Shown: positions 1-64,000 of the stretch, piece after piece
Layout of the letters: each line of letters opens with the position of its first letter
Position numbering within the stretch: position 1 is the stretch's first letter
Assembly: GCA_023382385.1 (NCBI GenBank)
Contig: JAHDVH010000002.1
Location: 572,219 to 636,218, forward strand
Reading direction: 5' to 3'
Source of the DNA: a bacterium
GTDB taxonomy: Bacteria > Electryoneota > RPQS01
Length of the DNA stretch: 64,000 bases
Notes under the pieces: model-generated
Seen by the model: the letters and a program-made list of their open reading frames with translations, nothing else
What the model was told of the DNA's origin: nothing
The model's database searches: none
Program-made: the position numbers and the translations under genes

Positions 1-565
1 CGTTTATGTCGGTAATCACGTCATTCAAGTCGGAGATTGCTGTGCCGAACGGCAAGCCGGAAACATCGCCGCCGAGCACATCGTTCGCCAGGGCAAACAG
101 CTCTTGAACGGTCATTCCGGCGAATGGATTGTCATCCAAATGGTAGGCGCTTAGATAGTAAAGCGCACCGAGGTTACAGAATCCGGTGACTCCCGCATTG
201 GAGAAGCCGAGCGACACAGCCAGCGCCGTCACCTGTCCGGCGAACACACCAGCGGAGGTGGACGTGGGATTGTTATAGTTCTGGGTCAGAACTCCGCCTG
301 TACCTCCTGCAGGCAGGAAGTTACGGACAGCGGCAGACGTGGTAAACAAGATTGTATAGTCACCGCCCACCGTCAATCCATTGGGGAAAACAGCCGCGAA
401 ATTCGCATCACGCACACAACCCGGGTTGTTGCCGTTGCAGTTACCACCCCAGCCACCTTGCGTCTGCGTGCGGCATCCTTCCGGCATACAGGGATCTCCG
501 ATCTGCGCGTGTGCAAGCGAGGCTGCAGCCAACATCATCATCAAAATAATCCGAAACATCATCAT
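1..565 (-). CDS. Secreted surface protein, N-terminal part (runs off left edge)
   Basis: Open reading frame of 188 codons with no stop before the window edge. It begins at one of three consecutive ATG codons (565, 562 or 559); AAAGGAGC lies at 570-577. The N-terminus is a clear signal peptide (MMMFRIILMMMLAAASLAHA), so the product is exported. The mature start has Cys residues and a Gly/Asn-rich segment, TQGGWGGNCNGNNPGC, followed by a region with a VFPNGLTVGG motif. I have seen this type of N-terminal domain in long secreted proteins of Bacteroidetes-like genomes, often with repeats and a sorting domain downstream, but I assign no function. The C-terminus is outside the window, so a sorting signal cannot be checked. 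Confidence 0.8.
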   Translation of the reverse strand, partial: MMMFRIILMMMLAAASLAHAQIGDPCMPEGCRTQTQGGWGGNCNGNNPGCVRDANFAAVFPNGLTVGGDYTILFTTSAAVRNFLPAGGTGGVLTQNYNNPTSTSAGVFAGQVTALAVSLGFSNAGVTGFCNLGALYYLSAYHLDDNPFAGMTVQELFALANDVLGGDVSGLPFGTAISDLNDVITDIN

Positions 566-620
566 TGTGCTCCTTTACGCTATTTCAATTCTTCGCATTC
601 ATCCAATGAACTTCGCAACA

Positions 621-650
621 AAGATAGCGCGCAGCCTTGGTCAGCAGCAA
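621..650 (-). promoter_or_regulatory. Possible promoter of the left-edge secreted protein
   Basis: On the minus strand a TTGCTG box (650-645) is separated by 18 bases from a TATCTT box (626-621). Transcription would start near 613, giving a leader of about 48 bases before the ATG at 565. This is a weak pattern match only. Confidence 0.3.
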
Positions 651-874
651 TCTTCGTGACGGGTATGCTGTATTTTCTTGATGCTCGATGTATGGATAGG
701 ATAGCGCATAGCAACGACAAGTTTCTCTATAAGTCACAACTTCCGTCAATACAGTCATTCAAGCTTGACAGGCAGCCAGAATGATGGAAATCGAAGTGCG
801 AAGGTTGATCAATCGAGCAGGAAGCGGAACTGTCCGTTGGAGGAAAAGAGAGGAGTATGTTGCATTTTGCGAAG

Positions 875-972
875 CAAAAAGCCCCCGCCGAAGCAGGGGC
901 TAATTGAGCGCATCCGGCTGGGAGGTAACCGGATGACAGGGAGAAATCTTTCATGCGTTGCAAAGTCGCAAC
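875..972 (-). ncRNA. Candidate small RNA of about 98 nt with intrinsic terminator
   Basis: Read on the minus strand, three hairpins follow each other. The first is GTTGC/GCAAC (972-957). The second is CATCCGG/CCGGATG (935-911), whose 11-base loop contains ACCTCC, complementary to a Shine-Dalgarno. The third is a GC-rich stem AGCCCC/GGGGCT with an inner TTCG loop (901-880), followed by TTTTT. A promoter-like pair (TTGCAG, 17 bases, TATATT) ends seven bases before the first hairpin. A further CTCCC lies unpaired between hairpins 1 and 2. The anti-Shine-Dalgarno loop suggests a regulatory RNA that could block ribosome binding. It matches no RNA family I can recognise (not SRP, tmRNA or a c-di-GMP riboswitch). 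Function is inferred only. Confidence 0.5.
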
Positions 973-978
973 AGGCTA

Positions 979-1007
979 AATATACACTCGGAATTTGCTG
1001 TCTGCAA
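979..1007 (-). promoter_or_regulatory. Predicted promoter of the small RNA
   Basis: TTGCAG at 1007-1002, then exactly 17 bases, then TATATT at 984-979 on the minus strand. The same -10 sequence occurs in the promoter candidates before bshC and before the Cys-rich gene at 35435. The predicted start is about 972, the base where the first hairpin begins. Confidence 0.5.
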
Positions 1008-1141
1008 GTTCAGGCTCAGTGTGAAGCTGAGCGATTCTTGTCATTAATGGATGATTTCGCACACTTTGATTAAGCCGAGTGAAATGCCGAGAGGCACAGA
1101 GGGTCAGTGTTGCTAAATTGTCCCAGCAGTTTAGACAAAGA

Positions 1142-1167
1142 AACGGCGGCTCTTTCGAGCCGCCGTT
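1142..1167 (-). terminator. Intrinsic terminator after the 1222-2904 gene
   Basis: Perfect 11-bp stem (AACGGCGGCTC, loop TTTC, GAGCCGCCGTT). On the minus strand it is followed by TTTCTTTG. It lies 55 bases after the stop codon at 1222. Confidence 0.75.
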
Positions 1168-1221
1168 AGTCAACTGCTAAATCCGGCAGGACTGAAAATC
1201 CTGCTTGGAATTTCCTCGCTG

Positions 1222-2904
1222 TTACTTCATCAACACGAGCTTCTGAGTCGAAGTGAAGCTACCCGCGCGGAACTGCGCAAAGTAAAGACCTGAAGGCAGG
1301 TTATAAGCCGTGAAGTACACCGTGTGCATTCCGGCGACCACTTGACCATCAATCAACGTTGCAACTTCCTGACCGAGCGAATTGAAGATCTTCATCGTGG
1401 CATTCGTCGTATTCGGCACGCTGAAGCTGATTTGTGTGCTCGGGTTGAACGGATTCGGGTAAGCTACGCCGACGCTGAATTCGCTCGGGACACTGCCCGG
1501 CGCATCGCCCGCCGAGGTTCCGGCATGTGTGACGTGGATCGTGAAGTTATTGATCGTGCCGACGTCCGCCTGCTCATTGTCCACTGCGCGCAGTCCCCAC
1601 GTACCCATGGTTGTGAAACCATCGAACGCGCTCAACTGCTCGAAGGGACGGAAGCTGCCCGTATACGGCGCGCCGCTGCTGGAGTACGTGAACGGATTGG
1701 CGGCTTCGTCATCAAAGCGGGTGTTCGTCATATTTGCGCCCGGGGGGAAATCGGTCGGATCTTCGGCAAGCTGCACGGAATCGGCCCACGGAGCGACAAG
1801 GTAGAGATCGAGGTCAGAGACCCACGTGTGCGTGATGTTCACCGTCACGTCCACATCTTCGATCAGCACGTCGTCATTGATGACCAGCGTCTTGACTGCG
1901 CCGGCGGGATTCTGATCGGGGATGTTCACGACTCCGCCGGTTGACGCGTAGTCGGTGACGACGAGATTGAGGAAAATCATTTCGACATCCACGACCGTGG
2001 TGCCGTCTTCGGTCACGTCAACGCCGGTCACAGTTTCCGGCTCATAGCCCATCTTCGTGAAGTTCATGGTGTACGTTCCGACCGGAACATCCACAAACGT
2101 GTACTGCCCGCTGGCATCCGTCGTGGTCGTGGCGCCGCCTTGAATGGCAACGGTGACGTTCTGAATCGGGGTGCCCGCACCAAACTCGGTGACCGTGCCG
2201 ACGATCGAACCCTGCGGACCGGCTTCACCGGCTTCCAGCAGCACGTCGTCAATCTTCAGCACGAACTCGTCAATCGAGTTGTAGTGAATTGCGATATAGA
2301 ACGGCGCACCCGCATACTGCGAAAGGTCATAGCTATACTGCTGCCACGTTGTCGGAACGTTCGTGTACGTGCCGAGCGTGACCGTGAAGTTGGCCGGCTG
2401 ATTGCCGGTTGTGGACAGCTTCACTGCAAAGCTCTCGAGGTAGTTCGGGTCCTGCGAAGCGGCCCAGAACGAGAACATGATCTGTCCGCCGAGATTCTGC
2501 TGCGGGAGAATCAGCCAGTCGTTGTTCGGCAGCGCCGCGTCATTGTAGTGGCACATCGCGACTTTTGCGCCGCCGTGTGCGTTCGCACCATAGTTGAACG
2601 CCTGCCACGTGGAGTTCCGGTTGAACTGCGCACAGAAGCCGTTGTCCACGCTGATCTGCGTCCAGCCTACAGGCAATGCACCGTCGGCTACCGCTTCAAA
2701 GTCTTCACTGATGATGACTTCGTCCAGTGTTCCGCGCACATGACGCGGCATTTCCATAGCAGAGCGTTGCTCGCTCAGATTGATTGAGCCGACGCCATAC
2801 TTCGTGTCAAGTGAGACCTGCGGCCCTTTCGCGCCGTTTGCCCACAACGCGCCGACTAGCGTAAGGCACATAGCCAGCACAAAAAGTTTTGCAAGATTTC
2901 TCAT
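1222..2904 (-). CDS. Secreted protein: choice-of-anchor J, CarboxypepD_reg, P-domain, C-terminal sorting domain
   Basis: A 560-residue exported protein with signal peptide at 1-23. Residues about 63-226 form a cleaved-adhesin / choice-of-anchor J jelly roll (EDFEAVADGALPVGW start, KIDDVLLE end). A CarboxypepD_reg-like beta domain follows (about 233-312), then a proprotein-convertase P-domain (about 325-460: NITHTWVSDLDLYL, FDDEA, GTWGLRAVD). The last ~80 residues are a type A sorting domain (YPNPFNPST, SLGQEVATL, SGLYF, final Lys). No catalytic domain is present, so it is probably a surface adhesin or structural cargo protein. AGGAG precedes the ATG at 2904. The next gene upstream shares the P-domain and CarboxypepD_reg modules, suggesting domain shuffling between neighbours. 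Its ligand is unknown. Confidence 0.88.
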   Translation of the reverse strand: MRNLAKLFVLAMCLTLVGALWANGAKGPQVSLDTKYGVGSINLSEQRSAMEMPRHVRGTLDEVIISEDFEAVADGALPVGWTQISVDNGFCAQFNRNSTWQAFNYGANAHGGAKVAMCHYNDAALPNNDWLILPQQNLGGQIMFSFWAASQDPNYLESFAVKLSTTGNQPANFTVTLGTYTNVPTTWQQYSYDLSQYAGAPFYIAIHYNSIDEFVLKIDDVLLEAGEAGPQGSIVGTVTEFGAGTPIQNVTVAIQGGATTTTDASGQYTFVDVPVGTYTMNFTKMGYEPETVTGVDVTEDGTTVVDVEMIFLNLVVTDYASTGGVVNIPDQNPAGAVKTLVINDDVLIEDVDVTVNITHTWVSDLDLYLVAPWADSVQLAEDPTDFPPGANMTNTRFDDEAANPFTYSSSGAPYTGSFRPFEQLSAFDGFTTMGTWGLRAVDNEQADVGTINNFTIHVTHAGTSAGDAPGSVPSEFSVGVAYPNPFNPSTQISFSVPNTTNATMKIFNSLGQEVATLIDGQVVAGMHTVYFTAYNLPSGLYFAQFRAGSFTSTQKLVLMK

Positions 2905-3054
2905 GCGTTCCTCTCCTATTGGTTTGCTCCCACCCGTCCGGGGAATCGGGTTTGGGAAAAAAAGAATGAAAAATGAAAATATGAAATCAACAATATGGGA
3001 TCTGCAAACAGTATCTCGTAATTAGTCGGTCCGACGCCTGTCAAAACATACAGA

Positions 3055-4737
3055 TTACTTCAACAGAATGAGTTTATGCGTTTGCGAAAGTTCGGTCGAA
3101 TAGGCGCGCACGAAGTAGACGCCGCTCGCCTGCGTTATCGGCTGCCAGTAGAAATGGTGTGAACCGGCATTCAGTGTTCCACTGTGCAGCGTCTCAACCA
3201 GACGGCCAGAAATGTCAAAGACCTGTAACGCGATGTCTTGAGTGCGGGTGACGTCAAGCATCAGATTTGCCGTCGGGTTGAACGGATTCGGATAAGCCGG
3301 ATGCAGTTTGAACTGCTCCGGAACTCCATTCCCGCGGCTGTCGTCCGCCGCCAGTGGAAACTCGAAGTGCAAAGTGTAGCTGTGCAGTGTGCCGAGGTCG
3401 TCCGGACCGAAATCTTCCACATGCAGGTTCCACGACCCTGCTGCCAGTTGTGTGTCAAATCTTGAAAGCGGCGAATAAGGACGATAGCTGCCGTTGAACG
3501 GCCCTGTTCCCGCGTTGATGGAAATGGCCGCCTCGTCGTCATACCGGCAATTGGCCATGTTCGCGCCCAGACTCGGAGAGAGCGGCGGATTAAACAGGGT
3601 GACCGTATCACCGCTGGGAGCAGCCAGCGAAATCGTCAAATCCGCGATGTAAGTGTGCGTGATGTTGACGGTGACGTCCACGTCGCGAATCGTCTGCGCT
3701 GCGTCCACCACAATCTCGGCTTCCGCGCGTCCTAAGCCGAAGTCCGGAATCGGAACCGACGCGCCAGTGTAAGGGAAGTCGTTGAACGAGACTTGCGGCA
3801 TCAGTTCGGCGTTCTGCGTCGTAGTCTCGCCTTCGGAGACTGCAACTCCGTCCACAGTAAGAGAGTCGTAATTGTTCGCCGCGAAGATAATGCGGTAGAT
3901 TCCTTCGGGAACCCTCGTGAAGCGATAAACTCCGACGTTATTCGTTGTGGTGCGTCCCAAGGTGTCGGCGAGTTCGGAATTCACGACTGTAACCGATGCG
4001 CCAACGACCGGAGTCCCGACGATGGCGTTGCTGACCATGCCTTGCAGCTGGACAACGCCGTTAATTTCAATTCGGAAATCATCAAGCGTACCGGAATCGC
4101 GCAAGAACTGGTCGCGCACACGGAGCCGCCAGCGGCCAATCGCATCCTGACCGTCAAACCGATTGAGCGTGCTGACCGAATCGATAGGTCGAAATGCGCC
4201 GGTAAAGGGCGGCGCACCGTCGTAGATGCTCTGTCCCGCGTCCTGGTCAAACCAGCAATCGGTCATGTTTTCGATATCCGCACCCGGGAAGAGGTCCAGC
4301 AGGATGACTCTTACGAACGTGTCAATCTGCACATAACGGAACGTTGTGTCGCGCACCCAGACTGAATCCTGCTCGTTGAATGTCGAGTCAATATCTTCGA
4401 TCAGCGTGTCGATAATCGTGGTGTCCCGTTCGAGCGTGATTCGCAGGTCGCGCACCCACGTGTGCGTCAGCGACACTCCGACATCGATATCTTCGATGAT
4501 GATGGACTGCTCGATGTCAATGATCGCGACGGCTTGACCCAAATCGGGAATCGGCACCGGAGTGCTGGTTGAAACGAACACGTCATCCAGCGAGCGCGCC
4601 GGAACACGCACGGGTCCCATCGGAGCTACCGTACGGTCATAATGCTTCTGCGGCTCGCTTGCGGGATAAGCGGCAAGCCAGCTCGCAAAGAGCAGAACGA
4701 ACAGGAGTACGAAGAGCTTAGTCTTTGGTAAGGTCAA
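3055..4737 (-). CDS. Secreted protein with two P-domains around a CarboxypepD_reg domain and a sorting domain
   Basis: About 560 residues. The likely start is TTG at 4737, which begins a compact signal peptide (MTLPKTKLFVLLFVLLFASW); the frame is open to a TTG at 4782 and no candidate has a clear ribosome site. It overlaps the end of the upstream GNAT gene by 20 bases, so translation is probably coupled. The order is a first P-domain carrying an unusual Asp/Thr-rich insertion of about 45 residues, a CarboxypepD_reg-like domain (VVGASVTVVNSELADTLGRT), a second P-domain (VTVNITHTYIADLTI), and a type A sorting domain (YPNPFNPTA to HKLILLK). There is no subtilisin domain, which P-domains normally accompany. 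Probably a surface cargo protein. Confidence 0.82.
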   Translation of the reverse strand: MTLPKTKLFVLLFVLLFASWLAAYPASEPQKHYDRTVAPMGPVRVPARSLDDVFVSTSTPVPIPDLGQAVAIIDIEQSIIIEDIDVGVSLTHTWVRDLRITLERDTTIIDTLIEDIDSTFNEQDSVWVRDTTFRYVQIDTFVRVILLDLFPGADIENMTDCWFDQDAGQSIYDGAPPFTGAFRPIDSVSTLNRFDGQDAIGRWRLRVRDQFLRDSGTLDDFRIEINGVVQLQGMVSNAIVGTPVVGASVTVVNSELADTLGRTTTNNVGVYRFTRVPEGIYRIIFAANNYDSLTVDGVAVSEGETTTQNAELMPQVSFNDFPYTGASVPIPDFGLGRAEAEIVVDAAQTIRDVDVTVNITHTYIADLTISLAAPSGDTVTLFNPPLSPSLGANMANCRYDDEAAISINAGTGPFNGSYRPYSPLSRFDTQLAAGSWNLHVEDFGPDDLGTLHSYTLHFEFPLAADDSRGNGVPEQFKLHPAYPNPFNPTANLMLDVTRTQDIALQVFDISGRLVETLHSGTLNAGSHHFYWQPITQASGVYFVRAYSTELSQTHKLILLK

Positions 4738-5176
4738 TCGAATACTGGACACGGCCGGTCGAATCGGCGCGGTAATAGTCAAAGAGGTACTGAGCGACCA
4801 TGTTCATGTTTTCGACGGTGCAGTCCATTCGAGTGTACTTCTGCTGCTTGCACCAGCGAATCGCATGGTCGAATAGTTGTCGGCCGAAACCCTTTTCCCT
4901 CTGAGTGGGCCTGATGAACAGGTCCAGCAGGTTGGGAATGCGTTCGGCTTCCAACGTTGAGGGAGTCAAATAGATTAGTAAGAACCCGACGGGGATTCCG
5001 CTGGATGTTTTCCCCAAAAAGATAGTGCCAAGACGGTCGTTCTCAAGAATCTCCTTTAGATACGATTCATTGATGTCATCCGGCAATGCCTCGAATTCTT
5101 CGCCTTCTCCCTGATACTCGGCGACCAGCTCGAGGAGCTGTGTGAGGTCCGCAGTCGTTGCGGTGCTAACAATCAT
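4718..5176 (-). CDS. GNAT-family N-acetyltransferase
   Basis: 152 residues from the ATG at 5176; longer upstream starts lack similarity to the fold. The acetyl-CoA binding signature is visible as IRPTQREKGFGRQLFDHA (the R/Q-x-x-G-x-G/A loop), preceded by the beta-4 strand LLDLFI. The substrate is not predictable; such stand-alone GNAT proteins acetylate small amines, antibiotics or protein N-termini. No clear Shine-Dalgarno is present. It precedes the P-domain protein and overlaps it, but the pairing is probably only transcriptional. Confidence 0.8.
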   Translation of the reverse strand: MIVSTATTADLTQLLELVAEYQGEGEEFEALPDDINESYLKEILENDRLGTIFLGKTSSGIPVGFLLIYLTPSTLEAERIPNLLDLFIRPTQREKGFGRQLFDHAIRWCKQQKYTRMDCTVENMNMVAQYLFDYYRADSTGRVQYSIDLTKD

Positions 5177-5328
5177 CAGTTTGGTGAATGAAAAGGTAAA
5201 AGTGCCTGAATGTTCGTCACTCCCAATCTCCGGAGCGGTCGGTGTCGCCGGATGGAGAAGAACCACTAATATACACAGCGAACATTATGCCAACTTACGG
5301 TAAATTTAGCAATTATGCCAGATCTTGG

Positions 5329-6531
5329 TTAATTGCTGTTTTCCAATAAGATAGCTTGTCCTTGTCCTACTCCGACGCAGAGGGAGGCAATTCCCCACCT
5401 CGTTCCGGCATCCCTCATCGAGCGTGCAAGGGTGCCTAAAATGCGTGCACCGGACATTCCGAGGGGGTGACCGATGGCAATGGCGCCTCCCTTTGGGTTC
5501 ACACGGTCAATGGGGGGATCGAGTTCTGCCAGCACGGCCAGCACCTGCACGGCGAACGCCTCGTTGACTTCCCAGAGACCAATTTCAAAACGTGTGAGGC
5601 CCGTTCGCTTGAGCAGTTTCTCGACGGCATTGACCGGCCCGATGCCCATAATTCGCGGATCAACACCTGCCGACGCCGTTCCGGCAATCCGGGCGAGCGG
5701 CTTCAACTTATGCTCTTTGACAAACTGCTCGGAACAAATCAAGAGTGCGGCGGCGCCATCGTTCAGCGAGGAGGAATTTCCCGCCGTGACCGTCCCGCCT
5801 TTGCGGAAGGCCGGCTTCAGAGCGGCAAGTTTTTCCAGAGTGGTGTCACCGCGGGGGCCTTCATCGCGGTCGACAAGCACTGCCTCGCCCTTTTTCTGCG
5901 GAAGTTCTACGGGAATGATTTCCTCTTTGAACAACCCGCGCTCGTGAGCTATGACAGACTTTTGATGTGACTCCAACGCGAATTGATCCTGAAGTTCGCG
6001 CGAGATATTCCATTTTTCATAGATATTCTCGGCGGTCTCCCCCATAGACTCGAGCGGAAACAGCTCTTTCATCCGAGGGTTGGGATAACGCCAGCCAAGG
6101 GTGGTATCCCATGCCGTCAGATTTCCGAAGGAAAAACCGTTCTCGAGCTTGGGCACACTGAACGGCGCACGGGTCATGGACTCCACGCCGCCTGCAATGT
6201 AACAATGTCCCTCACCTGATGCAATGGCTCGATAGGCACAAGCTGCGGCTTCCATTCCGGAGGCGCAGAGGCGATTGACGGTCACGGCGGGGACGGAGTC
6301 GGGAAATCCGGCCAACAGCACGGCCATACGAGCGACGTTACGGTTGTCCTCCCCTGCCTGATTCGCGCAGCCCATATAGACTTCATCCACAAGGCTGGGG
6401 TCAACGCCGGAGCGTTCGACGAGTTTCTTCAGAACGAGCGCCGCCATGTCGTCGGGCCGCACCGATTTCAAGATACCGTTATGCTTGCCCACCGGTGTGC
6501 GAAGGGCATCTACGAGAAAGACGTTTGTCAT
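5329..6531 (-). CDS. Thiolase (acetyl-CoA C-acyltransferase)
   Basis: 400 residues from ATG 6531 ([19 protein letters not shown]), the usual length. It catalyses the reversible thiolytic cleavage of 3-ketoacyl-CoA or condensation of acyl-CoAs, in fatty acid beta-oxidation or ketone and butyrate-type pathways. The nucleophile is Cys89 in [10 protein letters not shown]. His355 (GHPLGMSG) and Cys385 (CVGVGQG) complete the active site, and [10 protein letters not shown] is the thiolase signature. No other beta-oxidation gene is nearby, so I cannot say whether it acts in degradation or synthesis. It starts 49 bases after the SPFH gene and is likely co-transcribed with it. Confidence 0.93.
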
Positions 6532-6580
6532 GCAGAAGATTGGAGACTTGGAAGAGTTCTGATTCAAAATGTGTAGCTGG

Positions 6581-7582
6581 TTACGACTTGCCGTCTGCCT
6601 TCTGAAACGCCTTCGTAGCCGCAGCAACCGTACCCGCAAGATCCGCGAGGTTTGTAGGAATAATCATGGTATTGTTCGTCTTGGCAAGGTTGCCGAACTC
6701 CGCTACATACTGTTCAGCGACGCGCAAATTCAATGCGTCCATGCCGCCCGGCGCCTGCAGTGCTTGAGCGACTTCCCGAAGTCCGTTGGCGGTTGCCTTG
6801 GCGACCAGCTCGATTTGCTGGGCGCGGCCCAAGGCTTCATTGATTAGCTTGGCCTTCTCACCCTCGGATTCATTGATGAGCTTCATGCGGATTCCCTCTG
6901 AAACCGCAATGGCTTCCTGTCTGTTTCCTTCGGCGATGTTGATTGTTGACTGGCGCTCGCCTTCGGATTTCGCAATCGTCGCACGCTTCTCGCGCTCTGC
7001 CCGCATCTGCTTTTCCATCGCGTCTTGAATGGGCGCAGGTAAACGAATATCCTTTATCTCATAGCGGGTTACCTTGATTCCCCACGGTTCGGCCGCCTTG
7101 TCCAGAGCATCCACCACACCAGCGTTAATCGATTCACGTTCCTCGAATGTCCTGTCAAGCTCCAGTTTTCCGATTAAACTGCGGAGCGTCGTCTGCGCAA
7201 GCTGCTGCGTAGCGTAACCGTAGTTGTTGATCCCGTACGAAGCCTTAACCGGATCCACAACCTGCAAATACAGGATTCCGTCAACCGCCACGACCACGTT
7301 GTCGCGGGTAATGCAATTCTGCTCCGGAACGTCCAACGCAACTTCTTTCAGACTGTGGCGATAGCGAATGACGTCCACAAACGGAACCAGGATGTGAAAT
7401 CCTGCCTCAAGCGTTTGCGCGTACTTCCCCAACCGCTCAACGATATAGGCGCTCCGCTGCGGCACGACCACCGCTGTCTTAATGACCAAAATTAACGCCA
7501 AGAGGGCGATACTTCCGAACACAATTAATAACGCCATGTTTGCCTCGACGAATGTCGCACCGAGTACGTAAGATGATATCAT
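6581..7582 (-). CDS. SPFH/band-7 membrane protein (stomatin/QmcA-like)
   Basis: 333 residues with one N-terminal membrane segment (about 16-38, [20 protein letters not shown]). An SPFH domain follows ([40 protein letters not shown]), then a long Ala/Glu/Lys coiled coil with repeats of the type EGxRQxxINxAEG. Such proteins oligomerise into rings or microdomains in the membrane and interact with FtsH-type proteases. AGGAG lies six bases before the ATG at 7582. The gene directly upstream encodes its usual NfeD partner, nine bases away, which supports the assignment. Confidence 0.93.
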
Positions 7583-7591
7583 TTCTAACTC

Positions 7592-8038
7592 CTACACGCG
7601 CTCAACGCGCAAGGTTAAGTTCTCCCTGCCGACGATTCTCACCGATGCCCCCTTCTCAATCACTTCGTTCGCCGCAGCATGCCATTGTACACCGCGAAAC
7701 TCAATTTTCCCGCCTTCTCTCTTCGGGTCAATCTCTTCGCAGACGGTTGCAAGCCTGCCGATGAACTCCCATTCTTCGTTTTCCAATCCTTCACCCGACT
7801 TGCGGCCTTTGAATGTGCGGACCACGTACTTTCTCAATAGCAGCAATGAGAGTAACGATGCCGCCGTAAAGACCGCCAGCGATGCCGCAAGTGAATCAAT
7901 AACCCCGGCCCATAACAACGCCGCCGCCAGCCAGGCGCCTATGCCAAAGAACAGCAACACCACACCAGGCAACATTAACTCTCCCAAAACGAACGCCAGA
8001 CCCAAGAGAAACCAAAGTAACGGAGCATACTCGCTCAT
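7592..8038 (-). CDS. NfeD-like membrane protein
   Basis: 148 residues. N-terminal hydrophobic helices (LLWFLLGLAFVLGELMLPGV, then a second pair around 38-70) are followed by a C-terminal OB-fold-like domain (GRLATVCEEI, IEFRGVQWHAAAN, GASVRIVGRENLTLRVERV). This is the short, protease-less NfeD form that partners with SPFH proteins, and the SPFH gene follows nine bases downstream. GGGAGG precedes the ATG. It likely assembles with the SPFH ring in the cytoplasmic membrane. Confidence 0.9.
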   Translation of the reverse strand: MSEYAPLLWFLLGLAFVLGELMLPGVVLLFFGIGAWLAAALLWAGVIDSLAASLAVFTAASLLSLLLLRKYVVRTFKGRKSGEGLENEEWEFIGRLATVCEEIDPKREGGKIEFRGVQWHAAANEVIEKGASVRIVGRENLTLRVERV

Positions 8039-8075
8039 ACAAGCCTCCCTTTATTTTTGCAACCCGAATCCTCTT

Positions 8076-9191
8076 CTACCTCGGCAGCTTAGGCACGTCG
8101 TCTTTGAAGAGGACGACTTCGAGCAGATAGTCTTGCTTGTGTTTCAGAAAGTCTGCCATGCGGCGGCGGCCAAGCTTGATGCCTTCGCGCACTGCCTCGC
8201 GCGTGAAACTACGGGCGGAAGTGGAGAATTCTCCCATTTCAGATTTTGACGGACCGATGACGTATGTGTCAATCACCGCGTAGCGGCGGTGCAGGTCGGC
8301 AAACTGCTCGCAAACTTTCCGGTCGGGAGAGCGCGAAGCGAGGTCAAATTTCGCGGCAAGCTCGTTAATGAAAGCCGCACGTTCATAGTCTTCGCGATCC
8401 GTGTTGTCTACGAACAACTCCAGAGTGCGTTCGAGAATTGGCACCACTCGATTGAACGGTCCGGTTCCGGGCTGCGGGAACGCAGACGCCCGCAGAATGT
8501 GTAACTCCTGCTCCTGAACGGGCAGTCTCGCGAGGGCCTGCTCTTCACGCACCTTGCGGAATTGAGCAAAGACCTCGCGCAACGGGGTGACGTCTGTAAC
8601 GCCTCCGTCCACGTAGCCTTTAACCGGCGGAAACACAATCGGAATGGCCGCGGATGCCATAATCGCATCAATGGCCGTCATGCCGGGCAAAGGTTGATTG
8701 AGCGCAACCTCTTCAAATCTCCCGAACTGCAGGTTGACCATACCTACTTTGACTGCGTCCGGCCACTTCTTGTTGCCAAGATGTTTTTCCAACAGCCTGC
8801 GCAGAGGTTTGGTGTCGTAGACCGAGTCCGCTTTGCGCAAAATAGCAACTGCCAAGTCACCCGGCAAGTTCCTGCCTAACAGGCGGCGCGCACCTTCTGT
8901 CAGCACACCAGTGGTTTTGAGGGGGACATAGACAGACGCATTGTTGGAGATTTCATCGTCCCATAGTTCGGCCAGACGAACCGCGTTCTGCGGTTGTTGC
9001 TTTCTGCTGCTGGCTGGATGCCCATCCGGCGTGCCGAATAGTTGGGCGACATTCAGTCCTCCAACCGATACCCCGTATCCTCCGTCATAGGGCTGTCCAC
9101 CGCGGGCAAAATACTCGGCAAGCATTCCGGCTTGATAGGCACCGTACGCTCCGCCTCCCTGCATGGCGAGTAGTAGATAAGGGGAAGTCAT
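8076..9191 (-). CDS. Patatin-like phospholipase
   Basis: 371 residues. Near the N-terminus an oxyanion loop QGGGAYGAYQ (11-20) precedes the nucleophile motif GVSVG (Ser42), and the catalytic Asp195 lies in YVDGGVTD, giving the Ser-Asp dyad of patatins. It should hydrolyse acyl esters of phospholipids or related lipids. There is no signal peptide or membrane helix, so it is predicted to be cytoplasmic. The start at 9191 is chosen because the frame opens directly into the first beta strand; no strong ribosome site is visible. It lies between the methyltransferase and NfeD genes on the same strand. Confidence 0.88.
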   Translation of the reverse strand: MTSPYLLLAMQGGGAYGAYQAGMLAEYFARGGQPYDGGYGVSVGGLNVAQLFGTPDGHPASSRKQQPQNAVRLAELWDDEISNNASVYVPLKTTGVLTEGARRLLGRNLPGDLAVAILRKADSVYDTKPLRRLLEKHLGNKKWPDAVKVGMVNLQFGRFEEVALNQPLPGMTAIDAIMASAAIPIVFPPVKGYVDGGVTDVTPLREVFAQFRKVREEQALARLPVQEQELHILRASAFPQPGTGPFNRVVPILERTLELFVDNTDREDYERAAFINELAAKFDLASRSPDRKVCEQFADLHRRYAVIDTYVIGPSKSEMGEFSTSARSFTREAVREGIKLGRRRMADFLKHKQDYLLEVVLFKDDVPKLPR

Positions 9192-9248
9192 GGGGACGGG
9201 AGAAAGTCTGGCAGCAAGCGCGGGTAATATGAGAACGTTGTGTCGTGT

Positions 9249-10130
9249 CTAACGTATCGGTCGGTGGACCGCGTCGAGCGCGAATGTCATGGGAAGCTCA
9301 GGCTCGGATTCCGGCAGGCGGAACATGTCCGGTCCGGCTTCCACCATGTGCGGATAAGGCTTGAAGCAGCAGGTTGGGTATTCTTCGAACTGTTCGACCA
9401 GCAGACCTGCTCGAGTCAGCGCGCGGAACACGTCAGCGAGACTCCACTGCCATTCTCGCGTAGGAGCCTGCGGAATATAGCTTTGGTCGGCATAGTCCGG
9501 CATCGGTGGCATAACCACGCCCTCCTCGCAATGGAAGTATCCGAATTTCCGTTCCAGCTTGCCGTTTTCCCAGTCAAACATCATCAGCGCGGGATGAATT
9601 TCCACGATGACGAAGCGGCCATGAGGCGCGAGCAGTTTGGCGATAACACCGGCCCAAACATAGAGATCTGAGAGCCAGTTAATCACGCCGTAGCTCGTAA
9701 AAATAACATCGAACTGCTCATGAAGAACTTGATCGGCAAGCAGGACATCACACTCTACAAATTGGACTCGCTCCGCAACACCTGCTTTTGCAGCAAGTTC
9801 GCGCGCTGTGGCAATCGCGACCGGAGAAAAATCGAGGCCCACAACTTGTGCGGCACCGCGGCGAGCGATTTCAATGGTGGATTTGCCAAAATGACACTGC
9901 AAATGCAGGACGCGTTTCCCTGCAACATCGCCCAGCCAATCCAGCTCCAATCTGTCAAGCGCAGGTTTTCCGTTCAGAAAGCCCGGGACATCGTAGAAGT
10001 CGCTGGCCGCATGAATCGGCGTGACCTCGTCCCACCACGCGCGGTTAAGCAAATGAGCGGGGTGCGTCTTCTCGCCTGATGATCCTGCTAAATGATTATC
10101 TATGGTCATCTTAGGGTCTTGCATGGACAT
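9249..10130 (-). CDS. Class I SAM-dependent methyltransferase
   Basis: About 293 residues from ATG 10130; starts at 10124 or 10109 are equally possible, and no clear Shine-Dalgarno decides. Motif I of the Rossmann fold is VLHLQCHFGKSTI, with acidic residue GLDFS at the end of strand 2 and FDVIFTSYGVINW as motif II. The family is the common methyltransferase domain 11/25 group acting on small molecules; the substrate is unknown. The gene is transcribed away from the M29 aminopeptidase, so the 127 bases between them should contain promoters for both, though I saw no strong match. Confidence 0.85.
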   Translation of the reverse strand: MSMQDPKMTIDNHLAGSSGEKTHPAHLLNRAWWDEVTPIHAASDFYDVPGFLNGKPALDRLELDWLGDVAGKRVLHLQCHFGKSTIEIARRGAAQVVGLDFSPVAIATARELAAKAGVAERVQFVECDVLLADQVLHEQFDVIFTSYGVINWLSDLYVWAGVIAKLLAPHGRFVIVEIHPALMMFDWENGKLERKFGYFHCEEGVVMPPMPDYADQSYIPQAPTREWQWSLADVFRALTRAGLLVEQFEEYPTCCFKPYPHMVEAGPDMFRLPESEPELPMTFALDAVHRPIR

Positions 10131-10257
10131 AGAATGTACGCTTTTTCCGGCAGGGGTGCAAGTGGGGATGGGGTATGACGGCTTGCGAAACAGAGCGATT
10201 TTGAGTAATTTGTCACATACAATCCGAGGAACATAACCACAGGAGATTCTCACTTAG

Positions 10258-11382
10258 ATGTACGATCCTCGACACAAAAAACTTGCTGAAGTGCTGGTGA
10301 AGCACTCCACCAAAGTGAAGCCCGGCGACAAAGTGCTAATCGAGTGCTTTGACATTCCGCTTGAGTTCATCAGAGTGCTCTTGCAGGAAGTCTGCGATGC
10401 CGGGGGCCTGCCGGTGCTGGAATACAAGCACCAGTCCGTAATGCGCACTCTGATGCGTAACGCCACCGAAGAGCGCATGAAATTGATTGCCGACAGCGAA
10501 CTCTACCGGATGAAGCAAATGGACTGCTACATCGCGGTTCGCGGTGTTTTCAATGCCAAGGAATTGATCGATGTTCCCGGCGATCAGATGTCGCTGTATG
10601 AGAAGCATTGGTTGAAGCCTGTGCATCTCAAGCAGCGCGTCGAGAACACCCGCTGGGTGATTCTCAAATACCCGTCGCCGCAAATGGCGCAGATGGCCAA
10701 GATGAGCCACGAGGTGTTTGAGGACTTTTTCTACCACGTGTGCTGCGACGTGGATTGGAAGAAGGCCAGCGACGCGATGATTCCGGCGAAAGCCTTCATG
10801 GAAAAGACCGATAAGGTGCATATCAAGGGACCGGGAACCGATCTGCAATTCTCCATTAAGGGAATTCCGGCGGTGCCTTGCGGCGGAAGCTTTAACATCC
10901 CCGACCTGGAGATATTCACGGCGCCCGTGCGTAATTCTGTGAACGGCAAGATCAGCTACAACTCACCGTCCACCTACCGCGGTTTCACGTTTGAAAACGT
11001 CGTGCTCGAATTCAAGGACGGCAAGGTCGTCAATGCGACGTCCAACGACACAAAGCGTATCAACGAGATTTTCGACACGGATGAAGGTGCGCGTTACGTG
11101 GGCGAGTTCGCGCTTGGTTTTCATCCGTATGTGCTCGAACCGATGGACGACATTCTGTTTGACGAGAAAATCGCCGGTTCGTTCCATTTCACGCCCGGCC
11201 AGGCCTACGAGAAGGAAGCCGATAACGGCAATCGCAGCCAGATTCACTGGGATCTTGTATGTATTCAGCGTCCCGAGAAGGGCGGCGGCGAAATTTGGAT
11301 GGATGGGAAACTCATTCGCAAGGATGGCGTTTTCGTGCATGAAGCGTTCCTCGCAATGAATCCGGAGAATCTGGTGAAGTAG
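10258..11382 (+). CDS. M29-family (thermophilic-type) aminopeptidase
   Basis: 374 residues, the usual size for AmpS/AmpT-like leucyl aminopeptidases of family M29. These are metal-dependent dimers that remove N-terminal residues from peptides in the cytoplasm. The N-terminal half has the substrate-gate fold (KVKPGDKVLIECFDIPLEF). The C-terminal half holds the metal site (GTDLQFSIKG, GGSFNIPDLEIFTAPV, STYRGFTFENVVLEFKDGKV, ELGF/FALGFHPYV, SQIHWDLV). AGGAG lies 11 bases before the ATG. It is monocistronic, ended by a shared bidirectional terminator. Confidence 0.9.
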   Translation: MYDPRHKKLAEVLVKHSTKVKPGDKVLIECFDIPLEFIRVLLQEVCDAGGLPVLEYKHQSVMRTLMRNATEERMKLIADSELYRMKQMDCYIAVRGVFNAKELIDVPGDQMSLYEKHWLKPVHLKQRVENTRWVILKYPSPQMAQMAKMSHEVFEDFFYHVCCDVDWKKASDAMIPAKAFMEKTDKVHIKGPGTDLQFSIKGIPAVPCGGSFNIPDLEIFTAPVRNSVNGKISYNSPSTYRGFTFENVVLEFKDGKVVNATSNDTKRINEIFDTDEGARYVGEFALGFHPYVLEPMDDILFDEKIAGSFHFTPGQAYEKEADNGNRSQIHWDLVCIQRPEKGGGEIWMDGKLIRKDGVFVHEAFLAMNPENLVK

Positions 11383-11404
11383 CTACTTCACGCATGATTG
11401 TAAG

Positions 11405-11434
11405 AGAAAGCCCCGCTAAGTAGCGGGGCTTTCT
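11405..11434. terminator. Bidirectional terminator between convergent genes
   Basis: Perfect 13-bp stem AGAAAGCCCCGCT / AGCGGGGCTTTCT with loop AAGT. It lies 23 bases after the aminopeptidase and 18 bases after the stop of the convergent beta-helix gene. T-rich ends exist in both directions. Confidence 0.8.
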
Positions 11435-11451
11435 GGTAAGTGGAATCTAAC

Positions 11452-13059
11452 TTACTTCAACAGCAGCAGCTTTGTGACAACATGTGTTGTTGAGGAGGAT
11501 AGTTTCGCAAAGTACGTTCCGCTTGCGACATTGTCGGCACTGATTGTCAAGGTCTTGACGGACTGAATGCGGCCCGTGTATAACAACTTGACCAAGCGGC
11601 CATGCAGGTCGTAGAGTATAACACGGTACTCCCCGGGTTCTGCAACATGGATCGTCAGTGTCGTCGTTGCGTTAAACGGATTGGGAAAAACGGACAGCGA
11701 AAGTTCGGTCGGCAACTCGTTACGTTTATCTGCGCTCGTGCCTGATGTATCCGGAATCGAATCCGGCGGCGATGTCAGCCACGGAATAAACTCCACGCCG
11801 TTACCGACTTCAGTTCCTTGACCTTCGGGATTGAACACTGCGTGATACGGCCCCGTCGAATCCCCCCACCAGTTCTCACGCGCGTCAAAATAGGGTCCGG
11901 CCGAGAACGCAGCGATTCCGGGTGGCAGGAATTGATTGGCCCGAGCGAATACGGTGTCCAGAGGTGTGCTGATGGCTCGAACATCGGGAGAAGTAGCAGG
12001 TTGCAAATCGATGAACTTATTGTCTACCAGATCCACAGAACCGGAGATTTCAATGCCCGGTGCTGCGCCTCCAGTTGTCGTTCCGCCAACAAATTTGTTG
12101 CCGTAAACCTGTCCGAAGTAACCCGGCTGAGGGTCTTGGCAAATGAACTTTATCGCTGACGGTCCGGAGGCAATCCCTTCGCCTTGGTAGTTGTTAAACA
12201 TGTTTCCCCGAATACTTATCGGCGAACCGTCTTCACTTGGACAGCCCATGGCGACCTCCAGCAACGCAGGGCACCGGCCTATGTCTTCAAAGGTATTACT
12301 GTCAATCCTGCAATTACTTACCGGATTGATGTTCACCAAAGAGAATCCCCTGCCAGACGGGCCGAACCGACAAGTGCTCACTTCAATGTCGCTGCCGTGC
12401 AATTGGAGCAGATGTGTTCCTCCATCTGTATCACGGCGTAACGAGCTATTGCGAACAATTGAACCTGTGGAACAGAAGATCAGCCACCAACCCGATCCGC
12501 TAAAATCGCATTTGTTAACTCGAACTGTACCGAACGCGCCCGGATAGAGACAGAACCACAGGCATCCGTTAAAGCGACAGTGCTCCGCTTCGATAAGTTG
12601 CGCGGCAAGGACCGCTTGAGAGACTGAATCAAACACACAGTTGCGCAGGTACAAAGCTGATCCGGTATGATGTACTCCACCGACTCTCGTCGGCCAATCT
12701 GGTTGACGCATTTCGGGCCGGTTAAAAAAGACGAATTTCTCAATATGGACCGTATCACCCGGAAAAACTGCAACGGATGGTGTATCCGATCCTCTGGGAA
12801 TAGGATCAAGAACTGTTCTCAGCTCCGCAAGAGTGTCCGCAGGGTACCAGCCCGTCAAGGTCAACGAGTAGGCGGGGGCGATGAGAAATTCATGGTAGAC
12901 TCCGGGACTCACCCGCACTGTGTCGCCAGTTTGCGTCACATTCAGTGCATCTTGTATTGTCGCGTATTCTGAAGGGACTTCCAGGGTCTCGGCTTGGACC
13001 AAGGAAGAAGTTATGCAGATCACGATCAACAAGTTGGCCGCAACCACCAGATTTCGCAC
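11452..13059 (-). CDS. Secreted right-handed beta-helix protein with sorting domain (cassette copy 2)
   Basis: About 535 residues. I place the start at GTG 13059, which opens a good signal peptide (MRNLVVAANLLIVICITSSL) seven bases after the stop of the Cys-rich gene; frame-internal ATGs at 13107 and 13092 lie inside that gene. The body is a parallel beta-helix of the NosD/pectate-lyase type (VPSEYATIQDAL opening, repeated N-x-F and C-x-F turns). It ends in ENWWGDSTGPYH, a linker, and a sorting domain (VFPNPFNATT to TKLLLLK). Catalytic residues of a lyase are not recognisable; it may bind polysaccharide. It is paralogous to 13742-15343. Confidence 0.87.
   Translation of the reverse strand: MRNLVVAANLLIVICITSSLVQAETLEVPSEYATIQDALNVTQTGDTVRVSPGVYHEFLIAPAYSLTLTGWYPADTLAELRTVLDPIPRGSDTPSVAVFPGDTVHIEKFVFFNRPEMRQPDWPTRVGGVHHTGSALYLRNCVFDSVSQAVLAAQLIEAEHCRFNGCLWFCLYPGAFGTVRVNKCDFSGSGWWLIFCSTGSIVRNSSLRRDTDGGTHLLQLHGSDIEVSTCRFGPSGRGFSLVNINPVSNCRIDSNTFEDIGRCPALLEVAMGCPSEDGSPISIRGNMFNNYQGEGIASGPSAIKFICQDPQPGYFGQVYGNKFVGGTTTGGAAPGIEISGSVDLVDNKFIDLQPATSPDVRAISTPLDTVFARANQFLPPGIAAFSAGPYFDARENWWGDSTGPYHAVFNPEGQGTEVGNGVEFIPWLTSPPDSIPDTSGTSADKRNELPTELSLSVFPNPFNATTTLTIHVAEPGEYRVILYDLHGRLVKLLYTGRIQSVKTLTISADNVASGTYFAKLSSSTTHVVTKLLLLK
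11709..11889. repeat. Copy 2 of a conserved 181-bp block shared by the two beta-helix genes
   Basis: Aligned to 14002-14182 without gaps, I count 21 differences in 181 bases (about 88% identity). The block encodes the ENWWGDSTGPYH motif, the linker and the start of the NPF motif. The sorting domain immediately beyond it is very different between the copies. Confidence 0.8.
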
Positions 13060-13066
13060 GATTCCG

Positions 13067-13570
13067 TTAGGGTGTACAAGTTGTGACAGCATAGGAAATG
13101 CATGCATAGGCAGTGCAGTTTGCTTCACATGATTCACAGGATTGGACAGCAGGACAAGGAACCTTGCATACATACATGACGTATGTGGCGGTCGCCGACA
13201 AGCTTATCGAATTGGTGCAGACATAGCTGCAATTCCCAATATTACACTCGACTGTATGGCAGTTCTCCAGAAAGGTTTCGTTGCCGCCTTCAAGCTTATA
13301 CAAGTTTGCGCAGGATTGACACTTGCTGCAATCTCCCGTGCCACCTGAACATGTTGTGTGGGTTGTGAAGGTGTAATTGCCATCGCACAAAGGCGAGAAC
13401 TCAGTGCGCGTGCAATTAGCCGTTAGGTTTTCTCTGCAACCGGCAGTTGAGCACGTTGCATCGCTGAAACAAATACACTCTGTGCAGGCCCCAACTCCTA
13501 TCGGCATTCCCAGACACAACAAAACCGCAAGAGTCGTCATTGCGAAAGTCGTGGAAGGTGTTCTCTTCAT
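13067..13570 (-). CDS. Small Cys-rich secreted protein (cassette copy 2)
   Basis: 167 residues from ATG 13570, with GGAGG six bases upstream. A signal peptide (MKRTPSTTFAMTTLAVLLCL) is followed by a mature part with 22 Cys, starting ACTECIC. Many Cys sit in CxxC or C-x2/3-C spacing (CSKCQSC, CESCEANC), with a conserved YVMYVC segment near the C-terminus. I recognise no known domain. It is homologous to the proteins at 15340 and 35435, and all three lie directly upstream of a sorting-domain protein. The Cys content suggests a disulfide-stabilised or metal-binding secreted domain, but that is inference. It lacks a sorting domain of its own. Confidence 0.8.
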   Translation of the reverse strand: MKRTPSTTFAMTTLAVLLCLGMPIGVGACTECICFSDATCSTAGCRENLTANCTRTEFSPLCDGNYTFTTHTTCSGGTGDCSKCQSCANLYKLEGGNETFLENCHTVECNIGNCSYVCTNSISLSATATYVMYVCKVPCPAVQSCESCEANCTAYACISYAVTTCTP

Positions 13571-13741
13571 GGCTATCCTCCAAGTCATTCTGATTCCCCT
13601 GATGCTCTCTGTCATTTGGTGCACTACTCCTGATTTACAGCTTCAGGGTTTGCCGTCTAGCGTTTGCTGGGCATTCGTGGCAATATCGCGAACTATTTGC
13701 AACCAAGATGATTTCATCGCGTTGTCGGAGTTTTCCTACGG

Positions 13742-15343
13742 CTACTTCAGCAGGAGCAGTTTCGCTGCTTGTGGTGCGTGCGACGTCGTGAGCTTTGCGA
13801 AGTAGACTCCGCTTGCGTACTTGCTGCCGTCGAAGTGAACTTCGTGCAGTCCGGCTGTGAACAAATCGTCAGCGAGTGTCGCGATCCTTCTGCCCAATAT
13901 GTCGAACAATTCGAGTCGCACAATCTCGGACTTCCAAAGCGAGAACGAAATCGTTGTCGTGGGGTTGAATGGATTAGGAAACACAGACAACAAGAGCTCG
14001 CTCGGCAACTCGTTGCGTTCATCTGCGCTCGTGCCTGAAGTATCCGGAATCGAATCCGGCGGTGCAGTCAGCCACGGAATGAACTCCACGCCGTTACCAA
14101 CCTCGGTTCCCCGTCCCTCGGGATTGAACACCGAGTGATATGGTCCCGTCGAATCCCCCCACCAGTTCTCACGTGCATCGAACGGCATCCCATCAGTCTG
14201 CGCAGCCAGACCCGGCGGAAGAAACATATTGTCACGTGCCAGCGTAATGCCCGAGACGCTTCCAAACAACCACACGTCTCCCAAGTTCTCCGGGAAAAGA
14301 TCCGCGAACTGATTGTTCGCCAGTGAAACTCGGAGATTTGACCGGACTCCGGGTCCTATGGTTGAACTGCCATTCTGAAAAGAGTTGCTCTCGATATGTG
14401 CAATGTTCTCGTTAGTGCTTCCTTGGCAACTGATCTGTATCGCCGTTGTGCCAGATGCGGGTCCAACGCCATGGAAATCAACAAACTCATTGTTGAAAAT
14501 CGTAATCGGTGCATGTTCAAACATCTCATCGCAGTCCACGGATCCGTCAATCAATGAGTATGCACGTTCGATTCCCTCAAACGCGCAATTCTCAATCAAA
14601 CAGTTTCCTTGCGAGTATAAGCTGAGAACCGGAAAGGCGCTGTAACATGGTCCGAAGCGGCAGCCAGAGACTGTGATACTGCTTCCGAGGATTATCAGAA
14701 ATTCCGATTGTTGGCGATTGCAGAGAAATGTGCAGTTGCGCACTACTGAATTGCTGTAGCATTTCAGGAGGTGGGGGCCTTCGCCGTCAAAGGAGCAATC
14801 GCGGCAGTCCACCATGCCATAAACACTGGGTGTCACGCAATCACGATAACATCCTTCAAATATACAGTTCCTCAAGTAAAGTCTCGCGCCACCCCGCACT
14901 CCCCGCGAGACGGAATCAAAGCGGCAGTTCTCAAGAGAGAGCGCTGTTCCCATAAACCGCACTCCACCGGTGCGGGTCGCCGCACCATACTGACGATATT
15001 CGTGGCGATTGAAGAAAGCAAAGTTCCTGATTGCAACGGAGTCACCGCCGAACACCGCTGCCGAAGGCGTGTCCACTCCCGATGGAATCGGATCGAGTGT
15101 GGAGCGCAGAACGGCAAGTGTGTCCCCGGGATACCAGCCCGTGAGTGTCAAAGAGTGAGATGGGGCCAACAGAAACTCATGATAGACCCCCGGTGCCACA
15201 CGAATGGTGTCACTCGTCTGCGAAGAATCAAGCGCAATCTGGATCGTCGAATAGTCTGCAGGAACCTCCAATACGCGACCCAAAGAGTCTGCAGTCAGGA
15301 ACGCGACCCAAAAGAGCAGTGTTAAATAGGTTGCAGGCTTCAT
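13742..15343 (-). CDS. Secreted right-handed beta-helix protein with sorting domain (cassette copy 1)
   Basis: 533 residues. The ATG at 15343 overlaps the TGA of the Cys-rich gene (ATGA), so translation is coupled. Signal peptide MKPATYLTLLFWVAFLTADS, then VPADYSTIQIAL and a parallel beta-helix with many short strands and Cys (NCRFDS, NCIFEGC, DCSFDG). The ENWWGDSTGPYH motif leads into a linker and a canonical type A sorting domain (VFPNPFNPTT, DILGRRIATL, YASGVYFAKL, final Lys). Paralogous along its length to 11452-13059, but with a sorting domain of different sequence. Surface-exposed cargo is likely; enzymatic activity is not evident. Confidence 0.87.
   Translation of the reverse strand: MKPATYLTLLFWVAFLTADSLGRVLEVPADYSTIQIALDSSQTSDTIRVAPGVYHEFLLAPSHSLTLTGWYPGDTLAVLRSTLDPIPSGVDTPSAAVFGGDSVAIRNFAFFNRHEYRQYGAATRTGGVRFMGTALSLENCRFDSVSRGVRGGARLYLRNCIFEGCYRDCVTPSVYGMVDCRDCSFDGEGPHLLKCYSNSVVRNCTFLCNRQQSEFLIILGSSITVSGCRFGPCYSAFPVLSLYSQGNCLIENCAFEGIERAYSLIDGSVDCDEMFEHAPITIFNNEFVDFHGVGPASGTTAIQISCQGSTNENIAHIESNSFQNGSSTIGPGVRSNLRVSLANNQFADLFPENLGDVWLFGSVSGITLARDNMFLPPGLAAQTDGMPFDARENWWGDSTGPYHSVFNPEGRGTEVGNGVEFIPWLTAPPDSIPDTSGTSADERNELPSELLLSVFPNPFNPTTTISFSLWKSEIVRLELFDILGRRIATLADDLFTAGLHEVHFDGSKYASGVYFAKLTTSHAPQAAKLLLLK
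14002..14182. repeat. Copy 1 of the conserved 181-bp block
   Basis: Gap-free partner of 11709-11889, at a distance of 2293 bases. The surrounding beta-helix and sorting-domain sequence is clearly more diverged than the block. Confidence 0.8.
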
Positions 15344-15849
15344 GGCGTGCACGGCATGGTTGAAAGCCCATACGATAAGCAGCCGACCGCTACGCAGGAT
15401 GCATCACAATCCCCACAGTCCTCCAGACCTTCGTAGTCGGCACAGTATAGCTTGCAGACGTAAAGCACATAGGTGCTGCTCGAAGTAAGTGATACGGAAC
15501 TGCAAGTTGTTCCACATTCGTCAACTGAACAGAGATTCGTGTGGCAGTTAGCAACCCAGATTTCGTTCCCACCACTCACTTTAAAGAGGTTAACGCAACT
15601 ATAACACTTTCCGCAGAGCGTTTCACACGAGTTCACTGCTGCATAAAAGGCATACTCCCCGTCACACTCTGGCGTGAACTCCAGCCGCGTGCAATTCGCT
15701 GTCAGGTCAAGATCGCACTCATCGTTTGAGCAGGTGTTGTCCGTGACACAGATGCACTCCGTGCAGGCGCAGATCCTTGCCGGCAGTCCCAGACACAAAA
15801 AAACCGCAAGAGTCGTCATTGCGGCAGTCGTGAATGGTGTGTTCGTCAT
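15340..15849 (-). CDS. Small Cys-rich secreted protein (cassette copy 1)
   Basis: 169 residues from ATG 15849, preceded by AGAGG. The signal peptide (MTNTPFTTAAMTTLAVFLCL) is almost the same as in copy 2. The mature part again has 22 Cys: ACTECIC start, CGKCYSC, STYVLYVC, DCGDCDASC, and a C-terminal PCTP. It overlaps the beta-helix gene by four bases. A promoter-like site lies about 60-90 bases upstream, making this the first gene of the duplicated locus. No known family recognised; see the protein at 35435 for a more distant relative. Confidence 0.82.
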   Translation of the reverse strand: MTNTPFTTAAMTTLAVFLCLGLPARICACTECICVTDNTCSNDECDLDLTANCTRLEFTPECDGEYAFYAAVNSCETLCGKCYSCVNLFKVSGGNEIWVANCHTNLCSVDECGTTCSSVSLTSSSTYVLYVCKLYCADYEGLEDCGDCDASCVAVGCLSYGLSTMPCTP

Positions 15850-15909
15850 GGCAAACCTCTGAGTCTTCTTGTTTCCCCGATGCGGGCGGCCTCTTTGGTG
15901 CACGACCTA

Positions 15910-15938
15910 AATGTACGGCTTCAGGATTCCCTTGTCAA
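15910..15938 (-). promoter_or_regulatory. Promoter of the duplicated cassette locus, with palindrome over the -35 box
   Basis: TTGACA at 15938-15933, 17 bases, TACATT at 15915-15910 on the minus strand. The -35 box lies inside the perfect inverted repeat CCCTTG-A-CAAGGG, which could be an operator. The equivalent position before cassette copy 2 lacks 15 bases including this box. Confidence 0.6.
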
Positions 15939-16003
15939 GGGTTTGCGGTGCAGAAAAAGATGGACAATTTCTATACTCTCCTATTGGTCTGATTCTTCGC
16001 AAG

Positions 16004-17023
16004 TTAACGTCTGATTGTTGTCTCCCCGCGAATGAGCTTTTTCACGTGTTCCGATTGAAGCATGGAATGTGGGAATCCGAGTTCGGGCGCCGTCGCATCA
16101 TTCAAACGCTGCATTACCTCAATGGGAATTGTTACGTCCAGCGCACCAAGATTGTCTTCCAGCTGGGCGATCGTGCGCGCTCCGAGGATTGGACAAGTCA
16201 CGCCCTCCTGCTCCATGTTCCAGCGGATCGCAAGCTGTGACGGCGTGCAGCCAATCTCCAAAGCGCATTCCGTAACGACTTGTGCAATTCTAAGGCTGCG
16301 GTCATTCTCCTTTTGTGCGCTGATGTTGGGCCGCAGTCCGCTCTCGTTGTTCTGATACTTTCCCGTGAGCCAGCCGCCGCCCAGCACGGACCATGTCGTG
16401 ACTCCGATGCGAAACTCCCGCGCCATCGGAAGCAGATCGCGTTCAAGCGAGCGATCCATCAGACTGTATTTCAGTTGCAGCGAGGTGATAGGAGCTAAAT
16501 TCCGAAACTCCGCAATGACTTGCGCCTGTGCCACTTTCCATGCGGGCGTATCTGATATCCCGATATACAGTATCTTCCCCTGGGTGACCAGATCATCGAA
16601 TCCGCGCAGCACTTCTTCAATCGGAATGTTGCCCTCCCAAACATGCAGATAGTAGACGTCGATGTGGTCCGTTCGCAGCCGCTTCAAACTCTTCTCGACG
16701 GAGCGCATCATGTTTTTGCGGGAATTGCCGCCGGCGTTGGGATCTTTGGGATTGGACGAGAGCGAGTATTTCGTCGCGATGACCAACTCGTCACGGCGGA
16801 CCTCCATGAACTCGCCGAGATACGACTCGCTCGTGCCGTCGGTATAGTTGATGGCTGTATCGATGAAATTACCGCCGCGTTCAGTATAGAGTTCAAACAT
16901 GCGGCGCGAATCGTCCTTGTCCGCGCCCCAGCCCCAGTCTGTGCCGAACGTCATCGCCCCGAAGCACAGTGGTGACACCGCGAGTCCGCTGTGGCCGAGC
17001 AGCTTATAATTAGTCAATAGCAT
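16004..17023 (-). CDS. Aldo/keto reductase
   Basis: 339 residues, NAD(P)H-dependent oxidoreductase of the (beta/alpha)8 AKR fold. The catalytic tetrad is visible: Asp55 and Tyr60 in FIDTAINYTDG, Lys85 in ATKYSL and His127 in YYLHVWE. The C-terminal cofactor segment is present (CPILGARTIAQLEDNLGAL). It resembles the YajO/AKR11-13 subgroups reducing aldehydes or ketones; the substrate is unknown. The next gene upstream is another NAD(P)-binding oxidoreductase with a 7-base gap, so the two are probably one transcript. Confidence 0.92.
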   Translation of the reverse strand: MLLTNYKLLGHSGLAVSPLCFGAMTFGTDWGWGADKDDSRRMFELYTERGGNFIDTAINYTDGTSESYLGEFMEVRRDELVIATKYSLSSNPKDPNAGGNSRKNMMRSVEKSLKRLRTDHIDVYYLHVWEGNIPIEEVLRGFDDLVTQGKILYIGISDTPAWKVAQAQVIAEFRNLAPITSLQLKYSLMDRSLERDLLPMAREFRIGVTTWSVLGGGWLTGKYQNNESGLRPNISAQKENDRSLRIAQVVTECALEIGCTPSQLAIRWNMEQEGVTCPILGARTIAQLEDNLGALDVTIPIEVMQRLNDATAPELGFPHSMLQSEHVKKLIRGETTIRR

Positions 17024-17030
17024 GGTGTAA

Positions 17031-17642
17031 TTATCTCTTGCTTAGTATGAACGCAAACTCCCGTCCCTGTCCCTGTGTATAGGCAAGTTTAATCCAGAGC
17101 ATGGCCAGCGCTTCCAAATAGCGCGCCATCGCCAGCGGTCCGGCGTCAATCGTTTCAAAGCCAAGTTCATCCGAGAGGCGCATCACTTGCGTCTTGGCAA
17201 TCGCGTCCCCGCCGCACAGAAACATCACGGCATTGCCGTTCGGATAGCACGGATCGGCCATGTTGTTGAAACCCGTGCTGTTAAAGCACTTCACCACATG
17301 GGCATCTCGCTGCAGATTCTGCAGTTCCTCTGCGCCGGAAGAGTCTCCGCTCGCCAAAAGCCCTCCGCGACCCGGAGCTATCGGGTTCGTGGCATCTACG
17401 ATGACCTTGCCTGTTAGCCCCTGTGCTTCGCGCAGAATCTCAAGGGCCGCAGAATAAGGCGTCGCCAGCACGATGACATCGCCCCATGCCAACGCCTCGG
17501 GGATTGTTCGCTCATTCAACCGCTCTGCTCTATCTGCTGAGCGATCGGGCTTTCGTACACCAAACACAACCTCGTGGTTCGCCGTCCAGCGCTTCCCGAG
17601 CGTCCCTCCCACATTGCCTGAGCCAATGATTGAAATCTTCAT
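17031..17642 (-). CDS. NAD(P)-binding oxidoreductase (F420-dependent NADP reductase-like)
   Basis: 203 residues from ATG 17642 (MKISIIGSGNVGGTLG). The start is set by the dinucleotide-binding motif GSGNVG at residues 7-12, followed by VFGVRKPDR, the site that usually discriminates NADP. The arrangement VIVDATNPIAPG, HVVKCFNSTGFNNM and LGFETIDAGPL is typical of the YcnB/Fno-like family. Whether it uses F420 is unlikely to be decided from sequence; no F420 biosynthesis gene is in the window. Divergent from lemA. Confidence 0.85.
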   Translation of the reverse strand: MKISIIGSGNVGGTLGKRWTANHEVVFGVRKPDRSADRAERLNERTIPEALAWGDVIVLATPYSAALEILREAQGLTGKVIVDATNPIAPGRGGLLASGDSSGAEELQNLQRDAHVVKCFNSTGFNNMADPCYPNGNAVMFLCGGDAIAKTQVMRLSDELGFETIDAGPLAMARYLEALAMLWIKLAYTQGQGREFAFILSKR

Positions 17643-17756
17643 GGGAAATTGCCTGTTATCTGATTGGAAATGAGCTACTTCGTCCTCTTGGCGATAACAG
17701 CTCAATGCTTTTCCTCAAAGCTTGAACCACTTTATGAAAAGGAGATTTCCTGAGAT

Positions 17757-17785
17757 TTGCAACTGACCTCAAACCGCCGTAAATT
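17757..17785 (+). promoter_or_regulatory. Possible lemA promoter
   Basis: TTGCAA at 17757-17762, 17 bases, TAAATT at 17780-17785. The predicted start near 17792 gives a leader of about 27 bases before the lemA ATG. Confidence 0.4.
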
Positions 17786-17818
17786 CAAGGAGTGTTTAGC
17801 AACTAACGGGAGATCCGC

Positions 17819-18370
17819 ATGAGTTTTCTGATATTTCTGGGCATCGTGGCGGCACTGGTCATTTACATCATCGGCCTGTATAACGGCCTGGTGACGCTGC
17901 GCAATCAGGTCAAGGGCGCATGGTCACAGATAGACGTGCAGCTCAAGCGCCGGCACGACTTGATCCCCAATCTGGTCGAAGTTGTCAAGGATTATATGTC
18001 CTATGAGCAGGAGACGCTCGAAAAGGTGATCAAGGCCCGCAACTCGGCCGTCGCTGCGCAGGGTCCTGCCGCTGTTTCAGCCGCGGAGAATCAGGTCACC
18101 GGTGCGCTTCGGCAGCTTTTCGCTCTATTCGAAAACTATCCCGATCTGAAGGCCAATCAGAACGTGATGAAGTTGCAGGAGGAGTTGACAGCGACCGAGA
18201 ACAAGATCGCCTTCGCTCGGCAGTATTACAACGACACCGTGATGACCTACAATACCAAGCAGGAACTCTTCCCCGCCAATCTGATTGCCGCAAATCTCGG
18301 CTTCAAAAAGGAAGAGTATTATCAGGTGCCCGAAGAAGAGAAGCAGAATGTGAAGGTTGACTTGCGGTGA
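17819..18370 (+). CDS. lemA: LemA family protein
   Basis: 183 residues. One N-terminal membrane helix (LIFLGIVAALVIYIIGLYNG) precedes the LemA signature NQVKGAWSQIDVQLKRRHDLIPNLV and a four-helix soluble domain (ARQYYNDTVMTYNTKQELFP). LemA proteins are membrane-anchored with the domain probably outside the cytoplasm; their exact role is not settled. GGGAGAT precedes the ATG. The M48 protease starts at a GTG that overlaps the lemA stop (GTGA), a common gene pair. Confidence 0.93.
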   Translation: MSFLIFLGIVAALVIYIIGLYNGLVTLRNQVKGAWSQIDVQLKRRHDLIPNLVEVVKDYMSYEQETLEKVIKARNSAVAAQGPAAVSAAENQVTGALRQLFALFENYPDLKANQNVMKLQEELTATENKIAFARQYYNDTVMTYNTKQELFPANLIAANLGFKKEEYYQVPEEEKQNVKVDLR

Positions 18371-19356
18371 GCGACTACCGCCGCGATTTTCTGGCAGAGA
18401 TCCGGTCCAACAAGCGGAAGTCCCTGATTCTCTTCATTGGGCTTCCGCTTTTGTTGATCGCGCTCTGCTGGGTGATCGGCCGCACCTACGATTACGGCGA
18501 CATCGGTTTGCCGATCGGGTTCATTGTGGCGGTTTCCGTCATGCTGATCACCTATTTTCTCGGTGACGACATCGTGCTGGGCTTCACCGGCGCGCGCGAA
18601 GCCACGTGGGAATCTGATCAAGTGCTGTTCAACGTCGTGGATGAAATGCGCATCGCCGCTGGTTTGCCGATGCCTCGTGTCTACGTCATTGACTCGTTCG
18701 CGCTCAATGCGTTCGCCACCGGCTGGAGTCCCGACAATGCCGCGATTGCCGTGACGCGCGGATTACTCGAGAAACTTAATCGCGAAGAACTGCAGGGCGT
18801 TATCGCTCATGAAATGGGTCATGTCGCGAATCTTGACATTCGTTACATGCTCCTCATCTCCACGATGGTCGGCGCGATCGCCCTGATTGCGGACGGATAT
18901 CGCCGTTCGATGTGGTATGGCAGCGGGCGCACGGGCCGCGCGGCGACCAAAGGCGGCTCGCGTGGCGCTTTCTTGTTGATAGGCATCGTTCTCTCTATCC
19001 TTGCGCCGTTTGCCGCGCTGGTGATGCAGGCTTCCATTTCGCGCAAACGCGAATACCTTGCAGACGCCACCTCGGCTCGCCTGACCCGCAATCCTCTCGG
19101 CCTCGCCGCAGCGTTAGCCAAGATTGATCAGTCTCTGTTTGTCAATCCGCTGCCGTGGATCAACCGCGCGACCGTGCACCTTTTCATTGTCAATCCGTTG
19201 CGCAACGATGAGATGCAGAAGGGCATTATCTTCTCCACACATCCCCCCACCAAGGACCGCATTCAAAGGCTGCAGGCAATGGCAAGCCTGCACACAAATG
19301 TCAGCGAGATGCTGGCGGAGGGTGAGAGAGACTCGATGCCTCCGCGTACTGAGTGA
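18367..19356 (+). CDS. M48-family membrane metalloprotease (HtpX-like)
   Basis: 329 residues starting at GTG 18367, which shares bases with the lemA TGA. The zinc motif HEMGH lies at 148-152, with the third ligand Glu in KREYLADATSARLT. Two N-terminal membrane helices (32-50 and 58-75) and a further hydrophobic pair after the active site match HtpX topology. It should degrade damaged membrane proteins with its active site on the cytoplasmic side. The length is slightly above E. coli HtpX. No terminator was seen until 19711. Confidence 0.92.
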   Translation: MSDYRRDFLAEIRSNKRKSLILFIGLPLLLIALCWVIGRTYDYGDIGLPIGFIVAVSVMLITYFLGDDIVLGFTGAREATWESDQVLFNVVDEMRIAAGLPMPRVYVIDSFALNAFATGWSPDNAAIAVTRGLLEKLNREELQGVIAHEMGHVANLDIRYMLLISTMVGAIALIADGYRRSMWYGSGRTGRAATKGGSRGAFLLIGIVLSILAPFAALVMQASISRKREYLADATSARLTRNPLGLAAALAKIDQSLFVNPLPWINRATVHLFIVNPLRNDEMQKGIIFSTHPPTKDRIQRLQAMASLHTNVSEMLAEGERDSMPPRTE

Positions 19357-19463
19357 CAAAGTTGCTTTTCGTAATAGAGCCGTGTCACCTGCTTGCGGCA
19401 AACGGCTTATGGAGCTATGTTATTCGGAATTGAATTCGTGTCTGGATGAGTGGGCAGATATGC

Positions 19464-19688
19464 TAACTCCTGATAGGCGTTTCCCGTGAAAACGAGTCTT
19501 ATTCTTTCTATTGCCTTAAGGTCTTCGATGTCAATGGCCGCGAAGTTGCCGCGCTGTTAAACGAACGCGTTGCAGCAGGTGTGCACCGTGTGGACTTCGA
19601 TGGAAACGCGCTGTCTTCCGGAGTCTACTTCGCTCGGCTGCGCTCTGCGGCTCATGCTAAAATGACGCGGCTTGTATTGATCAAGTAG
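19464..19688 (+). pseudogene. Orphan sorting-domain remnant of a lost cargo protein
   Basis: The plus frame from a TAA near 19461 to TAG at 19688 has no start codon near its beginning. It encodes the second half of a type A sorting domain: LKVFDVNGREVAALL, then AGVHRVDFDGNALSSGVYF, then MTRLVLIK. The PNPF motif and all preceding domains are missing. The sequence between HtpX and this tail (19357-19463) shows no protein similarity I can recognise. A strong terminator follows 23 bases later, as for an intact gene, so this is most likely the tail left by a deletion. Confidence 0.75.
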
Positions 19689-19710
19689 TACGGCCGGAGC
19701 TGCTCAATGT

Positions 19711-19742
19711 GAAGAGCGCGAGTCCCCCGACTCGCGCTCTTC
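19711..19742. terminator. Bidirectional terminator
   Basis: Perfect 13-bp stem GAAGAGCGCGAGT / ACTCGCGCTCTTC with loop CCCCCG. It lies between the sorting-domain remnant (plus) and the SRPBCC gene (minus). Confidence 0.75.
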
Positions 19743-19775
19743 TATTGGTCCACTTGCCTATCGGCAGCCTCACAA

Positions 19776-20270
19776 TCAGTCTTTCAGCATCTCGTCCAAC
19801 TTCTCGAAGCTCTGCGCCCAGCCTTCTGCCGCACCCATCGCCACAATCTTGTCGCGGCCTTCGTTGGTTTCAAATGTCGAGATCATAAGCAGCTTCGTCC
19901 TATCGCCGTGATCTTCAAACAGCACGGTTGTTCTGCTGTCCGGCGGCGGTCCGCCCGGTCCCCAGAAGTCTCCTTCAATGACCTTGTCCATCATTACGAG
20001 CTTCTCAATCGGCACGATCTCTTCGAAAATGAACAGGCACGGATAATCCCCGCCGTCCGGTCCGACCATCGTGATTGTAAATTGTCCTCCCGGTTTCAGG
20101 TCGACTCTGCAATCCTTGTTGGTAAACCCGTGCGGCCCCCACCACGCGAGCAGATGCTCTTTCTTCGTAAACGCATCCCACACCATTTGTCGCGGAGCGT
20201 CAAACATCCGTGTGAAGACAATCTCTCGGTCTTTGATTTCGACCCGCATTTTTTCGAGAGCCGTGCTCAC
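19776..20270 (-). CDS. SRPBCC / AHSA1-like ligand-binding protein
   Basis: 164 residues with the START-like fold of the AHSA1 family: DREIVFTRMFDAPRQMVWDAF, then HLLAWWGPHGFTN, FTITMVGPDGGDYPC and a C-terminal helix GWAQSFEKLDEML. Such proteins bind hydrophobic small ligands; many are encoded with an ArsR-type regulator, as here. The start is GTG 20270, whose GTGA overlaps the stop of the DUF1801 gene. Last gene of a four-gene unit. Ligand unknown. Confidence 0.9.
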   Translation of the reverse strand: MSTALEKMRVEIKDREIVFTRMFDAPRQMVWDAFTKKEHLLAWWGPHGFTNKDCRVDLKPGGQFTITMVGPDGGDYPCLFIFEEIVPIEKLVMMDKVIEGDFWGPGGPPPDSRTTVLFEDHGDRTKLLMISTFETNEGRDKIVAMGAAEGWAQSFEKLDEMLKD

Positions 20271-20650
20271 TTTCTTTCTCCCCTTTTCTTTAGTTTCCGC
20301 TGTTCCTCAAGTTCCTCGTTCTCCTTCATCCGCGCCCTGACGATGGATTTCACCAGCGTAGCGGGCAGCGGCTTTTCGACCGTAAATTGAATTGTGCCTT
20401 TCGAAGTCTTGTAGCCCGCGAGTTTGTCTTTCAGTTCTTCGGTTACGAACGCGCTCGCGCCAAAGAAACTCATGTGATCCTTGAAGGCGGCATAGTGCAC
20501 CAGATTGCCCTTGTAGTAGACCGTCGGCATACCGTAGGAAATCTTCTCCTCTGCACCTTTTGCGACAGAGAGGATCGTCTTTCGCAGTTTCTCTAATGCG
20601 TCTCGCTGCTTGGTGGGCAGGGCTGCAAGATATTTCTCTACCTCGTTCAT
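20267..20650 (-). CDS. DUF1801 (YdhG-like) protein
   Basis: 127 residues. MNEVEKYLAALPTKQRDALE, ISYGMPTVYYKGNLVHYAAF and a C-terminal KGTIQFTVEKPLP segment are typical of DUF1801, a small cytoplasmic fold related to frataxin-like iron chaperones. The biochemical role is not established. The C-terminus is highly charged (KENEELEEQRKLKKRGERK). It overlaps its neighbours on both sides by four bases. Confidence 0.85.
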   Translation of the reverse strand: MNEVEKYLAALPTKQRDALEKLRKTILSVAKGAEEKISYGMPTVYYKGNLVHYAAFKDHMSFFGASAFVTEELKDKLAGYKTSKGTIQFTVEKPLPATLVKSIVRARMKENEELEEQRKLKKRGERK

Positions 20651-21144
20651 CTCCCGTCAAACGCGCGCTTCAATTCGGCGATGTCGAGCTTCCGCATCGT
20701 GAGCATCGCCTGCATTGCACGTCCCGCCTTCTCTTTGTCAGGATTGTTGATCAGGCTTGCCCATTCCCTTGGAACGATTTGCCACGAGAATCCGAATTTG
20801 TCCTTCAGCCAGCCGCACGCGCTTTCCTGTCCGCCGTCGGCCGTCAGCGTGTTCCAATAGTAGTCGATCTGTTCTTGAGTATCGCAGTCCACCATGATCG
20901 ACACGGCTTCGGAAAATTTGAAGATCGGCCCGCCGTTCAGTCCCATGAACTTCTGGCCGTTTAATTCAAACACCACCGTCAGCACACTGCCTTCCGGCCT
21001 GCCTGAGGCCTTTGCGGAGGCGGCATCATAGCGCGAAACATCCAGAATCCGCGAATTGGGAAAGATCGAAATGTAATAATTCGCGGCTTCCTCGGCCTGT
21101 GTGTCAAACCAGAGACAAGTCGCGAATGTGATGCTGCTGTTCAT
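20647..21144 (-). CDS. VOC-family protein (PhnB / 3-demethylubiquinone methyltransferase-like)
   Basis: 165 residues of the glyoxalase/bleomycin-resistance (vicinal oxygen chelate) fold: FATCLWFDTQAEEAANYYIS, GSVLTVVFELNGQKFMGLNGG, ACGWLKDKFGFSWQIVPREW. The family is often mis-named after demethylubiquinone methyltransferase; its true substrates are mostly unknown. The ATG at 21144 overlaps the ArsR gene stop (ATGA). Confidence 0.9.
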   Translation of the reverse strand: MNSSITFATCLWFDTQAEEAANYYISIFPNSRILDVSRYDAASAKASGRPEGSVLTVVFELNGQKFMGLNGGPIFKFSEAVSIMVDCDTQEQIDYYWNTLTADGGQESACGWLKDKFGFSWQIVPREWASLINNPDKEKAGRAMQAMLTMRKLDIAELKRAFDGR

Positions 21145-21488
21145 TTAGGTGTATTGCCTTTCTTATTCTGTGTTTGCAAATGTCTCAAGTATTCGTCCAG
21201 CCGGTCAAATCGTGCTTCCCACATCTGACGATATTGTTCAATCCAGTCTGACGCCTCTTTCAGTGGAAGCGCTTCGAGTTTCGCCGGCCGCTTTTGCGCG
21301 AAGCGAGTCCGCGAAATCAAGCCCGCCCGCTCAAGAACCTTCAGATGCTTCGTAATCGCCGGTCCCGACAGCTTGAATGGCTTGGCTAATTCGCGTACCG
21401 AACTTTCCCCGGTTGCGAGCTGTGCCAGAATAGCTCGTCTTGTCGGATCTGAAAGTGCTGAAAATGTTTGGCTTAATCTATCTTGCAT
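21141..21488 (-). CDS. ArsR-family transcriptional regulator
   Basis: 115 residues from ATG 21488. Winged helix-turn-helix: FSALSDPTRRAILAQLATGES, then VRELAKPFKLSGPAITKHLKVLERAGLI as the recognition helix region. No metal-binding CxC pair is present, so it is not an arsenic or zinc sensor; this subtype usually controls an adjacent SRPBCC gene. First gene of the four-gene overlapping unit and probably its repressor. A perfect palindrome lies 20 bases upstream. Confidence 0.9.
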   Translation of the reverse strand: MQDRLSQTFSALSDPTRRAILAQLATGESSVRELAKPFKLSGPAITKHLKVLERAGLISRTRFAQKRPAKLEALPLKEASDWIEQYRQMWEARFDRLDEYLRHLQTQNKKGNTPK

Positions 21489-21507
21489 GATTTTTATTAA
21501 CAATTTA

Positions 21508-21517
21508 GTTAATTAAC
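21508..21517. promoter_or_regulatory. Palindrome GTTAATTAAC before arsR-like gene
   Basis: Perfect 10-bp palindrome 20 bases before the regulator's ATG, with a further GTTAAT copy on the minus strand nearby. AT-rich palindromes of this kind are typical ArsR-family operators, so autoregulation is plausible. Confidence 0.4.
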
Positions 21518-21700
21518 CTTTTGGTAATATACAAAACGAATTCTGATTTGTCAAGTCCCGCCGGCTCTTTTTATGATTCCTCCTGTATTATGGGTGCAAT
21601 AAAAAATATGTCAAAAAGTATCGAATTCTTAAATACTGTGAATTCAAAACATATCTCTATCATACTATTTTTTCTTCGGTAACATAGTCACTTGACATTC

Positions 21701-21714
21701 GTGAATTTTGTCAC
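21701..21714. promoter_or_regulatory. CRP/FNR-type half-site pair GTGA-N6-TCAC
   Basis: GTGA and TCAC separated by six bases, the spacing of CRP-type sites, about 160 bases before the tetraheme cytochrome gene. It might place the respiratory unit under a CRP/FNR-family regulator. No such regulator is in the window and short matches occur by chance. Confidence 0.25.
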
Positions 21715-21873
21715 TTTCTATACTCAACCATTTGCAATGAAGCTCTTCTATTATCAATTAGAGTGCGTCATTCACTTGCTCTCCTCCTATTTAAGCTCGC
21801 CTCATCATAGATAGTTCGCACGTCCGCCTCCGCCGTCTCGACTGATTAGCCACACCTTTGGATTGGAGCCGCG

Positions 21874-22320
21874 ATGCCCCCACAAGTTTCTCGCCTCATC
21901 TATATCTTCGCCACAATCGTGCTCGCCTTTGTTGCGACGCGCTGGTGGCTGCAGCCCGACAGCTTCGGTCAATACGGACACTATCGCGGCAAAGCCCTGC
22001 CCGCCGCAGTCGCCCACGACCCCAGCTATGTCCCCAAGACCTCTTGCGCCGACTGCCATGAGGACGAAGCCGCCGAACATGCTGCCGGACCACATCGCAA
22101 AGTCTCCTGCCAAATCTGTCACGGCCCGGGCGCCACACACATCGAAGACCCGCAGACCACCAACATTCGAAAACCGGATGTCGCTGCCGCCTGCCTGCGG
22201 TGTCACGAACAGCGCGCCGCTCGTCCGGCTCGCTTCCCTCAAATAGTTGAAGCGGATCACGCCGGCGGAAAAGCCTGCAACTCCTGCCACACGGTTCATA
22301 ATCCTTCCGAAACCGAGTGA
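21874..22320 (+). CDS. Membrane-anchored tetraheme cytochrome c
   Basis: 148 residues with an uncleaved N-terminal helix (7-25) and four CxxCH heme sites at 58-62, 79-83, 107-111 and 135-139. Extra His residues may serve as distal ligands. Comparable small multiheme proteins (NrfB, DsrJ-like) pass electrons between a quinone-linked membrane complex and periplasmic partners. The following genes encode a Tat-exported iron-sulfur protein and an NrfD-type subunit, which supports that role. No canonical Shine-Dalgarno is evident before the ATG (GGAG lies at -9 within ATTGGAGCCGCG). Confidence 0.9.
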   Translation: MPPQVSRLIYIFATIVLAFVATRWWLQPDSFGQYGHYRGKALPAAVAHDPSYVPKTSCADCHEDEAAEHAAGPHRKVSCQICHGPGATHIEDPQTTNIRKPDVAAACLRCHEQRAARPARFPQIVEADHAGGKACNSCHTVHNPSETE

Positions 22321-22327
22321 GGTCAAC

Positions 22328-23170
22328 ATGAACGACAGACTCTACAAGCTCAGCAGAACCTCACCCGAATCCACCGACCTCGCGCAGACTGCGCAGGAGA
22401 TGGCCAGCACCACCCGCCGTGATTTTCTAAAAACACTGGGCACCGCGTGCGTCGCCATCGCGATTGCGCCCGTCGCCGAGAAACTCTCCGTCGCCGAAGC
22501 GGCCAAAACGGAAAATACTCCCGCCGAAAGAGACTGGAGCAAACACAAGTGGGGCATGGCCATTGATGTCGAGAAGTGCATCGGCTGCGGACATTGCGTC
22601 GTCGCCTGCAAGGAAGAAAACGGCGTGCCCAAGGAACCCTTCTACTTCCGCACGTGGATTGAACGCTATCAGCAGTTCGGTGATGAAACGGTGGTCGACT
22701 CTCCGAACGGCGGATATGACGGCTTCCCGCCGGAAACCGAACGCGCGGAACGGCTCGACAAGGCTTTCTTCGTTCCCAAGCTTTGCAACGCCTGCGAGCA
22801 TTCGCCCTGCGTGCAGGTCTGTCCTGTAGGCGCAACGTTCGAAACTCCCGACGGCGCCGTGCTCGTGGACCCCGACTATTGCATCGGCTGCCGCTACTGT
22901 ATTCAGGCCTGTCCCTATGGCACTCGCTTCTTGAATCCCATCACGGGAGTCGCCGACAAATGCACGCTCTGCTATCATCGCATCCATAACGGTCAGCAGC
23001 CCGCCTGTGTCGAAAACTGTCCCACCGGCGCGCGGCTCTTCGGCGACCTCAAAGACCAGGACGGCCCGCTCAATCAGTTTCTTCGCGAACACAAGATTCA
23101 CGTGCTGAAACCGCATCTGAATACCTATCCGAAAGTCTTCTACTCCGGTATCGACAAGGAGGTGCGCTGA
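22328..23170 (+). CDS. Tat-exported 4x[4Fe-4S] ferredoxin-like protein
   Basis: 280 residues from ATG 22328, eight bases after the cytochrome stop. A twin-arginine signal (TTRRDFLKTLG, Arg30-Arg31) sends the folded protein to the periplasmic side. Four cluster motifs are visible: CIGCGHCVVACKEEN, CNACEHSPCVQVCPVG, CIGCRYCIQACPYG and CTLCYHRIHNGQQPACVENC. This is the NrfC/DsrO/PsrB type that wires the NrfD membrane subunit to a redox partner. No molybdopterin catalytic subunit is encoded here, so the complex may transfer electrons directly to the cytochrome. Confidence 0.93.
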   Translation: MNDRLYKLSRTSPESTDLAQTAQEMASTTRRDFLKTLGTACVAIAIAPVAEKLSVAEAAKTENTPAERDWSKHKWGMAIDVEKCIGCGHCVVACKEENGVPKEPFYFRTWIERYQQFGDETVVDSPNGGYDGFPPETERAERLDKAFFVPKLCNACEHSPCVQVCPVGATFETPDGAVLVDPDYCIGCRYCIQACPYGTRFLNPITGVADKCTLCYHRIHNGQQPACVENCPTGARLFGDLKDQDGPLNQFLREHKIHVLKPHLNTYPKVFYSGIDKEVR

Positions 23171-24372
23171 TGGAACATGTCAGTCATCTCTATGAAGCGC
23201 TGGAGCGTGTCGTCGGCTTCATCTATCCCAATGAGGTCGAGGCGCACTGGAGCGTTCTGATTGTCCTCTATCCCTATCTGACCGGACTCGTCGCAGGTGC
23301 CTTCATTCTGGCCTCGCTCGAGCGCGTCTTCAATGTGCGCGCCGTGCGGCCCACCTATCGTCTCGCGCTGCTCACTGCGCTGGCCTTTCTGATTATCGCT
23401 CCGCTCCCGCTGCTCTCGCACCTGTCCAAACCCTGGCGATTCTGGGAAATTCTCGTCACGCCCCATCTCACCTCTGCGATGGCCATGTTCGGCTTCGTCT
23501 ATATGTGGTATCTGATGGTCGTGCTCCTGCTCGAAATCTGGTTCGACTACCGGCGTGACTTTGTCATCTGGTCGCAGCAGACCACCGGCTTCAAACGCTT
23601 CTTCTACAAAGTGCTCACGCTCGGCGTCACCGACGTTTCCGAAAAAGCCATCCGCTTCGACGAAGCCGCCGTCAAGACCATCACCATGATTGGTATTCCT
23701 TCGGCCTTTCTGCTTCACGGCTACGTCGGTTTCATCTTCGGCTCCATCAAAGCCAATCCGTGGTGGTCGAGCGTGCTGATGCCCGTCATCTTCCTCTTTT
23801 CCGCCATCGTCTCCGGCATTGCGCTCGTGCTGCTGATCTATCTCATCTCCAACAAGATTCGCCGCGTGCCGCAGAATATGGAGTGTCTCGACACGCTGGG
23901 CCGCTATCTCCTTTACATCTTCATCATCGACTTCGCCCTCGAAGGCCTTGATGTGATTCAGCGAACCTACACCGCCGAAGAATCCTTCGATATCATCTAC
24001 GCGCTCGTGCACGGACACTTGTTCGCGACACACGTGGTCATGCAGCTCATACTCGGAACGTTCGTCCCGCTGGCCTTGCTTGGCTGGATTCAGTTCGGTA
24101 AAGTTTCGGCACCTGCTCGCGTCCGCATCTACTGGCTAAGTTCGGTGCTTACGTTGATAGGAATTTTCTTCATGCGCTGGAATGTGGTCATCGGCGGGCA
24201 GCTCTTCTCCAAGAGTCTGCGCGGCTTCACGACCTACAAGGTTGAATTGATTGGCTGGGAGGGCGGCCTGATGGCTCTCTCGCAGGCGATTCTGCCCGTT
24301 CTCATTCTCATCTTCCTGATTAAATTCCTGCCCCCGTGGCAGGAGCATCCTGTAACCGACCGCGCCCACTGA
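23170..24372 (+). CDS. NrfD/PsrC-type quinone-interacting membrane subunit
   Basis: 400 residues with about ten membrane helices. The ATG overlaps the preceding TGA by one base, so translation is coupled. Family features include the TGLVAGAFILASL first-helix motif, LSHLSKPWRFWEILVTPHLTSAM after helix 2, and HGYVGFIFGSIKANPWWSS. This subunit exchanges electrons with the menaquinol pool and the iron-sulfur protein at the outer face of the membrane. The direction of electron flow cannot be read from sequence. Confidence 0.92.
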   Translation: MEHVSHLYEALERVVGFIYPNEVEAHWSVLIVLYPYLTGLVAGAFILASLERVFNVRAVRPTYRLALLTALAFLIIAPLPLLSHLSKPWRFWEILVTPHLTSAMAMFGFVYMWYLMVVLLLEIWFDYRRDFVIWSQQTTGFKRFFYKVLTLGVTDVSEKAIRFDEAAVKTITMIGIPSAFLLHGYVGFIFGSIKANPWWSSVLMPVIFLFSAIVSGIALVLLIYLISNKIRRVPQNMECLDTLGRYLLYIFIIDFALEGLDVIQRTYTAEESFDIIYALVHGHLFATHVVMQLILGTFVPLALLGWIQFGKVSAPARVRIYWLSSVLTLIGIFFMRWNVVIGGQLFSKSLRGFTTYKVELIGWEGGLMALSQAILPVLILIFLIKFLPPWQEHPVTDRAH

Positions 24373-24423
24373 CAACTCTTGCCCTGCGCGGAGTATTCGA
24401 GAATTTTCCATAAGGAGGTTCGC

Positions 24424-24687
24424 ATGGAGCAGCCGGTATTTTCGTGGCGCAGCTACGATCGCATGTCGCAGATTCTGCAATCCGTCGGCTATGTCGTCGT
24501 CGTGTTCGGAACTATCGCGGGATTGTTTATCGCCGCGACCAGCGAGTCGCTGTTGCGGCTCGCGGGAGTGTTTATCGTTGCGATGAGCATTCTGCTTGGG
24601 CTTTATCATGTCAGCTTCTCGATGCTCATGACCGCGATGCACAACATGATTCGCCGCATGGACGGGGAGCGCGCGCCGGAAGAGTAG
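24424..24687 (+). CDS. Small two-helix membrane protein of the NrfD unit
   Basis: 87 residues from ATG 24424, with AAGGAGG five bases upstream. Two hydrophobic helices (about 20-40 and 45-70) and a charged C-terminus (MIRRMDGERAPEE). No family recognised. It lies 51 bases after the NrfD-type gene and has a strong ribosome site, so it is likely a minor subunit or assembly protein of the same complex. Confidence 0.7.
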   Translation: MEQPVFSWRSYDRMSQILQSVGYVVVVFGTIAGLFIAATSESLLRLAGVFIVAMSILLGLYHVSFSMLMTAMHNMIRRMDGERAPEE

Positions 24688-24851
24688 AGTTGGCCATTCT
24701 TCACCTCGTCTCCTGAAAGAAGTGAAGGATCCCGCCATGCCTTCAATTCACGCCTTTCCTCGCTGCCTCACGGCCTCCGGCTGGGGCATCTGCCTTCTCT
24801 TTCCTTAACCTCAATTTGCCCAAATGTTTACAACATTTTTACAAAAACCGC

Positions 24852-24880
24852 TTGACTTTTCGTAAATATTGTATTATATT
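24852..24880 (+). promoter_or_regulatory. Strong promoter-like sequence without an obvious gene
   Basis: TTGACT at 24852-24857, 17 bases, TATATT at 24875-24880. It points into the 3' end of the oppositely oriented rhomboid gene, so it could drive an antisense or short RNA. No plus-strand gene follows before 27512. Confidence 0.4.
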
Positions 24881-24907
24881 AACGCCATCAAACTAGGATG
24901 CTGGCCA

Positions 24908-24935
24908 TAAAAAAGGGACAGCCGCAGCCGTCCCT
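24908..24935 (-). terminator. Intrinsic terminator after the rhomboid gene
   Basis: On the minus strand AGGGAC / GTCCCT with a GC-rich interior (24935-24914), followed by TTTTTT. 25 bases after the rhomboid stop. Confidence 0.8.
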
Positions 24936-24959
24936 CATATCCCATCCCGCAACCCTCCG

Positions 24960-25799
24960 CTACGGCTTCAAGCCCTTGTCCCTCAGGAATTGACTTGCCT
25001 TCTCCAGCCTGCGCTGCTCGTCCTTGCTCAACCCGTCCATCCCCACTCGGTTAATCTTGTCGAGTAGCTCGTCCACTTCACGCCGCACCTCTTCTATCTC
25101 CGCTTCCTCCCGTTCACGGGCCGACTCTTCGAGCTTGCGCTTCCACTCCCGCATTCGCTGACCCGGCGCGCTGTAACGCAGCTTCCCCCACTTCAAGTAA
25201 ATATACCCCATCACCATGCCGCCCAGGTGCGCCAGATGCGCCACGCCTGAACCCGGGTTGAAACTCGCCAGAAACTCGATAATTCCGAAAATAATCGCGA
25301 AGTAGCGCGCCTTAATCGGAATCACAAACCAGATGTATATAATGTTATCCGGAAACAGCACCGCATAGGCCAGCAACAAACCGTAAATCGCGCCCGATGC
25401 TCCCACCGTCGGCACACCCGAACCCATGTTGAACAGCGCGTAGCACAATCCGCCGCCCAATCCCGTCAGTAAGTAATACTTCAGAAATTCGCGGCTTCCC
25501 AATACGCGCTCGAGCATCGAGCCGAACATCCACAACGCCAGCATGTTGAACAAAATGTGGCTGAACCCGCCGTGCAGAAACATGTAGGTGAACAGCGTCC
25601 AGAAGCGACCGCCGAAAAAGTCTACAGGGATCAGCGCGAAGTTCGAAATGAAAAATCTGTTTAGCCCGAGAATCTCCTGCGCGGCAAATATCGTCAGATT
25701 CGTCAATATGAGAAACTTGACGACCTCCGTCCACGTCATCTCGGGATTGATAAACCGCAGCGGCGGCTCGCGAAACAGTAACTTGAATCGGGATATCAC
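24960..25799 (-). CDS. Rhomboid-family intramembrane serine protease
   Basis: 279 residues with six membrane helices. The catalytic Ser135 is in GASGAIYG and His191 in AHLAHLGGMVMG, with the HGGFSHILFNMLALWMFG loop of helix 2. It cuts transmembrane segments within the bilayer. A C-terminal cytoplasmic, strongly charged helical tail (ERKLEESAREREEAEIEEVR) is longer than in minimal rhomboids. The start is GTG 25799, three bases after the TAG of the PEGA-domain gene, whose single membrane helix makes it a conceivable substrate. Confidence 0.93.
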   Translation of the reverse strand: MISRFKLLFREPPLRFINPEMTWTEVVKFLILTNLTIFAAQEILGLNRFFISNFALIPVDFFGGRFWTLFTYMFLHGGFSHILFNMLALWMFGSMLERVLGSREFLKYYLLTGLGGGLCYALFNMGSGVPTVGASGAIYGLLLAYAVLFPDNIIYIWFVIPIKARYFAIIFGIIEFLASFNPGSGVAHLAHLGGMVMGYIYLKWGKLRYSAPGQRMREWKRKLEESAREREEAEIEEVRREVDELLDKINRVGMDGLSKDEQRRLEKASQFLRDKGLKP

Positions 25800-25802
25800 G
25801 TC

Positions 25803-27374
25803 CTACTGCACCTCGAACTTCCAAAGGTAATTGAAGATCTGATTCTTCTCTCCTGTTCTGATCATAATCCGGTTTTCGCCTTGAATCAAGGTATGTTGAA
25901 GCGACCACTCTTCATAACTCCCGCGACCTGCCGTCGTTTGGTCATGCCGCGGCCGGAAATTGTCGAGGAACAATCTCCCGTTCACTGTCACCGTCACTTC
26001 ACAGCGCGATGAAAGCGAGAGCGGATACTTGCGATTCGTGCGGTAGATGTAAAGCCGCAGATTCAAGAGCGAGGACGGCGACACGTCTTCGGGTAACTCA
26101 AAAATAAACTCGATGTAGTCCGCGCCCGTCGGATTGCGGTTCGCGTCTCCCATCGCCAGCTCCCACCCCTGCATATCCGTCCCGGGTATCTTCTCTATCT
26201 TCGGCCCGTGCGTCTCCGAAACTCTTGCGCCCTTATTGCGCTCGTAGATGCCCGTTTCCCACCGGATATTCCCCATCGTCTTTACGCTTCCGTCGCTCCG
26301 GCATTCGGCGCTGACCTCAAACTTGCGCGTATACTTCGCGGTCGCGGTCGGATTGGGATTTGCCGGCGTAATAGACATCCGAATCGGTTCGGGTGTATGA
26401 TAGCCGTCAACCTTTCCGAACGAGACCACATACACCCCGAAATCGTGCGGCACGACCGCCAACCCAAACCCCACCGAGTCTCCGTCTACAAATATCGGTC
26501 CCTGCACCGGCTCGGTCGTCACGGTCAACTCTTTGCGCGAACGCTGCTTTTCGGTCAGCGTGAAAAACACCAACTGCGCTCCCGCCGCTCGCGACAGTCT
26601 CACGACATGCTGTTCCGGCTGCGACGTATAGCCGTCAAGCTCCACTCGCACAGTGTGAGTTCCGAGCGGCAAAGTCACTACGGTCGGCGTGCGCTGTTCA
26701 AGCCGTTTGTCGTTCAGAATAATCGTGGCGCCCGGTAGCGAACTCGAGATCTCGACACTTCCCGTCGCTTCGTTATAGCCCGACCGCGCCGATTCATCGC
26801 GCATCAGTGGCGAAGTCTCCCGCTGCGGCAGCGATTCACGAACCGGAGTGGGCAACGGAGATTCTTCTATCTGCGTCGTTCTCGCGGTATCGCGGCTCAC
26901 GGCGGGAGGCGCGGAAATACTCGTCTCTTCCACCGAACGCGGAGCGATGCGCGGCACCTCCCAGGGCTGCTCTTTCTTGACTCGTTCGCTGATTCCTTCC
27001 TGTCGCGGCGGCACCAATGAGGGCGGTGTCTTGCTTCCAATCTGCTCTGAATAGCGGGAGCCGTTGCCGCTGTCCGCTTCCAGCATAAAATACAGCGCTT
27101 CCGTCGTGCCGCGTCCCACTTCGACCACCTGCACAAACGGCTGCGCGCGATGACCCGGCAGACGCACAGTGAAAGAGTGCTTGCCTGCTGGAATATCACT
27201 AAGTTCGGCGGGCGTCGTGCGGCCCAGAGACACAAGGTTCATCCAGATTTCCGCTCCCGGCGGATCACTGCTGACCGTCACCGTTCCCACCGAGCCGGGT
27301 CCATAGCGGTCAATCAGCAAATAGCCGCCCAACCCAACTACCCACAGGACCAAGAGTATGAGGATAAGTCGCAT
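25803..27374 (-). CDS. Membrane-anchored PEGA-domain protein
   Basis: 523 residues. One N-terminal membrane helix (LILILLVLWVVGLGGYLLI) is followed by a first PEGA domain (GTVTVSSDPPGAEIWMN), a Pro/Ser/Arg-rich linker of about 90 residues, and a second PEGA domain (SVEISSSLPGATIILND). A third, more distant PEGA-like unit follows (LTVTTEPVQGPIFVDG), then a beta-rich C-terminal domain of about 130 residues ending RIMIRTGEKNQIFNYLWKFE. That last domain looks like a carbohydrate-binding or lectin-type beta-sandwich, but I do not recognise it firmly. Probably exposed outside the cytoplasmic membrane and co-expressed with the rhomboid. Confidence 0.82.
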   Translation of the reverse strand: MRLILILLVLWVVGLGGYLLIDRYGPGSVGTVTVSSDPPGAEIWMNLVSLGRTTPAELSDIPAGKHSFTVRLPGHRAQPFVQVVEVGRGTTEALYFMLEADSGNGSRYSEQIGSKTPPSLVPPRQEGISERVKKEQPWEVPRIAPRSVEETSISAPPAVSRDTARTTQIEESPLPTPVRESLPQRETSPLMRDESARSGYNEATGSVEISSSLPGATIILNDKRLEQRTPTVVTLPLGTHTVRVELDGYTSQPEQHVVRLSRAAGAQLVFFTLTEKQRSRKELTVTTEPVQGPIFVDGDSVGFGLAVVPHDFGVYVVSFGKVDGYHTPEPIRMSITPANPNPTATAKYTRKFEVSAECRSDGSVKTMGNIRWETGIYERNKGARVSETHGPKIEKIPGTDMQGWELAMGDANRNPTGADYIEFIFELPEDVSPSSLLNLRLYIYRTNRKYPLSLSSRCEVTVTVNGRLFLDNFRPRHDQTTAGRGSYEEWSLQHTLIQGENRIMIRTGEKNQIFNYLWKFEVQ

Positions 27375-27454
27375 AAACCAGTAAATATAGGCTTATCTTA
27401 GAGAAAAGCAATGGACCGGCGCGGAACGAATTCTCCCACAAACCGTTACATTGT

Positions 27455-27483
27455 TTGACAAACCGTGTGTGAATCGGTATATT
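27455..27483 (+). promoter_or_regulatory. Promoter of the bacillithiol operon
   Basis: TTGACA at 27455-27460, 17 bases, TATATT at 27478-27483, about 28 bases before the bshC ATG. It is the best promoter match in the window. Confidence 0.7.
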
Positions 27484-27511
27484 TTGCAATTGCTTACACG
27501 ACAGGATTCTG

Positions 27512-29167
27512 ATGGAATTGGCCATGCCTCGCACCCTGCAGCGGGTTGCTCTCGCCTACGATAATCTGCCCGGATTCTCTCCGGCATGGCGCGCGGTTGT
27601 CTCAGAACACCCCGATTCCGAGTGGCTCTACGCCTGTTCTCCGGCCAATCCCGAAGCCTGCCGCGAGGCCGCGCACACACGCCTGAAAGAGTTTCCGTTC
27701 TTTTCCGAGTTGGCCTCGATTCTCAGAGAAGAGGTGCGCCTTTACGGCCTTCCCGACGAAACGCTGGGACGCCTCTCATTATTAGAGCAAGGCAAAGCGG
27801 TGATCGTAGCCACCGGACAGCAAGTCGGTTTCCTCGGCGGTCCGCTGTTTACCTTTGTGAAAGCTTACCATACCGTGCGATTGGCGCGCGCACTTGAGGC
27901 CTCTCTGAAGCTGCCCGTGCTGCCGCTCTTCTGGCTCGAAGGCGAAGACCACGATTTGGCTGAGATTCGCACAAGCTGGTTCCCGCAGCCCGACGGCACT
28001 CTCGGCTCGATTGAGTTCACACCCGCTCGCGAAATTCCATATCAGGAAGTCGGTCGCTATCCACTCGGCGAACACGCCGCAGCACAGGTACACGAACTGG
28101 TTGCACAGTTGCAGAATGTCTCCGGCGAAGCCGCCGAAGCGCTCGAACACAGCTACAGCGACACAGACCTGTCCACCGCAATGGGCAGATTGCTTGCCGC
28201 CACACTCGGTTCGCGCGGCCTGCTCATCTGCGAAGGTCGACACGCCGGACTGAAGCAACTCGCACAGCCACTCTGGGAGCAGGTGATTGAAAGCGGCTCC
28301 GTTCTGAGTGACGCTTTTCAAAGTCGCTCTGCCGAAGTTCGCGCGCGCGGATTCAACAGCCCCATGAGCCCGACTCCCGACGCGCACTTCTTCTACGTCG
28401 TCGGTCAGGACTTTATTCGCCATCCGTTGCAGTTGGATGGCACGGTCAAACACCTCGACGGCACAACCTCACGCGTTACTCCGCACGAGCTGTCGGCCAA
28501 ACTCCGCTCGGGCGAATGGACGGTCAGCCCGAAGGCCGGTCTGCGGCCGCTCTATCAGGATTATGTGCTGCCCACCATTGCCTACGTGGCAGGTCCGGGT
28601 GAACTCGAATACCACGCGCAGCTTCAACCGTTCTATGAACTCTTGAACGTCACTGCTCCAAGTCTGTTTCCGCGCATGTCGGCGACATTCGTGGACCACA
28701 AGTGCGAGCGACTGCGCGAAAAGATGGCCCTCTCGTGGGAAGAACTGTTCCTCTCGGCCGAACACGAACTCACCAAACAACTTTTGCGCGAAGCAGACGA
28801 GCATGAAACTGCGACTCTGTTTGCCGAAGCCCGCGCACGGATTGAGCAGGCCTTTGAAGTTCTGAAGCACACCTTGCGTGTGCTGGACCCGACATTGGAG
28901 GGCGCGGCGACCTCTGCCGCCGGCAAGGCCTTGCATCCGCTTGAACAGTTGGAAGGCAAGGCCACCAAAGCCGTCAAGCAGCAGCACGCGGTCGAATTGG
29001 CCCGACTGCAGAAAGTTCTGTTCGCCATCCGGCCGAACGGCAAACCGATGGAGCGCGCGGTCGGCACGGCGTGGGCGCTTCTCCACTATGGAGTCACGGA
29101 GTTTATCGACATTCTTGATTCACTGCCCGCCGACGGTGCGGCACATCACATCGTAATCACAGACTAA
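27512..29167 (+). CDS. bshC: Bacillithiol synthase, cysteine-adding enzyme BshC
   Basis: 551 residues. BshC joins L-cysteine to GlcN-malate, the last step of bacillithiol synthesis. Family landmarks are IVATGQQVGFLGGPLFTFVK, PVLPLFWLEGEDHDLAEI, the central YVVGQDFIRHPLQLDG, and a helical coiled-coil C-terminal half. AGGA lies five bases before ATG 27512; an alternative ATG is at 27524. It is the first gene of a nine-gene unit behind a near-consensus promoter, and bshB and bshA in the same unit confirm the pathway. Confidence 0.95.
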   Translation: MELAMPRTLQRVALAYDNLPGFSPAWRAVVSEHPDSEWLYACSPANPEACREAAHTRLKEFPFFSELASILREEVRLYGLPDETLGRLSLLEQGKAVIVATGQQVGFLGGPLFTFVKAYHTVRLARALEASLKLPVLPLFWLEGEDHDLAEIRTSWFPQPDGTLGSIEFTPAREIPYQEVGRYPLGEHAAAQVHELVAQLQNVSGEAAEALEHSYSDTDLSTAMGRLLAATLGSRGLLICEGRHAGLKQLAQPLWEQVIESGSVLSDAFQSRSAEVRARGFNSPMSPTPDAHFFYVVGQDFIRHPLQLDGTVKHLDGTTSRVTPHELSAKLRSGEWTVSPKAGLRPLYQDYVLPTIAYVAGPGELEYHAQLQPFYELLNVTAPSLFPRMSATFVDHKCERLREKMALSWEELFLSAEHELTKQLLREADEHETATLFAEARARIEQAFEVLKHTLRVLDPTLEGAATSAAGKALHPLEQLEGKATKAVKQQHAVELARLQKVLFAIRPNGKPMERAVGTAWALLHYGVTEFIDILDSLPADGAAHHIVITD

Positions 29168-29170
29168 GGC

Positions 29171-29890
29171 ATGAGCGAAAACACCCAACACGTGGACGTG
29201 CTCGCAATCGGCGCGCATCCGGACGACATCGAACTATCCTGCGCGGGAACACTCCTGCGGATGAAATCGCTGGGCTACAAAATCGGCATTGTGGACATGA
29301 CCCGCGGCGAACGCGGCTCACGCGGTAACGCCGACATTCGCGCCAAAGAAGCGCAGGAAGCCCTGCAGATTCTCGGCTTCGAATTCCGCGAAGTGCTTGA
29401 CGTCGGCGATTTGCAGATTCAGGACACGCACGAACGCCGCGTGAAAGTCGTGGAGTGCATCCGGCGGCACAAGCCCAAACTCGTCTTCACGCATTGGGGC
29501 CGCGACAAACATCCGGACCACGAAGGCACAAGCGAACTTGTCAAGCATTCGATGTTCGTCGCCGGCGCGGCCAATTTTCCCGCGCGCTTTGAGCCGCACA
29601 ATCCCGCGCGGCTGCTCTACTGGCCGTCGTCTTGGGTCATGGAACCCAACGTGTTTGTGGATGTCACCGATTTTTATGAACACAAGATCCGCGCGGCGAA
29701 GGCACACAAGTCGCAATTCTTCGACCCCCAGAGTAAAGACCCGATGACGATTCTTTCGCAGCCCGCCTTCTTCGAACGGTTGGAAATCCGCGCGCGCTAC
29801 TTCGGCGACCAGATCGGCGTCAAATATGCGGAGGTATTCTATATGCGCGAGCCTGTGAAAGTGGACAACCCGATGCTCTTATGCCCATAG
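29171..29890 (+). CDS. bshB1: GlcNAc-malate deacetylase (bacillithiol biosynthesis, LmbE/PIG-L family)
   Basis: 239 residues. The zinc-binding GAHPDDIE motif sits at the N-terminus and HPDHEG in the middle, with THWGRDKHPDH as the second metal/catalytic segment. It removes the acetyl group of GlcNAc-malate made by BshA. GNADIRAKEAQEALQILG is typical of the BshB1 branch. It starts three bases after bshC and overlaps the first SET gene by ten bases. Confidence 0.94.
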   Translation: MSENTQHVDVLAIGAHPDDIELSCAGTLLRMKSLGYKIGIVDMTRGERGSRGNADIRAKEAQEALQILGFEFREVLDVGDLQIQDTHERRVKVVECIRRHKPKLVFTHWGRDKHPDHEGTSELVKHSMFVAGAANFPARFEPHNPARLLYWPSSWVMEPNVFVDVTDFYEHKIRAAKAHKSQFFDPQSKDPMTILSQPAFFERLEIRARYFGDQIGVKYAEVFYMREPVKVDNPMLLCP

Positions 29891-30369
29891 CCACGCGCGG
29901 CGAATACTGGTTCGTCAAACAAAGCAAATTGCACGGCCGCGGCCTGTTCGCACGCAAGGACATTCCCAAGGGCACGAAGATCATCGAATACAAGGGCACG
30001 CGCATGCCGCCCGACGATTTGCCCGACGTGGACGAGAATAAGCCCGACGCGCATCACACGGTCATCTTTACGCTCGACAACGGTTGGCTGATTGACGCGA
30101 GCCGGCGCGGAAACGCCGCGCAGTTTGCCAATCATTCGTGCGCGCCGAATAGCGACACCATTGAAGAAGACGGCCGCATCTACATTCGCGCGCTGCGCAA
30201 AATCCGCAAAGGCGAAGAAATTCTCTATGACTACCACCTCTATCTGTCCGGCCCGTTTCAGAAAAGCTGGCTGACCGATTACGCCTGTCACTGCGGCGCA
30301 CGCAAGTGCCGCAGGATTATGCTGGACCGCAAGATTCCCGTGAAGTTCCGCAACAAACAGCACGCTTAA
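29881..30369 (+). CDS. SET-domain protein methyltransferase, first of two
   Basis: 162 residues, almost entirely a SET plus post-SET domain. GRGLFARKDIPKGTKIIEY opens it; NHSCAPN (84-90) is the SAM/knot motif, GEEILYDY (111-118) the catalytic-Tyr motif, and CHCGARKC (136-143) the zinc-binding post-SET element. Such enzymes transfer methyl groups from SAM to protein lysines; targets in bacteria are mostly unknown. It sits inside the bacillithiol operon, overlapping bshB1. It aligns residue by residue with the next gene, indicating tandem duplication. Confidence 0.92.
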   Translation: MPIATRGEYWFVKQSKLHGRGLFARKDIPKGTKIIEYKGTRMPPDDLPDVDENKPDAHHTVIFTLDNGWLIDASRRGNAAQFANHSCAPNSDTIEEDGRIYIRALRKIRKGEEILYDYHLYLSGPFQKSWLTDYACHCGARKCRRIMLDRKIPVKFRNKQHA

Positions 30370-30384
30370 CTCTTCTATCTTCCC

Positions 30385-30903
30385 ATGCCCTCAGATTCTT
30401 CTTACTTCATCGTCCGTGATTCAGTCATTCAAGGCAAAGGTGCGTTTGCCGTCAAGGCCATCCGCAAAGGCACTCGCATTATCGAGTATACCGGCCAATT
30501 GATTCCGGAGGACGAAGCCGACCGCCGCTATGACGATTCCAAAATGAAACGCCATCACACGTTCCTCTTTCAAATCTGCGACGGCGCGGTGGCAATTGAC
30601 GCCGCGGTGGGCGGGAACGACGCCCGCTTCATCAATCACTCCTGCAATCCCAATTGCGAAGCGGTGGAGGATCGCGGCCGCGTCTTCATCGAAGCGATTC
30701 GCGCGATTCAGCCCGGCGAAGAGCTGACTTACAACTACGGCTTGACCGGCAGCGGGGAAGAGCACGACGACTGGCGGGAGAAATATGCCTGCCGCTGCGG
30801 CGCACCGAACTGCTCGGGCAACATGCTCATCAAGCCGAAGAAACTCAGACCAAAACCCGCCGCAAGAAAAGCTGCGAAAGGCAAGCGCGCGAAACGCACC
30901 TGA
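30385..30903 (+). CDS. SET-domain protein methyltransferase, second of two
   Basis: 172 residues. SET landmarks occur at the same positions as in the preceding gene (NHSCNPN 84-90, GEELTYNY 111-118, CRCGAPNC 136-143), but the surface residues differ widely. A Lys/Arg-rich tail follows (residues 150-172, KPKKLRPKPAARKAAKGKRA), absent from the first copy. The tail could bind nucleic acid or another polyanion, which would suit methylation of a DNA- or ribosome-associated protein; that is inference. It ends one base before bshA. Confidence 0.92.
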   Translation: MPSDSSYFIVRDSVIQGKGAFAVKAIRKGTRIIEYTGQLIPEDEADRRYDDSKMKRHHTFLFQICDGAVAIDAAVGGNDARFINHSCNPNCEAVEDRGRVFIEAIRAIQPGEELTYNYGLTGSGEEHDDWREKYACRCGAPNCSGNMLIKPKKLRPKPAARKAAKGKRAKRT

Positions 30904-30904
30904 T

Positions 30905-32089
30905 ATGAGAATCGGCATCATCCTCTATCCGACCTACGGCGGGTCGGGCATTGTCGCGACGGAGCTGGGCTGCGCGCTGGCGATGCGCGGGCACGAAGTG
31001 CACTTCTTCTCGACGGCGCGGCCGTTCCGTCTGCCTGCTTTTCAGCAGAACACCTATTTTCACGAAGTGCCGGTCGTGGGCTACGACTTGTTCGAGAATA
31101 CGCCCTACACGTTGACGCTGTCTTCGACGCTCTTTGACGCTTTCAAGATGTATAAGCTGGATGTGCTGCACGCGCATTATGCGATTCCGCACGCGACGGC
31201 GGCCTATCTGGCGCGCGAGATGAACGGCGGGCTGCCGCCTGTCATCACCACCTTGCACGGCACGGACATTACGTTGGTCGGTGCGCATCCGGCCTATGCT
31301 CCGGTCGTCAAATTCACTCTTGAACAATCGGATGCGGTGACCGCCGTGTCGCACGATTTGTCACGGGAAACGCGCGAGAACATCGGCTACAACGGGCCGC
31401 TGCAGGTCATCTACAATTTTATTGACACGGACCTCTATAAGCGCGATACCTGCGTGCAGCGCCGTGAATGGCTGGCAGCGGCGGACGAGCCAATCATTCT
31501 GCACATTTCAAATTTCCGGCCTGTTAAGCGAATTCCCGATATTGTCTCGGTGTTTGCGAAAGTTCGTGAACAGGTCAAGGCCAAGCTTGTGCTGGTGGGC
31601 GACGGCCCCGCGCGCAGCAACGCGGAACTTCAGGTGCGCGAATTGGGTTTGCAGGGTGATGTCCGCTTTCTCGGCAAGCAGACGGGCCTGATTGACCTGT
31701 TGAGTGTCAGCGATATATATTTCCTGCCCTCGAACAAGGAAAGTTTCGGGCTGTCAGCACTCGAAGCCATGAGCTGCGAAATGCCGGTCGTGGGCTATGA
31801 TGTGGGTGGTTTGCCGGAAGTTGTGGTGCACAACGAGACGGGCTATCTGCTGCCTGTGGATGACCTGGACGGCCTGGCGGCAAGCATTTTGCAGTTGGTG
31901 AAAGACACGGACTTGCGCCGTGCGATGGCCGAGGCCGGCCGTAGACGCGCAATGGAAGTTTTTCACATTGACAAGATTATTCCGCAATATGAGAAGTTAT
32001 ACTTGGATACCTTGGAAAAGACGGAGGCCAAATGTCTGAAACGAACGGCCGCCACGCCTTCTTTGTCGTCCAAGTCCGCAGTCACCTGA
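30905..32089 (+). CDS. bshA: N-acetyl-alpha-D-glucosaminyl L-malate synthase BshA
   Basis: 394 residues from ATG 30905. GT4 glycosyltransferase that joins UDP-GlcNAc to L-malate, the first bacillithiol step. The family start MRIGIILYPTYGGSGIVATE, the TTLHGTDITLVG motif and the nucleotide-sugar site NKESFGLSALEAMSCEMPVV with its E-x7-E are present. The gene begins one base after the second SET gene. Its C-terminus overlaps the TPR gene by 58 bases, which is long but supported by both reading frames. Confidence 0.95.
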   Translation: MRIGIILYPTYGGSGIVATELGCALAMRGHEVHFFSTARPFRLPAFQQNTYFHEVPVVGYDLFENTPYTLTLSSTLFDAFKMYKLDVLHAHYAIPHATAAYLAREMNGGLPPVITTLHGTDITLVGAHPAYAPVVKFTLEQSDAVTAVSHDLSRETRENIGYNGPLQVIYNFIDTDLYKRDTCVQRREWLAAADEPIILHISNFRPVKRIPDIVSVFAKVREQVKAKLVLVGDGPARSNAELQVRELGLQGDVRFLGKQTGLIDLLSVSDIYFLPSNKESFGLSALEAMSCEMPVVGYDVGGLPEVVVHNETGYLLPVDDLDGLAASILQLVKDTDLRRAMAEAGRRRAMEVFHIDKIIPQYEKLYLDTLEKTEAKCLKRTAATPSLSSKSAVT

Positions 32090-32604
32090 CGAAGTTTTTT
32101 CATCTTCCGACGGAGCTGCCGGCCCGGACGGAGGATGAGGTGGAGGCGATTCTCAACAACGGATATGATTTGAGCGAGGGCCGCGAGGCCATGCGCTGGG
32201 TGCTCGAACATCGCCCCGATTACGAACACGCCGCGGCCTATCGCACGTTCCTGCTCAAGTGGGACCTCTACAACGAGGCCAAGCAGATGATCGCCGCGCA
32301 CATGTATGAAGACGCGCTGTTGCGGCTCGGCACGGTGCTCGTGATGGACGACAAAGACCCTGCCGCTCACTATCACGAAGGCGTGGTCTATCGCTTCATG
32401 TATCGCTTCCCGGACAGCGAGCAGAGTTTGCGCCGCTGCCTGAATCTCTATCCGGAGTGCGCCATTGGCCACCGCGCGTTGGGCTACACTTTGGCCTACA
32501 TGGATCGCAAACGCGAGGCGATCGAAGCGCTCGAAACGGCCCTGCTTGGACTGCCCGGCGATCCGGAAACGCTGCGCGCGCTTTCCGAAATCCGCGCACA
32601 ATAA
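32032..32604 (+). CDS. Tetratricopeptide-like protein
   Basis: 190 residues, mainly helix pairs. Clear TPR-like units are DALLRLGTVLVMDDKDPAAHYHEGVVYRF, SEQSLRRCLNLYPECAIGHRALGYTLAY and REAIEALETALLGLPGDPETL. No signal peptide, so probably cytoplasmic and a scaffold. The N-terminal 60 residues contain a less regular region (FHLPTELPARTEDEVEAIL). The ATG at 32032 lies inside bshA; a later start would still retain the repeats. Confidence 0.8.
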   Translation: MSETNGRHAFFVVQVRSHLTKFFHLPTELPARTEDEVEAILNNGYDLSEGREAMRWVLEHRPDYEHAAAYRTFLLKWDLYNEAKQMIAAHMYEDALLRLGTVLVMDDKDPAAHYHEGVVYRFMYRFPDSEQSLRRCLNLYPECAIGHRALGYTLAYMDRKREAIEALETALLGLPGDPETLRALSEIRAQ

Positions 32605-32700
32605 TTCCTTCAATATTTTTCGATCTTATCGTTTTCCTGTTGCGGCGGCGCGTGACGGCACGCGCCCCGCTCATCCATCTTAACTCTTAAGGGTATTCTC

Positions 32701-33132
32701 ATGGCGATTCGTAAAGCCACTGCAATTTGGAGCGGTACGCTCAAGACCGGCAAAGGTAATCTCACGACCGAATCCGGCGCGCTCAAGCAATTGAATTATT
32801 CGTTTCACGACCGGTTTGAAGACGGCAAAGGCACCAATCCCGAAGAACTTGTCGGCGCGGCGCACGCTGGCTGTTTCGCCATGGCATTGTCCGGCGGATT
32901 GGAAAAGGCGGGGCATCCCGCCGAACATATCGAAGCCGTCGCGCACATCACGCTCGACTTCGTGGACGGCAAGCCGACCGTCACCAAGTCGCACATCGTC
33001 TGTAAGGCCAAAGTGCCGGGTATGGACGCGGCGACCTTCCACGAAATTGCCGTCGAAACCAAAGCCGGCTGTCCGATCTCTCGCCTGCTGATGGGCTCCG
33101 CCGAAATTTCGCTCGACGCCTCGCTTGCCTGA
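32701..33132 (+). CDS. osmC: OsmC-type peroxiredoxin
   Basis: 143 residues. The two redox Cys are Cys58 (AAHAGCFAMAL) and Cys124 (KAGCPISR), with the conserved Glu49 in NPEELVGAAH. OsmC reduces organic hydroperoxides using low-molecular-weight or lipoyl thiols. Its place directly after the bacillithiol genes suggests that bacillithiol or a related system may supply its electrons, as inference. AAGGG precedes the ATG. Confidence 0.94.
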   Translation: MAIRKATAIWSGTLKTGKGNLTTESGALKQLNYSFHDRFEDGKGTNPEELVGAAHAGCFAMALSGGLEKAGHPAEHIEAVAHITLDFVDGKPTVTKSHIVCKAKVPGMDAATFHEIAVETKAGCPISRLLMGSAEISLDASLA

Positions 33133-33634
33133 TCTGCAGCTGCCTTCTCCCACTGCTCGCATTCGCTTTCGTCCGTTGACGTTCGACTATCTCGACGTGA
33201 TGTGCGAACTGCTCGGCGACCCCGAAGTGATGCGCCACTATCCGCATCCGCTGGATCGCGCGGAAACTCAGGGCTGGATTGAACGCGGGCTGGCACGTTA
33301 CGAGCGTGACGGCTGTTCATTCTATGCGCTCGAATCGCTGGAAACCGGCGAGTTTCTTGGGCAGTGCGGCGTGCTGATTCAAATGGTCGAAGGCGTCCCC
33401 GAAACCGAGGTCGGCTATCTGCTTGTGCGCAGGCATTGGCACAAGGGCTACGCCACCGAAGCCGCGCGAGCTTGTATTAATTTCGCGCACAGCGAGCGCA
33501 GCGCTCCGCGCGTGATTTCGCTGATTAATCCGGAAAACATCCCCTCGCAAAACGTCGCGCGGCGTCTCGGCGCGGAAATCGAAAAACGCGTCATCTGGTA
33601 TGACCTCCCTCACGACGTCTGGCTACATAGATGA
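33125..33634 (+). CDS. RimJ/RimL-type GNAT acetyltransferase
   Basis: 169 residues. Start TTG 33125 overlaps the OsmC stop by eight bases; no ATG lies near the fold start (IRFRPLTFDYLDVMCELLGD). Core motifs are VGYLLVRRHWHKGYATEAARACI and VISLINPENIPSQNVARRLG, typical of acetyltransferase type 3 (PF13302). Likely acetylates a protein N-terminus or small amine; substrate unknown. Part of the long bsh-osmC transcription unit. Confidence 0.85.
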   Translation: MPDLQLPSPTARIRFRPLTFDYLDVMCELLGDPEVMRHYPHPLDRAETQGWIERGLARYERDGCSFYALESLETGEFLGQCGVLIQMVEGVPETEVGYLLVRRHWHKGYATEAARACINFAHSERSAPRVISLINPENIPSQNVARRLGAEIEKRVIWYDLPHDVWLHR

Positions 33635-33672
33635 ATTGAAGCAATCACTCACCTTCTCATAACTTTCCCCAC

Positions 33673-35055
33673 ATGCTCAATCCCCACATTTTCCGTGAAT
33701 ATGATATTCGCGGCGTCGTTGAAACCGATCTGACTCCCGACACGGTCTATGAACTTGGTCGCGGAATCGGCACGTTCATTCGCCGCAAGGGTGCAAAAAA
33801 GTTTACGCTGGGTCGCGATGGCCGACTGACCAGCGAACGCATCGCCAACGATTTGAAATCCGGTCTGCTCACCACCGGACTGGAGCTGATTGAAGTCGGT
33901 CAGGTGCCGACTCCGGTGCTCTATTTCTCCGCCGCGACCTTGCAGACGGACGGCGGAATCATGATCACCGGCTCGCACAATCCGCCCGAGTTCAACGGCA
34001 TCAAAATGGCTCACGGCAAGACCTCTATTCACGGCGAAATGATTCAGGAGATTCGCGGCCTCTGCGAGCGCAAGGACTACGAACAGGGCACGGGCAAAAG
34101 TTCAAGCTACACAATCCTGCCTGAGTATATTGCGTGGTTGACGGCGAACCTGAAGCTCGACCGCAAGGTGCGTGTCGGCGTGGACAGCGGCAACGGTGTC
34201 GGCGGAATGTGCGCGCCGCAGATCTTCCGCGAAATCGGCGCCGAAGTCTTTGACATTTACAGTGACGTAGACGGCCGATTTCCCAATCATCATCCCGATC
34301 CGACGGTCGAGAAGAATCTTGTCACGCTGAAGAAGCTCGTCGCGGACAACTCGCTCGAACTCGGCGTCGGCTTCGACGGCGATGCGGACCGGCTGGGCGC
34401 GATTGACGGCGCGGGACACGTGCTGTGGGGCGACGTGCTGATGACGCTTTTCGCGCGTTCGATCTTGAAGAGCTTGCCCGGCGCGAAGATTATCGCAGAC
34501 GTGAAGTGCAGCGAGAATCTGTTTGCGGATGTCGCCAAGCGCGGCGGCGTTCCCATCATGTGGAAGACCGGACACGCGCTGATCAAGAGCAAACTGTGGG
34601 CGGAGAAGGCCTCGCTGGCGGGCGAGATGAGCGGCCACTTCTTCTTTGCGGATAGATTTTTCGGTTTTGACGACGGAATCTATTCGGCTGGCCGCCTGTT
34701 GGAAATCGTCTCGCGTCTGCCGCATTCGCTCGCGCAGGAACTCTCCGACCTGCCCAAAACCTACAGCACGCCGGAGATTCGCGTGGACTGTCCGGACGAT
34801 GTGAAGTTCGGTGTGGTGGACAAGGTCAAGAGCAGCTTCAAGGCGCGCGGACTGGAGACGATAGATCTCGACGGTGTGCGTGTGAAGTTCGAGGGCGGCT
34901 GGGCACTCGTGCGCGCCTCCAACACACAACCCACGCTGGTGCTGCGCATCGAAGCGACGTCACAGGCTTCACTCGACGCGATTCAGGAGGATGTTTCGCG
35001 CGTGCTGAAAGCTGCGGGCTTCACCTTCGACCCGAGCCAGAGTAGCGGCCTTTAA
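33673..35055 (+). CDS. Phosphomannomutase/phosphoglucomutase
   Basis: 460 residues, four-domain alpha-D-phosphohexomutase. The phosphoserine is Ser101 in ITGSHNPPEFNG, the magnesium loop is GFDGDADRLG, the sugar loop GEMSGHFFF, and the phosphate-binding C-terminal loop RASNTQPTLVLRIEA. It converts mannose- or glucose-6-phosphate to the 1-phosphate for polysaccharide and nucleotide-sugar synthesis. Last gene of the bsh unit; a hairpin follows six bases after the stop. Confidence 0.94.
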   Translation: MLNPHIFREYDIRGVVETDLTPDTVYELGRGIGTFIRRKGAKKFTLGRDGRLTSERIANDLKSGLLTTGLELIEVGQVPTPVLYFSAATLQTDGGIMITGSHNPPEFNGIKMAHGKTSIHGEMIQEIRGLCERKDYEQGTGKSSSYTILPEYIAWLTANLKLDRKVRVGVDSGNGVGGMCAPQIFREIGAEVFDIYSDVDGRFPNHHPDPTVEKNLVTLKKLVADNSLELGVGFDGDADRLGAIDGAGHVLWGDVLMTLFARSILKSLPGAKIIADVKCSENLFADVAKRGGVPIMWKTGHALIKSKLWAEKASLAGEMSGHFFFADRFFGFDDGIYSAGRLLEIVSRLPHSLAQELSDLPKTYSTPEIRVDCPDDVKFGVVDKVKSSFKARGLETIDLDGVRVKFEGGWALVRASNTQPTLVLRIEATSQASLDAIQEDVSRVLKAAGFTFDPSQSSGL

Positions 35056-35060
35056 GTTGA

Positions 35061-35086
35061 TCTGTCATCCTTCCAGGGATGACAGA
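35061..35086 (+). terminator. Hairpin after the phosphohexomutase gene
   Basis: Perfect 10-bp stem TCTGTCATCC / GGATGACAGA, loop TTCCAG. No T-tract follows, so it may be a 3'-end stabiliser or factor-assisted terminator rather than a simple one. Confidence 0.5.
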
Positions 35087-35347
35087 CGATTCAGGTTGAC
35101 CCCCCCGCCGTATCAGTGCCGAACCGCCCGTTTTTCAGCGTGGCAGAGAGTGCACAGCTTGCATCTTGTGCCTCTCTTTTTTCATCATGCACGATGACCG
35201 CACCGCTCAGCCATCTCAATCATCTTCATTCCTTTTTTTTCTATTCCTTGTTTATCAATAAGTTGGGCGGCTCCTGTCGCGGCAATTCCCCACCCTCTGC
35301 GCCATGCTGGCTGGCCGGACCATTGTTTGCTAAAGCAAGAGAGGCTC

Positions 35348-35375
35348 TTGAATTGCCTATCGAAACAGCTATATT
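35348..35375 (+). promoter_or_regulatory. Promoter of the third Cys-rich gene
   Basis: TTGAAT at 35348-35353, 16 bases, TATATT at 35370-35375. Predicted start near 35382, about 53 bases before the ATG. Confidence 0.5.
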
Positions 35376-35434
35376 AGAACAAATCAGTTGGAATTTCCGG
35401 GGAATAAACCGCAACCGTCGGTAACGGAGGAGCC

Positions 35435-35896
35435 ATGATTCGCTTGAGAACTTCGTTTGTAGCTTCAGCTCTGTTGATGATGGATGCTGTTTGTTTTGGC
35501 CAATGTGCTCAATGCCCTCAAGGCTGGTGCCGAACTTTTGCAGACTTGTCATGTTCCTACGATGATTGTACTGGGTGTGAAACATACTTCCTTGAAGTGC
35601 CGTGCAATGCTCAGTACTTATGGCAGCTAAAGACATATAGTTTCAACAATGTGTGTGCTCCGTGTGTGACCGTCAAAGAGGTAGGCGGGGGCGTCGTTTT
35701 GAGCGCGGGGAATCTCAACAGTTGTTTAGATGGCGAAAGCGGCTCACTATTGCTTACTTGCGACAATGGAATGAAGTACGAGATTAGTGTTTGCCTCAAT
35801 ATCTGTAACGATGCTGGTCAAGAAGTCAACTGCGAGTATTGTGACGCGGACGTTGAGTTTGCATTGTTTTTCACAGCATGTAGCTGTTGTCAATAA
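35435..35896 (+). CDS. Small Cys-rich secreted protein (third family member)
   Basis: 153 residues with a signal peptide (MIRLRTSFVASALLMMDAVC) and 18 Cys in the mature part. It shares with the proteins at 13067 and 15340 a C-x2-C-x-x-(V/L) segment followed by a (K/E)VxGG turn, a Y-x-(I/L)-x-V-C motif before C-x2/3-C, and a CEYCDAD / CGDCDAS segment. Overall identity looks low. GGAGGAG precedes the ATG. The next gene, 36 bases on, again encodes a sorting-domain protein. No known domain recognised. Confidence 0.78.
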   Translation: MIRLRTSFVASALLMMDAVCFGQCAQCPQGWCRTFADLSCSYDDCTGCETYFLEVPCNAQYLWQLKTYSFNNVCAPCVTVKEVGGGVVLSAGNLNSCLDGESGSLLLTCDNGMKYEISVCLNICNDAGQEVNCEYCDADVEFALFFTACSCCQ

Positions 35897-35932
35897 ACTA
35901 CTCTAAAAAGAAGTCCTGAAAGGGAGCCGTGT

Positions 35933-37987
35933 ATGCAATCGCTTAAAGTGTTTGCCATAGTGTTCATCGTCATGCTGTTTGTGGCTTCAGCATATGCGGC
36001 CCAGCGCCAATGCGTTATCATTGATGCTTTCACGCAGTGGAATTGCCCTCCTTGTGCTACATGGAATCCAACCGAGAGAAGCGTTTTGAACGCCATGACG
36101 CGCGATACAGTGATTTCAATCAAGACTCACGGTTGGTGGCCGGGTTCAAACAACGATGCCTTTCATCTGTACAACGTTCCGGAGTCGACGGCCCGCATCA
36201 ACTATTATGGAGTAAACGCTGTTCCTACGGGCTACGCAGATGGCATCGTAAATTTTGGCCAAAGCGCAACAACGCTTCGTAATGCTGTTCGTTCACGTTA
36301 TGCCACAGCGTCTCCGTGCACGATCGACAATCTAATAGCAGAAACGTCAAGTCCAACTGGAATTCAAGTCTCGGGCACGATTACAGCCGAGCAGACGCTT
36401 ACTGGCGCCTATCTTTACGTGGTCCTAATCAGGGATGAAGTCACTTATGCAAGCCCTCCCGGCAGTAACGGCGAGACGTTCTTTCCAGATATTTTTACTG
36501 ATGCCTCGCCCAATTTCAATGTTGGCACACTGATAAATGCATCACCTGGCTTCCCTTTTGAGTTTGCCACAACTCTTGTTCGAGACCCGTCTTGGGATGT
36601 CGAAAATCTCACGGTCATAGCATTCGCTCAGAGAAACTCGAATAGAGAAATTCTTCAAGGTGCATGGACAAATGTACTGCAACCTTACGCCTTCACGACC
36701 ACAAATGACAATCCGGCACAGGCAGTCATTCAGCCAGCGGCCGGCGAGCAGGCCTATCTCGTTCAGCTCAATAACATCGGCACGATGGATGATTCCTACA
36801 CGGTTACGCTTGATGGGAACTGGCCGACCGGTTGGGTCTACAGTGTCGAGGAGAACGGCGGCGCGTCGAATCCGACGAGCATCAACGTCAGCCTGAATGG
36901 TGGCGAGTCCACGTTCCTGATTGTCAGGGCAAATCCCAATACCAACGCAGGATCAACCGAGTTTTCATTAACCATCGAATCCCATAACAACGACGAGAAT
37001 ATTCAATCGTATTCGTGGCGGCTGATGGCCGGTTTGGATGTGCTGGTGATCGACGGTGATGGCGGCGAAACCTACGAAACCTACTACGCGGCCGCGCTGG
37101 ACGCTGTGGATGAGACCATCAATGTCGTGTGGGGATGGTGGGATGCAAGCCTTGATGAAGTGGACGTGAACCTCTTCGAAGGCGTGGACGTCCTCGTCTG
37201 GTTCACCGGCAATCAATGGCAGGAAACGCTGACGCCGCTTGACCAGCTGAATCTTCAGGACTATCTGGAGAACGGCGGCAAATTAATGCTGACCGGTCAG
37301 GGCATCGGCTTCGACATGCGCAACGACCAGTTCTTCATCGACTACATGCACGCCCAGTATCTGCGCAACTTCCCGATCGGCACGGGCGTGACGGGGCTTG
37401 CAGGCACGGTCGGCGACGGCTTGAACTTCACGATTGTCAGCGGCACGGGCGCGAATAATCAGAACCGTCAGTCCGCAATCGCGACGCGCAACGAGCAGGC
37501 GACGCTGATGTTCAACTACGTGCAGGAATACCAGGGCCAGACACAGGGCGCGGGTTTGACTGTGGACAACGGCAACTACCGCATCCTGTATCTCGCTTTC
37601 GGCTTTGAGGCCATTTCGACGGAACAGAACCGCAACGCGATGATGGAGCGCGCCATCGGCTGGCTGCTCTATGGAACGACCAGCTCGCCTGAGACTCCGC
37701 AGACGATGCCGACCGAGTTCAGCCTGTTGCAGAACTATCCGAATCCGTTCAACCCCGAGACGACCATTCCGTTCGCTCTGCCGGTGCGTTCCAATGTGAC
37801 CCTGAAGGTGTTCGACCTGCTGGGCCGCGAAGTGGCGACACTTGCAAATCGTTCGTTTGAAGCGGGTCTGCACAGCGTCTCGTGGAACGGCAGCGACCTC
37901 TCAAGCGGTGTCTATTTCTACACGCTAAAGGCCGAGAACGGCGAGCAGAGCTTCTCAAGCACGCGCAAACTGGTCTTGATGAAGTAA
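35933..37987 (+). CDS. Secreted thioredoxin-like (Omp28-type) protein with sorting domain
   Basis: 684 residues, signal peptide MQSLKVFAIVFIVMLFVASA. Residues about 25-110 form a thioredoxin-like domain with a CPPC active site (FTQWNCPPCATWNPTE) as in Omp28-type outer-surface proteins. A beta-sandwich follows, then an alpha/beta region resembling class I amidotransferase folds without its catalytic Cys (LDVLVIDGDGGETYETYY, LENGGKLMLTGQGIGFDM). It ends with a type A sorting domain (NYPNPFNPET, LLGREVATL, SSGVYFY, final LVLMK). The CPPC site could act on disulfides of the Cys-rich protein encoded just upstream; this is inference. Confidence 0.85.
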   Translation: MQSLKVFAIVFIVMLFVASAYAAQRQCVIIDAFTQWNCPPCATWNPTERSVLNAMTRDTVISIKTHGWWPGSNNDAFHLYNVPESTARINYYGVNAVPTGYADGIVNFGQSATTLRNAVRSRYATASPCTIDNLIAETSSPTGIQVSGTITAEQTLTGAYLYVVLIRDEVTYASPPGSNGETFFPDIFTDASPNFNVGTLINASPGFPFEFATTLVRDPSWDVENLTVIAFAQRNSNREILQGAWTNVLQPYAFTTTNDNPAQAVIQPAAGEQAYLVQLNNIGTMDDSYTVTLDGNWPTGWVYSVEENGGASNPTSINVSLNGGESTFLIVRANPNTNAGSTEFSLTIESHNNDENIQSYSWRLMAGLDVLVIDGDGGETYETYYAAALDAVDETINVVWGWWDASLDEVDVNLFEGVDVLVWFTGNQWQETLTPLDQLNLQDYLENGGKLMLTGQGIGFDMRNDQFFIDYMHAQYLRNFPIGTGVTGLAGTVGDGLNFTIVSGTGANNQNRQSAIATRNEQATLMFNYVQEYQGQTQGAGLTVDNGNYRILYLAFGFEAISTEQNRNAMMERAIGWLLYGTTSSPETPQTMPTEFSLLQNYPNPFNPETTIPFALPVRSNVTLKVFDLLGREVATLANRSFEAGLHSVSWNGSDLSSGVYFYTLKAENGEQSFSSTRKLVLMK

Positions 37988-38038
37988 TCCCCGCCGGATG
38001 ACTGGCACGGTTTCCTTGACAACTCACCTTTAATTCCT

Positions 38039-38077
38039 GAAGCGCCGCCTGCCGCGATGTGACGGTGGGCGGCGTTT
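38039..38077 (+). terminator. Terminator after the Omp28-type gene
   Basis: Stem AAGCGCCGCC / GGCGGCGTTT (one G-T pair) around a 19-base loop, followed by CACCTTTTCTC. It ends just before the ribosome site of the next gene. Confidence 0.5.
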
Positions 38078-38105
38078 CACCTTTTCTCTGGAGGGGAAAG
38101 GACCC

Positions 38106-39812
38106 ATGAATTCCCATCACAAACACTTTTCCGTTCCGCTACTCGGCGCGCTGGCCTTGGCGCTGCTGCTCTGCTGGCCGTTTGTGCGCGAGTCGCGGCA
38201 GACGACGGCTGAGGCGTGTTGGAACAACGTGCTGATCGAGTGCTTCGACTCGACGCGCGCGGCTTGGCCGTGGGCTAAACCCTACGGCGCGAATCCGGTG
38301 CGTCGCTGGCGCATTTCGCCTGCGCTCCCGCAACTCACGTGGGGCCTGCAGGACCGCTTCTACAGTCTCGGCTTGCAGTCGTTCTGCAATGATGAACAGG
38401 CAATCTGGGTGCTCGGCGGGCCGGGTACCGAAGATCCGAACTTCGACGACTATCCGGCCAATTTGAACACCTACGTGACCTACGGTCCCATCAATTTGTC
38501 GACGGCCACGGAAGCGCGCGTGCAGTTCGCTCTCTATTTCCGCAACGCTATGGATATCGGCGACACGATTTGCTGGGGCGCGGATTCGGTGTTCACACTC
38601 GCGACGACGCATATCTGGCTGGACAGCACATTGGCGCACGAAGAAGCGGGCTGGCGGAATTTCACGATGGACTTAAAAGACCTCTATCGTAACAACGCCA
38701 CGCGCGACAGCGTCTCCGCATTGGGCCGCACCGACGTCTATGTCTACTGGTGGTTCCGCTCCAACAGCAATCAACAGCGCGGACGCGGCGCGTTCTTGGA
38801 TGACGTCATTATCGCTTGGGACAACGGCCAAATCGACATGCTCGCGGGCTCACTCAATATCTTGAATCCGGACTCGCTTACCTATCCCACGGTAATCGAA
38901 GTGGGAGACTCTGTGGTGTTTCAATATTCGTTCAGATTGTGTGACGGCGGCGTGTTGTATTATCCTCCGTTTCACGTCATGCTTGCCATTGATGGAAACC
39001 CGATTCTCGATTCCGTCATCGTGGATGGTCAGCCCGGACAATTCTTCACGTGGTTTACCGAACCGATTGAGATGACTGCGGCGGGCAACTTCAATTTGCA
39101 GTTGATGATTGATCCGGGTCAGGAAGTTGCCGAGTCGAACGAAAACAACAACACAGCCGTCTATCCGTTCTCCGTTCAAGAGCCTAATGTTCGTCCGGTC
39201 TTCGAGTGGCTCGCTCCGGGTCCGCTCTCTCCGACGGGCGACACATTGTTCGCTTATGGACAGGGCACGCTGCGCTGGAGCCTGCAGGATCCGGATGACG
39301 ACGCAACGGTTTCCATTTATGCGGATACCGATGCGAACGGATGTCTCGGGCCGCTGATTCCGGGCGGGTCAAACCGTCCTGAAGTTGGTGTGGATTCGCT
39401 GGTGTGGAACGTGAGCGGAATGATTGCCGGCTCGGTGCGCTGGCCGTTCGCGCAGGTGAGCGACCCGACGCATTCTGATTGTTACTATGCACCGTATCCC
39501 CTCGTGGTGCGCAGCCTTTCAACGGGAGAAGAAGTTCTCGTCCCGTTGTTGTTCCAGCTTGCGCAGAACTATCCGAATCCCTTCAACCCGAGCACGCAGA
39601 TTGAATTTGCCATCACGCGCGGCGGCCACACGAGCTTGACGGTCTATGACATCACGGGCCGCGAAGTCGCCACCCTGATTGACAACGACTTGACACCCGG
39701 CATCTATCAGGCCAACTTTGACGCCGGTCCCGACCTGACCTCCGGTGTGTATATCTATCGTCTCGATGCGCCCGAAGGCAGCCTGACGCGCAAGATGATT
39801 CTGATGAAGTAG
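38106..39812 (+). CDS. Secreted protein with CARDB-like domain and sorting domain
   Basis: 568 residues. The signal segment is LLGALALALLLCWPFV. The N-terminal ~220 residues form a beta-rich domain with several Trp residues and WCFD/ECFD-type motifs like a MAM or laminin-G-like jelly roll (YVYWWFRSNSNQQRGRGAFLDDVIIAWD). A CARDB domain follows (VIEVGDSVVFQYSFRL, PGQEVAESNENNNTAVYPF), then an Ig-like domain and a sorting domain (NYPNPFNPST, DITGREVATL, TSGVYIYRL, KMILMK). GGAGGGGAAAGG precedes the ATG. Role probably adhesive; no enzyme motif seen. Confidence 0.84.
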   Translation: MNSHHKHFSVPLLGALALALLLCWPFVRESRQTTAEACWNNVLIECFDSTRAAWPWAKPYGANPVRRWRISPALPQLTWGLQDRFYSLGLQSFCNDEQAIWVLGGPGTEDPNFDDYPANLNTYVTYGPINLSTATEARVQFALYFRNAMDIGDTICWGADSVFTLATTHIWLDSTLAHEEAGWRNFTMDLKDLYRNNATRDSVSALGRTDVYVYWWFRSNSNQQRGRGAFLDDVIIAWDNGQIDMLAGSLNILNPDSLTYPTVIEVGDSVVFQYSFRLCDGGVLYYPPFHVMLAIDGNPILDSVIVDGQPGQFFTWFTEPIEMTAAGNFNLQLMIDPGQEVAESNENNNTAVYPFSVQEPNVRPVFEWLAPGPLSPTGDTLFAYGQGTLRWSLQDPDDDATVSIYADTDANGCLGPLIPGGSNRPEVGVDSLVWNVSGMIAGSVRWPFAQVSDPTHSDCYYAPYPLVVRSLSTGEEVLVPLLFQLAQNYPNPFNPSTQIEFAITRGGHTSLTVYDITGREVATLIDNDLTPGIYQANFDAGPDLTSGVYIYRLDAPEGSLTRKMILMK

Positions 39813-39833
39813 GCTTGTCGTCTTTAGACGTGC

Positions 39834-39861
39834 AAAGCGCCGCGAAGTTTCGCGGCGCTTT
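39834..39861. terminator. Bidirectional terminator
   Basis: Perfect 13-bp stem AAAGCGCCGCGAA / TTCGCGGCGCTTT with a two-base centre, between the convergent CARDB-protein and Nramp genes. Confidence 0.8.
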
Positions 39862-39888
39862 CATTTGGAACATCTTCGTGCGATGTTG

Positions 39889-41790
39889 CTACGGGTCTAC
39901 GCGCACCATGAACACCGGAATATCCACACGGTGCCGCACGCGGGTGGCGGTCGCGCCGAGCAGGAGGTCTTTCAGTGCGCGGTGGCCGTGCGTTCCGATG
40001 ATGAGCAGTTCCGCCTGCTCTTCCTTGAGCAGCCGCACGATTTCGTCCGGCGGATTGCCGTAACCCATCACCGGCTTCGCACTGATTCCGCGCTGCGCGA
40101 GTTCAACTTTCAGGTGTTCGAGATACGCTTCGTCGGCAAGCACTTCACGGTCTTCTGCTTTCTCACTCCAGACACGCGGCGCCATCGTGTCGGCGACGTG
40201 CACGAGCAGAAGTTCCGCGCCGCTGTCTTTGGCCATTGCCATCGCACGTGCCACGAGCACACGGTCGCTCTCTGTTGCTTCCAACGCCACAGCGATACGC
40301 TGGTAACGTGCGTGTTCAGGCTCCGGCAGTTCAAACGCCGGTGCGACAGCATCCACGTGCAACATCCGCTTGAACAGCGGCATAGTCACCAGATACAGCA
40401 GCAAAGCACCAAGTCCCACCGCAATCGCCAGCACCAGCACGTGCGTCCACTGCAGTCCTTCGGGCGACGCCGCAATCCAATCTCTCAGCACACCGGTCAC
40501 CAGCCAGACATTCAAACTGATAATCACGGTCGCCGCACTCCACGCGAGTATCTTCACCCACAGCTTGCTCGCGAAATCGCCCATTAACCTGCGGTCGCTC
40601 GTGAATTGAATCAGCGGCACAACCGCAAACGGCAATTGCATCGAGAGCACGACCTGCGAAAGAATCAGAAGCTGATAGCTTCCCGAGTCTCCCATTATCC
40701 AGATAGTCACTGCGGCGGGAATAATCGCCAGCGAACGCGTGATCATTCTGCGCAGCCATGGCCGGATGCGCAGATTGATGAATCCTTCCATAACCACCTG
40801 TCCGGCGAGCGTTCCGGTGAGTGTGGAGCTTTGGCCGCTCGCGAGTAGGGCAATCGCGAATGCGGTGCTGGCGACTTTTGCTCCAAGCAAAGGCGCGAGC
40901 AGTTCGTGTGCCTGCTGAATTTCGGTCACTTCAATGCCGTTTTCGTAGAACACCGCCGCCGCCAGCACGAGAATCGCCGCATTCACGAAGAACGCCGCGT
41001 TCAGCGCAACCACCGAGTCAATCAGATTATATTTGCAGGCCTGCCGCACGTTCGCAATGCTGCCGCCGACCGCGCGCGTTTGCACAAGGGCGGAATGCAG
41101 ATACAGATTGTGGGGCATGACCGTCGCGCCGAGAATACCGATGGCTACATACAGGCTCTCGTGTGTGATGCTCGGTACGAAGCCGGAGACGATGCCCGCG
41201 ACATCCGGTTTGGCCAGAACCATCTCCAATAGAAAACAGATGCCGATAGTCGCAACCAGCGTCAGGATAAACGCTTCGACTTTGCGAATCCCGAGATGCT
41301 GAAAGTAGAGCAACAGAAAAACATCAACGGCGGTAATCAATACTCCCCATAAGAGCGGAATACCGAACAGGAGATGCAATCCGATAGCTGAGCCGATGAC
41401 TTCGGCTAAGTCGCAGGCGATGATTGCAATTTCGCAGACAACCCACAACACAAAGCCGACCGGCTTTGAATAGCCTTCGCGGCAGGCGCGCGCAAGGTCA
41501 CGGCCCGTGACGATCCCCAGCCGTGCGGACAGGGCTTGAAGCAGCACGGCCATCAGATTGCTCATCAGCAGCACCCAGATCAGCGCGTAGCCGAAGCGCG
41601 AACCACCTTCAAGGTCAGTGGCCCAGTTGCCCGGGTCCATATAGCCGACGCTGACGAGATAGGCTGGTCCCGCGAATGCGAACAGCCGCCGCAGAATACT
41701 CGTCTTTTCAGGTATCGTTACGGAGCGGTGGACTTCGGAGAGCGAGACCAGTTCCGGCGCTGGCTGCTTAGTGTGTCTTCCCACTTTCAA
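39889..41790 (-). CDS. mntH: Nramp divalent-metal transporter fused to a universal stress (UspA) domain
   Basis: 633 residues. Residues about 35-480 form the Nramp transporter with eleven or so helices. The metal-binding DPGNW motif is in helix 1 and GATVMPHNLYLHSA in helix 6. The proton-coupled uptake of Mn2+ or Fe2+ is the family role. After a linker, residues about 490-633 are a UspA domain with the nucleotide motif GTHGHRALKDLLLGAT, close to G-x2-G-x9-G-S/T, so ATP binding is possible. Standard MntH proteins (about 410-430 residues) lack this domain. The mntR-type gene is one base upstream in the same direction. Confidence 0.93.
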   Translation of the reverse strand: MKVGRHTKQPAPELVSLSEVHRSVTIPEKTSILRRLFAFAGPAYLVSVGYMDPGNWATDLEGGSRFGYALIWVLLMSNLMAVLLQALSARLGIVTGRDLARACREGYSKPVGFVLWVVCEIAIIACDLAEVIGSAIGLHLLFGIPLLWGVLITAVDVFLLLYFQHLGIRKVEAFILTLVATIGICFLLEMVLAKPDVAGIVSGFVPSITHESLYVAIGILGATVMPHNLYLHSALVQTRAVGGSIANVRQACKYNLIDSVVALNAAFFVNAAILVLAAAVFYENGIEVTEIQQAHELLAPLLGAKVASTAFAIALLASGQSSTLTGTLAGQVVMEGFINLRIRPWLRRMITRSLAIIPAAVTIWIMGDSGSYQLLILSQVVLSMQLPFAVVPLIQFTSDRRLMGDFASKLWVKILAWSAATVIISLNVWLVTGVLRDWIAASPEGLQWTHVLVLAIAVGLGALLLYLVTMPLFKRMLHVDAVAPAFELPEPEHARYQRIAVALEATESDRVLVARAMAMAKDSGAELLLVHVADTMAPRVWSEKAEDREVLADEAYLEHLKVELAQRGISAKPVMGYGNPPDEIVRLLKEEQAELLIIGTHGHRALKDLLLGATATRVRHRVDIPVFMVRVDP

Positions 41791-41791
41791 C

Positions 41792-42445
41792 TCACTCCAC
41801 TAAGATATTCGCCGCGACGGTTGCGCCTAATGTGCGCTGCACGCCTTCGACGGAGATGTGTACGATTTCATCCTGCGCGGGAGCGTAGGTCACCTCGACG
41901 TCCGTGCCGAGTTCGAGTCCGAGTTTGGTGAGATAGAGCAGCGCGTCGCGTTTTCCTTCAATAATGCGCGCGACCTTGCCGTGTTCGCCGACTCCCATTT
42001 CCGAGAGCCTGCGCAGCTTCCGCGTGGCAAAGAGTCCTTCCGCATCGGGAATCGGGTCGCCGTGCGGGTCGAACTTCGGGAAGCCCAGCTCACGGTCAAT
42101 GGCTTCGACAAATCGGTCGGAGACGGCATGCTCGATCCGCTCCGCCTCGTCGTGGACCTCATCCCATGAGTAGCCCAGCTTGTCATGCAGATAGCTTTCT
42201 ATCAGCCGGTGTCGGCGGATCAGCTTCCGGGCAAGCTCGACTCCCACATCACTTAAGGAGACTTCCCGTCTCGGAACATGGTGAACGAGTTTTTGTCTGG
42301 CCAGCTTCTGAATCATGGCTGTCACGGTCGAGTCTCCCAGCCCTAATCCTCTGGCTAAAGCCGAAATAGATAGCTCCTCTCCTCTCTCGGAGAGTCTGTA
42401 AGCAAATAATAAACAATCTTCTGCGGCTGTGGACAGCATATTCAT
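41792..42445 (-). CDS. mntR: MntR/DtxR-family metal-dependent repressor
   Basis: 217 residues from ATG 42445. N-terminal winged helix (LSISALARGLGLGDSTVTAMIQKL), then the metal-binding and dimerisation helices (LARKLIRRHRLIESYLHDKLGYSWDEVHDEAERIEHA, with the usual His, Glu and Cys/Asp ligands), and a C-terminal FeoA/SH3-like domain (HGKVARIIEGKRDALLYLTKLGLELGTDVEV). It should repress transcription when Mn2+ or Fe2+ is plentiful. Co-transcribed with the Nramp-Usp gene; candidate operators lie just upstream. Confidence 0.92.
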   Translation of the reverse strand: MNMLSTAAEDCLLFAYRLSERGEELSISALARGLGLGDSTVTAMIQKLARQKLVHHVPRREVSLSDVGVELARKLIRRHRLIESYLHDKLGYSWDEVHDEAERIEHAVSDRFVEAIDRELGFPKFDPHGDPIPDAEGLFATRKLRRLSEMGVGEHGKVARIIEGKRDALLYLTKLGLELGTDVEVTYAPAQDEIVHISVEGVQRTLGATVAANILVE

Positions 42446-42826
42446 CACGTAGACTTTATTATTTCGTTGGGTCGAAATATAATATTCATTTCGCCGAAAG
42501 TCAAGTCGCTTCACACTCTAAGTTCAGAAACTTCATCACACAACAGACGTTTCCAGCCAGTCGAAACCTCCGGGAACTTTGGTGATTGCCCATACGTTCA
42601 ATCTGTATTCCACGCCTCCACACACCAACATCCTCTCCACGGGATCTGGTATTCCACAGAACAAATCCAATATTATCAAATCTTTTATGTTCTGAGGTCG
42701 TTGCGGAATCCTGAAAATTCGGGATATAGAAATCTACTTTTCTCGAGGGAAATGGAACGCCATTTCTGGAAAATTCGTTAAATTGTAGATTATCCCTTGC
42801 ACTGCAACCAATCGCAGGATCCGATT
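42446..42826. other. Divergent intergenic region between mntR and the 1028-residue cargo protein
   Basis: 381 bases with the mntR operator candidates at one end. Towards the other end TTGCGG (42701) and TATAGA (42725) with an 18-base gap are a weak promoter candidate for the cargo gene. No gene seen. Confidence 0.5.
42460..42499. promoter_or_regulatory. Two inverted repeats, candidate MntR operators
   Basis: TATTTCG-N6-CGAAATA at 42460-42479 and TTTCG-C-CGAAA at 42489-42499, 15 to 54 bases before the mntR ATG. Both use the same TTTCG/CGAAA half-site, suggesting paired binding by the repressor and autoregulation of mntR-mntH. Confidence 0.5.
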
Positions 42827-45800
42827 ATGCCCCAGAAGAACGATTTACATAGAGCGTTTTGGCTCGCCTTGCTGCTTCCCGCGCTTGTTTTCGCCCAGTT
42901 TCAGTGGCCGGACAACGGCGTAGCTATCCGCCAGGGCGCCCATTTAGGCTGGAACGGCGCGGCCATCGCAGCCGGAGAAGACGTCGCACTCTTCTATTAT
43001 GATTGTCTACGCGACGGCACCCGCGATGTCTGGGGCACGCGCATCGCTCCGAGCGGCGAGCATCTGTGGGGTCAGAACGGACGACTCGTCTCCGGCAACA
43101 TCAGCGAGCAGCGGGCACCCGTCGTCGCGGCCTATCCCAACGGCAGCGTTTTGGTGGTGTGGGAAGACTACGCATCGGGACGTTTCCGCGACCTGCTGGC
43201 CCAGCGTTATGACGCGAACGGCAATGCAATGTGGTCTCCGTCTACAGGTGTTGCAGTCATCGAGGCCTATCGAGATCAGTTTGACGCGCATCTTGCACTC
43301 AACGATCAGGGTTACGCCTTCATCGCGTTCACCGATGACCGCTTGACCACCGGTGCCGACACGCGTCTCTCCGCATATGCCCAAGTTCTCACTCCGCAAG
43401 GTCAGCGCGTCGGTCCGCTCGATGGTATTCAACTCGTGGACCGTATCGCAAACTACAACAGCACTCTCGGCGTGGTGTGCGTGGGCAGCGACGCATACAT
43501 CTTGTGCGACGTCACCAACGTCACCAAGGAACTCGTCATTCAGAAGCTCTCTCCTTCCGGAGAGATTGGCTTTCCCGACGACGAAGCGTTGGTAGAACCC
43601 GCCGACTATGGCCGCAGCACATTGATTGCTCTCGATAACGCGCTCGCGCTCGCGTGGACGGAACGCAACGGCGTGGATTTCTACGGCGACGCGCGCTTCA
43701 CTTTGCTCAACCTCGACCGCACACCGCTGCCGGGTTGGACGATGGAAGGTGTTCTGCTCGCTTCCGGTCCGTATACTCAGTCTGTGGTGGCCATGACCGA
43801 AGCTCCCGACGGTGGAATTGTCGCGGCCCTTGCGGACTATCAGTTCGACCCGGATGAAGCCGAATTGAGTTTCTATCGCTACAGCCGTTCGGGCACGTTG
43901 GAATGGGGACCTGTCAGCTTTGGCAACGCCGCGCAGCGCTCCTCTCCTGTGGACTGGTATTGGCAGAACAACGATCTCGTGATTGCGTGGGTGGAGACGT
44001 TTAATTATACGGAACAGCGGCTCCACACTCAGAAACTCTCGCTGAACGGAGTCAAGCAGTGGGGAGAGAACGGCCGCACGCTTTGGTCTCGCGAAAGCAA
44101 GAAGCTGCGTGCAAATATCGTCAAACCGTCTGCGGGTCCGGCGCGAGTGGTGATTGTCTCAGGACGATTCATCGCGCAGCCGGAGAGTCTGTTCGTCGGA
44201 GAGCTTTCCAGTTCCGGCGAGTTGTCCGGTCAAGCCGAGTTTATCAGCGGCGGGTGGACATACGACAGTAATGACGCACGCATCGCGCGCATCGGCGAGC
44301 AGAAATTAGCCGTCATCTGGACGGACACGCGAACACGCTTCGACCGCGATGTATACTATCAGCTGCTTGATGGAAACGGTGCTCCGTTACTCGAACCGCA
44401 GGGCCGCAAGCTTGAAGTGCCCGGTCAGTTTTCGAGTTACGCTGCGCCCTCGGTGGAATCGGACGGACAGGGCGGCGCGCTGCTCTGTTGGATCGGCGAC
44501 TCGATGGCCTACACTCACATAATCCATGTTCATCGTATTGACGGCAGCGGAAATCAAATATGGGCCGAACCCGCGAAGATTCGCTCGCAAAACGGATTCT
44601 ACGGTCAAACGCGACTCGTGCCGGACGGCAATGGCGGAGTGTTTGTCGCCTTCTCCCGATTCACACAGGCGTTTGTCGCGCGCATCAGTGTTGCGCATGT
44701 GAACGCGGCGGGGCAGACAAGTTGGGTCGGCGACTATCATGAGTTTCCCGGCACGCCCGGCAATGATGCCATCCTGCACGCCGCGATTGCCGACGGTCAG
44801 GGTGGATGTTACTTGGCGGGCATCACCGGCCCGTGGACGGACACGGATCCAGTAATCTTCCACGTCAATCAGGACGGCACATTCGGAGAAAACTGGACCG
44901 GCAATGGCCGCATCTTCGGCGGCACAGGCGAGCGCGACCGCACTCCGTCACTCGCTATGGTGAGCGGCAACGTGCTCATGACCTACGAACGTCCGCAGTC
45001 GGACGGCGCGGCGACTTACGACGTGCGCGGCGTGCTCTTGAGTCCGGCGGGCGACGCATTGTGGGGACAGCAGGGCCGTAGACTTTCCGCTCAGGAATCC
45101 GCAGTCATCAGACACGTCGTCACCGAAGACGGCACGGGTGGATTTCTCCTGGGCTATGAAGATTACCGCAACAACGCCACACACTTATATCTTGCACGTT
45201 ACAACGACGACGGTGTGGCGCAATGGGACGGAGTCGAGCGGCTCGTCTGCTCGCATCCGCTTGACCAGACACGATTGGTCATGACACACGACAACAACGG
45301 CGGCGCGTGGATACTCTGGGAAGATTTCCGCAACAGCGACGAATATCAGGAAGTCGACCTTTACGGAACGCACATTGACGGTCAGGGAAACTTCGCCAGC
45401 ATCGGAGGCTTCACATGGCCGGCGGACGGACATCCGGTTTGCGCGATTCCCACGTATCAGCAGGAAGCCGTGCTTGTGCCGTGGGCCAACGGGTCCGCGC
45501 TCGCATTGTGGAAGGATTTGCGCTCGAGTAATCCCGGACGCTGCTGCGGAGCGGGTGCGGTGGGAGATGTTTTCAACAATGTCTACGCGCAAGTTCTTTC
45601 TGAAGTGAGCTTGAGCGCGCGCGACCGCGACGTTGTTCAATTTGTGCCGGAATCCCTTTTTCTCACGGCCTATCCGAATCCGTTCAATCCGAGCACGAGC
45701 TTGAGTTTTACTCTGCCGCAAACCGCCGGCGTGAAATTGACCGTCTTTAACGTGTTGGGACAGGCCGCCGAAGTGCTGTTCGATGCACCCTTGGCGGCGG

Positions 45801-45913
45801 GAGAGTATTCGATGGTGTGGGACGCAAGCGCGTATCCGAGCGGACTCTATTTTGCAAAACTGGAAACGACCACCGGACTTTCGACGGTGCACAAGCTGAC
45901 GCTGCTGAAGTAG
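42827..45913 (+). CDS. Large secreted beta-propeller-like protein with sorting domain
   Basis: 1028 residues from ATG 42827 (AGGA nine bases upstream). Signal segment AFWLALLLPALVFA. The body is built of repeats with a strand of the type VVWEDYASGRFRDLL, then Q-R-x-D-x-x-G-x-x-x-W; similar units are AVIWTDTRTRFDRDVYYQLL, FLLGYEDYRNNATHLYLARY and WILWEDFRNSDEYQEVDLY. This fits a beta-propeller. The end is a type A sorting domain (AYPNPFNPST, NVLGQAAEVLF, YPSGLYFAKL, HKLTLLK). Probably a surface protein for binding or display; no catalytic site recognised. Confidence 0.85.
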   Translation: MPQKNDLHRAFWLALLLPALVFAQFQWPDNGVAIRQGAHLGWNGAAIAAGEDVALFYYDCLRDGTRDVWGTRIAPSGEHLWGQNGRLVSGNISEQRAPVVAAYPNGSVLVVWEDYASGRFRDLLAQRYDANGNAMWSPSTGVAVIEAYRDQFDAHLALNDQGYAFIAFTDDRLTTGADTRLSAYAQVLTPQGQRVGPLDGIQLVDRIANYNSTLGVVCVGSDAYILCDVTNVTKELVIQKLSPSGEIGFPDDEALVEPADYGRSTLIALDNALALAWTERNGVDFYGDARFTLLNLDRTPLPGWTMEGVLLASGPYTQSVVAMTEAPDGGIVAALADYQFDPDEAELSFYRYSRSGTLEWGPVSFGNAAQRSSPVDWYWQNNDLVIAWVETFNYTEQRLHTQKLSLNGVKQWGENGRTLWSRESKKLRANIVKPSAGPARVVIVSGRFIAQPESLFVGELSSSGELSGQAEFISGGWTYDSNDARIARIGEQKLAVIWTDTRTRFDRDVYYQLLDGNGAPLLEPQGRKLEVPGQFSSYAAPSVESDGQGGALLCWIGDSMAYTHIIHVHRIDGSGNQIWAEPAKIRSQNGFYGQTRLVPDGNGGVFVAFSRFTQAFVARISVAHVNAAGQTSWVGDYHEFPGTPGNDAILHAAIADGQGGCYLAGITGPWTDTDPVIFHVNQDGTFGENWTGNGRIFGGTGERDRTPSLAMVSGNVLMTYERPQSDGAATYDVRGVLLSPAGDALWGQQGRRLSAQESAVIRHVVTEDGTGGFLLGYEDYRNNATHLYLARYNDDGVAQWDGVERLVCSHPLDQTRLVMTHDNNGGAWILWEDFRNSDEYQEVDLYGTHIDGQGNFASIGGFTWPADGHPVCAIPTYQQEAVLVPWANGSALALWKDLRSSNPGRCCGAGAVGDVFNNVYAQVLSEVSLSARDRDVVQFVPESLFLTAYPNPFNPSTSLSFTLPQTAGVKLTVFNVLGQAAEVLFDAPLAAGEYSMVWDASAYPSGLYFAKLETTTGLSTVHKLTLLK

Positions 45914-45936
45914 CACAGCAAGCACCAAAGCACGAG

Positions 45937-45960
45937 CGGGGCGGCCAGTTGGCCGCCCCG
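45937..45960. terminator. Terminator between convergent genes
   Basis: Perfect 11-bp stem CGGGGCGGCCA / TGGCCGCCCCG with a two-base centre, followed on the plus strand by TATGTTTTG. 24 bases after the cargo protein's stop. Confidence 0.75.
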
Positions 45961-45997
45961 TATGTTTTGTCTGTTAGCGTTTTCGAATCTCGATCTT

Positions 45998-46942
45998 CTA
46001 CTTCACTTCCCACTCGCAGTCTTTCGAGGAGAAGACGACCAACCGATTCGCATCAAAACGAATACCAGTGACATCACCGGTTGAACGGCAGAGCTCGCCG
46101 ATTTGATTGCCCGTCAAAACATCATAGGGCGTGAACGCCGAGCCGCTCTGCGCGATGGCAATCGTATTGTCGGGAGAGAGCCACACCCGCTCGGCATTGC
46201 GAATCGTCATAAACGCGTCGCCGCGCGGAATGGTGCGCTCAAAGAAGCCGACATTCACCAAAGTCAGCGCGCCGGTGTTCTCCCACACGCCCGCAATCGC
46301 GCACGTTCTGCCGAAGCCATAACCCTTCGAGGAAACCGAAAACTGCCGAGACCCGATGCGCTGATTGTCCGGCAGCTTGCTTTTGTCATCGCATTCCTGT
46401 CCCTTTTCCTTCAGCAAATCATAGAACGCAAGCTTACCGTTTGTCACCTTCGCGCAGATGTTGCGGCACTCCACGGAGGAGTTGAGCGTCTGCAAAGCTT
46501 CGAGTGCTCCCGACTGCCGCACAACTTCGATTTCGATTTCTGTTTCGACAGGACTCTTCAAGCCAAAAGCCGTAGCCTGTAATGTGACCTTGTGTTTACC
46601 GCGCTTGGCCCAACCGAGTTCGGGCGCGACGGTGACCGTCACAACACCCGGCGGATCGAGAATCACGGGCTTGACGGAGACATTCAGCCACTCTGGCGTG
46701 CCCGCAGCGGGTGCAACCTGTACGGCGTATTTTTGTCCGGCTTTCCACGAGACGTTTAAAGCAAAGTCCGCCGTCTTACCCCATTCAACCTGCATGGAAC
46801 TTTGCTGAGCCTCGATCACAAGATCGCTCTTCTGCGCTGTGCCGAATCCTTCCGGCGCGGTTTTGGGTTCGCCGCTCTCCGGTCCTTGACAGGCCCGTGT
46901 AAACACCGACGCCGCAATCACAATCATGGCAATAGTTTTCAT
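45998..46942 (-). CDS. Exported hypothetical protein, possible lipoprotein
   Basis: 314 residues. Signal segment MKTIAMIVIAASVFTRACQG; the Cys could be lipidated, but the preceding residues (TRA) are not a canonical lipobox. The central part has a beta-sandwich resembling Ig-like folds (VTVTVAPELGWAKRGKHKVTLQATAFGLKSPVE). The C-terminal half has strands with a WD- or propeller-like look (VWLSPDNTIAIAQSG, GIRFDANRLVVFSS). It contains six or so Cys. No family recognised and no sorting domain. Monocistronic. Confidence 0.65.
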   Translation of the reverse strand: MKTIAMIVIAASVFTRACQGPESGEPKTAPEGFGTAQKSDLVIEAQQSSMQVEWGKTADFALNVSWKAGQKYAVQVAPAAGTPEWLNVSVKPVILDPPGVVTVTVAPELGWAKRGKHKVTLQATAFGLKSPVETEIEIEVVRQSGALEALQTLNSSVECRNICAKVTNGKLAFYDLLKEKGQECDDKSKLPDNQRIGSRQFSVSSKGYGFGRTCAIAGVWENTGALTLVNVGFFERTIPRGDAFMTIRNAERVWLSPDNTIAIAQSGSAFTPYDVLTGNQIGELCRSTGDVTGIRFDANRLVVFSSKDCEWEVK

Positions 46943-47018
46943 GGTGATGTGCTTTCTCTATTTGGTGAGACAACTTATCCGATTGAACGTCGCGACAAGA
47001 AGTTCGACGTGGAAACTC

Positions 47019-47885
47019 CTAAAGCCTTTTTGCAAGCGCCCGGATATGCTCCGGCCCAATCCCGCAACAGCCGCCGATAATGTCCGCGATGGATTTGATG
47101 CGCACGCCCCAGTCGGCAAATTCGTCCGGAGTGATGGACTGGTCGAGCGCGTTGGGATAGACGCCGATGGCGATGCCGCCGTGCACGTGCATTGATAGAT
47201 TCATCACGGCCTGCGCGGCGATGGGCAGCGGTGTGCAGTTAATGAGCACGGCGGCTGCTCCGAACTTGACAACGGTGCGCGCGGCTTCGCGCAAAGAATC
47301 GCCGTTCAGCAGCTCCGAGTCCGACTTCATCACAAAGGATGTCCAGACGGGAATGCCTGTGGCGCGAGCGAAGTGTGTGGCAATCTTCGCTTCGCGAATG
47401 GAATTCTGGGTTTCGACCAGAATAATATCCACTCCCGCTTCGGCGAGTAGCTGCGCGTTGTGCCGATGTTCCGCGCGGAGCACCAAGTCGCCGGGTGCGA
47501 GTTCCGGATGAAAACAATCTTCAAGCGGGGCCATCGAACCCGCGATCGGCACATGTTCAGGAGCGGCGGCGCGCGCGAGCGCGACAGCCTGCTTCGTCAA
47601 CTCGGCGGCATGCTCGGCAAGTCCGACTTTCGAAAGCGTGTATCTTGATGTCCGAAATGTCCCGGCCGTGAGAACGTGCGCGCCCGCCTGGACATAAGCG
47701 CGATGCACTTCCGAAACAAGCTCCGGGGCCTCCCGCAACGTTTCGGCAGTCCATAAAGGAAGCCTGCAAGCCGCGCCGCGAGCCTCAAGTTCGGTCCCGA
47801 GCGCACCGTCCAGCAGGATCGGCCGCGCAGCGAGTTTCTGCATTGCTTGCGGGCCGTCCGCAGGGTTTGCACGACTTAGGGACAT
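47019..47885 (-). CDS. Homocysteine S-methyltransferase family protein
   Basis: 288 residues; a start at ATG 47843 is also possible. The barrel opens with PILLDGALGTELEARG, and the zinc-binding Cys are in LINCTPLP and IIGGCCGIGPEHI. Family members move a methyl group from S-methylmethionine, betaine or another donor to homocysteine. The short form without cobalamin or folate domains suggests an MmuM-like enzyme; the donor cannot be determined. Confidence 0.9.
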   Translation of the reverse strand: MSLSRANPADGPQAMQKLAARPILLDGALGTELEARGAACRLPLWTAETLREAPELVSEVHRAYVQAGAHVLTAGTFRTSRYTLSKVGLAEHAAELTKQAVALARAAAPEHVPIAGSMAPLEDCFHPELAPGDLVLRAEHRHNAQLLAEAGVDIILVETQNSIREAKIATHFARATGIPVWTSFVMKSDSELLNGDSLREAARTVVKFGAAAVLINCTPLPIAAQAVMNLSMHVHGGIAIGVYPNALDQSITPDEFADWGVRIKSIADIIGGCCGIGPEHIRALAKRL

Positions 47886-47979
47886 TTAACCTATTGTTTA
47901 TACGTATCGGAACAGGTCTTGCACACTCGAATTTGGGGAGATTTCCGCCTGTGAGAAAAGCACATAAATCCTGTATTCA

Positions 47980-48008
47980 TTGCTCTGGGCCGGAGATTTC
48001 CGTATCTT
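47980..48008 (+). promoter_or_regulatory. Possible promoter of the TlpA-like gene
   Basis: TTGCTC at 47980-47985, 17 bases, TATCTT at 48003-48008, predicted leader of about 50 bases. Confidence 0.35.
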
Positions 48009-48065
48009 AAGTCATTGCAACTGCTCGAATTTGCCGAAATCTGCTCAGAAAGGCAAGGTGGAGCG

Positions 48066-48605
48066 ATGCAGACTATATATAGGATAGCGCGTATCGGCCA
48101 GCGAATCCGTCGCCGGTGCTTTCTTCTTCTGGCCGCCGGAATTCTCTTGGGCAATTCTGCCTGCCACATTGAGGACACGCGCGAAGGAGCGGGTACGGCT
48201 CTGGATTTCAGTCTGGAGCTCGTCAACGGCAAGGTGATTGATGTAGCCGGGTTCTTCGGTTCGGTGGTGCTCATCAATTTCTGGGATACGCGGTGCGGGG
48301 CCTGTCATGCTGAACAGGATGATTTGAACCGGCTGTTCGCGGAGCATCACAACGAGGGGCTGGTTATCATCGGAATCGCTCTCGCAACTCACGGTCTCAC
48401 GGATGTGCTTGCCTACCTTGCAGAGAATCATGTCGAGTATATCTCCGGAGTCTTTGGCGAGAGCGTGCGCGAGAGATTGGGCCAGCCGTCCGTGATTCCG
48501 AGGTCCGTTCTTGTGGATCGAGCCGGAGTGCTGGTCGGTGATTGGACGGGCGCGCGCGCGTATGACGAGCTACTGGAACAAATTGGGCCCCTGCTCACGG
48601 GGTAA
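48066..48605 (+). CDS. TlpA-like thioredoxin-fold lipoprotein
   Basis: 179 residues from ATG 48066, with AAGGTGGAG directly upstream. A signal peptide with charged N-terminus ends in LLGNSAC (Cys33), a probable lipidation site. The thioredoxin domain has Cys77 and Cys80 in NFWDTRCGACHAEQD and a cis-Pro-type segment SVIPRSVLVDRAG. TlpA-like proteins reduce or oxidise thiols outside the cytoplasmic membrane, for example in cytochrome maturation. It is followed by a cargo protein gene on the same strand. Confidence 0.87.
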   Translation: MQTIYRIARIGQRIRRRCFLLLAAGILLGNSACHIEDTREGAGTALDFSLELVNGKVIDVAGFFGSVVLINFWDTRCGACHAEQDDLNRLFAEHHNEGLVIIGIALATHGLTDVLAYLAENHVEYISGVFGESVRERLGQPSVIPRSVLVDRAGVLVGDWTGARAYDELLEQIGPLLTG

Positions 48606-48663
48606 ATTTTTTGCGGACGGCCGCACACATATCAAGATTTCTCCTAATTAAGGTTCGATAGCA

Positions 48664-51600
48664 ATGTTACAGCTTCTCGCACTGCTTTGGATAGTGATAG
48701 TTTCTTCCCTGACGTTCGCGCAGACGGCGGACGTGCAGATCAATGTTCAGAACGACCTTGCGCCGTTCAAACAATATTATGAATCCCGCGCGGAGTGGCC
48801 GCGCTCGCACGGCTGGAAGCCGTATATGCGCTACCTGTATGACGTGGAACAGCGTGCGTATCCCGACGGCACAATTCCCGCAGGCGCGCGTTGGCGCGCG
48901 TGGGAGGAAATGCAGCGGATGGAGCGCGTGTCGCTCGATGAACCGTGGCGCGCATTAGGGCCGTTCAATCACGGCGGCCGAACTCGTGTGCTGAGATTTC
49001 ATCCGAATAATCCGAACATTATGTTTGCGGGTTCCGTCGGCGGCGGACTCTATCGCAGCGACAATGCGGGCGAGAGTTGGTATCCCTTGACGGATGCGCT
49101 GCCCAATCTTGCGGTGGGATGTTTCGAAATCTCATTAAGCAATCCCAATATCATGTTCATGGGGACGGGAGAGGGCTACTTCAACGGCGACGCCATCAAA
49201 GGTATCGGATTGCTGAAGTCTGTGGACGGAGGGGTAACGTGGAACCTGACGAGCCTGAATTACACCTACTCGCAGGGCAAATCCATTCTGAAGATCAGCA
49301 TCGACCCGCGCAACTCAAACAACGTGCTCGCGTCCACGAACGACGGATTGTATCGCTCGACGAACGGCGGCGCGAGTTTTGATCTGGTGCGCTCGGGCAA
49401 CATCAACGAACTAAAGCGCGATCCGCAGAATCCGGATGTGCTGCTGTGCGCGGCGGGCTACCCGTGGGGCGCGACACAGAACGGAGTCTATCGCTCGACG
49501 GACAACGGCGCGACGTGGCTGCCGTCGTCAACGGGTCTGCCGTCATCCTCTATTACGGGTCGCTACGTGATTGATTTCTTCCGCGAGTATTCGCTGGTGG
49601 TGTATTGCGGAGTGTGCGGAGATTTCGATTACAACGGATCGCAGATGATCGGCGTGTTTCGGTCGCTGGATAACGGCGTGACGTGGGAACAGATGTCGGT
49701 GCCGGGAGAAGAGAACCACTACGCCAGTCAGGGTTGGTATGACATGGCCATCGCGGTCAAACCGAACGATCCGGAAGTCGTCTTCAATGCCGGGCTGGAT
49801 GTCTATCGTTCGGTGAATGGCGGGCAGAACTGGTCGCGTCGCTCGTGGTGGCACCACTCATTTGGTGAACCGACCTTCTCGCATGCCGATCATCACGAGT
49901 TGATTTTTCATCCGACCGATCCCAATCAACTCTGGGATGTCAACGACGGCGGGATTTTTGTCTCTTACGACAACGGTCAGACATGGAATGAGAAAAATAC
50001 GGGATTCGACACCTATCAATATTATGCGATGGGGAATGCGACGCTCGATACGGCATTGGCTTACGGCGGCACGCAGGATAACGGCACGTCTCGTTACGAT
50101 GGCGACGGGGATTGGGATATGGTGTTCGGAGGCGACGGCGGCTATTGTGTGGTGGACTACACAAATAACAACACAATATACGTAGAGTATCAGAACGGCA
50201 ATCGCTATCGCTCGGACGACGGCGGACACAACTTCTCGGAAATCAATCCCGGCATTTCGGGAACAGGGCCGTGGGTGACGCCAATCGTTCAGGATCCCTT
50301 CGCCCCGAATACGATCTACACAACGACCAATGGCACGGGCGCCAGCGTCTGGATGTCGCCCACTCAGGGGCGCAACGGAAATTGGGTGAACCTCGGACCG
50401 GTCGGCAGCTCCAATCAAGTGCTGGCCGCATCTCCCGCGTTGCCGGGAAGACTTTATCTTGGCAGCAGCTCCTCGGTCTTTCGCTATGACACGCAGGACG
50501 GACAGTGGATCAATGTTTCCGGCAATCTTCCGGGAACGTATACGACGCGCATCACGCCCGACCCGTATGACCCCAACACGGTGTATGTTACAAAATCCGG
50601 ATTCTCGGGCGGCCACGTATGGAAATCGGTGACATCGGGAACCACGTGGACGGATATCACCGGTAATTTGCCTAATGTGCCGTTTCAAGATGTGATTGTG
50701 GACTTGAATGATCCGGCGGTGCTTTATGCGGGCGGGGACATCGGCGTATTTCGCACTGAGAACGGCGGGCAAAGCTGGCACATCTTCGGAGACGGATTGC
50801 CGGCGGTGCGCGTGGATGATATGGATATGCAGACCCAATCGGGCGTGTTGCGCGCGGCGACGCACGGACGCGGCATGTGGGAAATTCCGACCGGTTCAAC
50901 GACGCTCGCGATGCTCTATCCGAACGGTACGGAACTGCTCGCGGTTGGCAGCACGATTCAGATACGCTGGTCCGGCACGACGTTCGGCGGCAACGTCAGT
51001 CTCTCGTTGAATCGCAACTATCCGAGCGGCGCATGGGAAACGATTGTCGCGTCGACTCCGAATGACGGAATTCATGCACTTATCGTCTCCGGACCTGTGA
51101 CGGATCACGCGCGCTTTCGCATCACACATCTGACACAAGGCGATCTGTCAGACACTTCCAACGCCGATTCGCGCATCGTCAATCCTGCGCTGAATCTGTT
51201 ATCTTTGAATGGCGGACAGACCGTCTTGACCGGAACGAATGACACAATCCGTTTTGAGCGCGTGCTCGTGGAAGGAAGCGTCTCGATAGAACTCAATCGG
51301 GATTACCCGAGCGGCAACTGGCAGATGCTTGCCGAGAATTACTCAGGCGCGGATTCCTATCTCTGGCGCGTGCTACAGCCCGGTGGTGAACGCTGCCGGA
51401 TTCGCGTAACGAGCGACGAGCAGCCGTGGCTGAACGACATGTCCGAGACGGACTTCATCATGCGCGCGCCGCAGATGACGGTGCTCTCGCCGAATGGCGG
51501 CGAGGTCGTCGTTGTGGATCAGCCTTATGAGATCACTTGGGGCGCTGCCGAATATCCGGGCACATTCCGCGTAATGTTGAACCGCAGCTATCCGGATGGC

Positions 51601-52050
51601 AACTGGGAATTGTTAACAAGCGTCACGGAAAACGACGGCAGCTGGCTCTGGACACCGCGCGGTGCCTCAACTACTCGCGCGCGAATCCGACTGGCAACAC
51701 CGCTGGATCCACTGGGAACCTACGTTGAGAGTGCGGGCGACTTCACGATTGAAGGCGGCGCGTCGGTCAGCGACCGGCCGCTACCCACAGCCTTTCAGGT
51801 CGGCGAAGTCTATCCCAACCCCTTCAATCCTTCGACACAATTTACGCTTGATCTGCCGACACGCACACACGTCACCGTTCGCGTGACAAATCAGCTCGGT
51901 CAAACAGTCGCTACCGTGCTGGACGCGGAGCGCGATGCCGGTTCGCATACGATTGTGTTTGACGGCTCCGGTTTGTCGTCGGGAATCTACTTCCTGCGTG
52001 TGGACGCCGCACGTGAGACGATCGTTCGCAAATTGACGTTGCTGAAATAG
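48664..52050 (+). CDS. Very large secreted sortilin/BNR-repeat protein with triple beta-domain and sorting domain
   Basis: 1128 residues, signal LLALLWIVIVSSLTFA. Residues about 80-740 are BNR/sortilin-type propeller blades (GGLYRSDNAGESWYPL, GLYRSTNGGASF, GVFRTENGGQSWHIF), as in xyloglucanase-like and VPS10-like proteins. Three copies of a ~95-residue beta-domain follow from about 745, 842 and 939, each with LNRxYPxGxWxxL, resembling the Kre9/KNH-type Ser-Thr-rich domain. A type A sorting domain closes it (VYPNPFNPST, NQLGQTVATVL, SSGIYF, KLTLLK). Active-site residues of a glycosidase are not evident. The nth gene begins one base later. Confidence 0.88.
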   Translation: MLQLLALLWIVIVSSLTFAQTADVQINVQNDLAPFKQYYESRAEWPRSHGWKPYMRYLYDVEQRAYPDGTIPAGARWRAWEEMQRMERVSLDEPWRALGPFNHGGRTRVLRFHPNNPNIMFAGSVGGGLYRSDNAGESWYPLTDALPNLAVGCFEISLSNPNIMFMGTGEGYFNGDAIKGIGLLKSVDGGVTWNLTSLNYTYSQGKSILKISIDPRNSNNVLASTNDGLYRSTNGGASFDLVRSGNINELKRDPQNPDVLLCAAGYPWGATQNGVYRSTDNGATWLPSSTGLPSSSITGRYVIDFFREYSLVVYCGVCGDFDYNGSQMIGVFRSLDNGVTWEQMSVPGEENHYASQGWYDMAIAVKPNDPEVVFNAGLDVYRSVNGGQNWSRRSWWHHSFGEPTFSHADHHELIFHPTDPNQLWDVNDGGIFVSYDNGQTWNEKNTGFDTYQYYAMGNATLDTALAYGGTQDNGTSRYDGDGDWDMVFGGDGGYCVVDYTNNNTIYVEYQNGNRYRSDDGGHNFSEINPGISGTGPWVTPIVQDPFAPNTIYTTTNGTGASVWMSPTQGRNGNWVNLGPVGSSNQVLAASPALPGRLYLGSSSSVFRYDTQDGQWINVSGNLPGTYTTRITPDPYDPNTVYVTKSGFSGGHVWKSVTSGTTWTDITGNLPNVPFQDVIVDLNDPAVLYAGGDIGVFRTENGGQSWHIFGDGLPAVRVDDMDMQTQSGVLRAATHGRGMWEIPTGSTTLAMLYPNGTELLAVGSTIQIRWSGTTFGGNVSLSLNRNYPSGAWETIVASTPNDGIHALIVSGPVTDHARFRITHLTQGDLSDTSNADSRIVNPALNLLSLNGGQTVLTGTNDTIRFERVLVEGSVSIELNRDYPSGNWQMLAENYSGADSYLWRVLQPGGERCRIRVTSDEQPWLNDMSETDFIMRAPQMTVLSPNGGEVVVVDQPYEITWGAAEYPGTFRVMLNRSYPDGNWELLTSVTENDGSWLWTPRGASTTRARIRLATPLDPLGTYVESAGDFTIEGGASVSDRPLPTAFQVGEVYPNPFNPSTQFTLDLPTRTHVTVRVTNQLGQTVATVLDAERDAGSHTIVFDGSGLSSGIYFLRVDAARETIVRKLTLLK

Positions 52051-52051
52051 C

Positions 52052-52696
52052 GTGCCGAAGCTCTCGCCGAAGGCTCGCGCGGCACGGATTACTGAAGAGT
52101 TGTTCCGACTCTATCCGCAGCCCGAGTGTGCCTTGACGCATGCCAATGCGTTCGAGCTTGCGGTCGCGACGATACTCTCCGCGCAATGCACCGACGAGCG
52201 CGTCAACATGGTTACGCCCGTGCTGTTCAGGAAGTTTCCAACTCCGGCGAAGCTCGCCGCGGCAACTCAGGAAGACATCGAAGAGATTATCAAGTCTACC
52301 GGCTTCTTCCGCAACAAAGCCAAAAACATTCTGGGCTTCGCGAACGCGATCGTGAATCAATTCGGGGGAAACGTGCCTCAAGACTTGGAGACGCTGATCA
52401 CCTTGCCCGGCATTGGCCGTAAAACGGCGAATGTTATTCTCGGCACGGCCTACGGCATCGCATCAGGTGTCGTTGTGGACACTCACGTCTCTCGGCTTTC
52501 CGCTCGCATGGGACTTACGAAGAGCGAGGATGCCGTGAAAATCGAGCGAGATTTGATTGCGCTGCTCCCGCAGGAGCACTGGATAAACTTCTCGCACGCC
52601 ATGATCTGGCATGGCCGCCGCGTCTGTAGCGCACGTAAACCTAACTGCGCGGAGTGCACGTTGACGAAGTTCTGCCCAAAGGTGGGCGTGGAATAG
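52052..52696 (+). CDS. nth: Endonuclease III (DNA glycosylase/AP lyase)
   Basis: 214 residues starting at GTG 52052. The helix-hairpin-helix is LPGIGRKTANVIL with catalytic Lys124; the catalytic Asp143 is in VVVDTHVSRLS. Four Cys (192, 199, 202, 208; C-x6-C-x2-C-x5-C) bind the [4Fe-4S] cluster. It removes oxidised pyrimidines and cuts abasic sites. Its expression may depend on read-through from the huge cargo gene one base upstream, an unusual pairing. Confidence 0.96.
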   Translation: MPKLSPKARAARITEELFRLYPQPECALTHANAFELAVATILSAQCTDERVNMVTPVLFRKFPTPAKLAAATQEDIEEIIKSTGFFRNKAKNILGFANAIVNQFGGNVPQDLETLITLPGIGRKTANVILGTAYGIASGVVVDTHVSRLSARMGLTKSEDAVKIERDLIALLPQEHWINFSHAMIWHGRRVCSARKPNCAECTLTKFCPKVGVE

Positions 52697-52720
52697 ATCA
52701 CTTTGATCTTAACTGCTAAA

Positions 52721-52754
52721 CAAGAAAACCCCGGCTCATCACCGGGGTTCTTGA
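52721..52754. terminator. Bidirectional terminator between nth and rex
   Basis: AACCCCGG / CCGGGGTT stem (52727-52734 and 52742-52749), extended by CAAGAA / TTCTTG, with loop CTCATCA. Confidence 0.75.
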
Positions 52755-52771
52755 TTCAAAGCACAACGGGA

Positions 52772-53512
52772 TTACTCTCCCAGAATTTGTCTCGGCTTGA
52801 CTCCTTTGCTCGAAAGCGCATAGGACAGCGCTTCAATCTCGATCGCCATGTTTTCGTAGCGCACCGCGACGCCTTTCGGCACAAAAATGGAAACAGGAGC
52901 AAAGTTCAGGATAGCGCGAATTCCCGCTTCCACAAGTTGATCGACGACGCGCTGCGCGGCAAACGCGGGAACCGCCACAATTGCGATCTTAATGTTCTCC
53001 TCTTCAAGGACTCGTTTCAGACTTGCAAAATCCTGAACGACAAGTCCGCCGACTTCATGGCCGACCTTCTGGGGGTCGCTGTCAAACACCGCGCGGATCA
53101 GAAATCCCTGCTCGGCAAACTGTTTGAAGTGCACAAGCGCGGTTCCGATATTCCCGACTCCGACCAGACAGACGTGCCACGTGCGGTGTAGTCCCAGAAT
53201 GCGGCTGATAGCGCGATGCAAATCCACGACGCTGTATCCGAGCCCTCGTCTGCCGAACGCGCCGAAAAACGAGAGGTCTTTCCGCACCTGCGCGGCGGTG
53301 AGGCCGTTTAGCTTCCCGATTTCTTCCGAAGAGATCGTGGTCTTTTCCGAACTTAACGCGGTCTGCAGTGTTCGATAGTATTTCGAGAGTCGCTTAACCG
53401 TCGCGTCGGAAACGTGATTCGAATTCTTCTGCTTCTTGGGCCGCGCAACGGGTTTGCGCGCCTTGCGGCGTGACTTCGCCGCAACTTTCTTCTTTGTCTG
53501 CTCAGCAGCCAT
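52772..53512 (-). CDS. rex: Redox-sensing transcriptional repressor Rex
   Basis: 246 residues. Winged helix (ISSEEIGKLNGLTAAQVRKDLSFFGAFGRRGLGY), then a Rossmann domain with VGVGNIGTALVHF that senses NADH/NAD+, and NFAPVSIFVPKGVAVRYENM near the C-terminus. Rex represses fermentation and respiration genes when NADH is low. An unusual Lys/Arg-rich N-terminal extension of about 30 residues (KKKVAAKSRRKARKPVARPK) precedes the DNA-binding domain. It lies nine bases after the glycosylphosphotransferase gene. Confidence 0.94.
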   Translation of the reverse strand: MAAEQTKKKVAAKSRRKARKPVARPKKQKNSNHVSDATVKRLSKYYRTLQTALSSEKTTISSEEIGKLNGLTAAQVRKDLSFFGAFGRRGLGYSVVDLHRAISRILGLHRTWHVCLVGVGNIGTALVHFKQFAEQGFLIRAVFDSDPQKVGHEVGGLVVQDFASLKRVLEEENIKIAIVAVPAFAAQRVVDQLVEAGIRAILNFAPVSIFVPKGVAVRYENMAIEIEALSYALSSKGVKPRQILGE

Positions 53513-53521
53513 AACCCTTCC

Positions 53522-54991
53522 TTACATTGCACCTTTGCCGGAAATTACCGCCGCAATCGTGCGCAGCATTATCCGCAAGTCGAGCCAGAGGCTCCAATTT
53601 TCGACATAAAACAGATCGTATTCCGTGCGCTCCTCGATTGTCGTATCGCTGCCGCGGAATCCGTTCACTACCGCCCAACCCGTCAATCCCGATTTCACTC
53701 GATGCCGGTCAAGATAATTGGGAATATATTCCGCGAACTTGTGCACAAACTCGGGCCGCTCCGGACGCGGTCCCACGAGCGACATATCGCCGCGCAGCAC
53801 GCTCCAAAACTGGGGAATCTCATCGAGTGACCACCGCCGAATAAATTTGCCGACGCGTGTCACTCTCGGATCGCCGCGCACCGCCCATACTGCACCGGTC
53901 TTGGATTCGGCGTCGGTGCGCATGGAGCGGAACTTGATCATATCAAATTCCTTCCCGTCCATCCCGACACGCCGTTGTCTGTAAAAGAGCGGTTTCCCGC
54001 TGTCAAGATAGACGGCCAGCGCAATAATCGCATAGAGCCACGAGAAGGCGATCAGGAACAGCGCGGAAAACACAAAGTCCAGAATGCGTTTCATGACGTA
54101 ACCGATTCCCGACATTGCCAACGTCTTAAGTTTAAGAACGGGCTTGCCGCCGATTTCGGTCACCTGCACGCGTGAACGTGTCATGTCCACCGCCGCCGAA
54201 ACGTAGAGCAATTCAAGCGGCGTGCCTTCGGCCGCGCGGGCAACTTCGCCGAGCTCATGCTCTTCTTCCGGCGACGGAGCAAGCATCAGTGCGTCGAGTT
54301 CATGTTCCTGCCAGAGATTCCGCAGCGCGTGAATGTCGCCGAGGCTCGGTCCGTCAGGAACAGGAGAAGGCCCGAGCGCGCCAACCAACTCAAAGCCGCG
54401 GCCGCGTTCGCCCATTAGGCTATTCCAGAGTTTCGCCGCTTCCGATCCGCTGCCCCAGATGGCGATTCTCGACACGCCGATGCCGCGCTTGAACAGCGAG
54501 CGGCGCATCCTTTGGTAAATCGCTCTTGAAACAACCAGCATCGGAATCATCAGCACGAGCGTAAGCAGGAACACCAGCCGCGAATAGGAGAACTCGCGGT
54601 AGAAGAAGATTCCCGCCATCACCAGCCCCATCGCGAGCACCGATCCGCGAATGATCCGCGCGATTTCCTGATCCAGCGGAACCGTGACTTCGGTCGCGTA
54701 GTGATGATAGGACCAGCCTATCAAAATGTAAGTCAGGCCGAGCAGCGCGCCGAACGACAGATACTCCAGCGCGCTCGGCACCCAGTATGAGTGAAATACC
54801 TCGTAGACCGGTCCGAAAAAGCGAATATAAAAGGCGAGCAGCGACGCGGCAAGCACACCGAAGAAGTCCATTCCGCTGCCTGCCATCGGCAGCCAGAAGG
54901 AAGAGAGCAGCGATCGTTGACGCGATGAACGCGTCGCCTTATGATGCAGCGAGTTCGATTGCCCGGATTTCATTGCTCCCGGATTCGCCAT
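53522..54991 (-). CDS. Undecaprenyl-phosphate sugar phosphotransferase (WbaP/WcaJ type)
   Basis: 489 residues from ATG 54991. Four N-terminal membrane helices, then a nucleotide-binding-like domain (IAIWGSGSEAAKLW), a fifth hydrophobic segment (RILDFVFSALFLIAFSWLYAI) and the bacterial sugar transferase domain. The latter has FDMIKFRSMRTDAE, WSLDEIPQFWSVLRGDMSLVG and PRPERPEFV. It starts exopolysaccharide or O-antigen synthesis by moving a hexose-1-phosphate to undecaprenyl phosphate. It stands alone between gyrA and rex rather than in a polysaccharide cluster. Confidence 0.92.
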   Translation of the reverse strand: MANPGAMKSGQSNSLHHKATRSSRQRSLLSSFWLPMAGSGMDFFGVLAASLLAFYIRFFGPVYEVFHSYWVPSALEYLSFGALLGLTYILIGWSYHHYATEVTVPLDQEIARIIRGSVLAMGLVMAGIFFYREFSYSRLVFLLTLVLMIPMLVVSRAIYQRMRRSLFKRGIGVSRIAIWGSGSEAAKLWNSLMGERGRGFELVGALGPSPVPDGPSLGDIHALRNLWQEHELDALMLAPSPEEEHELGEVARAAEGTPLELLYVSAAVDMTRSRVQVTEIGGKPVLKLKTLAMSGIGYVMKRILDFVFSALFLIAFSWLYAIIALAVYLDSGKPLFYRQRRVGMDGKEFDMIKFRSMRTDAESKTGAVWAVRGDPRVTRVGKFIRRWSLDEIPQFWSVLRGDMSLVGPRPERPEFVHKFAEYIPNYLDRHRVKSGLTGWAVVNGFRGSDTTIEERTEYDLFYVENWSLWLDLRIMLRTIAAVISGKGAM

Positions 54992-55014
54992 TTCGTGCAA
55001 AGTGTGCTTCGGAA

Positions 55015-57528
55015 TTACGCTTCCGTATCCAGTTCAATTTCTTCGTCTTCTTCATTCACGATCTTCGCGACATCGGAAACTTTGTCGCCGTCGTCCAGTC
55101 TGATCACGCGCACGCCCTGCGTCACGCGGCTCATCGCGCGGATGTCCTTCACGCTTTGCCGGATGACGACACCTTGCACGGTGATGATAATCAGGTCGTC
55201 TGCGTCGCCGACCTCCTTCATGGCAACCATACGACCCGTCTTGTCGGTCGTCTTGAGGGCCAGCACGCCGCCCGCGCCGCGTTTCGTCAGGCGATAATCT
55301 GCAACTCCCGAACGTTTGCCGTAGCCCTTCTCTGTAACGGTCAGAATTGTGGAGTCACCGCGCACCACAATCATACCGACTGCGTCCACATGAGGTTTCA
55401 AGAGCACTCCGCGCACGCCGGTCGCCGTGCGGCCCATCGCCCGCACGTCGCTTTCGTGGAAGCGGACGGCCTTGCCTTCCGTTGTGCCGATGATCACTTC
55501 GTTGTCGCCATCGGTCAGCGCGGCATCCAGCAACTCATCGCCTTCCGAAATATTAATCGCGATAATACCAGTCGAGCGCGGATTGGAAAACTCGGACAGC
55601 GCGGTCTTCTTGACCGTGCCGCGCTTCGTGCACATCAACACGTACTGGTCATCGGCGAATTCCTTGACCGTAACGTACGCGCGAACTTTCTCGTCTGCGC
55701 TGCGCTCGATGAGATTCACCAGAGCCTTGCCGCGCGTGCCGCGGCCCATCTGCGGAATCTGGTAAACCTTCAGCCAATAGCACTTCCCGCGGTCTGTAAA
55801 GAAGAGTATGTAGTCATGCGTGGATGCGATAAACAGCGTTTCCACCCAGTCCTCTTCCTTGGTGGTCGCTCCCTGCGAGCCGCGTCCGCCACGTCCCTGC
55901 TTTCGGAAACCCGAAACCGGAAAGCGCTTGACATAGCCGGAGTGTGAAATCGTCACGACCATATCCTCCGGAGCAATCAAATCCTCAACCGTGACTTCCG
56001 CTTCGTCTTCCACGACTTCCGTGCGTCGCTTGTCGCCGTATTTCTCCTTGACCTCTTCAAGCTCTTTTCTTACTACTTCGAGTCGCAGTTTACGGTTCTC
56101 GTCTTTGGCCAGCGGCTCAAGTTCCGCGATCTTTGCCTTGATTTCACGGATTTCGTCTGCAAGCTTCTGCCGTTCGAGACCCGTCAGTCGCGCCAGACGC
56201 ATATCGAGAATTGCCTTCGCCTGCTTCTCCGACAATCCAAAACGGTCGCGCAGCTCCATCGCCGCCGTATCCGGTGACGACGCGCCGCGAATGATGCTGA
56301 TGACCTCATCAATGTGATCGACGGCAATCTGCAAACCTTCAAGGATATGCAGCCTATCCATCGCCTGCTGCAGCTCAAAGCGCACGCGCCGCAGCGTGAC
56401 TTCGTTGCGGTGTTCGATAAACTCGCCGATCAGATCCCGCAGCGTCAATACGCGCGGCACACCCTTCACCAGCGCGAGCATAATGACGCCGAACGATTCC
56501 TGCATCGGTGTGTGCTTGTACAGAGCGTTCATCACGACTTCGGCGACCGCTTCGCGTTTTAGCTCGATAACCAGTCGCATGCCGTCCCGATCCGATTCGT
56601 CGCGGATGTCTGCAATGCCCTCAATCTTTTTGTCGTTCACAAGGTCGACAATGCGCTCGATCAGGCGAGTCTTGTTCACCTGATAGGGAATCTCGCTGAC
56701 AACAATCTTTACCCGCGCGTTGGCCTTTTCCGGCTGTTCGATATTCGCTTTCGCGCGCACAACGATCTTGCCTCGTCCCGTCAAGTATGCGTCGCGGATT
56801 CCCTGCTTGCCGAAAATGATGCCGCCCGTCGGAAAGTCCGGCGCGGTCACATATTGCATCAAGCCTTCGGTGGTAATTGTGTCGTCGGCGATCATCGCAA
56901 TCGCGGCGTCACACACTTCATTCAGATTATGCGGCGGAATGCGCGTGGCCATTCCGACCGCAATTCCGTCCGAACCGTTGACCAGCAGGTTGGGAATCTT
57001 CGACGGCATCACGGAGGGAATCATGATTGATTCGTCGTAGTTCGGAACGAAGTCCACCGTATTCTTATCGATGTCCGCCAGCATCTCTTCCGCGATGCGG
57101 TTCATTCGCGCTTCGGTATATCGCATCGCCGCCGCGCCGTCGCCGTCCACCGATCCGAAGTTGCCCTGACCGTCCACAAGCGGGTAGCGCAAGCTGAAAT
57201 CCTGCACCATGCGCACGAGCGTATCGTAAATCGCCGCGTCTCCGTGCGGATGATACTTACCCATCACGTCGCCGACGATACGCGCGCACTTCTTATACGA
57301 CCTGCCTGCACCCAAGCCCAGTTCGAGCATGCCGTAGAGGATGCGACGGTGCACAGGCTTCAGGCCGTCACGCACATCAGGCAGCGCCCGCGATACGATC
57401 ACGGACATGGAGTAATTGATGTACGAAGACTTCATTTCGTCTTCGACATTCACCGGGATGATGCGGTTTTCGCCGTTCCCGTTGCCGTTACCGGCCAGCT
57501 GCAATTCCAGATTGTCTTTGTCGGACAT
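55015..57528 (-). CDS. gyrA: DNA gyrase subunit A
   Basis: 837 residues. The catalytic Tyr137 is in [10 protein letters not shown], the quinolone-pocket helix is [15 protein letters not shown], and the C-terminal wrapping domain has the GyrA box QGRGGRG, which distinguishes gyrase from topoisomerase IV. The position of E. coli Ser83 is Ala98 here. An extra Gly/Asn-rich stretch ([10 protein letters not shown]) lies near the N-terminus. No ribosome site precedes ATG 57528; instead a 20-codon frame with a strong site ends three bases upstream in the same frame, so initiation may be coupled. Confidence 0.96.
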
Positions 57529-57531
57529 GTG

Positions 57532-57594
57532 CTATCGTGTTATGATTGACTGCATGATCTCTCCCGCCATCGACCGCCTATTCACCCTTTTCAT
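57532..57594 (-). CDS. Possible 20-residue leader peptide before gyrA
   Basis: ATG 57594 overlaps the DinB gene stop (ATGA) and follows TTGGAGGGGAC, a strong ribosome site lying in the end of that gene. It encodes MKRVNRRSMAGEIMQSIITR and ends at TAG 57532, in the same frame as gyrA three bases further on. It could couple translation of gyrA to the upstream gene or be the remnant of a longer GyrA N-terminus. No similarity known. Confidence 0.4.
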   Translation of the reverse strand: MKRVNRRSMAGEIMQSIITR

Positions 57595-58100
57595 GTCCCC
57601 TCCAAGTAAGAATACCAGCGAAAACCTTCTGATGTCATATCCTTCACGCGGATGATAATCTGTCCCGTGTGATACGAGAAGTGTTCCACCGCATGATAGA
57701 TATCCTGCAGGAGGACGACCTCCTTGTTCTGGATCACGCGCGTTTCCATCAAGAGATCCGGATCGAGCGCCGCAAGCACGTCACATGCCTCCTGAACGGT
57801 TTGTTCAAGATCGCTCAGCAGCACGCCTTTCGTTGGAGCAAGTGCTTCATCGTAGTGGACGGCGAATTCCTGCGAACGCTTGCGCACGTCGGTTTGCCCG
57901 CCGCAGCCTGAGATAATGTGCTGCCGCAGGTTTCCCGCAAGATGCAGCAGCAGGTTTCCGATTGAGTTCGACGCCGGATTGGGCCGCTCCCACACCTGCT
58001 TGTCGTTCAGGCGGTTCACCGCTTCTTCAATCTTGCCGTAGTACTCGCGCAAGAACGCTTGACTCGTCTCCAGAAAGAATGCCGAAGGATTGTCGCTCAT
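57591..58100 (-). CDS. DinB-family protein
   Basis: 169 residues, four-helix bundle of the DinB/YfiT superfamily. The metal-binding His are visible in NLLLHLAGNLRQH and YHAVEHFSYHTGQII. Members include thiol-dependent transferases and hydrolases; this one resembles the DUF1572 subgroup. Two more distant superfamily members are encoded 1.7 to 2.7 kb upstream in the same direction. Substrate unknown. Confidence 0.85.
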   Translation of the reverse strand: MSDNPSAFFLETSQAFLREYYGKIEEAVNRLNDKQVWERPNPASNSIGNLLLHLAGNLRQHIISGCGGQTDVRKRSQEFAVHYDEALAPTKGVLLSDLEQTVQEACDVLAALDPDLLMETRVIQNKEVVLLQDIYHAVEHFSYHTGQIIIRVKDMTSEGFRWYSYLEGT

Positions 58101-58112
58101 GCTATGTTTCGC

Positions 58113-58424
58113 TCAGTAGTCAAAGGAATCCTTATCCTGCTTGCCGCCGGCAGGCTCAAAGCGGAAGTTGCAGTAGATTTCCTTCCCGTCCACGTAAGTA
58201 TGCACGCCGATGGAAGACTTGTTGCCGGGCAGCACTTCCACAAGTTTATTGTAGGCGACTTGTGCCGCGCGAATCATGTTCGCGTAGCCCTTTTGCTCAA
58301 ACAAGTTGCGCAGGTGCGCAAGGATTTGCTGCTTGTTTTTGCATTCGCCGATGGCGCGTTCGAATGCGTCCCAGTTGACATCGTCCACCGGCTGCCAGCC
58401 GGGTTTCAGCTTCTGATCAGACAT
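58113..58424 (-). CDS. Hypothetical protein
   Basis: 103 residues, cytoplasmic. It has a helical middle (ILAHLRNLFEQKGYANMIRAAQVAYNKLVEVL) and a beta-strand-rich end (GVHTYVDGKEIYCNFRFEPAGGKQ). I recognise no family. It lies in a run of small same-strand genes, 12 bases before the DinB gene. Confidence 0.7.
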   Translation of the reverse strand: MSDQKLKPGWQPVDDVNWDAFERAIGECKNKQQILAHLRNLFEQKGYANMIRAAQVAYNKLVEVLPGNKSSIGVHTYVDGKEIYCNFRFEPAGGKQDKDSFDY

Positions 58425-58444
58425 AAAGTTGGTAATCCGTCCGT

Positions 58445-58825
58445 TTACTTTGCGGATCGCTTCGCTTCTTTTGCGGCCCGCTTGGCTTCTTTCTTGTCGG
58501 TCTTGTGCTCTTTCTTGTCGAGCTTCAGCTCTTTCATGCGCATCTTGTGGTCCTTCTTCTCGACGGCATTGCGCTTGAGTTCGAGTTTTGCGGCCTTTAA
58601 GCGGCCGGTCAGGTCCGCGATTTCCTGCTTGAGTTCAAACTCGCGGCGATCGAGCGCGGTGCCTTCTTCCCGCAGTGCGCGGCGGCGCGCTTCGAGCGAA
58701 TCTGCTTGCATTTTCAGTGCTTCGGCCTGTGTGGGCTGTGCGGACTGGTCTGTCTGGGCGGACAGCATTGCCGCGCCGCTTAACAGAAAGGCCGCAAAAG
58801 CGATCATCAATAACCTGCTTTTCAT
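58445..58825 (-). CDS. Exported Lys-rich coiled-coil protein
   Basis: 126 residues. Signal peptide MKSRLLMIAFAAFLLSGAAM, then a single predicted coiled coil (EALKMQADSLEARRRALREE, REFELKQEIADLTGRLKAAK). It ends in a strongly basic tail with repeated K-E-x-K units (KLDKKEHKTDKKEAKRAAKE). AAGGAG precedes the ATG. The tail could bind anionic lipids, lipopolysaccharide or nucleic acid outside the cell membrane. No known family. Confidence 0.72.
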   Translation of the reverse strand: MKSRLLMIAFAAFLLSGAAMLSAQTDQSAQPTQAEALKMQADSLEARRRALREEGTALDRREFELKQEIADLTGRLKAAKLELKRNAVEKKDHKMRMKELKLDKKEHKTDKKEAKRAAKEAKRSAK

Positions 58826-58837
58826 GCTGCTACTCCT

Positions 58838-59185
58838 TTATTCTTCAACATTCGTGCTGCGTCCCGGATCTGGAAAATCGCGGTACAGCGCCGATTTGAA
58901 ATCCGTTACCATGACAAACACCTTGCGGTGTAAATCCTCCATCTCGCCGGTGCGCTTGGCGACGTCGCCGAACGTGTTCTCCAGCTCCACCAGCGATTTG
59001 AATTCCATCGTGATGTGAAACTCTCCGAGTTCGGCGGGTCCGAAACCGAGCTTTCGTCTCGTCAACCGCCACTCGACCAATTCCCCCGTCTTCTTCAAGA
59101 AGTCCAGATAAACGCGCACGTTCTCGACAAACTCAAGATCGCGCCGCGATTCCTTCAGGTTGCACCAGACGTGGTAGATGTTCAT
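58838..59185 (-). CDS. DUF6614-like protein
   Basis: 115 residues. MNIYHVWCNLKESRRDLEF, VEWRLTRRKLGFGPAELGEF and HITMEFKSLVELENTF match my recollection of the DUF6614 family, a small ferredoxin-like fold of unknown function. Cytoplasmic. Gap of 9 bases from the membrane protein gene upstream. Confidence 0.65.
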   Translation of the reverse strand: MNIYHVWCNLKESRRDLEFVENVRVYLDFLKKTGELVEWRLTRRKLGFGPAELGEFHITMEFKSLVELENTFGDVAKRTGEMEDLHRKVFVMVTDFKSALYRDFPDPGRSTNVEE

Positions 59186-59194
59186 ACGAGCGAG

Positions 59195-59764
59195 CTACTT
59201 CCCCAGTTTCGCCAGCACCACGCCACCGATTGCCCAGCGTATCGCGTTGTCCACAATATTCACGAGCACGTATCCGGTCGAGAAGCTCCACCACACCCAT
59301 TGTTCAAGCTGCACGAGCGCGACCCCCACAGTCCCTGCTATGACCACAAACAACACCTTGCCGGAAAATGTCAGATTGGGCACTGTTCGCAGCACCCACA
59401 GCATCACAAATGAAACGAGCACCAGCACGAGAAAATCGAGGATCATCGGAAGGGCCATGCCGCTCGTCCCTTCGCGGCGGAATGACATGAAAACGTTGGG
59501 GCCTTGCGCGCTTTTGTCCCACGCCTCTTCCTGAGCTTTCTGTCGTTCTTCGGGACTCAGGTTTCTCTCGAGCGCGCCCGCCATCGGCGCGACATAGATT
59601 CCCGAGTTCGGCGCTTCGTGCATCAGAATCTCGGCAACCAGATCCTCGTCGCGAAATGTGCAGTAGGTCGCATCATGCCACGGAATCGCCGTGTGAGAGA
59701 TCGCTCCCCACACAAACATCGCCAAGCCCGCCAGAACTCCCGCCAAAATGAATCGCGTGCTCAT
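59195..59764 (-). CDS. Hypothetical membrane protein
   Basis: 189 residues with an N-terminal helix (FILAGVLAGLAMFVWGAISH), a periplasmic loop of about 80 residues containing NSGIYVAPMAG, and three more helices in the C-terminal half (MILDFLVLVLVSFVMLWVL, GKVLFVVIAGTVGVALVQL, LVNIVDNAIRWAIGGVVLA). I have seen this architecture annotated only as hypothetical. No ligand or partner is evident. Confidence 0.72.
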   Translation of the reverse strand: MSTRFILAGVLAGLAMFVWGAISHTAIPWHDATYCTFRDEDLVAEILMHEAPNSGIYVAPMAGALERNLSPEERQKAQEEAWDKSAQGPNVFMSFRREGTSGMALPMILDFLVLVLVSFVMLWVLRTVPNLTFSGKVLFVVIAGTVGVALVQLEQWVWWSFSTGYVLVNIVDNAIRWAIGGVVLAKLGK

Positions 59765-59792
59765 TCCGACCTCCGGTGATTTGATGCTTTTG

Positions 59793-60323
59793 CTACCAGC
59801 TCATCCGCTTGCGCAGGTGAGTGATGTGTGCGGTATGATGCCGGCCGTGCCAAGCGGCATAAGCGATGAGACGGTCAACAGTTTCTTCGCCGCGCTCAAA
59901 GTGAATGTAGCGCCGCTCAAAGTCCGCAGGCTGCATGGCGTCCAATATTGCCGTCCAGCGCACGTGTAAACCTGTCAGCAGCAACACGGCCGCGGCGGGA
60001 TCCGTCTTGGTGTCGGCAAGCTTCAGCCATGCGTCGTCATTATATCCGAGAAACTTAGGTCGGTCGTCCGTCAAAGCGTGTTTGGTTCGGCTGTAAAAGA
60101 TGATGCTTGCATCCGTGATATGATGCACGACCTGCCGCACACTCCAGCCGCCCTCGCGATAGGGAGTTTCAAGCTGTGTGCTGTCGAGCGCGTCAATCGC
60201 ATTCCCCAGCTCCACGGGCAGCGCGCGAATCTGTTCAAGCTGATTCTTGCGCTCTTCGGCGGTGGACTGTCCCGAATAGTGAAACTTTCCGATCGGATAG
60301 CGCAGCGCGTCGTCCACTACCAT
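59793..60323 (-). CDS. YfiT-type putative bacillithiol transferase, copy 2
   Basis: 176 residues of the DinB superfamily, YfiT branch: RYPIGKF start, LETPYREGGWSVRQVVHHITD and AWHGRHHTAHITHL. His residues of VVHH and HGRHH form the metal site. YfiT-like proteins are regarded as bacillithiol S-transferases or metal-dependent hydrolases. A complete bacillithiol pathway is encoded 30 kb away in this window, which makes that role plausible. Overlaps copy 1 by seven bases. Confidence 0.88.
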   Translation of the reverse strand: MVVDDALRYPIGKFHYSGQSTAEERKNQLEQIRALPVELGNAIDALDSTQLETPYREGGWSVRQVVHHITDASIIFYSRTKHALTDDRPKFLGYNDDAWLKLADTKTDPAAAVLLLTGLHVRWTAILDAMQPADFERRYIHFERGEETVDRLIAYAAWHGRHHTAHITHLRKRMSW

Positions 60324-60850
60324 CCCATCCGTTCACGAAGTTGTGTGATGTGCGCCGTGTGGTGCTGTCCGTGCCAGGCGTAAAGCCCCAGCAGCCACTT
60401 CACGTCAAGCGTTTGGCCCTGCCGCTCGGGATGCGTGAACGTGCGGTTGTATTGCTCGTCGCTCAAACTCTCCAGCAACAGAATCCATTTCTCGTGCAGC
60501 GCATCCAGAAATTTCAGCGACGGTTCAACGGGTAACCTTCCGTCCGGCGTCATCACCCACGACGTTTGATTGTATGTTTTGACGACGTAATCATCTTCTG
60601 TCAGCGCGAACTTCGTACGCATGTAGGCGTTCAAGTGTGAATCGGCCAGATGATGCACAAGCTGTCGCACCGTCCAGCCACCCTCGCGATACGGAGTGTC
60701 AAGCTGTGCATCGTTTAATCCCGCCACCGCCGCTCTCAGCTTGGACGGCAGCTCGCGTAGACTCGCAAAGGCTGCTGCGCGCGCTTCGGCCGTCGCCGGT
60801 CGCCTGCCGTCAAACTTTCCGATGGGGTATTTCTGCTGTTCAATATCCAA
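60317..60850 (-). CDS. YfiT-type putative bacillithiol transferase, copy 1
   Basis: 177 residues, closely similar to its downstream neighbour: KYPIGKFDG, LDTPYREGGWTVRQLVHHLAD, YAWHGQHHTAHITQLRERMGW. All metal-binding His are kept in both copies. The central region differs (TYNQTSWVMTPDGRLPVEPS against LGYNDDAWLKLADTKTDP), suggesting different acceptor substrates. Tandem duplication. Confidence 0.88.
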   Translation of the reverse strand: MDIEQQKYPIGKFDGRRPATAEARAAAFASLRELPSKLRAAVAGLNDAQLDTPYREGGWTVRQLVHHLADSHLNAYMRTKFALTEDDYVVKTYNQTSWVMTPDGRLPVEPSLKFLDALHEKWILLLESLSDEQYNRTFTHPERQGQTLDVKWLLGLYAWHGQHHTAHITQLRERMGW

Positions 60851-60874
60851 ACTCGATGCTCCGCGCTTCTCGTT

Positions 60875-61870
60875 CTAATGTCTTCTTTCGTTCCACCACT
60901 TCAAGCTCTCGTCATACCTCCATTGCAGCCCGAAGTGCCCGCCGTCAAACTCAACGTGCGTGTGCGGCACTTCCGCATCCGTCAGACGCGTGGAGAGAAT
61001 TCGCGCGCCCCACTGCAAATGAAACTCATCCGCCAGTCCGCACTCGATGTAAAGCCCAGAAAGTTTCTTCAGATTCTCGACGACCGTATCGTCGCCGGCC
61101 ATTCGCACGGGGTCATGCGTGAGCCAGCGCGCCCACACGTCGTCGCGCAGCTCGCCCGTTTCCAGGTCGAACGGATAGTCGAACCCCCACGGAGAAAGCG
61201 GATTCGGAGAATAGCAGGCCGACATCGCCGTGATGTTGATTGCCGGATGCGCAACCTTCTTCAGCGGATTGCCGTAGTGTGCGATCATCTCTTTCGGCGA
61301 CGAATATTTTCGCAATTCGCGCAGCGCCAAAGGGAACTCCGGCAGATATCCATACTCAAAATAGCTGTCCGCCGAATGCACAAGCGCCCACCCGAACAAT
61401 TCGGGATGCTTCGCCGCCAGCACGAACGCTCCGTAGCCGCCGGAAGAGATGCCCATCAGCACGGTTTGCTCGGGCGGCAACCCCGCGTGAAATTCTGTCT
61501 GCGTCCACGGCAGCAGTTCACCGCAGACAAAATCCTCGTAGTCGCCCGTAGCGCTCGAATTGAGAAACTGTGCGCCGCCCAACCGCGTAAAGCAATCCGG
61601 GATCATCACGACGCACGGCGGAATCTTCTGCTCTCTGATGAGCCGTTCGACGCGCTCTGGAAAATTCTCGCCCCACGCGCTCCAATTCAAATGCGAAAGC
61701 GAGCTTGCCGTGAATCCCGAGAGCAGCACAATCAGCGGATACTCCCTCGCCTTCGAGTATCCTTCCGGCAGGTACACAGGAATCTCACGCACTGCGTTAT
61801 CCCCCAGCGGATTGTCCGCGAGACACCGCGAACGGAACTCTTCGATGACTAATTGACCGCGCAGCCGCAT
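60875..61870 (-). CDS. Esterase-like alpha/beta hydrolase
   Basis: 331 residues, putative-esterase (PF00756, esterase D/enterochelin-esterase) type. It has VYLPEGYSKAREYPLIVLLS, the nucleophile Ser142 in LMGISSGGYGAFV, and a likely catalytic His in FDGGHFGLQWRYD. No signal peptide is seen, so it is predicted to be cytoplasmic. It lies 24 bases before the YfiT pair and one base after the BNR cargo gene. Substrate unknown. Confidence 0.88.
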   Translation of the reverse strand: MRLRGQLVIEEFRSRCLADNPLGDNAVREIPVYLPEGYSKAREYPLIVLLSGFTASSLSHLNWSAWGENFPERVERLIREQKIPPCVVMIPDCFTRLGGAQFLNSSATGDYEDFVCGELLPWTQTEFHAGLPPEQTVLMGISSGGYGAFVLAAKHPELFGWALVHSADSYFEYGYLPEFPLALRELRKYSSPKEMIAHYGNPLKKVAHPAINITAMSACYSPNPLSPWGFDYPFDLETGELRDDVWARWLTHDPVRMAGDDTVVENLKKLSGLYIECGLADEFHLQWGARILSTRLTDAEVPHTHVEFDGGHFGLQWRYDESLKWWNERRH

Positions 61871-61871
61871 C

Positions 61872-63647
61872 TCATTTCAACAACACTATCTTTTGCACTT
61901 GTCTTGCATCTCCCGCCTGCAACACGACCAGATACACTCCGCTCGCCTGCGAGCCGGCGTTCCATGTCAGCACGTGCTCGCCCGCTTCGCGTCGGCCGTT
62001 GACCAGCGTCGCAATCTCCCGACCCGTCACATCAAATAGCTTAAGCGTCACGTCGTTCGCATGCGTCAGCGTATAGTTCAGTCGAAACTCCGCATTTCCC
62101 GGATTGGGAAACACTGAAAGCGTCGGCATATCCGGCAGCACCGGCCCGCCGTCCCGCGCCGGAGTTCCGGTTTCCCCTACGGCGATAATCTCAAGCAGTT
62201 GTCCCGCGTCGTTCGTCACGCGCATCGGAACTTCAAACACTCCATCCTGTGATGGAATGAACATCACCGTGACCGTCATGGACTCGTTCGACTCCAGCAA
62301 CACTTCAAACGGACAGCAGTCGTTGAAAAACGGCCCGCTCGTCGTCACGTCCGATACAAGCACGTGATCGTTGCCAAGATTACTTATTGTGAACTGTGCG
62401 ACATCCGTTTGCCCGACTGCGGCGAATAAGCGCACGGTATCTTGGCTTGCCACCAGCACCACTCCCGATGTATCCGGAGCGAAGTAACGCGAGCGCCAGA
62501 TGCCGCCGCGAAAGTCTGCAAAGTAACCCGCCGCGATGACGTTGATGTATGCGTTGCTCTCGCGCGCGACGCCGAGTTCGGTGATTTCCGCGTCAACACT
62601 CAAATCCAGCTCCCACGTGTTGCCGCCGTCTATCGTGCGCCAGACTTGTCCAGTCGCATTCGCCGCGATGCCGCCCGCCACGAACCCCAGCGTGTCGTTC
62701 ACCATCACCGCCGTGCGCAACGGAATGGACGTCGTCACGCGGCGCGCCGACCATGTCGCTCCGGAATCCGCACTCGCTCTCACCCAGCCCGCAGACGGAC
62801 TTTCGCGACCGCCGCAAACCAAACCCACCGCGCCGCTCGGCGAAAAGCAGATATCCGCATCGCCCAAAACATCGGCCGAGGGCAGCTGCACCCAACTGAT
62901 TCCATTATCTACGGAACGCCAGATATGCGAACCGACCGCGACGATCACATTTCCAATAGTTGCGGTTTCGCTGACCCATGTGCCGCTGAAGTGATAAGCG
63001 AGCGTATCCCAATTGCGGTTTACACCCATCGAATCATTCCGATAGATATCCGCGTCGAATCCCGCGAAGGCAACGGCTGTTTGTGAATCCGGCGCTGCGA
63101 TGCCGGTCAACCAGCGCCGCGCAAAAAGACTGGTGTCGGGATGCACGACGTGAATCGGCCCGAATCCGCGCAGCAGGCGCACCGCGCCGTCAAACGTTGT
63201 CGTGTTGAAAGCCGTGATATACAGCGTATCATAAATCGCTTCCGTTCGCAGCACGGGACGTGCAGTGATATCGGAGATGAATTTCGGAAAGCGAAAACCC
63301 GAGAAGGTGGGGGACTGGCCCGGAGGCGGTTGAGGATCGAGATTGGCCCACGTGCGTCCGCCATCATACGTGCCAAAAACGGTGTGCAGTGTGGCGACAA
63401 ACGCACGGCCTTCGTGTGTCGTCGCATAGCCCACAGGCACCGCGCCGAACGAATCGGGCATGAACTGCGCCACGTCGTAGAGCGTCTGCACATACACCCA
63501 CGGCTCATCAAGTGAGCGCGTATTCTCTTCCGGCACTCGAAACTCAGGCAAAACCGCCGGACGTTGCGGAATCAGACGATGCTGCGCGGCGGCCACTGCC
63601 GCGCACAGTAACACAATCCAGAGCACAAGTGTATTCCGCGTCCCCAT
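61872..63647 (-). CDS. Secreted BNR-repeat protein with choice-of-anchor D and sorting domain
   Basis: 591 residues from ATG 63647, with AGGAG eight bases upstream. Signal segment LVLWIVLLCAAVAAAQ. Propeller blades of BNR/Ycf48 type follow (TVFGTYDGGRTWANL, HIWRSVDNGISWVQL, QVWRTIDGGNTWEL). Then comes an ASPM/choice-of-anchor D domain (FTISNLGNDHVLVSDV, ESMTVTVMFIPSQDG), then a sorting domain (FPNPGNAEFRLNY, DVTGREIATLV, SGVYLVVL, KIVLLK). The motif has PNPGN instead of PNPFN. Probably surface cargo. Confidence 0.86.
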   Translation of the reverse strand: MGTRNTLVLWIVLLCAAVAAAQHRLIPQRPAVLPEFRVPEENTRSLDEPWVYVQTLYDVAQFMPDSFGAVPVGYATTHEGRAFVATLHTVFGTYDGGRTWANLDPQPPPGQSPTFSGFRFPKFISDITARPVLRTEAIYDTLYITAFNTTTFDGAVRLLRGFGPIHVVHPDTSLFARRWLTGIAAPDSQTAVAFAGFDADIYRNDSMGVNRNWDTLAYHFSGTWVSETATIGNVIVAVGSHIWRSVDNGISWVQLPSADVLGDADICFSPSGAVGLVCGGRESPSAGWVRASADSGATWSARRVTTSIPLRTAVMVNDTLGFVAGGIAANATGQVWRTIDGGNTWELDLSVDAEITELGVARESNAYINVIAAGYFADFRGGIWRSRYFAPDTSGVVLVASQDTVRLFAAVGQTDVAQFTISNLGNDHVLVSDVTTSGPFFNDCCPFEVLLESNESMTVTVMFIPSQDGVFEVPMRVTNDAGQLLEIIAVGETGTPARDGGPVLPDMPTLSVFPNPGNAEFRLNYTLTHANDVTLKLFDVTGREIATLVNGRREAGEHVLTWNAGSQASGVYLVVLQAGDARQVQKIVLLK

Positions 63648-63657
63648 GCGGTGACTC

Positions 63658-64000
63658 CTACAGCTTATACTTTGGTTTGGGCGGACACGCGCGCAAATAG
63701 ACAAACACTGCCGCAACCAAGAATCCGGTGTTCTCGAGAACTTTCTGCCAGCCGACCTTGCTCGCAAGTGCAGATGCCGTTGCTGATGCACCGAAACATC
63801 CGCAGTCTATATTGAAGCCGCGCAAAACGGCTTGCACTATCATTACGATAAAGATAACCAGCATCACGCTCAATAGCAGCGCCGCACCGCGCCGCAATCG
63901 GCTCATGAACAAACATATCGCGCACACCGCTTCCAGCGGCGGCATCAAAATCGCAGCCGCATACACATAATCCTGTCCGATGAGCGGCAGGCTGAAACGG
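63658..64000 (-). CDS. DoxX/MauE-like membrane protein, C-terminal part (runs off right edge)
   Basis: At least 113 codons, open to the window edge. Helices ILMPPLEAVCAICLF and AALLLSVMLVIFIVMIVQAV are followed by the CGCFG motif (FNIDCGCFGASA) and a last helix (FLVAAVFVYLRACP). This pattern is typical of MauE/methylamine-utilisation-type proteins, often linked to thiol-disulfide or vitamin-K-epoxide-like redox. It ends ten bases before the BNR cargo gene. The N-terminal half lies outside the window. Confidence 0.75.
   Translation of the reverse strand, partial: RFSLPLIGQDYVYAAAILMPPLEAVCAICLFMSRLRRGAALLLSVMLVIFIVMIVQAVLRGFNIDCGCFGASATASALASKVGWQKVLENTGFLVAAVFVYLRACPPKPKYKL

Follow-up and report, generated by a model that had tools for sequence, protein, structure and literature searches.

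Probable gene conversion between the linkers of two neighbouring T9SS cargo genes in an Electryoneota genome

How can two neighbouring genes be nearly alike in one short linker and strongly diverged on both sides of it? The question is raised by a tandem locus in the window, a stretch of 64,000 nucleotides from contig JAHDVH010000002.1 (assembly GCA_023382385.1), where the original prediction had read the pattern as recent homogenisation of the linker beside a replaced C-terminal module. T9SS sorting domains are commonly taken as inherited with their cargo. The locus is a tandem of two-gene units, in each of which a Cys-rich small gene precedes a beta-helix T9SS cargo gene, and all of its features lie on the minus strand. 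Copy 1 (A) spans 11452..13173 as listed from its first ATG, while its true start, by reading, is probably the ATG at 13092 or the GTG at 13059; its upstream small gene occupies 13067..13570. Copy 2 (B), delimited by its open reading frame and profile matches, spans 13742..15343, and its start ATG overlaps the stop of its own small gene (15340..15849) in an ATGA, which suggests translational coupling of the two. Neither small protein, both recognised as open reading frames, matched a Pfam or NCBIfam family, and no match in a fold search of the small protein was more than weak, TM normalised by query length not exceeding 0.44 among the 50 matches listed. A weak sigma-70-like promoter candidate, TTGACA-17-TACATT, lies upstream of unit B (15910..15938), the region holding five promoter-like sites against 4.0 expected, and an Rfam scan of 11000-16500 gave two matches, both under their gathering scores.

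Both cargo genes match Beta_helix and Por_Secre_tail above the Pfam cut-offs. The sorting domains of A and B score 36.7 and 32.5 bits against PF18962 (cut-off 27), and 38.4 and 32.8 against TIGR04183 (cut-off 23). The whole A model weakly matches the solved T9SS C-terminal domains 8glk_D and 8qb1_A (E about 0.01, aligned range not shown). The same genome (G000) encodes PorU (C1:294209-297517, 650 bits) and SprA (C2:117351-123344), each above its cut-off. By sorting domain and same-genome machinery, A and B are predicted T9SS type A cargo. As a side observation, signal-peptide-like starts are predicted for the cargo proteins by reading.

The likeness itself was exactly as first described: the block at 11709..11889 in A and that at 14002..14182 in B differ at 21 of 181 bases with no gaps, 17 of the differences falling at third, three at first and one at second codon positions. 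It forms the core of a match that a repeat search widens to 230 nt at 85% identity (11660-11889 against 13953-14182), and it falls on a low-confidence linker of the A structure model (residues 386-449 and 451-454). Beside it, identity drops to 43% on the body side (11890-12000) and to 56% on the tail side (11600-11708). The sorting domains, placed by profile matches and a tail tree, comprise residues 495-569 of A (11467..11691), of the GEYxVxLYDxxGR type common in its family, and residues 457-531 of B (13760..13984), of a type common to B and its paralogue C; the sorting-domain strings quoted originally are both present in the open reading frames. Divergence along the two genes is not uniform: the synonymous difference (pS) is lowest in the block (0.45), higher in the sorting domain (0.70) and highest in the body (0.80). 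At sites where A and B encode an identical residue, their codons agree in 41 of 63 cases within the block versus 55 of 161 within the body (Fisher p 2.5e-5). None of 20000 permutations reached the observed segment, and the control pairs A-a1, B-b1, B-C and A-b1 were reached by 6322 to 18218 of 20000, the A-b1 control having a nominal block-versus-body Fisher p of 0.017. The likeness of the A and B blocks is not due to chance.

Two close genomes were compared, of which a same-genus genome contributes two further tandem pairs, a1-b1 and I1-I2. The block pS is 0.45 in A-B, 0.37 in a1-b1 and 0.11 in I1-I2; it is 0.63-0.95 in every listed non-tandem pair, orthologues included, and body pS is 0.75-0.87 in all listed pairs. 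In sliding 50-nt windows, each of the three tandem pairs shows its island of identity rising near a common D-A-x-x-NWWG motif. In the segment test, however, the high-identity segment begins 17 columns (a1-b1) and 39 columns (I1-I2) before the block start, so the common boundary is only approximate.

Trees of the separate modules disagree. The block DNA tree unites A and B (support 95/93), rejecting both A with its same-genus counterpart a1 and B with C (p 0.022), whereas the body tree rejects A+B (p-AU 4.6e-5) and unites B with C (97/97). The tail tree likewise rejects A+B (p 1.9e-4) and recovers B+C+c1 (99/97). Within-genome paralogues are thus closer than orthologues in one segment only. A+a1 alone is absent from the best body tree (p 0.23) and rejected in the tail (p 0.013), and the orthology of A and a1 is weak; I1-I2 as a clade is not rejected by the body tree (p 0.106). 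The c1 body groups with those of A and a1 (A+a1+c1, support only 67/94) and its tail rejects that grouping (p 0.0017), indicating an old tail exchange in c1.

Very probably, the linkers of A and B were overwritten by gene conversion between neighbours. The bodies and sorting domains would be old paralogues with saturated synonymous sites, and the linker that joins beta-helix to sorting domain would have been overwritten after the lineage split from the same-genus relative. As far as sequences can show it, a conversion postdating this split is shown by the conflicting module trees together with the island-limited synonymous identity. Homologous recombination may have been seeded in the conserved D-A-x-x-NWWG stretch, the bodies at roughly 50% identity presumably being too unlike to recombine. 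The homogenisation proposed originally stands in this sense, but not as a very recent event: within this short block (about 67-79 codons), dS has already reached about 0.6-0.7.

The same island pattern is predicted if a recent tandem duplication was followed by replacement of the body of one copy (in B, also of the tail) from another locus, and the bodies of a1 and b1, like those of A and B, do come from different lineages. We nevertheless regard this history as improbable. Among the relatives compared no candidate donor body came to light, although one may lie outside the genome; the nearest to B is C at 57% amino acid identity, and the nearest to I2 is Gx (59%, pS 0.86), although the I1-I2 block pS is as low as 0.11. 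A-B would also have to be overwritten in two tracts, one on either side, with precisely the linker left untouched.

Less probable still, and clearly unlikely, is a recent modular swap in which the tail of another cargo gene replaced that of copy 2 beside the homogenised linker. It would accord with the placement of the A and B tails in different groups, and family tails have changed group at least once (c1). However, the B tail groups with the C tail just as the B body does with the C body, so that the A and B tails differ as old paralogues; the replacement at copy 2 suggested by the original prediction is not borne out. A search with the copy-2 tail for a recent donor among 126 tails found none closer than 49% amino acid identity (C1:889424), the 12 matches listed all lying at 44-49%. 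Elsewhere in the genome, tails are homogenised rather than swapped. Purifying selection on the linker, at the protein or nucleotide level and with no recombination, is hardly credible: the many invariant residues (NWWGDSTGP, EVGNGV) indicate that its amino acid conservation is partly selective, but selection is ruled out as the explanation at synonymous sites, as orthologues and dispersed paralogues are near synonymous saturation in the block and the cross-genome pS (block 0.79, body 0.80; 0.67-0.75 for five ordinary G000-G001 orthologues) leaves the block without nucleotide constraint of its own.

Homogenisation of this 3'-anchored kind recurs in some other neighbouring cargo genes, in this and related genomes. 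In G000, six pairs have 3' ends in which a stretch of 90 nt or more is at least 80% identical; five are among the 28 neighbour pairs (the other 23 have no island at this threshold), versus one of the other 7847 cargo-gene pairs. When only pairs with homologous upstream regions are considered, an island occurs in 3 of 10 neighbour versus 1 of 285 non-neighbour pairs. In a pair on contig C4, the last three 50-codon windows reach 1.00, and the likeness extends downstream to 59 of 60 bases; in C2:251816/253840, the last two windows are at 0.96-0.99, with earlier windows at 7-51% amino acid identity. Two further cases were found in G008 (L195, L196), 16 of the 18 neighbour pairs taken from G008 and G001 having no island at the threshold; the 100% matches of L190 and L193 were dropped, as these are adjacent open frames that overlap. 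The homogenised 3' ends often take in the complete sorting domain; in two pairs they also extend over terminator-like sequence downstream. Judged by titles and the opening parts of abstracts, none of the papers listed in searches of an open-licence library describes 3'-end homogenisation in neighbouring cargo genes.

Besides the linker island, and unnoticed in the original prediction, the tandem unit contains another at the small gene's 5' end: a terminator-like hairpin with a T-tract, set within signal-peptide codons. In the B unit this hairpin reads CCGCAA-N9-TTGCGG followed by T7 (15797..15824), its stem ending at nt 46, as found by alignment, folding and model matches; that of A (13518..13545; alignment and folding) is weaker, with an outer U-G pair and the T-tract TTTTGTT. 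Of the 13 aligned small genes, 12 carry the hairpin, which is absent from E and from other, more distant small genes, and 98.6% of 72 stem cells are paired. Seven of the 12 hairpins were folded singly, with z from -1.89 (A) to -3.66. Covariation in the stem is not significant: one cell is compensatory (changed on both sides), and a score as high as the one observed arose in 78 of 500 shuffles. A, a1 and I1 have an interrupted T-tract, and a terminator scan with loops limited to 8 did not list the hairpin. A match of the hairpin model in G002 (E 1.9e-5) was set aside; by reading, the site codes for part of a signal peptide, that of a PDZ-type protein. Across genomes, the same amino acid is given by the same codon at 170 of 195 sites in the hairpin region versus 927 of 2553 in the bodies, and this nucleotide-level conservation argues that constraint, rather than conversion, mainly explains the 5' island.

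The likeliest role of the hairpin, at about even odds, is that of an intrinsic terminator escaped only by well-translated transcripts. There is also a substantial chance, somewhat short of even, that it is a by-product of signal-peptide codons, another nucleotide-level element (start-site accessibility, pausing or a DNA motif) or partly a relic of conversion. Phe/Leu-rich signal peptides are naturally T-rich, which favours codon use, and A and B have identical loops, a hint of conversion there too. Against these readings, GCG, GTT and TTG stand at codons 15, 16 and 18 in all 12 genes, compared with body usages of 0.33, 0.28 and 0.26, and 10 of 12 hairpins (all except those of A and c1) satisfy a strict definition for which recoding expects 0.62. 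The 5' identity also extends beyond tandem pairs (c1-Gx 0.83, Gx-I2 0.87, A-B 0.83), and a hairpin of the same shape, with T-tracts, sits between genes in G001 (L091) and reads as an ordinary terminator. A functional hairpin would be an unusual attenuator concealed in signal-peptide codons. In the parts of the report available to us, pil1 of Streptococcus gallolyticus is described as subject to translation-mediated attenuation, a 5' stem-loop terminator being opened by translating ribosomes (PMC3894217). In both cases surface-protein transcripts carry a stem-loop close to their 5' end, the terminator role here being putative; pil1, however, has a separate repeat-bearing leader peptide upstream, whereas the present hairpin lies within the gene's own signal-peptide codons.

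We tentatively propose, with rather less than even confidence, that in this bacterial family adjacent T9SS cargo genes time and again copy over one another's secretion ends, namely the linker, the sorting domain and at times downstream terminator-like sequence or the signal peptide, while their passengers evolve freely. Tandem loci would then be bookended cassettes open to passenger exchange, and in this subfamily the 5' bookend would be an embedded terminator that makes expression of a two-gene unit dependent on translation. If neighbours do overwrite each other's tails, tail phylogenies would be distorted, and tandem cargo loci would be a site of passenger-domain exchange between ready-made secretion ends. 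From what could be consulted of the respective papers, babA/babB and homA/homB of Helicobacter pylori are paralogous outer-membrane genes with ends alike and a divergent middle, whose 3' segment clusters by strain, a concerted evolution ascribed to intragenomic gene conversion (PMC4552749, PMC2795765). Here too, surface-protein paralogues have an alike segment near their ends and are otherwise divergent; unlike bab/hom, the paired genes are neighbours, what corresponds to the 3' segment is the linker or sorting domain of a T9SS cargo, the unit also has a Cys-rich partner gene, and in the window pair, known from one genome per species, conversion would be confined to the linker. For the CTD-family proteins of Porphyromonas gingivalis, the portion of the study seen describes domain rearrangement and allelic exchange (PMC5266723). 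These are likewise T9SS cargo genes shaped by recombination, but there alleles and domains were compared between strains, whereas here a common C-terminal end appears to be copied between neighbouring paralogues.

Each tandem unit is regarded as a pair of genes, since a Cys-rich small gene precedes each of the minus-strand beta-helix genes, namely copy 1 (A, 11452..13173) in the downstream unit and copy 2 (B, 13742..15343) in the upstream unit. Both beta-helix proteins carry T9SS sorting domains (tails) above the Pfam and NCBIfam cut-offs, and the small genes ahead of them match no Pfam or NCBIfam model. The gap-free block of 181 bases originally noted between body and tail was confirmed (11709-11889 in A, 14002-14182 in B): 21 of its positions are unlike, 17 of which are third codon positions, and it forms part of a longer match of 230 nt with 85% identity. 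When A was modelled with AlphaFold (7 sequences; mean pLDDT 73), the block was seen to span a low-confidence linker (residues 386-449 and 451-454) lying between the beta-helix and the beta-rich tail.

A sliding comparison of A with B, suggested as a check on recent homogenisation, revealed proportions of synonymous differences (pS) of 0.80 (saturated) in the body, 0.45 in the block and 0.70 in the sorting domain, while the same codon was used for the same amino acid at 55/161, 41/63 and 11/25 sites, respectively. Divergence is thus not uniform along the two genes.

Relatives were sought in 61 genomes, 11 of which contained matches with E no higher than 1e-20, and the closest full-length ones were found in G001, labelled as the same genus. 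Its tandem pair a1 and b1 has the methyltransferase, patatin-like and M29-type peptidase genes (names by reading) that also flank A and B, and hence represents the A/B locus, while a second tandem pair, I1 and I2, lies elsewhere; the genome under study (G000) also has the dispersed paralogues C and D, and G001 has c1 and d1. Five ordinary orthologues of the two genomes show pS of 0.67-0.75. Block pS is 0.37 for a1-b1 and 0.11 for I1-I2, compared with 0.63-0.95 for every other pair listed, A-a1 included. In 50-nt windows, identity climbs near the same D-A-x-x-NWWG stretch in all three tandem pairs, and a segment test placed the beginning of the alike stretch 17 (a1-b1) and 39 (I1-I2) columns before the start of the A-B block. 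Its 3' limit is the tail start in A-B, the stop codon in a1-b1 (identity falling once to 56% on the way) and about 60 nt ahead of the stop in I1-I2.

Trees built by module corroborated the homogenisation of the A/B linker together with the low block pS. The body protein tree rejected A+B (p-AU 4.6e-5) and a1+b1 (0.036) but not I1+I2 (0.106); it supported B+C (97/97) and, weakly, A+a1+c1 (67/94), with A+a1 absent from the best tree, yet not rejected (0.23). The block DNA tree instead united A+B (95/93), a1+b1 (92/98) and I1+I2 (97/97), and rejected A+a1, A+a1+c1 and B+C (0.022). In the tail protein tree, A+B (1.9e-4), A+a1 (0.013) and A+a1+c1 (0.0017) were rejected, while B+C+c1 (99/97) and a1+b1 (95/98) were recovered. 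B therefore parts from C in the linker only, its body and tail both grouping with C, a pattern expected under gene conversion of the linker. A single older exchange of tails, in the lineage of c1, is also suggested.

A recent replacement of the C-terminal module of copy 2, likewise part of the original prediction, was not borne out. Searching the sorting-domain tails of G000 with the B tail returned no recent donor, the best 12 matches listed all having 44-49% protein identity; the nearest tail, at 49%, speaks against a recent swap, and the B tail groups with that of C. The A and B tails themselves are probably real secretion tags, as PorU and SprA are found in G000.

At the tandem locus of G000 (window 11452-15903) the A-like copy is the downstream one, whereas at the corresponding locus of G001 (L072) it is the upstream one, the orthology of A being weakly supported; this opposite placement may point to turnover of the units within the array. 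Paralogue D (L076, G000:C2:487500-494500) has an in-frame stop in its beta-helix gene, a broken small-gene frame and CTG where a start is expected, and looks decayed.

Homogenised ends were also observed in some other neighbouring cargo genes. For the 126 G000 genes matching a sorting-domain model, the final ~310 codons were compared pairwise (7875 pairs) with a threshold of 80% identity or more across 90 nt or more, and with neighbours defined as consecutive same-strand genes within 5 kb. Six pairs passed, five of them among the 28 neighbour pairs, of which the other 23 showed nothing at this threshold; the Fisher value for the neighbour excess (2e-12) is indicative only, because the pairs are not independent. 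Among pairs with homologous upstream regions, 3/10 neighbours passed versus 1/285 non-neighbours. For C2:528198/530039 and C2:870330/872831, two of the six that passed, no homology was detected immediately upstream at E 1e-6. The last three 50-codon windows of C4:110376/113459 are identical (1.00), as are 59/60 downstream bases, and similarity declines upstream; C2:251816/253840 reaches 0.96-0.99 in the last two windows, with earlier windows at 7-51% amino acid identity, and C2:870330/872831 reaches 0.93 in the last window with 55/60 downstream bases. The sixth pair, two large cargo genes on contig C5 and the short contig C7 (L185, C5:183106; L186, C7:7419), shows a tail gradient and identical first 18 residues, with diverged bodies and unlike downstream sequences. 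In the related genome G008 and in G001, 18 neighbour pairs (35 genes) were picked by eye among the sorting-domain matches listed. Two passed (L195, 88% over 315 nt; L196, 86% over 273 nt) after exclusion of two overlap artefacts, 16 fell under the threshold, and no non-neighbour pair among the 35 genes passed; in five pairs (L189, L197, L198, one L201 pair and L202) similarity is lower in the tail than in the body. A divergent middle with a concerted 3' segment is already known from babA/babB and homA/homB of H. pylori (PMC4552749 and PMC2795765), and recombination between strains is reported for P. gingivalis CTD-family genes (PMC5266723). In the openly licensed literature searched, we found no description of neighbouring T9SS cargo genes being homogenised at their 3' ends.

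The small genes carry a different signal in their signal-peptide codons. Twelve of 13 aligned genes (A, B, C, D, a1, b1, c1, d1, F, Gx, I1 and I2, E being the sole exception) contain, equally far from the start, CCGCAA-N9-TTGCGG or a close version of it with a T-tract behind; of the related small genes listed, 18 in number (8 in G000, 10 in G001), 12 carry this hairpin. Cross-genome pS is 0.27 for codons 9-18 and 0.39 for codons 2-22, against 0.80 for the bodies, and the same codon occurs at 170/195 same-residue sites in this 5' island versus 927/2553 in the bodies; unlike the linker, the island is therefore under nucleotide-level constraint. When the 12 signal peptides were recoded with family codon usage, 0.62 strict hairpins were expected, whereas 10 were observed, the A and c1 small genes failing the strict definition. 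With a covariance model run on 11 family genomes (150 candidates scored per genome), the strong matches were exactly these 12 (E up to 3e-18; next match 1.9e-5); stem covariation is not significant, and half of the base pairs show no variation at all. The island would most naturally be read as an intrinsic terminator that transcripts escape when translated, similar to, yet different from, the pil1 attenuator of S. gallolyticus (PMC3894217).

The Cys-rich small proteins (13067-13570 and 15340-15849) are predicted to adopt a beta-rich fold (mean pLDDT 82), with weak matches only in the PDB. A related small gene (L043, G000:C5:72077-72580) precedes a different gene, which reads as subtilisin-like, and the partners of the small protein may thus include secreted proteins of other kinds. 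Finally, a 73-aa open frame at window 19497-19676 (+) partially matches Por_Secre_tail (model 21-74) under the curated cut-off; it has no preceding passenger domain and looks like a stranded tail.

Follow-up and report, generated by a model that had tools for sequence, protein, structure and literature searches.

Why do genes for small, cysteine-rich secreted proteins lie directly in front of genes for type IX secretion system (T9SS) type A cargo, when such cargo is thought to need only a sorting domain and the general machinery? The question arises from the window, i.e., the whole 64,000-nucleotide stretch of DNA analyzed here, in which the original prediction had noted three such genes and proposed that their products are helpers or ligands for sorted cargo. 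The best reading of the present analysis is that these genes belong to cognate two-gene units, in which a small beta-sandwich protein would bind its own beta-helix, either as a co-displayed subunit or as a dedicated escort.

Window loci and the f1 family

The features concerned are listed below, where A, B, and C are the small proteins and pA, pB, and pC their partners.

15910..15938, minus strand: promoter-like site of the A+pA unit (TTGACA, 17-base spacer, TACATT), lying 89 bases upstream of the start codon (ATG) of A
15340..15849, minus strand: protein A, Cys-rich and secreted (family f1), with 22 Cys in the 141 residues after the signal peptide; profile 157 bits
13742..15343, minus strand: partner pA, a beta-helix carrying a type A sorting domain (T9SS) and joined to A by an ATGA overlap; PF13229 35 bits, PF18962 32.5 bits, TIGR04183 32.8 bits
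13067..13570, minus strand: Cys-rich secreted protein B (f1), tandem duplicate of A, 22 Cys in the mature part, 49% identical to A; profile 161 bits
11452..13092, minus strand: partner pB, likewise a beta-helix carrying a type A sorting domain (T9SS), 49% identical to pA and its tandem duplicate; PF13229 31.9 bits, PF18962 36.7 bits
35435..35896, plus strand: Cys-rich secreted protein C, divergent f1 member, 18 Cys in the mature part; leave-one-out profile 32.6 bits
35933..37987, plus strand: partner pC, Omp28-like, carrying a type A sorting domain (T9SS) and a thioredoxin-like CPPC motif; PF18962 38.3 bits, PF11551 (Omp28) 28.8 bits, below its cut-off of 34.9

Open reading frames for A, B, and C are present at these positions, and subtracting signal-peptide residues from total cysteine counts of 24, 23, and 19 gives the 22, 22, and 18 mature cysteines first reported. 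Each directly precedes a same-strand gene with a type A sorting domain. The partners exceed both curated cut-offs (TIGR04183 scores of 32.8, 38.4, and 38.5 bits vs. a cut-off of 23; PF18962 also above its own), and among the Pfam and NCBIfam models they clear the cut-offs for type A but none for type B. No sorting domain was found on A, B, or C, which have no Pfam or NCBIfam match. The junctions are as described earlier: an ATGA overlap at 15343/15340 for A and pA, a 36-base gap at 35896/35933 for C and pC, and a 7-base gap for B and pB if pB starts at the GTG at 13059; the alternative upstream starts of pB, ATG 13092 or ATG 13107, give an overlap with B instead.

The claim that the arrangement occurs three times holds only in part. 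Three loci exist, but A+pA and B+pB are tandem duplicates (49% identity in both members), so the window contains two independent cases rather than three. To call the three partners different was misleading, as pA and pB are paralogous right-handed beta-helices and pC alone is Omp28-like. Shared ancestry of A, B, and C was borne out; C is a genuine but divergent f1 member, since a profile made from the other f1 members gives it 32.6 bits, compared with a maximum of 8.7 bits in 2000 shuffles preserving its composition. The pairwise comparison of B with C alone is not significant, with 67/1000 shuffles reaching its score. Around the motif NWWGDSTGPYH the ends of pA and pB (within 11452-15343) are 85% identical in DNA, compared with 49% for the whole proteins, which points to gene conversion in the vicinity of the sorting domain. 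Elsewhere in the window (39889-41790, minus strand), a gene appears, by eye, to encode an NRAMP-type metal-ion transporter fused to a C-terminal universal-stress-protein domain.

The genome containing the window (2.9 Mb, 98% complete) encodes 127 type A sorting domains and has T9SS machinery, including SprA (714 bits, joined pieces) and PorU (650 bits vs. a cut-off of 420). Iterated profile searches identified 11 Cys-rich f1 genes in it. The check proposed with the original prediction, a profile search that scores the downstream gene, revealed strong enrichment in front of type A sorting-domain genes: all 11 f1 genes of this genome precede one on the same strand, as do 31/37 across the GTDB family. 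Neither a lack of enrichment nor a described domain of unrelated role was found. Among 39 genomes of the phylum, f1 is confined to six genomes of one GTDB family, and a degenerate-pattern search with f1 returned no relatives outside its lineage.

Six f1 genes have no type A gene behind them: five in genome G001 (four in tandem, one solo) and a divergent one in genome G007. In G001, four genes lie head-to-tail (L059:6539-8673) and the solo gene apart (L060:3037-3513), with no T9SS gene after any, an arrangement that suggests standalone use of the protein family. Partnerless copies in both genomes indicate that an f1 protein can exist in the absence of a T9SS partner. One pair in the window's own genome (L011:1446-3502) is decayed, with an in-frame stop in the f1 gene and a frameshift in its partner. 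Two divergent relatives (L178:4286-4819, L180:4417-4962) contain 9-11 Cys and seem to be anchored in the membrane at the N terminus, the former preceding a non-helix T9SS gene and the latter no T9SS gene. No f1 open frame, of at most 317 residues, was seen to combine the small domain with a helix in a single protein.

The earlier statement that no known domain was recognized agrees with Pfam, NCBIfam, and PDB-sequence searches, which gave nothing significant for f1. Structure prediction of the small protein alone had also been suggested; an AlphaFold2 model of the 141 residues of mature A, built with four sequences, is all-beta (pLDDT 79.6, pTM 0.78), with eight strands in a sandwich-like arrangement. 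Fold searches placed the Pgp3 C-terminal domain, CBM6, C-CPE, and TNF/C1q-like jelly rolls among their top matches, all with E>0.001 and TM of about 0.3-0.5. The model is described here as a jelly-roll-like beta-sandwich, for which membership in a named family is not claimed. Its strand pattern is similar to those of PPC, CBM6, and other jelly-roll beta-sandwich domains; unlike these, f1 is very Cys-rich, stand-alone, and paired with T9SS cargo, and no fold or sequence match fell below E=0.001. The PPC profile matched one of 33 f1 members weakly (E=0.14), and small proteins outside f1 gave weak, one-member Pfam matches only. A lipoprotein reading was rejected after inspection by eye, as there is no consistent lipobox and the sites of several members look like ordinary 'AQ' sites for signal peptidase I. 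A search of the window's own genome for VKOR found none.

Small upstream genes and beta-helix passengers

Nearly all f1 partners belong to one beta-helix subfamily, A5, which is separated by score from other proteins in the genomes searched, with a gap that is inflated by training sequences; even so, two members absent from the training set score on the A5 side of it. Three f1 proteins precede non-helix T9SS proteins: C in the window, the f1 gene at L013 in the same genome, whose partner was recognized by eye as subtilase-like, and the L178 relative in G002, whose partner is a non-helix type A protein. Beta-helix T9SS genes that have no f1 gene have another small secreted orphan upstream, drawn from five further families.

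A census of the 127 type A genes in the window's own genome, of which two were left unclassified, counted as small upstream genes those on the same strand, of 80-215 residues, with a hydrophobic signal, and ending between -200 and +150 bases from the longest start of the T9SS gene. Such a gene precedes 13/15 beta-helix genes vs. 7/110 other T9SS genes (Fisher p=4.7e-11), the latter count being slightly low because the criterion misses the neighbor of pC. Of the two exceptions among the helix genes, one is a weak helix match of much greater length; upstream of the other lies an f3 gene that is interrupted. Among genes new to the analysis, profile matches to families f2 and f3 in G002, G005, and G006 have a beta-helix directly behind them in 5/5 cases. 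In the f1 clade only one helix, G002:C25, lacks a small gene and has ferritin upstream instead. A helix query by degenerate patterns returned mostly helix-T9SS genes of other phyla, with no small upstream gene. The small upstream gene is predicted by the beta-helix passenger and not by the sorting domain, and the sorting domain was rejected as its determinant on two grounds, the rarity of small genes before non-helix T9SS genes and a divergence that does not track it. The idea of a helper or ligand survives in the narrower shape of a cognate partner of the helix passenger.

Small gene and helix gene are separated by a median of +1 base, with values from -40 to +49, and several pairs overlap exactly as ATGA. 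In 32/38 units, compared with 16% of shuffled upstream regions, a site resembling TTGACA/TATAAT lies ~70-140 bases before the small gene, the spacer being 17 bases in most cases. Such sites and tight junctions suggest that each pair is read as its own two-gene transcript. In many units, a short hairpin-forming leader lies between promoter-like site and small gene (15849-15938 in the window, and in related units); examples such as GTGCACC...GGTGCAC and GCAACC...GGTTGC reach the ribosome binding site, and the sequence varies among units. An Rfam scan of window positions 11000-16500 gave no significant element.

Matching of small protein and helix

Altogether, the small proteins were sorted into six families: f1 (Cys-rich), f2 (mostly 10-14 Cys), f3 (3-6 Cys), f4, f5, and f6. 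With hhalign, f1 and f2 scored 96.5% and f1 and f4 93.4%, scores that include signal peptides and Cys composition and are to be read with caution; f3 showed no detectable relation. On these comparisons, f1 and f2 are probably related and f1 and f4 possibly so. When partner labels were placed on a tree of 55 helices, six changes sufficed, the minimum for seven labels, and 0/200 shuffles gave as few. On this tree, the family of the small partner follows the helix clade exactly. An f6 protein with a T9SS-type beta-helix also occurs in a record titled Candidatus Puniceispirillum (L107:2929-5422), a label that looks wrong for a T9SS genome.

Within f1, distances among small proteins correlate closely with those among helix domains (25 pairs; r=0.84, 0/2000 permutations). 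For the sorting domains of the same genes, r was 0.33, falling to 0.07 with the helix held constant. In windows of equal width, r was 0.57-0.82 over most of the helix, peaking around residues 234-368 of pA, vs. 0.34 at the sorting domain. The two partners diverge equally fast (mean identity 31% for the small protein, 30% for the helix). Because the sorting domain shares a reading frame with the helix, physical linkage alone does not account for the difference in r. Recombination among sorting domains probably accounts for the low value, leaving the small protein tied to the helix, and part of the helix co-divergence could stem from recombination that replaces sorting domains. Co-divergence is the best evidence of a functional tie to the passenger, although it is not proof of contact.

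Proposed roles: cognate subunit, escort, or neighbor

The proposal that we rate somewhat above even is that the small protein is a cognate subunit of the helix passenger, bound to it in the periplasm and traveling or displayed with it. The f1 gene would be the first gene of a two-gene unit making a matched pair. Its product, a small, Sec-exported, disulfide-rich, jelly-roll-like protein, would fold in the periplasm and bind the helix passenger rather than its sorting domain; the type IX system would then sort the passenger to the surface, and the small protein would travel or be displayed with it. At least six small orphan families, f1 among them, occupy this position, each tied to one beta-helix clade. 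The data show the pairing itself, with its gene order and coupling, the promoter-like sites before most units, the T9SS machinery, the clade matching, and the co-divergence with the helix, whereas binding, co-display, disulfides, and a biological role of the pair are inferred. Since the small protein has no sorting domain, surface display would need piggy-back export, for which no precedent was found. Also counting against the proposal are the f1 copies with no T9SS gene behind them, the G002:C25 helix with no small gene, the three f1 proteins in front of non-helix T9SS proteins, and the negative VKOR search.

A dedicated periplasmic escort or chaperone, which would keep the helix export-competent or cap it until pick-up by the T9SS and then be recycled, is the second choice and a serious rival, albeit one that we consider unlikely. 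The small gene comes first in order and is tightly coupled, helix families are strictly matched, and the small protein lacks a sorting domain or clear lipobox, all as an escort that stays behind would have it; T9SS translocons moreover recruit SkpA, a homologue of a general periplasmic chaperone (PMC10994853). However, few chaperones have as many as 18-22 Cys in about 140 residues, the small protein diverges as fast as the helix whereas an escort is usually the better conserved, and six mostly unrelated-looking families would serve a single fold. High Cys content and equal divergence together favor an exposed subunit over a conserved chaperone. Less probable again is a neighborhood with no interaction, in which one ancestral unit was duplicated and the small protein acts alone, e.g., as an extracellular binding protein, its linkage inherited or kept for co-expression. 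The window units are indeed tandem duplicates, most units are paralogous, and G001 has its standalone f1 copies, yet the slot is shared among at least six families that correspond to helix clades, f1 also precedes non-helix T9SS proteins, and linkage alone would make the same-gene sorting domain track the small protein too.

Comparison with known systems bears on a further rival. For T9SS type B cargo, cognate cargo-partner gene pairs are established, with several paralogous pairs per genome (PMC12618676, PMC9143113), while known type A cargo use one common shuttle, PorV (PMC12618676). As with SprB-SprF of Flavobacterium johnsoniae, the nearest known parallel, the cargo gene here adjoins the gene for its own specific partner, which could suggest a shuttle like PorP/SprF that enables exit or anchoring by recognizing the C-terminal sorting domain. 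This reading is disfavored and very improbable. Unlike SprB, the cargo is type A, with no type B CTD; unlike the 14-strand outer membrane beta-barrel of PorP/SprF, encoded downstream, the partner is small, soluble, all-beta in the model, and encoded upstream. The matching tracks the passenger rather than the sorting domain, in contrast to PorP/SprF pairs, and 103/110 other type A genes have no such gene. The helix partners themselves resemble other T9SS type A (Por_Secre_tail) surface proteins in having a signal peptide and type A sorting domain, and differ from known type A cargo in having a cargo-specific small partner gene. A full-text literature search found no description of such a partner for type A cargo, which is weak evidence, as subscription papers were thinly covered. 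The least credible alternative, to which we give almost no weight, is a regulatory leader, in which translating the small gene serves mainly to open, or set the timing of, translation of the beta-helix gene. Overlapping start and stop codons, short junctions, and structured 5′ leaders would suit it, but the encoded proteins, conserved and with signal peptides, share an invariant Cys framework and are predicted to be all-beta, none of which a leader peptide would need.

Extended beyond f1, the preferred reading of a cognate subunit leads to a broader proposal, which we hold tentatively and at slightly less than even: that every beta-helix clade is served by a family of small secreted beta-sandwich proteins of its own, exported or displayed together with the helix as an obligate heteromeric unit at the surface, that families without common origin or highly diverged from one another can take the same position, and that these constitute an undescribed class of passenger-specific partners for type A cargo.

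Overall, nearly every surface beta-helix protein in one family of uncultured bacteria is encoded directly behind its own small secreted protein, and the joint evolutionary change of the two suggests that they form an undescribed kind of matched pair at or close to the cell surface. This would account for a group of orphan genes in uncultured, T9SS-bearing bacteria, and the ~55 natural pairs in six orphan families are usable for co-evolution analysis and complex prediction. If the proposal is true, whole classes of T9SS cargo would be built or displayed as two-protein units, and the question for export would be how a protein that has no sorting domain leaves the periplasm.
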